This document shows positions 1 through 34,696 of a stretch of DNA of 34,696 nucleotides, piece by piece. Both the position numbers and the translations under genes were made by a program. The DNA comes from an uncultured Bacteroidales bacterium. Lineage in GTDB: Bacteria > Bacteroidota > Bacteroidia > Bacteroidales > UBA4417. Below the pieces are notes generated by a model. It saw nothing but the letters and a program-made list of their open reading frames with translations. It was not told the DNA's origin and did no database searches. The stretch's first letter is position 1. The number at the start of each line of letters is the position of its first letter. The stretch covers positions 1 through 34,696 of the forward strand of contig CAIRMR010000084.1 of NCBI GenBank assembly GCA_903879715.1. Direction: 5' to 3'.

Positions 1-382
1 TTTATTATAATAATGGCAAATAAATATATAAAATATTATACATTATGTGTTGGTTTCAATACAATAGTCTAAATTTCTAATACATCTGCGATTGTTCAGA
101 TTTGGTGAACATGATATTTTATTGATTTATTAACCTTAGAAATGAGTAAAACCCTGCAATTTATAGCAGCCACTTTAGTTGCTTTAAATTTTTACCGAAA
201 AGGTTCGCTAAGTAACCGCAATGAGCCAAAAGAGCCGCAAAGAATCTTTTTTTTGTTTTTTGCTTACCTCTGCGCAATCTCAGCGCACTTTGCGGTTAGA
301 AAAGAATAAAAATTTCATTTTTCCTAAAACCTTTGGATTTCAAATCCAAAGCTGTTAAGTTGAATCTTATTTCAAGGATAAT
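1..382. other. Intergenic, AT-rich, with inverted repeats
   Basis: No gene is supported here. The stretch lies downstream of the minus-strand dehydratase operon. At about 199-245 and 267-300 there are two degenerate arms built on CTTTGCGG-like words in opposite orientation (AGCCGCAAAGAATC on the left, CACTTTGCGGTTAG on the right), separated by a T-rich spacer. Similar words occur as dispersed intergenic repeats in Bacteroidota; that comparison is from memory. Confidence 0.5.
331..351 (-). terminator. Possible terminator of the asparaginase-RidA-dehydratase operon
   Basis: A 21-base near-perfect palindrome (CTTTGGATTT, one central C, AAATCCAAAG) lies about 30 bases beyond the dehydratase stop codon. 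Read on the minus strand it is followed by GGTTTTAGG, a weak T-tract. It could act as a terminator or an mRNA-stabilising hairpin. The one-base centre means the apical pairs must open to make a real loop. Confidence 0.4.
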
Positions 383-1318
383 CTAAAAAGGTAATTTATG
401 TAGATCGACATTTCCGCCAGAAATAATAATACCTATATTTTTGTTGCTAAATAAATGGCTTTCCTTTATCACCGATGCCAATGCAACTGCACTTGAAGGT
501 TCTACAACAATTTTCAAGCGCTCCCATAATAATCGCATTGCACTTATAATCTCCTCTTCTGTTACGCATATAATCCGGTCGACATGCTTTTGGATAATAG
601 GGAAATTTATATCTCCTAGTTCGGTTTTAAGTCCATCTGCGATAGTATTTGTAGAGATGTTTGACTCTATAACTCCACTTTGCAATGACCTATATGCGTC
701 ATCAGCCTCACATGGTTCTGCTCCAATTACTTTACAATTATTACCGAAATATAAAGCCGATAAAGCGGTTCCGGCTATCAATCCACCTCCACCAACAGGT
801 ACGAACAAATATTCTAAATCAGGTTGTTTTTCCAGAAACTCTTTACATGCTGTTCCTTGTCCTAGAATAACATCAATATTGTTTGAAGGATGGATAAAAG
901 TTGCTCCTTCTTTTTGCTGAATTTCTTCGGCAGAAGTTTCTCTTGCTTTAAGTGTAGGTTCACATTCTAAAATATCTGCCCCATATCCTCTAACTGCATC
1001 TTTCTTGCTTTGGGTTGAATTGGACGGCATGACAATAAAAGCTTTAACACCAATACTTTGGGCTGCAAGGGATAATGCTTGTGCAAAATTACCTGACGAA
1101 TGTGTTACCACACCTTTCTTTTTTTGTGCATCTGTTAATTGTAGTATTGCATTAGTAGCTCCTCTCATTTTAAAAGCTCCCATTTTCTGAAAGTTTTCAC
1201 ATTTAAACAGGAGATTTGCACCTACAATTTTATTGATATATTTTGAGCTAAGTATTGCTGTATCATGAATATATGGTTTAATTCTCTGATGGGCTAGAAT
1301 AAGGTCTTCCTTTTCCAT
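383..1318 (-). CDS. PLP-dependent dehydratase of the serine racemase / threonine dehydratase family
   Basis: This 311-residue fold-type II PLP enzyme eliminates water and ammonia from a hydroxy-amino acid, or racemises it. The Schiff-base lysine is in GAFKMRGA (about residues 48-55), the phosphate loop is VGGGGLIAG (about 175), and a divalent-metal site like that of eukaryotic serine racemase is suggested by AEPCEADDAYRS (about 200). The substrate loop reads SSGNF, where the family usually has SSGNH, so His is replaced by Phe. The length matches single-domain members that lack the regulatory ACT domain. It is the last gene of a compact operon after asparaginase and RidA, 12 bases from RidA. 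RidA proteins hydrolyse the reactive enamine/imine products of such dehydratases. Serine, threonine and 3-hydroxyaspartate are all possible substrates; given the asparaginase, I favour a hydroxyaspartate-type substrate as inference only. Confidence 0.85.
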   Translation of the reverse strand: MEKEDLILAHQRIKPYIHDTAILSSKYINKIVGANLLFKCENFQKMGAFKMRGATNAILQLTDAQKKKGVVTHSSGNFAQALSLAAQSIGVKAFIVMPSNSTQSKKDAVRGYGADILECEPTLKARETSAEEIQQKEGATFIHPSNNIDVILGQGTACKEFLEKQPDLEYLFVPVGGGGLIAGTALSALYFGNNCKVIGAEPCEADDAYRSLQSGVIESNISTNTIADGLKTELGDINFPIIQKHVDRIICVTEEEIISAMRLLWERLKIVVEPSSAVALASVIKESHLFSNKNIGIIISGGNVDLHKLPF

Positions 1319-1330
1319 TATTTTACGAGT

Positions 1331-1702
1331 TTATGAAATGGCTGTTACTTCAATTTCGATAAGGCATCCGAAATGTAATTCTCGTGTAGGAATTATACAT
1401 CTGACCGGCTTGTGGCTTTCAAAAAATAAACTATAACGTTCATTTACCCTATCCCACAACTCGATACTTGGAACATAAACACGAACTTGTAAAACTTTGT
1501 TTTTAGAACTACCAACTTCATTTAATATTAATTCTATATTATTAAGTACCAAATCAGCTTGTTCTTCAATCGATTCCGGGATATTTCCAGTTATCGGGTC
1601 GATGGGTAATTGTCCAGATAAATACAAAATTCCATTATGTTCAATGCACTGTGCGTAATGCCCATTACTCTGAGGTATTTTGGGGCTAGATCTAATTTCC
1701 AT
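1331..1702 (-). CDS. RidA family enamine/imine deaminase
   Basis: This 123-residue protein has the YjgF/YER057c/UK114 (RidA) fold length and signatures: GILYLSGQLPIDP near residue 25, the EQADLVLNNIELIL helix, and the C-terminal PVRCIIPTRELHFGCLIEIEV with the conserved arginine (about residue 100) that binds the carboxylate of the imine. Family members are homotrimers that hydrolyse 2-aminoacrylate and related enamines/imines to keto acids plus ammonia. It begins one base after the asparaginase stop codon and ends 12 bases before the dehydratase start. Translation is therefore probably coupled, and its job is probably to clear the intermediate released by the neighbouring PLP dehydratase. The residues after the arginine differ from the common RidA consensus, so it may belong to a less studied Rid subgroup. 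Confidence 0.85.
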   Translation of the reverse strand: MEIRSSPKIPQSNGHYAQCIEHNGILYLSGQLPIDPITGNIPESIEEQADLVLNNIELILNEVGSSKNKVLQVRVYVPSIELWDRVNERYSLFFESHKPVRCIIPTRELHFGCLIEIEVTAIS

Positions 1703-1703
1703 A

Positions 1704-2189
1704 TCAAAAATATTTTCCTGTGTTTAAATTCCTTTTTATTTCAGAGTTCTTTTTCACGATACCATGCATAGCAATAAAAACTCCTTTTTTCATCAAGTTA
1801 GCAGTAGCTATAGCGCAACCTAAATTTATTGGTGCTTCAGAGTTACTAAACCTTTCCGGACGCATAGAGCCAGTAATGATAATCAATTTATCTTTAATAC
1901 GTTTTCTAAGATAGGCAGCTGTTTCCAACATTGTATCTGTTCCGTGTGTAATAATAAATTTACGTTCTTCATGATTCTGGATTAAATAAAACAGGTTCGC
2001 CCTATCTTCCTCAGTAATCTCAAGGCTGTCTTTCTGACAAGATGTAAGCACTTCATATTCAAATGAAGGATTCAGTTTTTCTAAAATCCTGTGTGTTGCA
2101 GGCTCTCCAAATTCAAATGCCCACCCTTTGGTTGTGTGAGGATAATCTTTATCAATTGTCCCCCCTGTTTGAATGAATACTATCTTCAT
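1704..2189 (-). CDS. Short single-domain asparaginase-like protein
   Basis: From the ATG at 2189 the product is 161 residues and starts directly with the asparaginase core: FIQTGGTIDKDY (first catalytic threonine motif, about residue 12) and ITHGTDTMLETA (second motif, about residue 80). Type I/II asparaginases are about 330 residues with two domains. This protein ends at about the end of the N-terminal domain and has no C-terminal domain. Short asparaginase-domain proteins of this size exist as a family, so it need not be truncated. An upstream in-frame start at 2270 would add 27 residues but overlaps the predicted -7 box (2260-2267), so 2189 is preferred. It is the first gene of the operon. 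The likely reaction is amide hydrolysis of asparagine or a derivative; the true substrate is unknown. Confidence 0.8.
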   Translation of the reverse strand: MKIVFIQTGGTIDKDYPHTTKGWAFEFGEPATHRILEKLNPSFEYEVLTSCQKDSLEITEEDRANLFYLIQNHEERKFIITHGTDTMLETAAYLRKRIKDKLIIITGSMRPERFSNSEAPINLGCAIATANLMKKGVFIAMHGIVKKNSEIKRNLNTGKYF

Positions 2190-2259
2190 TTTTAATAAAT
2201 AACAAATGTCTACAAATAATTTTCTAAGCATTTTAAAATGCCTTTTAATAGCTATTTTG

Positions 2260-2267
2260 CAAATATA
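2260..2267 (-). promoter_or_regulatory. -7 box of the asparaginase operon promoter
   Basis: On the minus strand this reads TATATTTG, a full match to the Bacteroidota -7 consensus TAnnTTTG. The -33 zone, 19-20 bases upstream, falls inside the palindrome at 2275-2292. The predicted transcription start near 2253 gives a leader of about 60 bases to the ATG at 2189. Confidence 0.55.
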
Positions 2268-2274
2268 CATATTT

Positions 2275-2292
2275 TATCTTTATATAAAGATA
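2275..2292. promoter_or_regulatory. Palindromic operator, candidate MarR site
   Basis: TATCTTTATATAAAGATA is a perfect 18-bp palindrome between the divergent asparaginase operon and the marR-like gene. MarR dimers typically bind palindromes of 16-20 bp. Its centre lies about 17 bp from the -7 box on each strand (2260-2267 minus, 2301-2308 plus), so a bound dimer would cover both -33 zones and could repress both directions. Confidence 0.6.
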
Positions 2293-2300
2293 TTATTTTG

Positions 2301-2308
2301 TAGTTTTG
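2301..2308 (+). promoter_or_regulatory. -7 box of the marR-like gene promoter
   Basis: TAGTTTTG matches TAnnTTTG. It lies 27 bases before the ATG at 2336, giving a leader of about 20 bases. The -33 zone overlaps the 2275-2292 palindrome, which is consistent with autoregulation. Confidence 0.5.
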
Positions 2309-2335
2309 TTAATTAATGTTTAGAAATAACTTTTT

Positions 2336-2836
2336 ATGAAAGAAGGCTTGGACATAATAGATATATTAATTGCTGAATGGAAAAAAGAGAGGCCAGAACT
2401 TGATGCTGAAGCAATGCAAGTAGTTGGTCGTATTTTAAAACTTAGCAATATTCTTGAGAAAAGAACGAATAAAGCTCTTAAAAATAATAATATCTATTAT
2501 ACAGATTTAGATGTTTTAGCTACTATAAGGCGATCGGGAGCACCTTATGAATTATCTCCAAAACAATTGATGGAATCGGTTTTAATAACTTCAGGAGCAA
2601 TGACTGCCTTGTTGAATAGACTTATAAAATTAGATTTAATTTACCGCGCCCCAAATACACAAGATGGACGTGTAAAGTTGGCCGGATTAACAGAAAAAGG
2701 AATAAAAATTATTGATGAAGCAATAGTATTAAGATTTAAAGATGCTAAGTCGGCAGTAGAAGTTTTTAATAAAGAAGAGCATGATAATCTAGCGAATTTA
2801 CTAAAAAAACTATTAGTATCCTTAGAATCAGAATAA
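2336..2836 (+). CDS. MarR family transcriptional regulator
   Basis: This 166-residue winged-helix protein has the usual MarR layout: an N-terminal dimerisation helix, the DLDVLATIRRSGAPYELSPKQLMESVLITSGAMTALLNRLIKLDLIYRAPNTQDGRVKLAGLTEKGIKII core (about residues 57-130; recognition helix near SGAMTALLNRL, wing DGRVKLAGLTEKG), and a C-terminal helix that completes the dimer interface. It is slightly longer at the N terminus than the 140-150 residue average. It is divergently transcribed from the asparaginase-RidA-dehydratase operon over 146 bp containing a perfect palindrome. The simplest reading is a repressor of itself and the operon, relieved by an amino-acid-related ligand; the ligand cannot be inferred from sequence. 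Confidence 0.9.
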   Translation: MKEGLDIIDILIAEWKKERPELDAEAMQVVGRILKLSNILEKRTNKALKNNNIYYTDLDVLATIRRSGAPYELSPKQLMESVLITSGAMTALLNRLIKLDLIYRAPNTQDGRVKLAGLTEKGIKIIDEAIVLRFKDAKSAVEVFNKEEHDNLANLLKKLLVSLESE

Positions 2837-3437
2837 TTTATAGGTATGTAAACATTCAGTTCAGAAGTGCTTATCCTATCAAATTACAAATTCGCAATAA
2901 TTTCTTTTTACTGGAACAAAAGTCTAATCCCTTGGTAAATTTAAAGGGTAATTCCCATTCCGGGAAGCAGTAACGGAACCATATTTATAGTTAGGTTTAA
3001 GCCTGGAAGCAAATGGAGAGAAAGAAAGCAGTTCCGGAATTATTGGAGTTTGTATGTACGTAAGAACCTTGGTTTACCAGTTACCATCTAATTGTATAGT
3101 CTAAAGGATGCCAATATCACGAATATGTTAAGGCGGAATATTTATCCTTTGAAAGCATGAGATGAGGCCAGGCATTCACCCTTTGAGATAACTAATATGA
3201 ATACCCCCTCATGACAGGTTGGCTGCCAATCAGAAAATTAAGAATAATCAGGTTAAATTTAAAATCAAAGGCTGTAATTGTGGTATGCACCTGTATGGGA
3301 AATCATTGACACGAACCTATCACCCTTTACAAAACTTGCCAGCGAGAACAGAGTTTGCCAATTATGCTGAAATCTTCATGGCATTTGACCCCAAAAAACT
3401 GTCAGATTAAGTCGGAGCTAATTCACTTTAGGCCTTG
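2837..3437. other. Intergenic, no convincing gene
   Basis: Stops are frequent in all frames. The only ORF of note (3219-3410, plus; 63 codons containing GCNCGMHLYGKSLTRTYHP) matches no family I recognise and has no promoter. Short readable patches in shifting frames, such as WKQMERKKAVPELLEF near 3003-3052, suggest this may be decayed coding DNA, but I cannot identify it. Confidence 0.4.
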
Positions 3438-3640
3438 TACATAATGGGCTTATGGGCTTTCTACCAAGACCATAAGAGCACATTATGTAAAAGCAAGCTC
3501 CCGGTGGTGGAGTGCGTTTTTTTTCTGGCGTACCTCGGTGTATTTGCTTTTTTCTGCAAATACCATGACAGGAAAAAGCGCATGGAGCCAGCCGGCACAG
3601 ACTGCGAGCGAGGAGGTAATAATAAGAAATTACCAGCTTA
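3438..3640. other. Hairpin-rich, GC-richer segment, possible remnant or structured RNA
   Basis: Base composition is visibly richer in G and C than the flanks. Three hairpins follow one another: TACATAATG at 3438-3446 with CATTATGTA at 3481-3489 (the inner CTTATGG/CCATAAG arms extend it), GTATTTGC at 3540-3547 with GCAAATAC at 3556-3563, and GGTAAT at 3615-3620 with ATTACC at 3629-3634. ORFs exist on both strands here (3418-3645 minus, 3435-3692 plus) but have unusual composition and no recognisable domain. It may be a scar of an integrative element or a structured transcript. Confidence 0.4.
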
Positions 3641-3776
3641 TTCAACGAAAATGGTCAAAACAAAGTATTGTGTTAGACTTTTTTGTATTTAGATAGAAAT
3701 AAATGGGATTAATATTATAATGCCTAAATTGGGAAACTAGATTCAATCATCAAGAATGTACGAGTAATTTATAAAA

Positions 3777-4580
3777 CTATAGCAAACTATCCGGATCCAG
3801 ATTATCCTTCTCAATATCCTTAAAGTACCTGAAAGTTCCTACTTTTAGTTCATACGTTGCCACATCGTCGCAAACAATAATTCCTTTCGGATGCATTTGA
3901 AGTGCGCTGATGGTCCACATGTGGTTAACGCTTCCTTCAATGGCATGTTGCAAGGCCCGGGCTTTACTGAAACCATTCACGATAATCAATACTTCTTTGG
4001 CATCCATTACTGTTCCAACGCCTACAGTCAATGCCATTGGAGGCACTTTGGAGGTATCGTTATCAAAAAAACGTGAATTGGCAATAATTGTGTCGCGGGT
4101 AAGCGATTTGATCCGTGTTCTCGACTGAAGAGATGAACTTGGTTCGTTGAATGCAATATGCCCATCAGGACCAATGCCGCCGACGAAAAGATCAATTCCT
4201 CCCTGGTTTGCAATCTTTTCTTCATACTGAATACACTCTGCTTCCAGGTCAGGCGAATTCCCATTAAGAATATTGACATTCGCGGGCTTGATATCGATAT
4301 GGCTGAAAAAATTATTCCACATGAATGAGTGATAGCTCTGGGGATGTTCTTTTGGAAGCCCTATATACTCATCCATGTTAAAGGTTACAATATTCTTAAA
4401 CGATACTTTGCCACTTTTAGTAAGGGCAATAAGCTCTTTGTAAATTCCCAGGGGCGATGATCCTGTAGGTAGTCCTAAAACAAAGGGTTTGGGAGAATTG
4501 TGACGATTAATCTTTCGGGCTATATAGTATGCAGTCCACCGCGATGCGGAATCATAATCGGGTTCAATAATTAATCTCAT
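3777..4580 (-). CDS. nagB: Glucosamine-6-phosphate deaminase
   Basis: Converts glucosamine 6-phosphate to fructose 6-phosphate plus ammonia in the cytoplasm, the entry of amino sugars into glycolysis. Started at the ATG at 4580 the protein is 267 residues and co-linear with E. coli NagB (266) from its first residues (MRLII). Visible motifs are the phosphate loop [11 protein letters not shown] (about 35-45), [18 protein letters not shown] with the catalytic Asp70, [14 protein letters not shown] with Asp139, His141 and Glu146, [12 protein letters not shown] and [15 protein letters not shown], which contributes to the allosteric site in E. coli. The longer ORF from 4640 adds 20 residues unlike the family, so it is rejected. 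No other nag gene is adjacent. Its fructose 6-phosphate product links to the neighbouring transketolase and transaldolase. It is separated from transketolase by a strong terminator. Confidence 0.95.
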
Positions 4581-4697
4581 AATCTCAATCTGATTATTTT
4601 TAAACAAAGGAATTCTTACACTTTTGAAAAACCATTGCAAACTTACAAATAATAATTATTAAGTATAGGGAATTCAAAGATCCTGGTAAATAAATAT

Positions 4698-4748
4698 AAA
4701 AAAGCAATCACGTTTATAGCCCAATAGAATGGCTATAAACGTGATTGC
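4698..4748 (-). terminator. Strong intrinsic terminator of the transketolase gene
   Basis: A perfect 18-bp stem (GCAATCACGTTTATAGCC at 4704-4721 and its complement at 4731-4748) encloses a 9-base loop. On the minus strand it is followed directly by a TTTTTTATATTT tract, and it begins 17 bases after the transketolase stop codon at 4765. It isolates transketolase from nagB. Confidence 0.9.
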
Positions 4749-4764
4749 CTATACTTGTAAAAGC

Positions 4765-6810
4765 TTATTTGTATTCTGCCAACAGCTTATTAACCTGCTT
4801 AACAACATTTTGTGCCGTGAATCCAAATTTTTCATCCAGCACTTTCGCTGGTGCCGAATATCCAAAATGATCAAGTCCCCAGACCTTTCCTTTTTTGCCC
4901 ACCATTCCGGCAAGCGTCACTGGTAAACCAGCAGTAAGTCCGAATACCGGAAGATTATCAGGGAGGATATCATGCTGGTAAATTCTATCCTGCTGACGGA
5001 ATAATCCTTCTGAAATGACTGAAACTACTCTTACATTAAGATTTTTTTCAGATTTAAGCAAAGCTGCACCATCCAGCAGGGTTGAAACTTCTGAGCCGCT
5101 TGCAACCAGGATTACATCCGGTTTTGCATCGGAATCCTGTACAATGTAAGCACCTTTTTCAGCTTGTAACGCAGTTTTATATTGCGACAAACCATGTTGC
5201 GAAGGCAAATCTTTGATGTTTTGACGTGACAGAATAAGAGCAGTAGGAGTCGTAGTATTTTCCATTGCCATCTTATACGCAACAGAAGTTTCATATGCGT
5301 CAGCCGGCCGGAGTGCCAGCAAACTCATCTGGCCATGGTGGTTTTTTAATTGTTCAAGCAAACGGATCTGTGCTTCCTGTTCCACCGGTTGGTGGGTAGG
5401 ACCATCTTCACCAACGCGGAATGCATCATGTGTCCAGATATATTTTACAGGAAGTCCCATCAAAGCCGAAAGTCGAACGGCAGGTTTCATGTAATCGCTG
5501 AAAACAAAGAAGGTAGCGCAGGCAACCCAAACTCCGCCATGAAGCGCAATCCCGTTACATATGGCAGCCATAGTTAACTCGCTCACACCAGCCTGCAGGA
5601 AAGCACCGCTGAAATCACCTTTGGTAAATGCTTTTGAATATTTCAGGAAACCATCGGTTTTATCACTGTTCGACAAGTCGGCAGAAGAAACGATCATATT
5701 TTCAACATTCTGTGCCAGGTATCCCAGGATAGCGGCAGAAGCAGCGCGGGTTGCAATACCTTCTTTCTGAACAACGGATCCAAAATCCAGAACAGGAAGT
5801 TTTCCAGAAAGAAACAGCTGAAGTTTAGCGGCAAGTTCGGGATTTGATTTTTCCCATTCCTGCTGAGCTGATTTGCGTAAAGCAGCTTCTTTTACTTTTT
5901 CTGCTTTGGATTTATTATACAAGTCAGCAACTTCGGGGAATATTACGAAAGGATCAGCCGGATTTCCGCCCAGGTTTTCAATGCTTTTTTCGAAACTGGC
6001 GCCTGATTCACCCAATGGCATTCCATGTGTGGCACAATTCCGTTCAAAACTTGATCCATCCGCTTTTTGCGCGCCTTTGCCCATCACAGTCTTACCCATA
6101 ATAAGGGTGGGTTTGTCTTTTTCAGCGATGGCTTTTGTAAGAGAAGTACGAATCTGATCCGCGTCATTTCCATCAATTGTCATCACGTTCCAGCCCCAGG
6201 CTTCATATTTCATAGCGGTATTTTCGCAGGAAACGGCATTGGTTTCAGTAGAAAGCTGTATGTCATTGGAATCGTAAAACATCACCAGGTTATTCAATCC
6301 CAGGAAACCGGCAATACGTCCGGCAGCCTGTGAAATTTCTTCCTGAACTCCTCCATCCGAAATATAGGCAAAAGTTTTGTGTGCCATCCATTCGCCGAAA
6401 CGGGCACAAAGGAAACGCTCGGCAATTGCAGCTCCAACAGCCATGGTATGACCCTGGCCTAGCGGACCGGAAGTATTTTCAACTCCACGCTGTGGATCAA
6501 CTTCGGGATGCCCCGGAGTACAGCTTCCCCATTGCCGGAAATTCTTAAGATCATCGAGACTATAATTGCCTGAAAGAGCTAAAACTGAGTACAGCATGGG
6601 CGACATATGACCGGGATCGAGGAAAAAACGGTCACGCATATGCCAGTTCATGTTTGATGGATCGTACCTGAGAAACTCCGTGTACAGGATATTTATGAAA
6701 TCAGCGCCACCCATGGCTCCGCCCGGATGCCCTGATTTTGCTTTTTCAACCATTGCTGCCGAAAAAATCCGGATATTGTCAGCCGCTTTTGTAATTGTTT
6801 CGTTTGCCAT
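4765..6810 (-). CDS. tkt: Transketolase
   Basis: A thiamine-diphosphate enzyme that transfers two-carbon ketol units between ketose and aldose phosphates in the non-oxidative pentose phosphate pathway. The 681-residue length is full size. Motifs: GHPGGAMGGADF (about 27-38), SGPLGQGHTMAVGAAIAE (about 114-131), the ThDP/Mg loop YISDGGVQEEIS (about 150) with YDSNDIQLSTET, the catalytic glutamate of the pyrimidine domain in LQAGVSELTMAAICNGIALHGG (about 410), FRVGEDGPTHQPVEQ (about 470), and the C-terminal domain from about 540. The cofactor loop is DGGVQEE rather than the common GDGCLMEG, a substitution that preserves the acidic Mg ligand position. It lies downstream of the gntR-like gene on the same strand (106-base gap) and ends in a strong terminator. 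It probably supplies pentose-phosphate steps to the sugar island. Confidence 0.95.
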   Translation of the reverse strand: MANETITKAADNIRIFSAAMVEKAKSGHPGGAMGGADFINILYTEFLRYDPSNMNWHMRDRFFLDPGHMSPMLYSVLALSGNYSLDDLKNFRQWGSCTPGHPEVDPQRGVENTSGPLGQGHTMAVGAAIAERFLCARFGEWMAHKTFAYISDGGVQEEISQAAGRIAGFLGLNNLVMFYDSNDIQLSTETNAVSCENTAMKYEAWGWNVMTIDGNDADQIRTSLTKAIAEKDKPTLIMGKTVMGKGAQKADGSSFERNCATHGMPLGESGASFEKSIENLGGNPADPFVIFPEVADLYNKSKAEKVKEAALRKSAQQEWEKSNPELAAKLQLFLSGKLPVLDFGSVVQKEGIATRAASAAILGYLAQNVENMIVSSADLSNSDKTDGFLKYSKAFTKGDFSGAFLQAGVSELTMAAICNGIALHGGVWVACATFFVFSDYMKPAVRLSALMGLPVKYIWTHDAFRVGEDGPTHQPVEQEAQIRLLEQLKNHHGQMSLLALRPADAYETSVAYKMAMENTTTPTALILSRQNIKDLPSQHGLSQYKTALQAEKGAYIVQDSDAKPDVILVASGSEVSTLLDGAALLKSEKNLNVRVVSVISEGLFRQQDRIYQHDILPDNLPVFGLTAGLPVTLAGMVGKKGKVWGLDHFGYSAPAKVLDEKFGFTAQNVVKQVNKLLAEYK

Positions 6811-6916
6811 TGATGTTAAATTGATTAGTATGTTTGTTTGAATTGTTGCAAAAAATTATCTGCTGATTGTTAGTCCTAAGTATTAATGGTTTAAACTGTA
6901 TATTAATATGCTGTCA

Positions 6917-7636
6917 TCAAAATATTCCATAAACTGCCTGCTCTTCTGTATTGCAAAAAATAGATGAGTAAATGAAAAAACCTGGCTTGTTCGTATCGAA
7001 TTTACGTTCGAGGTGCAACACCGGATGACCCGATTTTACAGCCAGATGCTGCGCGATTGTTGCATTGGCCTCAACGGCCCTGATTTTCTGCTCTCCTCCT
7101 TTAATCTCAACCTGGTATGCATTTCGAAGAACATCGAAAAGAGAATTATTTTCAAAGGAGCGTGAAGTAAAACGAGGCACATTGATGTTTGGAATAAAAT
7201 TGATATCGTAAAATATCGGCTTATCGTTATAATACCGGATCCTCTCCATATGAATGCATCCTGAATTGAGTTCGGTTTCAGAGAGTTTGAACATAAACGG
7301 ATCATCCCAGGGTTTCACAAAGGGTTTAACCAAAAGCTCCGAACGCAGGTTTTTCCCTCCGAGTGCTGAAGTTGTTCCGGCTATTGAGAGAATTCCAATT
7401 CCTTTTGGCAACTTCTGAACAATACTTCCCTTTCCCTGGTGCTTCCCTATAAAACCTTCATTTACCAGCGCATCTAGCGCATGCCTGACTGTCGGGCGGG
7501 TTAGCCCATGGATTGCGCAAAGTTCATTTTCCGATGGAAGTAAATCATCTTCGGTAAATACACCATCAATAATCTGCTTGCGGAGCATTTCATAAAGTCT
7601 CCTGTAATGCGGCAATTTCGGAGCTGGCAGAGTCAT
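6917..7636 (-). CDS. GntR family regulator, HutC subfamily (HTH plus UTRA)
   Basis: This 239-residue regulator has an N-terminal winged helix (about residues 8-75: YRRLYEMLRKQIIDGVF, LLPSENELCAIHGLTRPTVRHALDALVNEGFI, KHQGKGSIV) and a C-terminal UTRA ligand-binding domain (about 95-237, with HMERIRYYNDKPIFYDINFIP and PVLHLERKFDTNKPGFFIYSSIF). HutC-type members usually sense a phosphorylated sugar or related small molecule. It diverges from the E2/E1 genes. A perfect TTGTATATACAA-containing palindrome overlaps the -33 elements of both directions, so it probably represses itself (perhaps with tkt downstream) and the E2-E1 operon. The natural effector is unknown; a sugar phosphate of this island is the obvious candidate. 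Confidence 0.9.
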   Translation of the reverse strand: MTLPAPKLPHYRRLYEMLRKQIIDGVFTEDDLLPSENELCAIHGLTRPTVRHALDALVNEGFIGKHQGKGSIVQKLPKGIGILSIAGTTSALGGKNLRSELLVKPFVKPWDDPFMFKLSETELNSGCIHMERIRYYNDKPIFYDINFIPNINVPRFTSRSFENNSLFDVLRNAYQVEIKGGEQKIRAVEANATIAQHLAVKSGHPVLHLERKFDTNKPGFFIYSSIFCNTEEQAVYGIF

Positions 7637-7674
7637 AGTTTGAGGGCTAAATAATTATTTTTTGAATTATTTTA

Positions 7675-7705
7675 CAAAATTAATCATAATTACTTGTATA
7701 TACAA
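7675..7705 (-). promoter_or_regulatory. Promoter of the gntR-like gene
   Basis: On the minus strand TTG (7703-7705) is followed after exactly 20 bases by TAATTTTG (7675-7682), a full match to the Bacteroidota TTG/TAnnTTTG promoter. Its -33 TTG is inside the palindrome at 7692-7707. Confidence 0.65.
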
Positions 7706-7707
7706 GT
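7692..7707. promoter_or_regulatory. Perfect palindromic operator for the HutC-type GntR regulator
   Basis: ACTTGTATATACAAGT is a perfect 16-bp palindrome. Its core TTGTATATACAA is the operator form I recall for TreR-like members of the same HutC subfamily. It sits between gntR and the E2 gene and covers the -33 TTG of both divergent promoters. I found only half-sites elsewhere (near 4753, 7793, 24205 and 24263), not a second full copy. Confidence 0.75.
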
Positions 7708-7723
7708 TTAATGTTTAATTTTA
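7694..7723 (+). promoter_or_regulatory. Candidate promoter of the E2-E1 operon
   Basis: TTG at 7694-7696, a 19-base spacer, then TAATTTTA at 7716-7723, which matches TAnnTTTG in all but the last base. The predicted start near 7731 gives a leader of about 108 bases that contains GATGCG (7773-7778) and CGCATC (7802-7807), a possible hairpin. Confidence 0.5.
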
Positions 7724-7838
7724 CGGAAATTTTTAATGTAATGATATTCCGATACTTCCAAGCTTTTAATTTGATGCGGATTTATCTTATGTTTACAAGT
7801 TCGCATCATTTTTGTAATCCAATTTAATCTCTAAACAC

Positions 7839-9125
7839 ATGGCTGAAGCTGTATTTATGCCCCGGCTCGGGCAATCGGTCGAATCCTGCATCATTACAAG
7901 GTGGGAAAAGAAAAAGGGCGAAATCGTCGAAGAAGGTGATGTTTTATTTTGCTATGAAACGGACAAAGCTTCTTTCGATGAAATAGCAAAAATATCTGGT
8001 ATTTTGCTGGAAATCTTTTACGAAGAAGGCGATGAAGTGCCGGTTCTGGCTAATGTTGCGGTAATTGGGAAGGCAGGTGAATCTGTTGACGCTTTCCGTT
8101 CCTCTGACGCCACAACTTCTTCTGTTGAAGTTGCATCAGTTGATTCAGTAAAAGTAAATCCCGTTGAAACAAGCCATGATGTTGCTGGTGTTGAAACTCC
8201 CTCTGATGTAAGAATCAGGATTTCTCCTCGGGCTAAATGTATTGCCCAGGCCAAAGGAATCTCTATCCAGGGATTACAGGGCAGCGGTCCAAACGGCAGG
8301 ATAATCGTCAGGGATGTTGAATCTGCTGCCGTAATTGTTCCGAAAGCTGATCCTGCAGCAGTTAACACAGTGAAACCTGTGCCAGCAGTCAGTGTCCCTG
8401 CTTTTGCCTCGATTCCTTCTAATGATGATTATGTGGAAAGCCCACTGAGTAATATGCGAAAGCTGATTGCCAAAGGCATGCATGCTTCCCTTCAGAATTC
8501 AGCTCAGCTTACTCACCATACCTCCGCTGATGCACGAAAATTGCTTGAACTGCGCGCTATTTATAAAGTACGTGCCGAAAAAGGTGAAATCCCAAATATA
8601 ACCCTGAACGATCTGGTTTGCTATGCTACCGTTCGCGCGCTGGAGAAAATGCCTGCCATCAATGCACATTTTCTGGGCGATCGGATGAAAACATTTAAAA
8701 AAGTTCACCTCGGAATTGCCGTAGATACTGACCGCGGGCTAATGGTACCTGTTATCCGCAATGCTGATGACCTGAAACTTAAAGCTTTGGCAACTCAAAT
8801 GAAAGCAATGGCTGAAAATTGTCGGAAAGGAAACGTTGATCCTGAACTTTTACGGAGTGAAAATGCCAGTTTTACAATCTCGAACCTCGGCGCATACGGA
8901 ATAGAGTTGTTTACGCCGGTTATCAATCTTCCCCAGTCAGGAATTCTTGGAGTGAATACCATCACGTATCGCCCTGCTGATATAGGAAACGGAATTATCG
9001 CTTTTATACCGGTTATCGGTCTGTCGCTTACTTACGATCACCGAGCTCTGGATGGCGCCCCGGCTTCCGCGTTTCTTAAAGAGATAAGGAATCAGATTGA
9101 AAACTTAAGCAACGATCTGGTTTAA
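7839..9125 (+). CDS. 2-oxoacid dehydrogenase E2 (dihydrolipoamide acyltransferase)
   Basis: The core acyltransferase of a 2-oxoacid dehydrogenase complex, 428 residues. Domains in order: one lipoyl domain (1-80) with the lipoylated Lys43 in YETDKASFD; a Ser/Val/Ala-rich linker (85-122); a peripheral subunit-binding domain (125-160, RIRISPRAKCIAQAKGI then GSGPNGRIIVRDV); a second linker; and the catalytic domain (about 195-428) ending in TYDHRALDGAPASAF, where His401 and Asp405 form the HxxxDG active-site motif. It is the first gene after the divergent gntR operator and is followed by the fused E1 gene. No lipoamide dehydrogenase (E3) lies nearby, so E3 is presumably shared from elsewhere. The acyl specificity (acetyl, branched-chain or other) cannot be fixed; in this sugar context pyruvate is likely. 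Confidence 0.93.
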   Translation: MAEAVFMPRLGQSVESCIITRWEKKKGEIVEEGDVLFCYETDKASFDEIAKISGILLEIFYEEGDEVPVLANVAVIGKAGESVDAFRSSDATTSSVEVASVDSVKVNPVETSHDVAGVETPSDVRIRISPRAKCIAQAKGISIQGLQGSGPNGRIIVRDVESAAVIVPKADPAAVNTVKPVPAVSVPAFASIPSNDDYVESPLSNMRKLIAKGMHASLQNSAQLTHHTSADARKLLELRAIYKVRAEKGEIPNITLNDLVCYATVRALEKMPAINAHFLGDRMKTFKKVHLGIAVDTDRGLMVPVIRNADDLKLKALATQMKAMAENCRKGNVDPELLRSENASFTISNLGAYGIELFTPVINLPQSGILGVNTITYRPADIGNGIIAFIPVIGLSLTYDHRALDGAPASAFLKEIRNQIENLSNDLV

Positions 9126-9255
9126 GATAAAAAAGACCAGGCCAATTAAGAAAGGATGAAAATATTCTTACTTCCGGCTCCCGTCTTCCGACTTCCGACA
9201 AAAATACAGCTTCAAAAAAAAGTAGAACAAAAACATTACTTAAAAACGTCATACC
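9126..9255. other. Short gap with CTTCCG repeats
   Basis: Between E2 and E1. Bases about 9168-9199 hold degenerate direct repeats of ACTTCCGGCTC / GTCTTCCGACTTCCGAC. No promoter or terminator is clear, and the two genes probably share a transcript. Confidence 0.4.
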
Positions 9256-11724
9256 ATGCCTAAATCACAATTCATAGATCCAACAGACGCCAGGAAAAAG
9301 GGTGAAATTCACTTTGGTTCAATTCCGGTAAACCAATACAGCAAGACTTTAAAAGAAGAAAAGAAAATTTATTCAAAGGAAGATTTTCTAAGGATATTCC
9401 GCGATATGTTTTTGATCCGGGAGTTCGAAACCATGCTGAACCTGATCAAGACAGCAGGCGAATACCAGGGGATTCCATACAACCATCCCGGCCCTGCCCA
9501 CCTTTCCATGGGCCAGGAAGCTGCAGCTGTTGGTATGGCTTATACCCTTAGCGTGGATGATTATATTTTCGGATCGCACCGCTCGCATGGTGAAATACTT
9601 GCAAAAGGATTATCCGCGATTCATCAGCTTGGCGAAAAAGCTTTGATGGATATCATGGAGGTTCACTTTAATGGCGAAACCTTGCAGGTAGTCGAAAAAG
9701 GATTTAAAGGTGACACAAAGGAGCTTGCAACCGACTTCCTATTATACGGAACGCTAGCTGAAATTTTTGCAAGGAAAACCGGGTTCAATAAAGGCTTAGG
9801 CGGCTCTATGCATGCATTTTTTACACCTTTCGGAGTTTATCCGAATAATGCTATTGTTGGCGGCTCAGGAGATATTTCGGTGGGCGCGGCATTATTCAAA
9901 AAAGTAAACTCCAAACCCGGCATAGTAGTAGCCAATATTGGTGATGCTTCTATGGCTTGCGGTCCCGTTTGGGAAGGCATCAGCTTCGCGACTATGGATC
10001 AGTTCCGGACCTTGTGGGAAGAACCATACAGAGGAGGATTGCCAATCATTTTCAATTTCATGAATAACCAGTATGGCATGGGAGGCCAGACCCGTGGTGA
10101 AACTATGGGTTACGATATGCTTGCCCGTGTTGGTGCCGGTGTAAATCCTGAAATGATGCATGCCGAACGGGTCGACGGATACAATCCACTGGCTGTTATT
10201 GATGCATTCCGCCGCAAAAAGAAAATTATTGAGGAGAAAAAAGGACCGGTTTTACTTGATACACTCACGTACCGTTTTACCGGTCACTCCCCTTCCGATG
10301 CTTCTTCATACCGCAGCAGGGAAGAAATAGACGCATGGGAAAAACAGGATTCCCTGCTTGCTTATCCGGCAGATCTGATCCGTTCAGGCATTGTAACCAA
10401 AGAGGAAATCGAAGCCATAAAATTAGTGGTTGTAGAAAGTATCGTAAAAGCACTGAAAAAGGCAATCGACGAAAATGTTTCTCCACGCATGGACCTGCTA
10501 GCTTACCCTGAAACAATCGGGGATATGATATTTTCTGATGGTTCCGTTGATAAAATGGAGGATCGTACCCCTGATACCCTGATGACAATGGAAGAAAATC
10601 CAAGGGTGCAGCAATTAAAAAAGAAAGAACGATACGGACTTGATAAAGACGGAAAACCTCATTCGAAATTAAAAACTTACCAGTTAAAAGATGCCATTTT
10701 CGAAGCCATTATTGACAGGTTTTACAAAGATCCCACGCTTGTTGCCTATGGAGAGGAAAACCGTGACTGGGGCGGTGCGTTTGCTGTTTATCGTGGATTA
10801 ACTGAAGCTCTGCCATATCACAGGTTGTTTAATTCGCCTATCGCCGAAGGTGCTATCGTTGGAACCGCAATTGGGTATGGAATGGCCGGAGGAAGAGTAA
10901 TTGCCGAAATCATGTACTGTGATTTCCTGGGACGTTGCGGCGATGAAGTCTTTAACCAGCTTCCAAAATGGCAGGCGATGAGTGGGAATATTATTAAGAT
11001 GCCGGTGGTAATAAGGGTTTCGGTAGGATCGAAATACGGTGCGCAGCATTCACAAGACTGGACATCGCTGGTTGCTCATATTCCAGGATTAAAAATTGCT
11101 TTCCCTGCAACACCTTATGATGCCAAAGGCCTTATGAATACAGCTTTGCAGGGAACCGACCCGGTTATATTTTTCGAAAGCCAGCGGATTTATGATGTGG
11201 CTGAATTGTTTCACGAAGGTGGTGTGCCCGAAGGCTATTATGAAATTCCTTTCGGAGAACCTGATATCAAGCGTAAAGGAGATGACATTACGATTTTATC
11301 CATTGGCGCTACACTTTACCGCGCACTCGAAGCAGCTGATATCCTGAAAGAAAAATATGGAATGTCGGCCGAAGTTATCGATGCCAGGAGCCTTGTTCCT
11401 TTTAACTACGACCTGGTGATCGAATCTGTGAAGAAAACCGGACGTATCGTATTGACCAGTGATGCCAATTCCCGTGGATCATTCCTCAAAGAAATGGCAC
11501 ACACTATTTCTGAACTTGCTTTTGATGATCTTGATGCAGCGCCCATTGTTGTGGGTTCACGCAACTGGATTGTTCCTGCTTATGAACTGGAAAACTTTTA
11601 TTTCCCACAGGCGGAATGGATAATAGATGCCATAGATCAGAAAATCGTACCTTTAAAAGACCATATTTCGGGTACTGATTTTGGAGATGAGAGCATTAAG
11701 CAAAGGAATAAAAAAGGAGTTTAG
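9256..11724 (+). CDS. 2-oxoacid dehydrogenase E1, alpha and beta subunits fused
   Basis: Decarboxylates a 2-oxoacid with thiamine diphosphate and passes the acyl group to the E2 lipoyl domain. The 822 residues are a head-to-tail fusion: E1 alpha (about 45-415), a charged linker (420-472), and E1 beta (about 473-822). In the alpha half are HRSHGE (108-113), the ThDP motif [10 protein letters not shown]...NFMNNQ (Asp230, Asn271) and the [12 protein letters not shown] loop typical of E1 alpha. The beta half has [49 protein letters not shown] with the catalytic His, and the transketolase C-terminal domain ([13 protein letters not shown]). Separate alpha and beta genes are the usual arrangement; fused forms are recurrent in Bacteroidota. 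It is co-directional with E2, 130 bases apart. Substrate is probably pyruvate or a branched-chain oxoacid. Confidence 0.93.
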
Positions 11725-12051
11725 TGGTTTTCTTGCCAATAAAAGTTAGGGAAATCTTAGTAACTGTCTAAATTTAGTTAATTAATTGATTTAAGAATAA
11801 AGAATAAGGATTTACGATTTACGAAGATTACATAAACCATGTAACCTGGGATACTTCCTGAATCAAAAATCGTCAATCCTTGTTCGATATTCAAAGAAAC
11901 CAGCAGTTTTAGAATTAAACAAAGAAATTCAAATAGTCTCTTAGAATTTCATTTATCTGATTGATACTTTATTCATCAGTCACACTTAGTGAATAGATTT
12001 TCAGTAAGTCAATTATCGCTATCGATAAGTAATTTAAAGAATGTTTCTGAT
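11725..12051. other. Intergenic with a dispersed repeat and long imperfect hairpin
   Basis: Bases 11787-11831 carry a purine-rich repeat (GATTTAAGAATAAAG, then AAGGATTTACGATTTACG). Part of it (11802-11820) pairs with 11867-11885 at 17 of 19 positions, giving a long hairpin that may end E1 transcription. An inverted near-copy of the repeat occurs at 15625-15659. TACTTTAT near 11966 is a poor promoter candidate for the next gene. No ORF is supported. Confidence 0.5.
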
Positions 12052-13089
12052 ATGAAAGCAATGCAGCTCACAGGTATAAAGCAGATCAGTATTGTTGAAG
12101 TCCCGGACCCGGCGATGATAAACGATACAGATGTTCTGATAAAAATGAAAACAGTGGGTGTTTGCGGTTCCGATGTGCATTATTATAAAGAAGGAAAAAT
12201 CGGGAGCCAGGTAGTTCAATTTCCCTTAGCGCTCGGACACGAAGGAGCCGGGCAGGTTGTTGCTGTTGGAACATCCGTAAAAAGCATTAAAGTTGGTCAA
12301 CGTATTGCGATAGAACCCGCTATGCCTTGCGGCGAATGTGATCAGTGCCTTGCCGGCCGCGAACATACCTGCCGGAAATTAAAATTTCTGGGTTGCCCGG
12401 GACAAGCCGAAGGATGCATTAGTGAATACATCGTGATGCCTGAATCCAGCTGCATCCCGATTTCGGATAAGCTCAGTTATGACCAGGCTGCAATTTCGGA
12501 GCCACTGGCCATTGGTATTTATGCCGTGAAGCAAAGCATTCCCATGAAGGATGCAAAGATTGGAATCCTTGGATTTGGCCCAATCGGAATGAGTGTTCTC
12601 CTTCCGGCACTGGCACAAGGTGCCGCAAAAGTGTATGTGACCGATAAAATCAATAAACGCCTTGAAATTGCGGATAAATGCGGCGCAAGCTGGATTGGAA
12701 ATCCTGATATGGATGATATTGTTACATCAATAAAAGAAAATGAGCCTCTGCTACTGGATGCTGTCTTTGAATGTTGCGGTAAACAGGAAGCTATTGACCA
12801 GGCTATTGAACTACTCAAACCAGGAGGAAAACTGATGATCATTGGAATTCCTGAATTCAGCAGATGGTCTTTCGACGTTGATGCGTTAAGGCGGAAAGAA
12901 ATAACCATTACCAATGTCAGGCGGCAAGTCGGTTGCGTGGAAACTGCTCTGGAATTAATGTCAGAAGGAGCGGTTGATGTTAGTTTAATGCCAACTCACC
13001 GCTTCAGTTTTGATGATACGCAAAAAGCCTTTGAACTGGTTGCTGATTACCACGATGGCGTGATGAAGGCCATGATTGATTTTGAATAG
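12052..13089 (+). CDS. Zinc-dependent polyol (sorbitol/xylitol-type) dehydrogenase
   Basis: A medium-chain dehydrogenase that most likely oxidises a polyol to a ketose with NAD+. From the ATG at 12052 it has 345 residues, the usual length; the ORF opens 63 bases earlier, but those residues are not family-like. Catalytic zinc ligands are Cys38 in GVCGSDVHYYKEG, and His63/Glu64 in GHEGAG. The structural zinc site is intact in CGECDQCLAGREHTC (Cys93, 96, 99, 107). SEPLAIGIYAVK precedes the Rossmann fold GILGFGPIGMSVLLPALAQGA (about 170). The VHYYKEG motif is characteristic of the sorbitol/xylitol/threonine dehydrogenase group. It is followed by a converging araC-like gene. In the proposed route it makes the ketose used by the FGGY kinase. 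The exact polyol is not determined. Confidence 0.88.
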   Translation: MKAMQLTGIKQISIVEVPDPAMINDTDVLIKMKTVGVCGSDVHYYKEGKIGSQVVQFPLALGHEGAGQVVAVGTSVKSIKVGQRIAIEPAMPCGECDQCLAGREHTCRKLKFLGCPGQAEGCISEYIVMPESSCIPISDKLSYDQAAISEPLAIGIYAVKQSIPMKDAKIGILGFGPIGMSVLLPALAQGAAKVYVTDKINKRLEIADKCGASWIGNPDMDDIVTSIKENEPLLLDAVFECCGKQEAIDQAIELLKPGGKLMIIGIPEFSRWSFDVDALRRKEITITNVRRQVGCVETALELMSEGAVDVSLMPTHRFSFDDTQKAFELVADYHDGVMKAMIDFE

Positions 13090-13100
13090 ATAACTCTGAC

Positions 13101-13970
13101 CTACAGCAACATCCTGAAATCACTCGGAGTTTTTCCTGTTTTATTTTTAAATAGCCGCGAAAAATAATAGATGGACTGAAATCCCAGTTCATATGCTATC
13201 TCCTTTATTGGCTTCTTTGTCATACGTAGCATATCTTCGGCCTTTTTTATCCTAAGTTGAAGGTGATATTGTACTGGCGACATACCGGTATATTTTTTGA
13301 ACATATTCCTGAAATAAGAGTACCCGGTATTTAATCCCCCTGCCAATTCACGCGCATCAATATTGGATTCCAGGTTGTCGCGCAGTATTAGGCAAGCCTG
13401 TTGAATTCGCTTTTCAATATCCTTGCCCTCGAACTCCTTGTTTTTAATTATTGAAATAATTTGCCCGATGTAGGTGATGATCAATCCCGTGCAAATCTGC
13501 TGGTATCCGGCTTTTTCAGAAAATGCATTTTCAAAGATCATCAAAAACAGATCATGAAGTTCTTTACGGAAATCAATCTTAATTATCGGGCTTTCTTTTT
13601 TAAAAAAATCAGCCTTTAAAAGTGTAGAAGCCAGCGATCCGTTAAATCCGATGAAATGCTCTTTCCATCCAGTCTTTTTTAAGGGCCGGTACCTGTGCCA
13701 TTCGCCGGGGAACAGGATAATTATTGTTCCGGGCGTTATACGGAATGAGCCTTGTCTGTTTTCAAATATTCCAAACCCTTCGGTGATATAATTTATCTGG
13801 TATTCATGAAGTGTCCGGCCTGCGCTCCAGTCAAATGTATAACCTGACGGGTGGCCGGCAGGCGGATAATCGGAACCTTTATCGATGCCGGCTATGCCAA
13901 CAACATTTAGATGTAGCCCCCATTCTTTATCTTCCTCTGATGCAGTAATATATTTAAATTTATTAATCAA
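13101..13970 (-). CDS. AraC family transcriptional regulator
   Basis: This 289-residue regulator has an N-terminal cupin-like sensing domain (about 30-130: HEYQINYITEGFGIFENRQGSFRITPGTIIILFPGEWHRY) and a C-terminal AraC HTH pair (about 190-289: NIDARELAGGLNTGYSYFRNMFKKYTGMSPVQYHLQLRIKKAEDMLRMTKKPIKEIAYELGFQSIYYFSRLFKNKTGKTPSDFR). The only usable start is TTG at 13970, with an in-frame stop four codons upstream. A TATATTTG -7 box on the minus strand (13990-13997) supports a very short leader. It diverges from the FGGY kinase gene and converges on the polyol dehydrogenase. The cupin plus AraC layout is typical of activators of sugar catabolism, so it probably activates the kinase-PHP-aldolase genes in response to the substrate. 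Confidence 0.9.
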   Translation of the reverse strand: MINKFKYITASEEDKEWGLHLNVVGIAGIDKGSDYPPAGHPSGYTFDWSAGRTLHEYQINYITEGFGIFENRQGSFRITPGTIIILFPGEWHRYRPLKKTGWKEHFIGFNGSLASTLLKADFFKKESPIIKIDFRKELHDLFLMIFENAFSEKAGYQQICTGLIITYIGQIISIIKNKEFEGKDIEKRIQQACLILRDNLESNIDARELAGGLNTGYSYFRNMFKKYTGMSPVQYHLQLRIKKAEDMLRMTKKPIKEIAYELGFQSIYYFSRLFKNKTGKTPSDFRMLL

Positions 13971-13989
13971 TGTTTTGTGTCATTTTGTG

Positions 13990-13997
13990 CAAATATA
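13990..13997 (-). promoter_or_regulatory. -7 box of the araC-like gene
   Basis: The minus strand reads TATATTTG, a full TAnnTTTG match, about 20 bases before the TTG start at 13970. A clear -33 TTG was not seen. Confidence 0.45.
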
Positions 13998-14012
13998 TAA
14001 ACATTTTGCCTA

Positions 14013-14043
14013 TTGATGCGTGTACAAGCCAAAACTACTTTTG
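14013..14043 (+). promoter_or_regulatory. Promoter of the FGGY kinase gene
   Basis: TTG at 14013-14015, a 20-base spacer, then TACTTTTG at 14036-14043: a full match to the Bacteroidota promoter. Its position overlaps the open ORF from 14020, which argues that translation starts later, at 14113. Confidence 0.7.
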
Positions 14044-14112
14044 TTATCAGAAAAGTTGCCTCTTGTTTCCCGGAATAATTCACAAACAACCCTGTTTTAT
14101 AAGCCAATAAAA

Positions 14113-15483
14113 ATGAAGAAAGATGTTATTGCCATTTTCGACATAGGTAAAACCCATAAGAAAATTCTGCTTTTCGATAGTGGGTTAAAACTTGTCTTCC
14201 AGACAGAAGAGAAATTTGCGGAAATAACCGATGAAGACGGGTTTTCGTGCGACGATATTGCGAAAATCGAAACATGGATGATTCAATCCATCACTACATT
14301 TCAAGCAGCCTCGGATTATAATGTAAAAGCAATAAATTTTGCCACTTATGGCGCGTCATTGGCTTATCTCGATTCCGACGGGCAAAGGATAACACCTATC
14401 TACAATTACCTTAAACCTATGCCGGACAGTGTTTTGACAGGTTTTTATGAAAAGTACGGAGGTGTTGATGAGTTTTCGCGCAAAACCGCTTCACCCGCTT
14501 CAGGAATGCTCAATTCTGGCTTACAGATTCTTTGGCTGAAAAAACAAAAACCGGAATTATTCAATATGGTTAAGCATGTTTTACATTTCCCGCAGTACCT
14601 GAGCTTTATTTTCACAAAAAATATCTGTTCTGAATTTCCTTCTATCGGTTGCCACACTTCCTTGTGGGATTTCGATAAACATAGTTATCATCAATGGTTA
14701 GCTGATGAAAATATTGAGTTGCCCGTTCCTGTTTCCAATGATGAGTCAATCGGGATAATTATAGATGGACAAAAAATACAGGTTGGAATCGGTATTCACG
14801 ACAGTTCATCATCCCTGGCTCCATATCTGATAAGCAGTGAAGATCCTTTCATCCTTATATCAACAGGTACCTGGTGTATTTTCATGAATCCGTTTAACGA
14901 TGAGCCTTTGACTGCTGAGCAACTCAGTAAAGATGCCCTCTGTTATATGAGTACGATGCAGAAACAGGTAAAATCGGCACGCCTTTTCATGGGTCACATT
15001 CACGATGTAAATGCGGAGCGGATTGCCACTCATTTTGGTGTTAAAGTTGATTTTTATAAAAGCGTTAAACCGGACGAAATTTTAGTACAAAAACTGCTCA
15101 GTAAACGGGTCTTTTTCAGGAACGGTGTGCCTGCAGATTCTATAGATTCAAGTGTAGATCTTTCAGCATTTACTTCTTATGAAGAAGCATATCACCAGCT
15201 TATTATAGATCTGACTTACCTTGGACTAGATTCGCTGCAACTCGTTATACCTAAAAACGATACAACCCGGTCGATTTATGTTACAGGCGGATTCGCGCGT
15301 AACGAAATATTTGTCCGCTTGCTGGCTGCTTTACTTCCCTGGAAGTCGGTGTTTACTTCTGAAATTGACAATGCCACAGCCCTGGGCGCAGCAATGGTTT
15401 TGTGGAATAAAGCTTTTACAGGAACCGAAACAAAACTGGATCTGGGGCTGAAGAAAATTGAGCCTTTTGCCTTGGTTCATTAA
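14113..15483 (+). CDS. FGGY family carbohydrate kinase
   Basis: Phosphorylates a sugar, most often a ketose, with ATP. Started at ATG 14113 the protein is 456 residues with N-terminal FGGY motif FDIGKTHKKILLFDSG (about 8-23), substrate-domain segments NFATYGASLAYLDSDGQ and TASPASGMLNSGLQILWLKKQKPE, LHFPQYLSFIFT, SIGCHTSLWDFDKHSYHQWL, and the C-terminal nucleotide domain with ISTGTWCIFMNPF (about 285) and IYVTGGFARNEIFVRLLAALLP (about 395), then NATALGAAM. DIGKTHKK replaces the DxGTxxxK of glycerol and xylulose kinases and resembles a less studied Bacteroidota FGGY subgroup, so the substrate should not be read as rhamnulose, fuculose or xylulose by default. It has its own promoter and leads a run with the PHP-like gene and aldolase/SDR. 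Its product is presumably the ketose phosphate cleaved or reduced by them. Confidence 0.88.
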   Translation: MKKDVIAIFDIGKTHKKILLFDSGLKLVFQTEEKFAEITDEDGFSCDDIAKIETWMIQSITTFQAASDYNVKAINFATYGASLAYLDSDGQRITPIYNYLKPMPDSVLTGFYEKYGGVDEFSRKTASPASGMLNSGLQILWLKKQKPELFNMVKHVLHFPQYLSFIFTKNICSEFPSIGCHTSLWDFDKHSYHQWLADENIELPVPVSNDESIGIIIDGQKIQVGIGIHDSSSSLAPYLISSEDPFILISTGTWCIFMNPFNDEPLTAEQLSKDALCYMSTMQKQVKSARLFMGHIHDVNAERIATHFGVKVDFYKSVKPDEILVQKLLSKRVFFRNGVPADSIDSSVDLSAFTSYEEAYHQLIIDLTYLGLDSLQLVIPKNDTTRSIYVTGGFARNEIFVRLLAALLPWKSVFTSEIDNATALGAAMVLWNKAFTGTETKLDLGLKKIEPFALVH

Positions 15484-15699
15484 AGGGCTTGAAGTCAATT
15501 TCATTAAGTTAAGGTTCTTGCATTTATAAGGCGAACACGGATTATTCGCTTCACTCATGAAAACGCTTCGCTTTGTTAACGAATTTTGATTTAAGATGAT
15601 ATTCAAAATGATGATTTCTTCAACTTCGTAAATCTTAAATCCTTGTTCTTAAATCAAAACATTTAATAAATTTCAGACAGTTCCAAACAGCATAATTTA
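15484..15699. repeat. Inverted repeat and reverse copy of the 11.8-kb dispersed repeat
   Basis: TTTTGATTTAAGA at 15584-15596 pairs perfectly with 15647-15659. Read on the minus strand, 15625-15659 (TTGATTTAAGAACAAGG, then ATTTAAGATTTACGAAG) is a near-copy of the repeat at 11787-11825, lacking 7 bases. It may fold as a hairpin between the kinase and the PHP-like gene. Confidence 0.6.
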
Positions 15700-16941
15700 A
15701 TGAACGATCAATCCATTTTTAAAAGTTTTCCCGACAGGCAGACATTGCTTGATTACTATAAATCTAAAGACGAGCACAAAGTTCTTTTAGTAAACGGCCA
15801 TTTTCATACACCGTTTTCGTTTAGCGCTTTTACTGAAATTGAACAGACATTCCGGATGGCTAAGGCTGAAGGAATCCAGGTACTTGGTATCAATGACTTT
15901 TATACTACGGATGGGTATGCCGAGTTTGTGGAATTGGCGCAGAAATACCATATTTTCCCCTTATTCAACATCGAATTTATGTCGCTGCAAAAAGATCTGC
16001 AGGCTGAAGGAATCCGGGTAAACGATCCGGCCAATCCCGGCCGCACCTATTTTAGCGGGAAAGGATTGACTCAGCCGCTGGTAATTGGTGAAGATGCTCT
16101 TGCTTTACTTGAACAGGTACAGACTGAAAGCAATATTCAAACTGCCGAAATGGTCGAAAAGCTGAATGCTTTCCTGATAGAACTGAACGCAGGATTCAGT
16201 TTTACATTTGATGATTTGAAAGCAAAATATGCAAAGAATATGCTTCGCGAAAGGCATATTGCCAAAGCTTTACGCGTGGCTATTGATGGAAAATTTGATT
16301 CAGCTGAAGGGAAGAAGTCTTTTTATAAGCAGTTGTTTTCCGGAAAAGAAGTAAAATCGGAATTCAACGATATTACCGGGCTTGAAAATGAAATTCGTGG
16401 AAACCTGCTAAAAACGGGTGGACGTGCGTTTGTGCCCGAAGATCCCAAAGCATTTTTAAGCCTCGAGCAGGTGAAAGATGTAATTATCAGTGCCGGTGGC
16501 ATTCCGTGTTACCCTGTTCTGCTCGATGATGCGAAAGGCAATTTTACCGATTATGAGAAAAATAAAGTATCTTTGTATGAGGTACTTGTAAGTAAAGGGA
16601 TTTACAGTGTTGAGCTGATTCCGGGACGCAATACTTTCCCTGTTCTGAAAGATTTTGTAACTTACTTTCGGTCAAAGAATTTCCTGATCACATTTGGAAC
16701 CGAACACAACACCCCCCAGCTCGATCCGATTAAAGTTTCTTGTAGCGCTGGCGTTGAACTGGATGCTGATCTGGAACAAATAGGGTTCGAAGGAGCCTGC
16801 ATACTGGCAGCCCATCAGTACCTGGTTGCCAAGGGCCACGAGGGCTATATCGATAGCACAGGTAATACAAAATCAGCCGAATACAACTCATTTGCTGAAC
16901 TTGGACAGGCGGTAATTTCACATTTCATTGGGCAGAAATAA
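15700..16941 (+). CDS. PHP-like metal-dependent hydrolase of unknown role in sugar catabolism
   Basis: This 413-residue protein resembles the PHP phosphoesterase superfamily: an N-terminal HxH motif in LLVNGHFHTPFSFSAF (His34, His36), a helix with AKAEGIQVLGINDFYTTDGYAEF, NIEFM (Glu92) and a late FGTEHNTP (Glu335, His336). The canonical third motif TDH is replaced by NDF (residues 65-67), so one metal ligand is missing and the metal centre must be altered. The middle (about 110-230) is an insertion with helices (IQTAEMVEKLNAFLIELNAG, MLRERHIAKALRVA). The rest (about 260-330) has GGIPCYPVLLDD and SVELIPGRNTFPVLKDF. It sits between the FGGY kinase and the aldolase/SDR fusion, so it probably works on a sugar phosphate as phosphatase, lactonase or isomerase-like enzyme. 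Assignment to PHP is moderately firm; the reaction is unknown. Confidence 0.75.
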   Translation: MNDQSIFKSFPDRQTLLDYYKSKDEHKVLLVNGHFHTPFSFSAFTEIEQTFRMAKAEGIQVLGINDFYTTDGYAEFVELAQKYHIFPLFNIEFMSLQKDLQAEGIRVNDPANPGRTYFSGKGLTQPLVIGEDALALLEQVQTESNIQTAEMVEKLNAFLIELNAGFSFTFDDLKAKYAKNMLRERHIAKALRVAIDGKFDSAEGKKSFYKQLFSGKEVKSEFNDITGLENEIRGNLLKTGGRAFVPEDPKAFLSLEQVKDVIISAGGIPCYPVLLDDAKGNFTDYEKNKVSLYEVLVSKGIYSVELIPGRNTFPVLKDFVTYFRSKNFLITFGTEHNTPQLDPIKVSCSAGVELDADLEQIGFEGACILAAHQYLVAKGHEGYIDSTGNTKSAEYNSFAELGQAVISHFIGQK

Positions 16942-17245
16942 CGGCAGAATTTTGCGGGTTGCACATTTGTGCGTTTGAACTTTGGATTTTGGAAAATAGA
17001 AAATAGAAAATGGGAATTAGTTCTTTTGGATTTTTGACCTTTGAATCTTGACCTTTGAATCTAGAATTTTGAGTAGACATGTAACTCCAAACCCCGGAGG
17101 TGCTTAACGTAGACGAGTTTTGGATTAATTTGAACTACTTGAATGCGAAGCATTTAATCTTTTGAACGCGAAGCAACTGAACCCTTGAACGCTAAGCATT
17201 TGAACTCTTGAACGCGAAGCATTTGAACCCTTGAACGCGAAGCAT
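16942..17245. other. Intergenic built almost entirely of short repeats
   Basis: After the PHP-like gene come GAAAATAGAAAATAGAAAAT (16992-17011), two direct copies of TTGACCTTTGAATC (about 17035-17062) and then the 23-bp tandem array at 17139-17245. No promoter matches the TAnnTTTG pattern well, so the aldolase/SDR gene is probably read from upstream. Confidence 0.55.
17139..17245 (+). repeat. Five tandem copies of a 23-bp unit abutting the aldolase/SDR start
   Basis: Units start at 17139, 17162, 17185, 17208 and 17231, an exact 23-base period. The shared core is TTGAACGCGAAGCATTTGAA with one to five changes per copy. Each unit itself contains two TTGAAC-like words. The last copy runs into the ATG at 17246, so the array replaces a normal ribosome-binding region. 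There are no unique spacers, so it is not a CRISPR array. Confidence 0.85.
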
Positions 17246-19237
17246 ATGAACATTAAACATTTTATTATGAGACCCGAAATACAGGAATTAATCGAAGTAT
17301 CGCAATTTTACGGAAAGAAGAAAGACTTTGTTATAGCCGGTGGAGGCAATACTTCGTTTAAGGACGAAAATAATATTTATATCAAAGCCAGCGGTTCCAG
17401 CCTGGCCACTATCGAAGAATCAGGCTTTGCTCAACTCGATCGGAAAATGCTTCATTTGATTTCCGAAAAAACGTATTCCGACGATGCAATGGAACGCGAA
17501 AACCAGATTAAAATTGATCTGCTGAATTCACGAGTACATCCTGAAAAAGGTCAACGACCATCGGTGGAAACGTCCTTACACGATTTGATGGCATTCCGTT
17601 TTGTGGTTCATACTCACAGCACCAAAGTGAACGGGCTTATGTGCAGCCAGGATGCTGAAAAGCGGACCTCAATTCTGTTTGGCGACGATGTTGTTTTTGT
17701 GCCTTATGTCGATCCGGGATATATTTTATTTAAAGAAGTTCAAAGTAGGGTAAATGCGTATCGCGATCGGACAAGGGTTGAACCACAGATAATTTTATTG
17801 CAAAATCACGGCATTTTTGTAGCTGCCGACAGCATTGGAGAAATCTACAAACTTTATAATAAGATTATTGACAAACTTGATGCAGCCATAGGTGAAATTG
17901 CCGAACAGGTAAACCTGCCTATTGATCCGGCTGCTGCAAAAATCATCCCGGCTATCCGCATGATGTTGTCAGGTAATGGCCTGAAAACGCTTAAAGTGGT
18001 AAGCAATTCTTACTACGAAAAATTCCTTTCGTCAGAAACCGAATACCAAAAAATAGCGAGCCCATTTATTCCTGATGGAATTGTGTATTGCAACTCATCG
18101 TTCCTGTATGCTGAATATACCGGTGATGCGGATGTTTTACTAAAAGATCTTTCAGCAAAAATTGAGGAGTACATCAAAACACAACCCAAAACTCCGAAAA
18201 TTATTTTTATCAAAGGACTTGGCTGTATCCTCGCAAGTGACAATGCCCTTGGAGTTTCGACCCTCGAAGATGTGATGAACGACACCTGTCTGATTAGCTT
18301 GTATACCGAGAAATTTGGAGGTCAAAGTCCTATGACTCCCGTTCAGGTTCAGTTTATCGATACCTGGGAAGTGGAGCAATACCGGTTAGCCCTTTCCATG
18401 GGAGCTACTACTGGTCGTGCGGATCGGAAAATTGCGATTGTAACAGGTGGTGCCCAGGGATTTGGCGCAGGAATTGTTGAAAACCTGATGGAGAATGGTG
18501 CCAACGTTGTAATCGCCGACCTGAACGAAGAAAAAGGAAAAGAATTTGCAGAATCGCTTAACAGCGGCAAAGGCAAGAACAAAGCTTTCTTTGTTAAAGC
18601 CGATGTGTCGAAAGCAGCTTCGGTTGAAAATCTGGTGTTTCAAACTGTTTGTGAATTTGGCGGGCTGGATATACTTATCAGCAATGCCGGTATTTTACGA
18701 GCCGGTGGCTTGGACGAAATGACACCAGAAACCTTCGAACTGATGACCAAAGTGAACTATACAGGGTATTTTCTTTGTGCCAAATACGCTTCGGCGGTTA
18801 TGAAAATTCAGAATAAATACAAAGCAGGCCACTTTACCGATATCATCCAGATTAATTCAAAATCCGGGTTAAAAGGCAGTAACCGGAACTTTGCCTATGC
18901 CGGTGGAAAATTCGGCGGAATTGGGCTCACACAGTCGTTTGCCCTGGAACTGATGCCTTTCGGAATCAAGGTCAATTCAGTTTGCCCGGGTAACTTTTAT
19001 GATGGACCCCTGTGGGCTGATCCTGAAAACGGGCTGTTTGTCCAGTACCTGCGTACCGGTAAAGTGCCAGGCGCTAAAACAATAAATGACGTAAAGCATT
19101 TTTATGAATCCCAGGTTCCGGCAGGTCGTGGATGCACTCCCCTTGATGTGATGCGGGCAGTTTACTACATCATCGAACAGGAATACGAAACCGGGCAGGC
19201 TGTTCCTGTTACCGGAGGGCAGAATATGCTGAACTAA
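17246..19237 (+). CDS. Class II aldolase fused to a short-chain dehydrogenase
   Basis: A bifunctional protein of 663 residues from ATG 17246 (ATG 17267, giving MRPEIQEL, is an alternative; TTG at 17231 lies inside the repeats). The N-terminal half is a class II (fuculose/rhamnulose-1-phosphate type) aldolase: GGGNTSFKDENNIYIKASGSS (about 32-52), the acidic residue in PSVETSLH (about 108), zinc ligands in VVHTHSTKVNGL (His122, His124) and LLQNHGIFVA (His188). The C-terminal half (from about 393) is an SDR with TGGAQGFGAG and the catalytic INSKSG...YAGGK (Tyr551, Lys555). Its tail (FGGIGLTQSFALEL, then AVPVTGGQNM) resembles sorbitol-6-phosphate 2-dehydrogenase. RhaEW-type rhamnulose-1-phosphate aldolase/lactaldehyde dehydrogenases share the layout. 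It either cleaves a ketose 1-phosphate and oxidises the aldehyde, or acts on a hexitol phosphate. Confidence 0.88.
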   Translation: MNIKHFIMRPEIQELIEVSQFYGKKKDFVIAGGGNTSFKDENNIYIKASGSSLATIEESGFAQLDRKMLHLISEKTYSDDAMERENQIKIDLLNSRVHPEKGQRPSVETSLHDLMAFRFVVHTHSTKVNGLMCSQDAEKRTSILFGDDVVFVPYVDPGYILFKEVQSRVNAYRDRTRVEPQIILLQNHGIFVAADSIGEIYKLYNKIIDKLDAAIGEIAEQVNLPIDPAAAKIIPAIRMMLSGNGLKTLKVVSNSYYEKFLSSETEYQKIASPFIPDGIVYCNSSFLYAEYTGDADVLLKDLSAKIEEYIKTQPKTPKIIFIKGLGCILASDNALGVSTLEDVMNDTCLISLYTEKFGGQSPMTPVQVQFIDTWEVEQYRLALSMGATTGRADRKIAIVTGGAQGFGAGIVENLMENGANVVIADLNEEKGKEFAESLNSGKGKNKAFFVKADVSKAASVENLVFQTVCEFGGLDILISNAGILRAGGLDEMTPETFELMTKVNYTGYFLCAKYASAVMKIQNKYKAGHFTDIIQINSKSGLKGSNRNFAYAGGKFGGIGLTQSFALELMPFGIKVNSVCPGNFYDGPLWADPENGLFVQYLRTGKVPGAKTINDVKHFYESQVPAGRGCTPLDVMRAVYYIIEQEYETGQAVPVTGGQNMLN

Positions 19238-19380
19238 GATACATTGAGATAAATCAGGTTGAGGTAGAGGATAAGGCTGAGCAGATGCTACCTTAATATC
19301 AGCATCAACCGAACCTTAACCTCAACCTCAATCTTAACCTCAACCTTAACTCTATTTAAAAACAAAAAAAACTAAACCAT
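19238..19380. repeat. Simple repeats CTTAACCTCAAC with partial inverted copy
   Basis: Bases about 19312-19353 are degenerate tandem copies of CCTTAACCTCAA. The opposite strand of the same words occurs at about 19257-19280 (AGGTTGAGGTAGAGGATAAGG), so the two can pair. It separates the aldolase/SDR from the FSA-like gene. Confidence 0.55.
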
Positions 19381-20046
19381 ATGATATACATGGCCGACAC
19401 AGCCAACCTGGATGAACTTCGGGAGCTGTATTCTTTTTTTCCTCTGGAAGGTGTAACCACCAATCCGACAATTCTTAGCCATTCCGGGCATAAACTTTCT
19501 GAGGCCATTTCTGGTATACAGGAACTGGTTGGTGCGGGAATGGTACATGTACAAATGATTTCCGCCGAAACGGATGATATGGTTCGTGAAGCTAAAAAAT
19601 ACCGCAGTTATTTCGATTTTGGAGATAATTTTTACGCTAAAATCCCTGTAACTGCTAAAGGGTATAAAGCAATGAGCATCCTAAAGGATGCAGGAATCAA
19701 TGTTACAGCGACTGTCATTTTTACTCAACAACAAGCATTGGTAGCAATGAAGGCAGGTGCCGATTTTGTAGCTCCTTACGTAAATCGTCTGGATAACATC
19801 TCTTCGCACGGGATTGAAGTAGTGGGCGATATAGTTGAGAATATTGAAAACTATGGACTGAAAGGCAGAGTGCTGGCCGCCAGCTTTAAAACAGTAGACC
19901 AGATTTACCGTGTTAGCATGGCCGGTTCACATGCAGCAACTGTTAGTGCCGAATTGCTTCATCAACTTATCACACATCCTATGACCGATATTGGTGTGAA
20001 ACAGTTTGAAATCGACGCCGAAGGATTATACGATATTGAATTCTAA
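19381..20046 (+). CDS. Fructose-6-phosphate aldolase / small transaldolase family enzyme
   Basis: This 221-residue class I aldolase has the size of E. coli FsaA (220) rather than classical transaldolase (about 316). The Schiff-base lysine is Lys87 in FYAKIPVTAKGYKAM. GVTTNPTIL (24-32) and LAASFKT are family motifs. Two positions that I recall as separating fructose-6-phosphate aldolase from transaldolase are of the aldolase type: Gln58 in VHVQMIS and Tyr133 in VAPYVNRLDN. The expected reaction is reversible cleavage of a ketose 6-phosphate such as fructose 6-phosphate to dihydroxyacetone plus an aldose phosphate, or transaldolase activity. A second start at Met4 is possible. It is followed 185 bases later by a full-length transaldolase on the same strand, so the island carries both types. 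Confidence 0.88.
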   Translation: MIYMADTANLDELRELYSFFPLEGVTTNPTILSHSGHKLSEAISGIQELVGAGMVHVQMISAETDDMVREAKKYRSYFDFGDNFYAKIPVTAKGYKAMSILKDAGINVTATVIFTQQQALVAMKAGADFVAPYVNRLDNISSHGIEVVGDIVENIENYGLKGRVLAASFKTVDQIYRVSMAGSHAATVSAELLHQLITHPMTDIGVKQFEIDAEGLYDIEF

Positions 20047-20231
20047 AAGAAGGTTTTTGCCAGTATAATTTTGGATTTTTCGAAATCCAGTTCTGTTGTT
20101 ATGAACTTAAAACAACCAGATAGATAAAAATTCATTTGTTTCCTCTTTTACATTCTTTTTTTTTTCGTCCACCAAGTATTAACGTTAATACTCATTAGAT
20201 CAATTTAGTTTAAACATTTAATCTCAGTAAA
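20047..20231. other. Gap between the two aldolase genes
   Basis: AT-rich with a T-run at 20156-20166. TATTAACGTTAATA at 20177-20190 is a perfect 14-bp palindrome that could be an operator or promoter element for the transaldolase gene. No ORF is supported. Confidence 0.4.
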
Positions 20232-21188
20232 ATGAACCTTCTTGAACAGTTAAAGCAGTATACCCAGGTAGTTGCCGATAGCGGTGATTTTGAAAGCTAT
20301 GTACAATTCAAACCCATTGATGGAACAACAAACCCATCATTGATCTATGCAGCCTCCCAGAAACCGGAGTATGCTCACCTTGTTGAAGCTGCCGTGGAAT
20401 ATGGCAGAAAACAGGGCAGTAGTTTTGAATCAAAACTGGCAGAAAGCATGGATATGCTTGCGGTTAATTTTGGGTTGGAAATATTGAAAATCGTACCCAG
20501 ACGGGTTTCTACGGAAGTAGATGCGAGGCTTTCGTTCGATATCCAGGGTAGCCTTGACAAAGCTCATAAAATCATTGGCCTTTACGAAGCAAACGGGATT
20601 TCCCGCGAAAAAATACTAATTAAGCTGGCAAGTACATGGGAAGGCATCAAAGCGGCAGAAGAACTTGAGAAGGAAGGCATTCATAATAATCTTACACTGC
20701 TTTTCAGCAAAGCCCAGGCCATTGCTTGCGCTGAAGCTAAGGTTCAGCTTATTTCACCCTTTGTTGGAAGGATTTACGATTGGTACAAGAAAGACCGCGG
20801 AGTCGACGCCATTCCTTCCAACGAAGATCCGGGAGTATTATCCGTGAATTACATCTACAACTATTACAAGAAGTATGGTTACAAAACCGAAGTAATGGGT
20901 GCCAGCTTCCGGAATATAGGAGAAATCATTGAGCTGGCAGGATGTGACCTGTTAACAATATCGCCAAACTTACTTGCCGAACTGGAAAATAACGAAGGCG
21001 AGCTTCTGCGTAAACTCGATCCTGAAAAATCAAAAAACATGGATATCCAGCAAATCCATCTCGACGAGAAAGCTTTCAGATGGATGCATAATGAAGAAGC
21101 CATGGCTGTTGAAAAACTTTCGGAAGGTATCCGCAAGTTTGCCGAAGACCTGGTTAAACTCGAGAAATTTATTGCGGCTAAACTGTAA
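20232..21188 (+). CDS. tal: Transaldolase
   Basis: Transfers a dihydroxyacetone unit between sugar phosphates in the pentose phosphate pathway. The 318-residue length matches classical TalB-type enzymes. Visible motifs: [10 protein letters not shown] with the conserved Asp16, [13 protein letters not shown] (about 30-41), [11 protein letters not shown] (about 93-103), the catalytic [17 protein letters not shown] with Lys131, [17 protein letters not shown], and [15 protein letters not shown], where Phe178 is the residue typical of transaldolase in contrast to Tyr in the upstream FSA-like enzyme. [24 protein letters not shown] is the C-terminal signature. It ends the run of catabolic genes on this strand and is followed by a terminator. 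Together with transketolase it completes non-oxidative pentose phosphate chemistry in this window. Confidence 0.94.
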
Positions 21189-21226
21189 GCTATCTGAGCG
21201 TACAAAAATTGCAGAAGTAGTAAACC

Positions 21227-21263
21227 AACCGGGAACCAAAAAGAATTTGTGTTCCCGGTTTTG
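21227..21263 (+). terminator. Intrinsic terminator after transaldolase
   Basis: AACCGGGAAC (21227-21236) pairs perfectly with GTTCCCGGTT (21251-21260), loop 14 bases, followed by TTGATTCT, so the T-tract is short. It lies 38 bases after the transaldolase stop and before the convergent ATPase gene, so it may serve both strands. Confidence 0.75.
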
Positions 21264-21306
21264 ATTCTATAACTATAACTATATCAATGACCGGTATAAT
21301 CGGGAA

Positions 21307-22611
21307 TTATTCCGGCATCAAACACCACACAGCATACAAAGGCACCGATCTGATATGATTTTCGAAACCAAAGTTTTTTCCTGAAATGCGAATGCCATAG
21401 CCGGAGTTGTATTGTTTCATAAACATGTTGAGCGACGCTGACTTTGTTCTTTTACCTTTTTTTACTTCAACCGGAATAACCTCGCCCGAAATCTGCACCA
21501 CAAAATCCAATTCGGCGGTATTTTCGTTTTTCCAGTAATACAAAGAAAACCCATTGCAAATCAGGGCCTGTGCCACATAATTTTCACTGATCATCCCTAA
21601 AAACATATTATCTTCTTGCAGTGGTGACAATATGGTTTGGGTTGCCATACCCGACTTCATGGTTAGCATACCGGTATCGCCCATATAAAGTTTAAAATCA
21701 CTTAAGTCGGCATATGCCGAAACAGGCATAAATCCGTGTGAGGTTTTCTGGCATTTGAGTGCTATGCCAGCATAAACAAGCCATTCTATCGATTCTCCGA
21801 AAATAGTTGCGGTTCCTCCACGCTGAACAGTTTTGTATTGAAACTTGATATTTTCTTTGGCTAATTGTGCCGGTATTGAATTATAGCAAGCCCTGATTTT
21901 AACTGTTGTTGCAGGATTTGCATACTTCGCCATATCGGCGATGTATTCATTTAAAATTCGTCCCTGAACATCCCTGACTGTCAGGAAACTGGATGAGTCA
22001 ATATACTCTTTTACCGCCGCAGGCATTCCGCCTGTAATCAGATATCGTTTATAAAGTTCCAGGGCTTCATTGTGCAAGGCATTCGGTAATGCTAAATTTT
22101 GATTGAAATGAGTTAAAATATCCTGGCTTAATGCTGTTCGTTTCACTGCCCACTGAAATTCCTCAAAATCCATTGGAAACATGGTCAACTCGTCAACTTT
22201 GCCCACCGGGAATGAATATTTTTCGCGATTAACGGCAACTCCCAACAAACTACCTGCCGCAATGATGTGATATTGCGGAGCTTCTTCACAAAATGCCTTT
22301 AACGATAACAATGCACGCGAACTCGACTGTATTTCATCAAGAATAATGAGTGTTTCACCAGGGATAATGCGCACATCCGAAACAGATTCCAGATACTGTA
22401 CAAGATGCATAGGATTGATATCGCCATCGAAATACGAATTTATATTGCTATTTGTCTCTAAATTGATGTAAACAAATTGATTGAAATGTGAACCGGCAAA
22501 ATCCTTCAAAATATAGGTTTTCCCAACCTGTCGTGCTCCATTCAAAATCAGTGGCATCCTACCAGTCTTATTTTTCCACTGGATGAGTTTTTCCTGGATT
22601 TTTCTTTTCAT
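21307..22611 (-). CDS. AAA_14/DUF4143 family ATP-binding protein
   Basis: This 434-residue protein has the family layout: N-terminal P-loop ATPase (about 17-170) with Walker A GARQVGKT (25-32), Walker B TLIILDEIQSS (about 88-98) and the sensor segment IIAAGSLLGVAV, then a DUF4143 region (about 200-400) ending in ELDFVVQISGEVIPVEVKKGK, a PD-(D/E)xK-nuclease-like pattern (Asp, then VEVK). Such proteins are very common, often in several copies, in Bacteroidota and archaea, and their function is poorly known. It is convergent with transaldolase and starts beside a long inverted repeat with a truncated P-loop fragment on the other side. It looks like an insertion that splits the sugar genes from the sorbose-phosphate-reductase-like gene. 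Confidence 0.92.
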   Translation of the reverse strand: MKRKIQEKLIQWKNKTGRMPLILNGARQVGKTYILKDFAGSHFNQFVYINLETNSNINSYFDGDINPMHLVQYLESVSDVRIIPGETLIILDEIQSSSRALLSLKAFCEEAPQYHIIAAGSLLGVAVNREKYSFPVGKVDELTMFPMDFEEFQWAVKRTALSQDILTHFNQNLALPNALHNEALELYKRYLITGGMPAAVKEYIDSSSFLTVRDVQGRILNEYIADMAKYANPATTVKIRACYNSIPAQLAKENIKFQYKTVQRGGTATIFGESIEWLVYAGIALKCQKTSHGFMPVSAYADLSDFKLYMGDTGMLTMKSGMATQTILSPLQEDNMFLGMISENYVAQALICNGFSLYYWKNENTAELDFVVQISGEVIPVEVKKGKRTKSASLNMFMKQYNSGYGIRISGKNFGFENHIRSVPLYAVWCLMPE

Positions 22612-22639
22612 ATAATCATGATATCAGAGCTTCAAAGAT

Positions 22640-22691
22640 ATTAATTACTATGATTAAATCAAAATATTCTGATTTATTCATAGTAATTAAT
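22640..22691. repeat. 22-bp inverted repeat at the ATPase promoter
   Basis: ATTAATTACTATGA plus TAAATCA on the left (22640-22661) pairs with 22670-22691 at 21 of 22 positions, with an 8-base loop. It lies between the start of the ATPase (22611, minus) and the start of the truncated P-loop ORF (22699, plus). It may be an operator, a bidirectional promoter element or the trace of an inverted duplication of the ATPase 5' region. Confidence 0.75.
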
Positions 22692-22698
22692 CATAATT

Positions 22699-22851
22699 AT
22701 GAGAAATAAAGTAGCTGTTCATGGATTTCACTGCGCAGGTAAAACCTGGCTTGTTGAAAAACTTGCCTGGGATAATCGAGAGAATTTATTTGGATTATCA
22801 GATTTTTGGCGCATTTTCCATCAAATACTTTTCTGCCTCAAGCGACCATAA
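22699..22851 (+). pseudogene. Truncated P-loop ATPase N-terminal fragment
   Basis: A 50-codon ORF starting at ATG 22699 encodes MRNKVAVHGFHCAGKTWLVE, which contains a Walker A motif (GFHCAGKT, residues 9-16) in the right place for an N-terminal ATPase domain, followed by KLAWDNRENLFGL. Walker B and everything else are absent. The ORF runs 54 bases into the 3' end of the convergent reductase gene, so the last residues are probably read in antisense to that gene. It looks like the 5' stump of an ATPase gene cut off here. A chance ORF is possible but the P-loop is clean. Confidence 0.5.
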
Positions 22852-24060
22852 TCCTTCATTATTTTTAACCATTTTATCCAGTTCGGCCATAAAAGGAAAT
22901 TCTTCGCTTTTTGCCGAAAGCTGATCCAATGCCACAAGGGGGAATTTCTTGTGCGTATAAATTAATTTTTTACCACCCGGGATTTCGGGCAAATGGCGGG
23001 TGGTTTCGATTACCGCATCCAGGCCACCGATATGAGTGATCATGCCGGCCGGGTTAATCCTTCCATCGGCCATCAACTTTAATGCTTCGCGCATATCATC
23101 CGTATTACCACCACTGGTGCCTACAAGATGAGTGAACGCATAATGCACATTGTAAAAATTAAATTCTGCTTTAAATTCAGGATTGGAAGGGCCGGCAAAG
23201 AAATTCAGGCATCCGTCGAAACCAAGGATCTGATCTGCCTGTTCAACAACCGGTTTCACAGGGGCAAAAACAAATACATCATCGTAACCGGCCTCGCCAG
23301 TGAGTGCTTTAAGTTCCTGAACCGCAGTTGCAGAATTAGACGTATTCACATAAATCAGATTAATCCCTTCACGGGCTGCTTCCTCAGGACTATGAAGTTT
23401 GGCTGCCCTGTCGAGGCGGGTCTGATCGATATCGGTAACCACCATCAATCCCGGTTTACGGTCGCAGTGAAGTGCATAATCGATAGCTGCAAGTCCCATT
23501 GGGCCTACGCCAGCAAGAATAGCAAGATTGCCGCCTTCTTTAATCCCCATTTCATGAATATACGATCCTGAACGTGTGTGGTAATTGGCATGAAAAGCCC
23601 CGATTACACATGACATGGGTTCGGCGAGCGAAGCCAGGAAAAACTCTTTCCCGTTAAAGGGCAAAAGGCAATCCATTTCCATAACCGAACCGGGAATAAG
23701 AACATGGGTTGCGTCGCCTCCGATCCAGCGGAAGGAATAGCCGGGAGCATCAAGGGTACCTTTATAATTCAGGGCGGGTTGTATCGAAAATTTGTCACCC
23801 GGCTTAAACTGGTTCTGCCATTTTGTTCCAACTGATTTTATTATCCCGCTGAATTCGTGCCCGATAATGGTAGGGTTAATATCTATGTCGTCAGGAATCC
23901 GCTTGTGGTCGGAACCTTGCTTGGTGGCTTTGTACGACGACATGCAAATGCTGTCCGAAATAACCTCAGCCAGTATTTCATCATCTTTCATTTCAGGGAG
24001 TTCAAATTCCTCCAAACGAAGGTCGTCTTTCCCGTATATTCTTACAGCTTTTGTTTGCAT
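22798..24060 (-). CDS. Zinc-type medium-chain dehydrogenase, L-sorbose-1-phosphate reductase-like
   Basis: From the ATG at 24060 the protein is 420 residues (MQTKAVRIYGKDDLRLEEFE). The longer ORF to 24135 adds 25 non-family residues. It belongs to the medium-chain dehydrogenases and resembles the sorbose-phosphate-reductase branch by length and by AEVISDSICMSSYKATKQGSDHKRIP, TIIGHEFSGII, the glycine-rich NLAILAGVGPMGLAAIDYAL (about 185) and VVTDIDQTRLDRA. The structural-zinc four-cysteine cluster of the 12-kb enzyme is absent. SorE-type enzymes reduce L-sorbose 1-phosphate to glucitol 6-phosphate with NAD(P)H. The aldolase/SDR fusion's sorbitol-6-phosphate-dehydrogenase-like half would then give fructose 6-phosphate, so this gene may belong to the same pathway despite its separation by the ATPase. 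Substrate is inferred only from family resemblance. Confidence 0.8.
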   Translation of the reverse strand: MQTKAVRIYGKDDLRLEEFELPEMKDDEILAEVISDSICMSSYKATKQGSDHKRIPDDIDINPTIIGHEFSGIIKSVGTKWQNQFKPGDKFSIQPALNYKGTLDAPGYSFRWIGGDATHVLIPGSVMEMDCLLPFNGKEFFLASLAEPMSCVIGAFHANYHTRSGSYIHEMGIKEGGNLAILAGVGPMGLAAIDYALHCDRKPGLMVVTDIDQTRLDRAAKLHSPEEAAREGINLIYVNTSNSATAVQELKALTGEAGYDDVFVFAPVKPVVEQADQILGFDGCLNFFAGPSNPEFKAEFNFYNVHYAFTHLVGTSGGNTDDMREALKLMADGRINPAGMITHIGGLDAVIETTRHLPEIPGGKKLIYTHKKFPLVALDQLSAKSEEFPFMAELDKMVKNNEGLWSLEAEKYLMENAPKI

Positions 24061-25748
24061 GTCGATATTTTTAAATATTGATTGTTTTGGAGCATTTATA
24101 GTTTTGTAAAAAAGCTTGCTTGCCACTATCTGCAAAGTCTATGCAAATTATTTTAACAGCATGAAAAAAAATGCGAGGAAAATGTCTTGAAATTAGTCAG
24201 ATTATTTACATATCTACTTGTAAACTCAATCACATTTATGAATCTGGATTAGCTGAGAAAACTTGTAAATCTAACCCGGCAATTTATTGTTTTCCACTAT
24301 TTTTTTTATCGCTGAAAACACTGCAAAGATACTGAAATAAAGGGTTTCGAGCTATTATTATAACCATATTAGCATGAAAAGGTTTTAAAATATTTTAAAG
24401 TCGGGCAGTAATTTAATTTCCTAAACACCAGGAATGCTCCAAATCCATTACATTTGAGAATCAAAAAAAACAAAGTAGTTTGAAAGTACAGAAACATTTT
24501 GCAGCTTTGTTTAATGGTCATGGTAAAACCTGATGTCAGGTTTAAAATCCATTATAATCCTATCTGCTAGTCCGGCATTTCAAAATACGGATGCTAACAT
24601 CTGATCATAAATAAGATGTGAGCCCGGGTGACTAAAATAAATTCAAATATTCCTATTACAACACCACTAACAGCATTTGTTAAAGAATGGAAAAGCATGA
24701 AAAAATAACAGTTCTACTGCCATCAGAAATGTTGGGTTTCCATTCAAGTACGTTTGATTTGCAAACTATTATTTCCGTTAACAAGCATCCTTTATTTCAC
24801 ATTAACCGCCTGGAAAGGGTTGTGGATAAAATGAACTTTCCATTGCCCCCTCATCGCTACCTCTTTTTGATAGGAAATTTAAGATAATTGGATACCGAGG
24901 GGTTCGGTTTGGTTGAATGGAAGCATCAGTGTATACTGTGAAAGGTAAGCATAACCAGACGGGGGAACTGGTTGACTCATTTTAATCAATATGATGTCAT
25001 CATCAATTGTTAAATGGCTGATGTTTATAGATGTAAAAATTGCGGGTAAAGCACAAAATCGGATCACTGTAGTTATCAGGATTACTGCTTGCAAAACCCC
25101 TTTCAGGATTAATTTCCCGATAAATTGGGGAAGGCTGTGTGGCTGTCAGGGAAGTGACATACTACCCGCGACCTATATTGTCTCAAATGTTAAAAATGGA
25201 AAAAAGTTTCTCAGGCAATACTCGTTTTGTAAGATTATTCTATCTGCAGTTCTCATATTGAAATTATTGTTATCCCAAATATAATTATTAAAAGTGGTTC
25301 TAATTTCAAATTGGAAGCACTTAGATTACATATTTATAAGGTTTTGAATATCAGAATAAAGTTCTATTCCCGATGTTTGTGTTTATGTGTCAAATGACTT
25401 AGCTTTCGTTTACAAGGGGATCTGATGGTTTTGCTAAAGTATGAACAGATGCAATTTGAAAGGGGATTTTAAGGCAGGTTGCTTAAACCGGGTTTTTGAA
25501 AACATTAATTTAAACCGCTGATTAATATAGGAATATCGAAAGGAATTTCTTCAGAACTGACTTCATCTCCAGGCATCAGCCAGCAGGTAACAAGTAGCGG
25601 GGCGGAGTTTATTGGTTTTATGAATGCGAAAAAGCACTATCGGGAATATTTCATACTTTAGCATACTCGTTCAAATAGTTTATAAAAGCACAAGGAATAT
25701 TTCAACATTAAGTTAAATTTATTTCAAAACACATTTAATAGGATTCTG
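24061..25748. other. 1.7-kb gene-poor AT-rich stretch
   Basis: No ORF here is convincing. The longest are 24687-24887 plus (66 codons), 24991-25284 plus (97 codons) and 24879-25094 minus (71 codons). The last two overlap on opposite strands, and none shows a recognisable domain, promoter or ribosome-binding site. Two ACTTGTAAA half-sites of the GntR operator occur at about 24205 and 24263, upstream of the reductase gene, but without the second arm. The stretch looks like decayed or regulatory DNA. Confidence 0.5.
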
Positions 25749-26867
25749 ATGGCTATTGTGTTAGAGTATGTTTCAACAAAAAAAGAATTTAAAGAATTTA
25801 TATACCTGCCGGAAAAGATTCATCAGGGACATACGGACTGGTTGCCACCGCTATATATGGATGAAAAAGTTTTTTTTGATCCTGAAAAGAACCATTCATT
25901 TAATGTTTGCGATTACCGCTTAGTGCTTGCTTATAGAGATGGAGTTGCGGTTGGAAGGATTATGGGCATCATAAATAATCAGTATAATGAAATGATGGGT
26001 GTTAAAAATGCCCGTTTCGGATTTATTGAAACCTACAACGACCAGGAAGTTGCCCATGCCCTTATTTCCGAAATTGAAAACTGGGGACGCGAAAAAGGAA
26101 TGACTAAAATTGTTGGTCCTTTCGGATTTTCGGATCGTGAGCCACAGGGATTGCTGATCGAAGGTTTCGATTATGAACCTGTTATTGACAGCGCGTGTAA
26201 TTTCGAATACATGCCAAAACTTGTAGAGGCTGAAGGATATACCAAAGAACTGGACTGCGTAATCTACCGGTATCCTTTGTCGAACCCGCCGCCTGACGTA
26301 ATGTATAAAATATTCGACAGGATTACCGCCCGGAAAGATCTTGAGTTTATCGAATTCAAAAGCAAAAGAGAAGTAAAGCCCTGGATAGTTCCTATTTTCA
26401 GGGCAATGAACGAATCGTTTGGCAATATTTATGGATTTGTTCCGATGGACGAAACTGAAATGCAGGAAATGGCAAAAAAATACCTGCCTGTTATTGATCT
26501 TGAATTTGTAAGTGTTGTGGTTAAGGATGGCAAAGTGATCTCCTTTGTTATCAGCATGCCGAATATGTATAAAGGATTGCAGAAAGCAAAAGGCCGTTTA
26601 TTCCCTTTCGGATTGTTTCATATACTGAGGGCTATGAAAACAGCCAAATCGGTAAACCTGATGATAGGGGCGGTTATTCCTGAATATCAGAAACAAGGCC
26701 TCAATATATATTTATCGATTTCTACAATTAAAGCTGCCATCAGAAGAGGAATGACCAGCGTTGATACACATGTTGTGATGGAAAAAAATGACGATATGTC
26801 GAATGAATTTAAACGCTATGGCGCATTTATGATTAAAAAATTCAGGGTATACCAGAAGTCTTTATAA
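25749..26867 (+). CDS. GNAT-like acyltransferase family protein
   Basis: This 372-residue protein begins with a short region typical of the YghO-like group (FKEFIYLPEKIHQGHTDWLPPLYMDEKVFFDPEKNHSF), followed by a GNAT-like N-terminal lobe (YRLVLAYRDGVAVGRIMGIINN, then ARFGFIETYNDQEVAHALISEIENWGREKGMTKIVGPFGFSDREPQGLLIEGFD) and a second GNAT-like lobe (about 230-372) with VSVVVKDGKVISFVISMPN and GAVIPEYQKQGLNIYLSISTIKAAIRRGMTSVDTHVVMEKNDDM. The Q/R-x-x-G-like acyl-CoA loop is recognisable as EYQKQGLN. The acceptor is unknown. The gene stands alone between gene-poor regions, so context gives no function. The start ATG at 25749 has no alternative close by. Confidence 0.82.
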   Translation: MAIVLEYVSTKKEFKEFIYLPEKIHQGHTDWLPPLYMDEKVFFDPEKNHSFNVCDYRLVLAYRDGVAVGRIMGIINNQYNEMMGVKNARFGFIETYNDQEVAHALISEIENWGREKGMTKIVGPFGFSDREPQGLLIEGFDYEPVIDSACNFEYMPKLVEAEGYTKELDCVIYRYPLSNPPPDVMYKIFDRITARKDLEFIEFKSKREVKPWIVPIFRAMNESFGNIYGFVPMDETEMQEMAKKYLPVIDLEFVSVVVKDGKVISFVISMPNMYKGLQKAKGRLFPFGLFHILRAMKTAKSVNLMIGAVIPEYQKQGLNIYLSISTIKAAIRRGMTSVDTHVVMEKNDDMSNEFKRYGAFMIKKFRVYQKSL

Positions 26868-27174
26868 TTTCAACGATACTTTAATCTGCTTATTTCCTTC
26901 TTAGTTTCAGTTCAGGTGGAATTGCAAAGCCAGTTGCTTTATCGACAATTTGCATACCTGCACAATTTCAATTTTATGAAACAGGCTGTATTTAGGAAGA
27001 GGAGGGTATTTGAGCATGAGCATTAACAAAATGCCAAGCACCGAAAGATTCTTTTTCATATTTCTGCGTATTACATGACCAAAGTTAATTGAAATATTCT
27101 GAACACCAAACAGAGTTACCCTGTAACTCCATTGTGGTAGTATGTAAAAGTATTCATCAACAGTTTGGATAAGA
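26868..27174. other. Gap after the GNAT gene, one doubtful small ORF
   Basis: A minus-strand frame open from 27194 to 26907 contains a possible 50-codon ORF from ATG 27059 (MKKNLSVLGILLMLMLKYPP), with a short hydrophobic start. It overlaps no known family and could be chance. No terminator is obvious. Confidence 0.35.
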
Positions 27175-28392
27175 TTATCTGAAGAAAAATCCAATAGCCA
27201 GCCCTGCTAAAGCAGTAATAACCGCAATGATAATTATTTTAATGTTTGTCGCGGTTTGTAGTGAAGTATATGATTCTTTATATCTTCCTGCTATCAGGTT
27301 GGCACTTTCGAGGAGTTTTGTTCCTGATTCTTTTTCTTTCAGAATGGAATTGTAGGCATTCTGATTTGCAACGATCTGAGCCGTAAGATTATCAATATTT
27401 TTCTTGTTTAATTGCTTTTCCTGCAGTAGTTTTTCGTTCAGATTATGAAGTTCTTTGTCGTAAACTGTTTTTAATTGCGTAGTTACATCAGCGACTAATT
27501 TGGCTTTGGATTGTGCCAGTTCTTCGATGGTAGTATTGTAGATTTCTTTTAGATACTGGCCAAAAGCAGTTGGCGTTATGAATTTTTTATCTGCAATCCG
27601 TTCTAACAAAGGCGTGTTGACTTTATGCCCTAAAGCAGTTACAAGGAATGGACTGAGATTCAGGCAAACTTCGGCCAGTTCAGATTTATTTATAGATTCT
27701 GTATCAATATCTCCGCCACCCCTCGCGATAACAAGGATATCAACACCTGGATTATCTGATGCCTTTACGGCCGCAATCATTTCCGTAACGGACGAAATGG
27801 TTGCCTGGATAAAACTGATATTGTACAATGATCCTGCCTCCGACATCTGTTCAATTATATCGTGCTGAATAACTGCGGTTTTGCCGATAATTATATTGAT
27901 ATTAGGTTTGCGTTCTTCGTATATGCAGTTTTTAACAAAGCTGTCCAGGTCGCGGAATCCTTTTTCCGACTTTTTCTGTTGTATTTCCAGGGTACGGATT
28001 TCCTCCGAAGTGTATTTGTTCTGAGTCTGATTAACAAGGTCGGTAACTGTGGCAAGCAGGCGTACGGACCCGTCTTTCTCTGCTTTCTTGGTGATGTAGC
28101 AGATAACTTCAATAGTCTTATTATCGGTAAGTTGATTACGGATAAGAGCAGGCACAATAAGCTGTATTGTGTAATCTGATGCTTCGTCTTTCAGCTGGTC
28201 GTAATAGAACCCGCTGTATGGCGTTTTGCCAGTAGCATGGTATATTCCTCTTAAGCCGATGATCTTATTCGTTCCCGGAATTGCAATAATATTTGCAAGA
28301 ATATTGATGATGGATGCGGGGGAATATACAGCTAACTCAGTTGAATTAGTGATCGGGGATATTTCTGTAGTCATGGAAGCAACGTTATTCAT
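27175..28392 (-). CDS. Membrane-anchored exonuclease VII large-subunit-like protein
   Basis: This 405-residue protein has the XseA plan: an OB-fold region (about 25-125, IIGLRGIYHATGKTPYSGFYYDQLKDE and VICYITKK), a catalytic region (about 160-285) and a coiled coil (about 285-365). Matches to the ExoVII core are IQHDII (Asp178), the VIARGGGD motif (Arg224) and ALGHKVNTPLLERIADKKFITPTAFGQYL (His255). In ordinary XseA the last motif is GHExD; here it reads GHKVN, so the acidic residues are Lys257 and Asn259. After the coil, where canonical XseA binds XseB, comes a transmembrane helix (about 384-404, IIIIAVITALAGLAIGFFF) and the C terminus. No xseB lies nearby. It overlaps the upstream SRAP gene by 8 bases, so the two are probably co-translated (an internal start at Met7 is possible). 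Probably a specialised paralogue rather than housekeeping ExoVII. Confidence 0.8.
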   Translation of the reverse strand: MNNVASMTTEISPITNSTELAVYSPASIINILANIIAIPGTNKIIGLRGIYHATGKTPYSGFYYDQLKDEASDYTIQLIVPALIRNQLTDNKTIEVICYITKKAEKDGSVRLLATVTDLVNQTQNKYTSEEIRTLEIQQKKSEKGFRDLDSFVKNCIYEERKPNINIIIGKTAVIQHDIIEQMSEAGSLYNISFIQATISSVTEMIAAVKASDNPGVDILVIARGGGDIDTESINKSELAEVCLNLSPFLVTALGHKVNTPLLERIADKKFITPTAFGQYLKEIYNTTIEELAQSKAKLVADVTTQLKTVYDKELHNLNEKLLQEKQLNKKNIDNLTAQIVANQNAYNSILKEKESGTKLLESANLIAGRYKESYTSLQTATNIKIIIIAVITALAGLAIGFFFR

Positions 28393-29284
28393 ATTTAATA
28401 TATTGGGATTGAGTTTGAGGTTGGTTTTCCTTTATTTCGGATTCTTTCTTCCTGGCCAGCTCTAATCTTTCGGCCATAGTTGAAGTGTCGGCAGCCTTGT
28501 TTGCTTTCCGGGCCTCGTGATAACCGGAACCCCGTGGTATCTGGAAAGCAATTCTTTTTTCTTCGATGAGTAACCTGGGGCCTGTTGGCTGAATCAATTG
28601 CTTGTCATTTTCCAAAGTATTTTTAATCTTCGGGTCAATGGGATAGGCATTCATTAATTTGGAATCGTAGTGTTTGAGCATAGCTGTTATTCGTAATAAT
28701 TCAGTTCCGGATTTGATCCATCTTTTTGCTTCACTGTCGGTTAGAATTACAGGCATACGATGGCTACCGGTCTGGCGGAGCAAGCTGTTAGCTGTTGTTG
28801 TTATAATACTGAAGGCGTTTTCCTGAAAACCTGTGGAAGGATTGAGCCAGCTGTCCCAGATACCGGCTATGGCGAACGGATTTTGATGGTTGCGTAAATA
28901 AACGAGGTATGGTTTTGTGATACCGTTGTTAGAGGTGATTTCGATAAATGCTGACGCAATTACTATGCAGCGTTGCGAACGTATGGGTTTGCGGAAAGCT
29001 TTTTTCTGGATTATCCCGGCAGCTCCTCTGAATGTGGGGTTGTCTTCGCTGTTGGAGTCACCTTCGGCGCGGGCATTAAAAAGGTTCATTTGCGATTTGG
29101 CCCAGAAAGGCGTTAACCCGAATCTGAAGAATTGGATTTCATAGGGCTTTTCGTTGGTGATTACAGGTACAACCTGGCCGGGAGTAATGTTATAATTGGA
29201 TTGAAAGGTAATTGCCTGGGGAGGAAGACCAAATTTGGCTTCTATAGCTTCGAGGGTAGTAGATATGATATATCGGGAACACAT
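28385..29284 (-). CDS. SOS response-associated peptidase (SRAP/HMCES/YedK family)
   Basis: SRAP proteins shield abasic sites in single-stranded DNA by forming a covalent thiazolidine link through Cys2. The 299 residues begin MCSRYI, with Cys2 exposed after removal of Met. Other conserved residues are present: Asn70 and Arg72 in LFNARAEG, Glu115 in ASAFIEI, and His175 in GSHRMPVIL. YNITPGQVVPVI and FFRFGLTPFWAK are family signatures. E. coli YedK is about 222 residues; here an extra charged tail (about 240-299, RGSGYHEARKANKAADTSTMAERLELARKKESEIKENQPQ) is added, possibly a protein-interaction segment. It is the first gene of a two-gene operon with the ExoVII-like protein, overlapping it by 8 bases. 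ExoVII has been linked to removal of DNA-protein crosslinks in other bacteria, so a functional pairing is attractive but inferred. Confidence 0.92.
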   Translation of the reverse strand: MCSRYIISTTLEAIEAKFGLPPQAITFQSNYNITPGQVVPVITNEKPYEIQFFRFGLTPFWAKSQMNLFNARAEGDSNSEDNPTFRGAAGIIQKKAFRKPIRSQRCIVIASAFIEITSNNGITKPYLVYLRNHQNPFAIAGIWDSWLNPSTGFQENAFSIITTTANSLLRQTGSHRMPVILTDSEAKRWIKSGTELLRITAMLKHYDSKLMNAYPIDPKIKNTLENDKQLIQPTGPRLLIEEKRIAFQIPRGSGYHEARKANKAADTSTMAERLELARKKESEIKENQPQTQSQYIKYE

Positions 29285-29484
29285 TGATTAGTTTTTAATC
29301 AGGTTTGTGGCTACAAGATAAGCAAAAAAGAAGCATGATCGATAAAAATAATAGTAACAAGCTTTTAAAACAAATATGGTACGGAATGAAATATGGTAAT
29401 TATGTAATAATTGTAAAGAATTATGTAATGCTTCAGGATTTCGCTGATCTTAATTTTGTAAGAGCCAGTTTTAAACGCAATGCC

Positions 29485-29676
29485 ATGAACATGTATTCAA
29501 AAAAATCAAGTGAAAAAACAGGAGAGGTCATGCATGAGTTCCAGGAAGGAACGCTGAAATCAGGGAAAAATGGCAGTGGAGGAAAAGTGAAAAGCAGGAA
29601 ACAAGCTATAACAATAGGAATAAGCGAAGCGCGGGAAGCCGGATTGAAAGTTCCTGCCGAAAAGGCATCGAAGTAA
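29485..29676 (+). CDS. Small basic DUF6496-type protein
   Basis: The C-terminal 50 residues (VMHEFQEGTLKSGKNGSGGK, then VKSRKQAITIGISEAREAGLK) match a common small lysine-rich bacterial family I know as DUF6496, with function unknown. The frame is open from 29305, but residues before YSKKSSEKTGEVMHEF are not family-like, so the start is probably ATG 29485 or 29491, giving about 61-63 residues. Members occur near stress and plasmid-like genes and may bind nucleic acid because of their charge. It diverges from the SRAP/ExoVII-like operon. Confidence 0.65.
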   Translation: MNMYSKKSSEKTGEVMHEFQEGTLKSGKNGSGGKVKSRKQAITIGISEAREAGLKVPAEKASK

Positions 29677-29770
29677 ATATTGGATTACAAATGGCGTGAC
29701 ATTGCGAATATTTAGAGTGCAGTCTTTACATAATCCATTTCTGAATCTGACACTATAAAAACAACAAACC

Positions 29771-29944
29771 ATGGAACCAAACTTAATTATTCTGATACCC
29801 GGCTTAGTAGCAATGATAGCTTAAATTATCTTTTTTGTACTACGGAATCAAAAAGACAGAAAAGCGTTTATGCGGAAGTTAATTAAAGAGGATGAAGGAT
29901 CACTGGCGTTGGAACATGACACGGAAATTGATCCAGCAGAATAA
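29771..29944 (+). pseudogene. Small membrane protein interrupted by an in-frame stop
   Basis: From ATG 29771: MEPNLIILIPGLVAMIA, then TAA at 29822-29824, then IIFFVLRNQKDRKAFMRKLI and a further 19 residues to a second stop at 29944. Ignoring the stop, the product is a 57-residue protein with one N-terminal transmembrane helix and an acidic tail (EHDTEIDPAE). Small proteins of this form (hydrophobic helix, then R-N-x-K-D) recur in Bacteroidota. TAA could arise from TTA (Leu) by one change. Sequencing error or readthrough would be alternatives. Confidence 0.6.
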
Positions 29945-30190
29945 TACCTGCATCATGCCAGCTCCCAACTAAACATAACCGAACAAATCGAAATTGCTTT
30001 AATTGTGACAAATCCTGCCTGTTTATCAGGACTCATTTATCTGGACGGTTTTATCGTGACACTTAGATTTCTTCCCTATATCGGGACTATGATTGCCCCC
30101 GATATACAAAATGTCTTTAAAAACTTGTATGTTGTTTAAAGTAAGTTACCTTTGATTAGTCCACATTTATAATACAAACTTTAAAAATCA
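29945..30190. other. Gap with a perfect hairpin and promoter
   Basis: TATATCGGG (30077-30085) pairs with CCCGATATA (30098-30106), loop 12 bases, with no T-tract after it. The promoter of the next gene follows at 30125-30154. Confidence 0.6.
30125..30154 (+). promoter_or_regulatory. Promoter of the secreted hypothetical gene
   Basis: TTG at 30125-30127, a 19-base spacer and TACCTTTG at 30147-30154 match the Bacteroidota promoter consensus fully. The predicted start near 30161 leaves a leader of about 30 bases. Confidence 0.7.
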
Positions 30191-30778
30191 ATGAAAACTA
30201 AGTTAATCATTGTGTTTACTATATTAAGCCAATCAATAATAGCACAAATAGCACAAGTAAGTCATGGAAATTCTGGATATTTCTCAGCTAAGGAGTTTAG
30301 TAAGGAAATCTCACTTTACCGAGCAAAACAATTCCTAATTGAGGAGGTTTTAAAGACAGAAAACAAGGTTATTCAATTTGACCTCGATCCATTAGCTGCG
30401 ACAAATTCAGGTGAACTCACCTCCCTTGGATACAAATGTGAAGAAAAAGGTGAAGAAGGTATACTTCTAGGATTTTATGGTAGTTATTGGAATGCGGCAG
30501 GAGTTGTATACCAAGGATATAGGTTTAAAAATTTATCTCGTGATATGGCATTAGAGCTTTTAAACAAGATAACAAAAACAATAAAAGATAGTAATGATTT
30601 TCTTTCAAAGAATCCTGACAACAATAATGTGTATTTTAAATTTGATGATTTAGTAGTTCTAATATATACTCCAATTTCCGAACCCATAATTCGGGTTTTT
30701 TGGGAAGACTTTGACGCAGAATGGACTAGTACTGCCTTTAAAAGAACAAAGAAGAGATATGAAAAAAGTTTAAAATAA
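30191..30778 (+). CDS. Secreted hypothetical protein
   Basis: I do not recognise this 195-residue protein. It has a clear N-terminal signal peptide (MKTKLIIVFTILSQSIIAQ, cleavage probably after IIAQ or IAQ), with no lipobox cysteine, so it is probably periplasmic rather than a lipoprotein. The rest is mixed alpha/beta, with aromatic segments (LGFYGSYWNAAGVVYQGYRF, DLVVLIYTPISEPIIRVFWEDFDAEWT) and a lysine-rich end. It has a strong promoter of its own and no operon partner. Base composition is AT-rich like its surroundings. No catalytic motif is visible. Confidence 0.8.
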   Translation: MKTKLIIVFTILSQSIIAQIAQVSHGNSGYFSAKEFSKEISLYRAKQFLIEEVLKTENKVIQFDLDPLAATNSGELTSLGYKCEEKGEEGILLGFYGSYWNAAGVVYQGYRFKNLSRDMALELLNKITKTIKDSNDFLSKNPDNNNVYFKFDDLVVLIYTPISEPIIRVFWEDFDAEWTSTAFKRTKKRYEKSLK

Positions 30779-31151
30779 TCAGAATAATTCTTCACAAGAC
30801 CACCATTACTTTGAAATACATTTATACTCTTTAAACGCGATAGTGCCGTTACAATTGACAAATTTATTTGGATTCAAATTTTCAAAAATCTGCCTAAAAT
30901 ATAATACGGATGGTATAAGTTATTGCCTTTGGCAGCCTTGACTAATCCATAATAAACCCAGTGTCTATCACCGTAATTTACACCCCCGTGATTAATCCTG
31001 TTACAGTGACAATGTTAATAGGGCTGCTGGCCTTCGCGCCGTTGTCATGGTTTTTTCATCGCCATCATGATAGTTTATCGTGATAAAGCATAAACATACA
31101 TGCATGGATTAATAACGCTTTGTGAGTAAAGTTCAATAAATATGAATTTAA
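30779..31151. other. Intergenic, no gene supported
   Basis: Nothing firm is seen. A short hydrophobic frame (about 30960-31079, with VTVTMLIGLLAFAPLSWFFH) opens on GTG only and lacks a family. ATCATGATA near 31064 pairs with TATCGTGAT a few bases on, giving a small imperfect hairpin. Confidence 0.4.
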
Positions 31152-31340
31152 CAAGAGCTATCCCGCAGGGATTTAGTTCAACACCGGCCATACTGGAAAC
31201 ATATCAATCATACTGTTGGTTTCTGGATATTCCTGTTTTTGATGATGGTTGCAATAGTATATTACATAATGACAGTTGACTTTGCCTTTGCGCCTCACCA
31301 ACAGGCGAAACCACCGGCAGGGAATCAAAGAACTTTGTAG
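31152..31340 (+). pseudogene. Small single-helix membrane ORF without a start codon
   Basis: The frame between stops at 31149 and 31338 encodes RPYWKHINHTVGFWIFLFLM, then MVAIVYYIMTVDFAFAP and a polar tail (HQQAKPPAGNQRTL). It is a well-formed transmembrane segment with aromatic borders, but no ATG/GTG/TTG precedes the helix in frame. An ATG at 31142 in another frame (MNLTRAIPQGFSSTP) could be its original start, joined by a frameshift near 31190. This reads as a broken small membrane protein gene. The alternative is a chance ORF. Confidence 0.4.
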
Positions 31341-31410
31341 ATTACCGGCCTAAAAATGAAGCAGGAAGTGTCATAGAGCATCAAAACGGACATTATCAAT
31401 ATTCACATTA

Positions 31411-31438
31411 TTGTTTTGTTAATTATTACGTACTTTTG
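31411..31438 (+). promoter_or_regulatory. Promoter of the YbjQ-like gene
   Basis: TACTTTTG at 31431-31438 fits TAnnTTTG exactly; TTG at 31411-31413 gives a 17-base spacer, slightly short. The ATG follows at 31465. Confidence 0.5.
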
Positions 31439-31464
31439 AAAGTAATATCCTAAAACAAAATAAT

Positions 31465-31797
31465 ATGGAACAGAATATGACTTCTACTACCTTTGAAATT
31501 CAAGGTTATCTGCTTACAAAAAACCTGGGTGTAGTCCGTGGAATTATTGTCCGTTCACGTTCAATTTTTGGTACTATCGGTGCCGGTTTGCAAACCATTA
31601 TTGGTGGAAACATAACCTTACTCACTGAACTTTGTGAAAAAACCCGCTTGGATGCGTATTCGGAAATGATGATGCACGCTTCACAGCTTGGCGCCAATGC
31701 TGTGATAGGTATCCGCTACGAATCGGCTGAGGTAATGAGCAATGTTACTGAAGTAATCTGTTATGGTACTGCTGTTTTAGTTGAACCCAAGGGATAG
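31465..31797 (+). CDS. YbjQ/UPF0145 (DUF74) family protein
   Basis: This 110-residue protein has the family's compact fold with GVVRGIIVRSRSIFGTIGAGLQTIIGGNI (about 23-50), the acidic ELCEKTRLDAYSEMMMHASQLGANAVIGIRYES segment (about 54-87) and a C-terminal strand EVICYGTAVLVEP. Family proteins form pentamers, are sometimes labelled heavy-metal-binding, and have no proven function. A start at Met5 (MTSTTFEIQG) is equally plausible. It is a single gene with its own promoter, in a cluster of small stress-type genes. Confidence 0.88.
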   Translation: MEQNMTSTTFEIQGYLLTKNLGVVRGIIVRSRSIFGTIGAGLQTIIGGNITLLTELCEKTRLDAYSEMMMHASQLGANAVIGIRYESAEVMSNVTEVICYGTAVLVEPKG

Positions 31798-31913
31798 TAA
31801 TACTTATTTTGACGCGATTTATTTGTAGTAGTAAATCATAGTCGCTATATCTGATTTAGGTTGGGGGTAATTAAATCAGTTAAATTAAACACAGGAATCG
31901 AATACCGAATATT

Positions 31914-32390
31914 ATGGATGTTAAAGAGCTTATTCTTAAACTACAACTGGAAGTTCACCCGGAAGGTGGATATTACAGGGAAACATACCGTTCAGCCGGG
32001 AACGTGACTACCGGCAACGGAAAGATGCGGAATATCAGCACCGCCATCTACTATTTACTGGAAAACGAAGACAAATCTCATTTTCACCGCATTCAATCCG
32101 ATGAACTATGGTTTTTTCACCAGGGACAACCATTGGAAATCTGTGTAATTCATGGAGATGTATTGACTATAATCCACCTGGGTAATGACATTGAAAATGG
32201 CGAAGTTCCTCAGGCAATAATTCCTGCTAACTGCTGGTTTGCTGCTTCTGTTAAAAATTCGGCTGGCTATTCAATGGTTAGCTGTACAGTTGCGCCAGGA
32301 TTCGATTTTTCAGATTTTGAACTGGCAGGCAGAGAAAATCTGATTCAGCAATATCCTCATTTAAAGAATATTATAGAAAAATATACTTAA
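31914..32390 (+). CDS. Cupin family (DUF985) protein
   Basis: This 158-residue protein is a DUF985-type cupin. LEVHPEGGYYRETYRS (about 12-27), ISTAIYYLLENEDKSHFHRIQSDELWFFHQGQPLEI (about 41-76) with the metal-type HFHRxxxxE pattern, IPANCWFAA, and the C-terminal SMVSCTVAPGFDFSDFELAGREN are family signatures. Some relatives bind nucleotide sugars or uncharacterised sugar ligands. It is monocistronic as far as can be seen, downstream of the YbjQ-like gene by 116 bases. Function is unknown. Confidence 0.88.
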   Translation: MDVKELILKLQLEVHPEGGYYRETYRSAGNVTTGNGKMRNISTAIYYLLENEDKSHFHRIQSDELWFFHQGQPLEICVIHGDVLTIIHLGNDIENGEVPQAIIPANCWFAASVKNSAGYSMVSCTVAPGFDFSDFELAGRENLIQQYPHLKNIIEKYT

Positions 32391-32436
32391 TTTGGAATGC
32401 GCGTCAAGTTTGTCCCTTACCTGTATACTTCAACCA

Positions 32437-32652
32437 TTATGATGCCTTCGATCGGATTTTCATATCCTTCTCGGTAGCATACTCATTTGATTCTTTTGCC
32501 AGGCTGCTGATAGTATGGGTGTTAACCAGTAATTCCAATACATCCTCGACGTTCTTCATCTGGTAATTCTTTTGAATTTGCATCAGTTTATCGAAATTAT
32601 CATCCGAAATCCTGATCCACAGGTTACTATATAATTTTTCCCATTTACTCAT
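32437..32652 (-). CDS. Small hypothetical protein, possible DNA-binding or antitoxin-like
   Basis: A 71-residue ORF (MSKWEKLYSNLWIRISDDNFDKLMQIQKNYQMKNVEDVLELLVN...). The pattern of a short strand followed by two helices (LWIRISDDNFDKLMQIQKNYQMKNVEDVLELLVNTH) is reminiscent of small ribbon-helix-helix antitoxin-like proteins, but no motif is decisive. It is convergent with the cupin gene. No partner toxin is next to it. Codon use looks coding, but the call is uncertain. Confidence 0.5.
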   Translation of the reverse strand: MSKWEKLYSNLWIRISDDNFDKLMQIQKNYQMKNVEDVLELLVNTHTISSLAKESNEYATEKDMKIRSKAS

Positions 32653-33299
32653 TTTTGTATTTTTTTTTAGAAACCCTGTTTTTCATAATAACCCTGGTTA
32701 TAATCACATAATGTCATTCATCCTATAGCTGATTGTAGTTATCCTGAATTTATTCCCGCTTACTCTTTTGGATTTACAATCGGTCTTAAATGTTTAAATA
32801 CAATAATTATTCCAATTGTTTATTTTGTTGGTTAATAGATTGATAGCGGTATTTTATTGACTATCTGCGGGAAAGTCTTGTTTCAAAACGAAACGGTATT
32901 TAATAATAAAGTGGTTTAATTCCCCGACCCTTTGGGTCGGAAAGAAAAAAATCAATTTTGATACCTCGAGGCTCTGCCTCGGGGTGATTCATTGTTATTA
33001 GTACAATATACCGGAGAGGTTATACCTGCGTCAGTCAGAAAATAAGAAAAGGCAAACCGGGTTCAAAAGTAATACCATGATTTGTAATATCATTAGTCAA
33101 TCCTGATAGCCGTAGTGTTTTATGCTGTTTTTTATAAGAGAGTGTCCAAAAATGTATCAAAATATAAGATGTGATAATTATGTAACTTATTTCCAGAAAA
33201 ATGTAACGCTAATTGCTTCAAAGTCAATCAATTTTGTAGTCTGATAGGTTGCGGAGACTTGAAAATATGTTGGAGTAATAAATTCCTGAAATAAATAAA
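32653..33299. other. Intergenic with REP-like hairpins
   Basis: Gene-free, AT-rich. It holds the two REP-like hairpins at 32924-32985; otherwise I see no ORF, promoter or terminator. Confidence 0.5.
32924..32985. repeat. Pair of REP-like hairpins
   Basis: CCGACCC (32924-32930) pairs with GGGTCGG (32934-32940) with a TTT loop. ACCTCGAGGC (32963-32972) pairs with GCCTCGGGGT (32976-32985) at 9 of 10 positions with a TCT loop. GC-rich stem-loops of this kind in AT-rich intergenic DNA resemble REP elements mobilised by RAYT/IS200-like transposases. No such transposase is in the window. Confidence 0.65.
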
Positions 33300-33542
33300 A
33301 TGAAAGCAGCACAATACCCTATGGGCGAGCTTAATACTAATGATAAGGGACTTGAAATGATTTCAGGTCGCGGACACTGTGCAAATTATCACGATACAGG
33401 TAAAGACCAGCAGGAAGTTAGTTATCAGTGTCCTATGAATTGCGAAGGTAATAAAACATATAATCAGCCGGGAGTATGCCCGGTTTGTTCTATGCAACTG
33501 GTAATGGTTGGATCGGATTACCCCAGGATTTGTATTGAATAA
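33300..33542 (+). CDS. Small heavy-metal-binding domain (HMBD) protein
   Basis: An 80-residue protein whose C-terminal half carries the HMBD pattern: VSYQCPMNCEGNKTYNQPGVCPVCSMQLVMVG (CPM...CPxCxMxL), which in metal efflux proteins binds Cu, Zn or similar ions. The usual HMBD reads YTCPMHP...PGxCPxCGMxL; here CPMN and CSMQ replace CPMH and CGMD, so ligand geometry may differ. It is 47 bases upstream of a 39-residue single-helix protein in the same orientation, so they may act as a metal-handling pair. Confidence 0.8.
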   Translation: MKAAQYPMGELNTNDKGLEMISGRGHCANYHDTGKDQQEVSYQCPMNCEGNKTYNQPGVCPVCSMQLVMVGSDYPRICIE

Positions 33543-33589
33543 CTTTAGTAAGCTGATATAATTAGCACCAGTAAAGAAAGAGGTGAAAT

Positions 33590-33709
33590 ATGATGAATGC
33601 ATTCGCGGAATCCATTCCTGAAATGGGAATGGGATGGATTTTCGGTATCGCAATTCTGGTGATTCTTGGCGTAATTTATGTAAGGATCAGAAAAAACAGC
33701 CGGAACTGA
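33590..33709 (+). CDS. 39-residue single-helix membrane protein
   Basis: ATG 33590 (or 33593) opens an ORF of 39 codons: MMNAFAESIPEMGMGWIFGI, then AILVILGVIYVRIRKNSRN. One transmembrane helix (about 15-31) is followed by a positive tail, giving N-out orientation by the positive-inside rule. AAGAAAGAGGTGA just upstream is one of the few good Shine-Dalgarno matches in the window. It follows the HMBD gene by 47 bases and probably shares its transcript. Small membrane proteins of this form accompany metal-resistance genes, which is the only functional hint. Confidence 0.6.
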   Translation: MMNAFAESIPEMGMGWIFGIAILVILGVIYVRIRKNSRN

Positions 33710-34081
33710 TCATAGCATCCTGCCTGCTATTCTTCGACTATGTGGCTGATAAATATTAAGGATCATTCTCTTTATCACTATTTTAACTTTTCCGTAAGTT
33801 CCCGCTTTGCCCAAATGCCCTCTTAACGCTCGTTTTGAGTTTATGTTAATCTTTTTTATTAATTGATTGTTTTTGCTGATTCTCAGTTGTCTGGTGAGGG
33901 TGATTTTACAGTGTAAATTTGACACAGCATTGATCTTATACGATGAAAAGCCGGCGATGACAAAAAAAATATTTCTATTTTAGCCGTATTCAGAACTAAA
34001 TTTGTAATTTTTCTGCTAAATATTTTTTGTATTCAACCTGATAATTTCTTACTTTCGAACGACCTTTTAAATTTAAAAATT
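33710..34081. other. Intergenic before the repeat protein
   Basis: No gene is supported; a minus-strand frame (33710-33925) has no recognisable domain. The promoter for the following gene is at 34027-34057. Confidence 0.4.
34027..34057 (+). promoter_or_regulatory. Promoter of the Ada-like/TolA-like gene
   Basis: TTG at 34027-34029, a 20-base spacer, then TACTTTCG at 34050-34057 (one mismatch to TAnnTTTG). The ATG follows 25 bases later. Confidence 0.55.
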
Positions 34082-34696
34082 ATGAAAAAGAATATTTTTG
34101 TTATTGCCTTATTCGTTTTTGGATTGATCACCCAACTGCAGGCTCAAACCGTTTATGTTACTTCAGCAGGAGATAAATACCACAAAAAGGATTGCCAGTA
34201 CGCAAAAGCAGGTGATGTGAAATCTATGAGTATGGACGAAGCCAAAGGCAAAGGATTAACCCCATGTTCGGTTTGCTTTAAAGAAACACCGGCAAAGACA
34301 GCCGTCGAATCCAAAACAACAGCTAATAAAGCAAAGGCTGACGCCAAAAGAGAAGCTGACAAAGCTAAAATAGCACAAAAAAAAGAAACCGAAAAAATTA
34401 AAAAAGAAGCTGAGAAAACCAAAATAGCTGCAAAAAAAGAAGCTGAGAAAGCGAAAGCTGAAGCAAAGAAACAAGCTGACAAAGCCAAACTGGCGAAAGC
34501 AAAGGAAACTGAAAAAGTAAAGAAGGAAGCTGAAAAGACCAAATTAGCCCAAAAGAAAGAAGCTGAGAAAGCCAAACTGGAAGCTAAGAAGGAAGCCGAC
34601 AAAACCAAGGCAGCAAAATTAAAGGAGGCTGAAAAGGCTAAAGCAGAAGCCAAGAAGGCGGCAGATGCTAAGAAAGCGGCAGAAGCAAAAAGAAAA
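34082..34696 (+). CDS. Secreted protein with Ada-like metal motif and TolA-like repeats (3' end outside the window)
   Basis: From ATG 34082 the frame stays open to the window edge (205 codons seen). It has a signal peptide (1-22, MKKNIFVIALFVFGLITQLQAQ), a small domain (23-66) with VYVTSAGDKYHKKDCQYAKA and GLTPCSVCF, placing Cys38, Cys62 and Cys65 plus His34 as an Ada-type zinc pattern often found in secreted nuclease-like or metal-binding proteins. After residue 70 comes a Lys/Ala/Glu helix of perfectly periodic 40-residue repeats (starting at residues 92, 132 and 172), like a TolA-type rod. It is cut by the window, so the C-terminal domain is unknown. An opposite-strand ORF (34153-34653, Ala/Ser/Phe-rich) is its shadow. 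Confidence 0.8.
   Translation, partial: MKKNIFVIALFVFGLITQLQAQTVYVTSAGDKYHKKDCQYAKAGDVKSMSMDEAKGKGLTPCSVCFKETPAKTAVESKTTANKAKADAKREADKAKIAQKKETEKIKKEAEKTKIAAKKEAEKAKAEAKKQADKAKLAKAKETEKVKKEAEKTKLAQKKEAEKAKLEAKKEADKTKAAKLKEAEKAKAEAKKAADAKKAAEAKRK
34355..34696 (+). repeat. 120-bp direct repeats within the coding region
   Basis: Copies start at 34355, 34475 and 34595 (the last partial). Each encodes 40 residues of the form ADKAKxAxxKETEKxKKEAE... with mostly conservative changes. They are likely to vary in number by recombination. Confidence 0.75.

What the first reader, a model, noticed from the sequence alone, without database searches (positions are those of the whole stretch)
27175..29284. 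SRAP plus membrane-anchored ExoVII-like operon with altered catalytic motif
An SRAP gene (Cys2, Asn70, Arg72, Glu115, His175 intact) overlaps by 8 bases a XseA-like gene. The latter keeps Asp178, RGGG (Arg224) and His255, but its GHExD motif reads GHKVN, and it ends in a coiled coil and a transmembrane helix instead of the XseB-binding end. Established: SRAP forms covalent links with abasic sites; ExoVII has been implicated in removing DNA-protein crosslinks. Inference: a membrane-tethered module that handles SRAP-DNA adducts, or a defence system with a catalytically changed ExoVII. I know of no described system with this pair.
Basis: partly seen in the sequence, partly recalled or inferred. 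Interest (0 to 1): 0.75.

Follow-up and report, generated by a model that had tools for sequence, protein, structure and literature searches.

The report
Tail-anchored ExoVII-like protein with SRAP partner
A Bacteroidota genome carries a two-gene operon that pairs a protein of a kind known to mark damaged single-stranded DNA with a relative of a DNA-cutting enzyme tied to the cell membrane, and the membrane-tied one belongs to an unnamed family that is often found beside DNA-repair genes or retron anti-phage genes.

Summary
In detail: SRAP (28385-29284, -) and an XseA-like gene (27175-28392, -) overlap by 8 bases; SRAP keeps Cys2, Asn70, Arg72, Glu115, His175. The histidine is His256, not 255. 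The XseA-like protein has an OB-like region, an ExoVII core, one ~130-residue helix, and a transmembrane segment at its very end: a predicted C-tail anchor. It belongs to a distinct family (25 members analysed, 24 tail-anchored; 0 of 12 ordinary XseA). The Asp-to-Asn change at 259 is not the family rule (18 Asp, 4 Asn, 3 Glu). Members lie directly after a type VI retron (SP, HTH, RT) in 3 of 26 loci and within 6 kb of SOS/NHEJ genes (SRAP, DnaE2, Y-polymerase, UmuC/D, LigD, Ku) in 9 of 26 (11 of 26 in all), against 0 of 40 control regions; 15 of 26 have no such partner. The intact SRAP overlap was seen only here; a congener has the same order with a decayed XseA-like gene. The genome has no other xseA and no xseB, but 13 of the genus's 16 genomes have no PF02601 protein over cut-off, so this is no housekeeping enzyme. 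Best reading: a membrane-tethered ssDNA binder/nuclease module of repair and defence islands. Adduct removal specifically is not supported.

The parts
28385..29284 (-). SRAP-domain protein, 299 aa, long subfamily with a polar C-terminal tail; C2, N70, R72, E115, H175 kept
27175..28392 (-). Tail-anchored XseA-like (ExoVII large subunit-like) protein, 405 aa
28385..28392 (-). 8-base overlap of the two genes (translational coupling likely, inferred)
28036..28263 (-). OB-like region (residues 44-119, five-strand stretch) of the XseA-like protein
   Evidence: secondary structure of the AlphaFold2 model; called OB by position and comparison with ExoVII, not by a domain hit
27580..27903 (-). alpha/beta ExoVII core (residues 164-271) with D178, R224 GGG, H256
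27616..27630 (-). GHKVN (residues 255-259), counterpart of GHExD; Asp replaced by Asn259
27238..27573 (-). long helix (residues 274-385), plausibly a coiled coil, where XseA has its XseB-binding part
27181..27237 (-). C-terminal transmembrane segment, residues 386-404 of 405 (predicted tail anchor)
   Evidence: hydropathy

Best explanation
The operon is a local pairing of an SRAP paralogue with a member of an unnamed, mostly Bacteroidota family of tail-anchored ExoVII large-subunit homologues. Shown by sequence: ExoVII core, long helix, terminal hydrophobic anchor, no XseB in the genome, purifying selection, accessory distribution, and linkage of many members to SOS/NHEJ genes or to type VI retrons. 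Inferred: the OB-like region and core sit on the cytoplasmic face of the inner membrane, bind single-stranded DNA and, where Asp is kept, cut it; the long helix assembles the protein in place of XseB; the partner gene supplies or marks the single-stranded DNA (retron msDNA, translesion or end-joining intermediates, or SRAP bound at abasic sites). In the window the Asp-to-Asn change makes binding or sensing more likely than full nuclease activity. Its role is in the DNA-damage response or in defence against invading DNA, not housekeeping ExoVII work.
For: Profile search finds E. coli ExoVII as the only PDB relative at E <= 0.01 (8txr, E 4.5e-13); Foldseek's three best hits are 8txr chains (best E 5.6e-14). 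Tail anchor in 24 of 25 members and 0 of 12 ordinary XseA. The 25 stand apart from 10 ordinary XseA at a 100/100 branch. Partners: 11 of 26 loci have SOS/NHEJ or retron genes within 6 kb, 0 of 40 control regions (13 kb each, 17 genomes that also hold a member) do; p 7e-6, or 10 of 26 and p 2.5e-5 without the DnaE-only locus L080. In L023, L024 and L083 the gene directly follows SP_VI, HTH_VI and RT_VI. L024/L083 and L023 lie in different supported clades, so the retron link arose or moved at least twice. Some members sit beside defence-type genes: Drt8, OLD nuclease, GmrSD-like, weakly SIR2-like, PDDEXK_4 (neighbours chosen by eye, no control). Rarity: 6 strong members, own included, in 395 genomes of the phylum. 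Selection: omega 0.03 and 0.06 in the 2 of 6 member pairs where it could be computed, synonymous change saturated in the other 4. No xseB in the genome.
Against: 15 of 26 loci show no repair or retron gene within 6 kb (flanks were shorter than 6 kb at several), so a partner is not obligatory. The query proteins of the partner test were chosen after seeing these loci, several taken from them, and control places were set by me at round positions, so the p-value is indicative only. Linked loci are partly related (L041, L072 and L074 are from one clade). The link to SRAP alone is not significant (3 of 26 against 0 of 40, p 0.057), nor is the retron link alone (same figures). Membrane topology, ssDNA binding, nuclease activity and assembly are predictions. 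One member (L084) has lost Arg and His and four have Asn, so catalysis may not be the conserved function. The model is of moderate quality (pLDDT 76, pTM 0.47) and the TM-scores to 8txr are low (0.26-0.37).
Confidence: 0.55

Rival explanations
1. Adduct-handling module: SRAP cross-links to abasic sites in ssDNA and the membrane-tied ExoVII removes the SRAP-DNA adduct or the damaged strand.
For: All five SRAP residues kept in the window; same order with a decayed XseA-like gene 66 bases after SRAP in G015:C494; in G011:C456 the same SRAP subfamily lies next to an ordinary XseA-XseB pair, with one 93-aa gene between; E. coli xseA mutants are hypersensitive to quinolones (PMC4437897, passages).
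Against: Of 7 aligned relatives of this SRAP in the genus, 6 lack the catalytic Glu and the seventh lacks Cys2, so cross-linking is not what the subfamily conserves. The XseA-like protein has Asn in place of Asp. In E. coli an xseA mutant is not more sensitive to M.EcoRII-DNA complexes. SRAP can itself reverse its cross-link (PMC9436759, title and passages).
Confidence: 0.17
2. Anti-phage or anti-plasmid effector: the tail-anchored protein is a toxic membrane effector held in check by an ssDNA-handling partner (retron RT-msDNA in some genomes, SRAP here).
For: Type VI retron linkage in 3 loci; defence-type genes beside some solo members (by eye); presence on two Bacteroidales plasmids and a faecal phage-labelled scaffold.
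Against: 15 of 26 loci lack a retron or repair partner, among them three members of family f123 on single-contig genomes, though unlinked or other antitoxins were not sought. Only 1 of 11 RT-bearing loci examined in f122 carries it, and that is L083 again.
Confidence: 0.2
3. Housekeeping or decaying genes: a relic ExoVII tied by chance to a proliferating SRAP paralogue.
For: Decayed copies in G015 (L012, L150) and a broken second SRAP copy in the own genome; Asn259; long end branch of the window protein, 0.88.
Against: Open frame of 405 codons with core motifs and anchor intact; low pN at saturated pS against the remnant; purifying selection in family pairs; missing at E <= 1e-10 from 14 of the 15 other genomes of the genus, so not housekeeping.
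Confidence: 0.15

Closest known systems
Exonuclease VII large subunit XseA (E. coli, PDB 8txr)
   Same: ExoVII core, RGGG, Asp178, His256; best sequence and fold match
   Different: C-terminal membrane anchor instead of the XseB-binding end; no xseB in the genome; below the xseA equivalog cut-off; Asp to Asn in GHxxD
SRAP / YedK / HMCES
   Same: PF02586 and all five active-site residues
   Different: Belongs to a long subfamily of the genus (59-73% identical matches), most aligned members of which have lost Glu or Cys2; 37% identical to the genome's canonical SRAP
Type VI retrons (PADLOC SP_VI, HTH_VI, RT_VI)
   Same: Relatives of the XseA-like protein are the gene directly after the RT in three of them
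   Different: No RT or HTH_VI hit within 6 kb of the window genes; no specific PADLOC match to the XseA-like proteins, only weak matches in L023 and the Prevotella protein
SOS mutagenesis and NHEJ clusters with SRAP (PMC3765255)
   Same: Same kinds of partner genes around 9 of 26 family members
   Different: The words exonuclease and XseA do not occur in that paper's main text (passages read only)

Membership tests
Exonuclease VII large subunit (XseA) | PF02601 over its cut-off | tested here: met
   67.9 bits, cut-off 35.9
Exonuclease VII large subunit (XseA) | Equivalog model TIGR00237 over its cut-off | tested here: not met
   74.3 bits, cut-off 180
Exonuclease VII large subunit (XseA) | Four core residues (Asp, Arg, His, Asp; catalytic roles recalled from Poleszak et al. 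2012, paper not held) | tested here: not met
   D178, R224, H256 present, fourth is N259
Exonuclease VII large subunit (XseA) | Small subunit XseB in the genome | tested here: not met
   0 matches to PF02609 in a 99.56% complete genome
Exonuclease VII large subunit (XseA) | ssDNA exonuclease activity | not testable with these tools
   needs purified protein
Tail-anchored XseA-like family (defined here) | Falls with the other members on one side of a supported branch | tested here: met
   100/100 against 10 ordinary XseA
Tail-anchored XseA-like family (defined here) | Transmembrane segment within 5 residues of the C-terminus | tested here: met
   386-404 of 405
SRAP | PF02586 over its cut-off and Cys2, Asn, Arg, Glu, His | tested here: met
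   147.8 bits; residues
SRAP | Cross-link to abasic sites in ssDNA | not testable with these tools
   assay needed
Type VI retron | Retron RT with HTH_VI beside the gene | tested here: not met
   no RT or HTH_VI hit within 6 kb in the window; SP_VI was not sought there

The most novel reading that the evidence does not exclude
Tail-anchored ExoVII is a plug-in membrane module that reads or destroys single-stranded DNA at the inner membrane, shared between retrons (as an undescribed effector or msDNA processor of some type VI retrons), SOS/NHEJ cassettes and, here, an SRAP partner: a new class of membrane-tethered ssDNA-sensing defence or repair module.
Probability: 0.3. Interest if true: 0.82.

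Novelty: new variant of a known kind. Interest (0 to 1): 0.6.

Why it matters
ExoVII is regarded (recalled) as a soluble XseA-XseB enzyme. A coherent family that is pinned to the membrane without an XseB partner gene beside it, and that recurs beside retrons and mutagenesis cassettes, would join retron effectors, SOS mutagenesis and SRAP biology, and suggests that single-stranded DNA entering or forming at the membrane is watched there. It gives a testable candidate for the effector or msDNA processor of some type VI retrons, and shows SRAP paralogues kept under purifying selection without their catalytic glutamate.

Tried and rejected
Single-sequence scan of genome contigs gave 71 pattern matches and no relative; the alignment scan gave 4. 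Two alignment scans of viral contigs gave no relative. The order-wide search (295 genomes) gave the own gene and one other match, an ordinary XseA. Weak PF02601 matches below cut-off in G003, G005 and G011 (20-25 bits): the two G003 loci read (L016, L020) showed no XseA-like frame; the rest were not read. The idea that the XseA-like gene is a fixed part of type VI retrons was rejected: 1 of 11 RT-bearing loci among the 30 loci held (only 1.5 kb flanks). The idea that SRAP-linked members form a clade was not borne out. Tandem repeats in 26500-30500: none. No PADLOC match for either window gene at E <= 0.1.

Counts: the 26 loci of the partner test are the intact or near-intact members (L070 has an internal stop; L009 is cut short). 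Left out: fragments or remnants L078, L085, L086, L087, L150, L012, and L088 where the script found no member frame. Tree and residue counts use 25 members (L070 left out). The 10 ordinary XseA of the tree were partly picked by requiring RGGG and GHxxD, which biases their Asp count; one search repeats the count on 12 without that filter (10 Asp, 2 Asn, 0 tail anchors). Partner-test queries were chosen after seeing the loci. Neighbours were picked by eye. The coiled coil was not tested by a predictor, and no msr-msd RNA was sought.

Full report
What is there. On the minus strand SRAP (28385-29284, 299 aa) and an XseA-like gene (27175-28392, 405 aa) overlap by 8 bases. SRAP matches PF02586 at 147.8 bits and the XseA-like protein PF02601 at 67.9 bits over residues 164-362; the latter fails the xseA equivalog cut-off. 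SRAP keeps C2, N70, R72, E115 and H175. The model (pLDDT 76.2, pTM 0.47, from 5 sequences) shows strands between 44 and 119, an alpha/beta core 164-271 and one helix 274-404. Foldseek puts three chains of E. coli ExoVII first, with low TM-scores, which I put down to the long helix.

A family. The own protein gave distant hits on Bacteroidales plasmids and a faecal scaffold labelled phage. An alignment of these found four chromosomal or contig relatives (Ilyomonas, Mucilaginibacter, Niastella, a Chitinophagales MAG). Profile searches then gave 6 strong members (275 bits or more, own included) among 15 matches in 395 genomes of the phylum, 10 of 351 genomes in one family and 10 of 344 in another, some of them fragments. 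In 24 of 25 members the transmembrane-type segment lies within the last 19-24 residues; the exception is the cut-short plasmid protein of L009. None of 12 ordinary XseA has it. The 25 separate from 10 ordinary XseA at a 100/100 branch. The fourth core position is Asp in 18, Asn in 4, Glu in 3 of the 25, and Asp in 10, Asn in 2 of 12 ordinary XseA.

Partners. In L023, L024 and L083 the gene directly follows a small ORF, an HTH gene and a reverse transcriptase, which match PADLOC's SP_VI (28-36 bits), HTH_VI and RT_VI (205-243 bits). In L041 it follows LigD on the same strand, with DnaE2 and a Y-polymerase further upstream and a divergent SRAP gene about 8 kb from it. L072 has LigD and DnaE2, L074 Ku, SRAP and DnaE2, L081 DnaE2 and Y-polymerase, L023 also DnaE2 and Y-polymerase, L082 UmuD, UmuC, SRAP and a LigD-type match, L080 a DnaE2-like gene (245 bits; name by recalled motif), L009 UmuC at 5.9 kb. 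All told 11 of 26 loci against 0 of 40 control regions of 13 kb, taken at round positions from 17 genomes that also hold a member (Fisher p 7e-6). The queries were picked after seeing the loci, so the p-value is indicative. SRAP alone and retrons alone are each 3 of 26 (p 0.057 each). Other loci lie beside Drt8, OLD, GmrSD-like, weakly SIR2-like or PD-(D/E)XK genes, an uncontrolled observation by eye. Fifteen of 26 show no such repair or retron partner.

The SRAP side. In the genus 15 of 16 genomes have an SRAP match at E <= 1e-5; the long subfamily (59-73% identical) is in 5 of 16, own included, and has several copies in G015. Of 7 relatives aligned, those of G015 (2), G011 (2) and G012 have Ala in place of the catalytic Glu, G003's more distant one has another residue there, and G014's keeps Glu but lacks Cys2. 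The pairs tested are nevertheless under purifying selection (omega 0.05-0.13). [quoted passage not shown] In G015:C494 SRAP is followed 66 bases on by a 46-residue remnant of the XseA-like protein (50% identical, E 4e-8). In G011:C456 it is followed by a 93-aa gene, an ordinary XseA with GHETD and an XseB. So an SRAP-to-ExoVII link is not confined to this genome, but the intact overlap was seen only here.

Not housekeeping. No other PF02601 and no PF02609 match in the 99.56% complete genome; but 13 of the genus's 16 genomes have no PF02601 match over cut-off (10 of the 13 that are at least 90% complete), and 14 of the 15 others have no match to this protein at E <= 1e-10, the fifteenth holding a remnant.

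Mechanism. Fold and conserved residues point to ssDNA binding and, in Asp-bearing members, cleavage. The tail anchor would place this on the cytoplasmic side of the inner membrane, and the long helix could replace XseB in assembly. The partner genes (retron RT, translesion polymerases, end joining, SRAP) make, use or bind single-stranded or damaged DNA. The most likely common role is processing or sensing such DNA at the membrane in the damage response or in defence. Everything from 'binds ssDNA' onwards is inference.

Literature. Retron and ExoVII papers were seen as search listings and passages; PMC8989520's reference list names work on XseA-mediated cell death. A role of ExoVII in msDNA trimming, and the make-up of type VI retrons beyond PADLOC's model names, are recalled. 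Full-text searches for ExoVII with tail or membrane anchoring or retrons, and for SRAP with ExoVII, listed no paper whose title or abstract describes this family or pair (only the listed rows were seen, and most subscription papers are not held).

Noticed in passing
L023:4535-5960, L024:4582-5955, L083:7267-8647: Type VI retron-like cassettes (SP_VI, HTH_VI, RT_VI) with a tail-anchored ExoVII as the next gene; candidate effector or msDNA processor.
   Followed up: partly
L154:6547-9893 (G011:C456): SRAP of the same subfamily, a 93-aa gene with a weak bPH_2 match, XseA with GHETD and XseB in a row on one strand.
   Followed up: partly
L148, L149, L150, L151, L154 (congeneric genomes): SRAP paralogues with Ala for the catalytic Glu; the two pairs compared between such copies have omega about 0.05.
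   Followed up: partly
G000:C42:1841-2479 (L152): Second, broken copy of the long SRAP (73% identical) in the window's own genome.
   Followed up: no
window 21307-22611 (-): ATPase-type protein matching PADLOC PDC-S01 at 550 bits; a weaker relative (181 bits) lies near the Prevotella plasmid member (L010).
   Followed up: no
L046:4133-12001 and L041 (G521): Genes that by eye resemble conjugative-element transfer genes lie beyond the SRAP, Y-polymerase, DnaE2, LigD and tail-anchored ExoVII cluster, suggesting mobile-element cargo.
   Followed up: no
L011:3250-6946: Faecal phage-labelled scaffold with tail-anchored ExoVII followed by PDDEXK_4 and PDDEXK_13/REase-ARP nucleases; PDDEXK_4 also precedes the B. 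ovatus plasmid member (L009).
   Followed up: partly
L075:2932-4524: Drt8-type reverse transcriptase (532 bits) about 2 kb from a tail-anchored ExoVII gene.
   Followed up: no
window 29305-29676 (+): DUF6496 frame divergent from SRAP, 20 bases away as listed; unknown function, true start codon uncertain.
   Followed up: no
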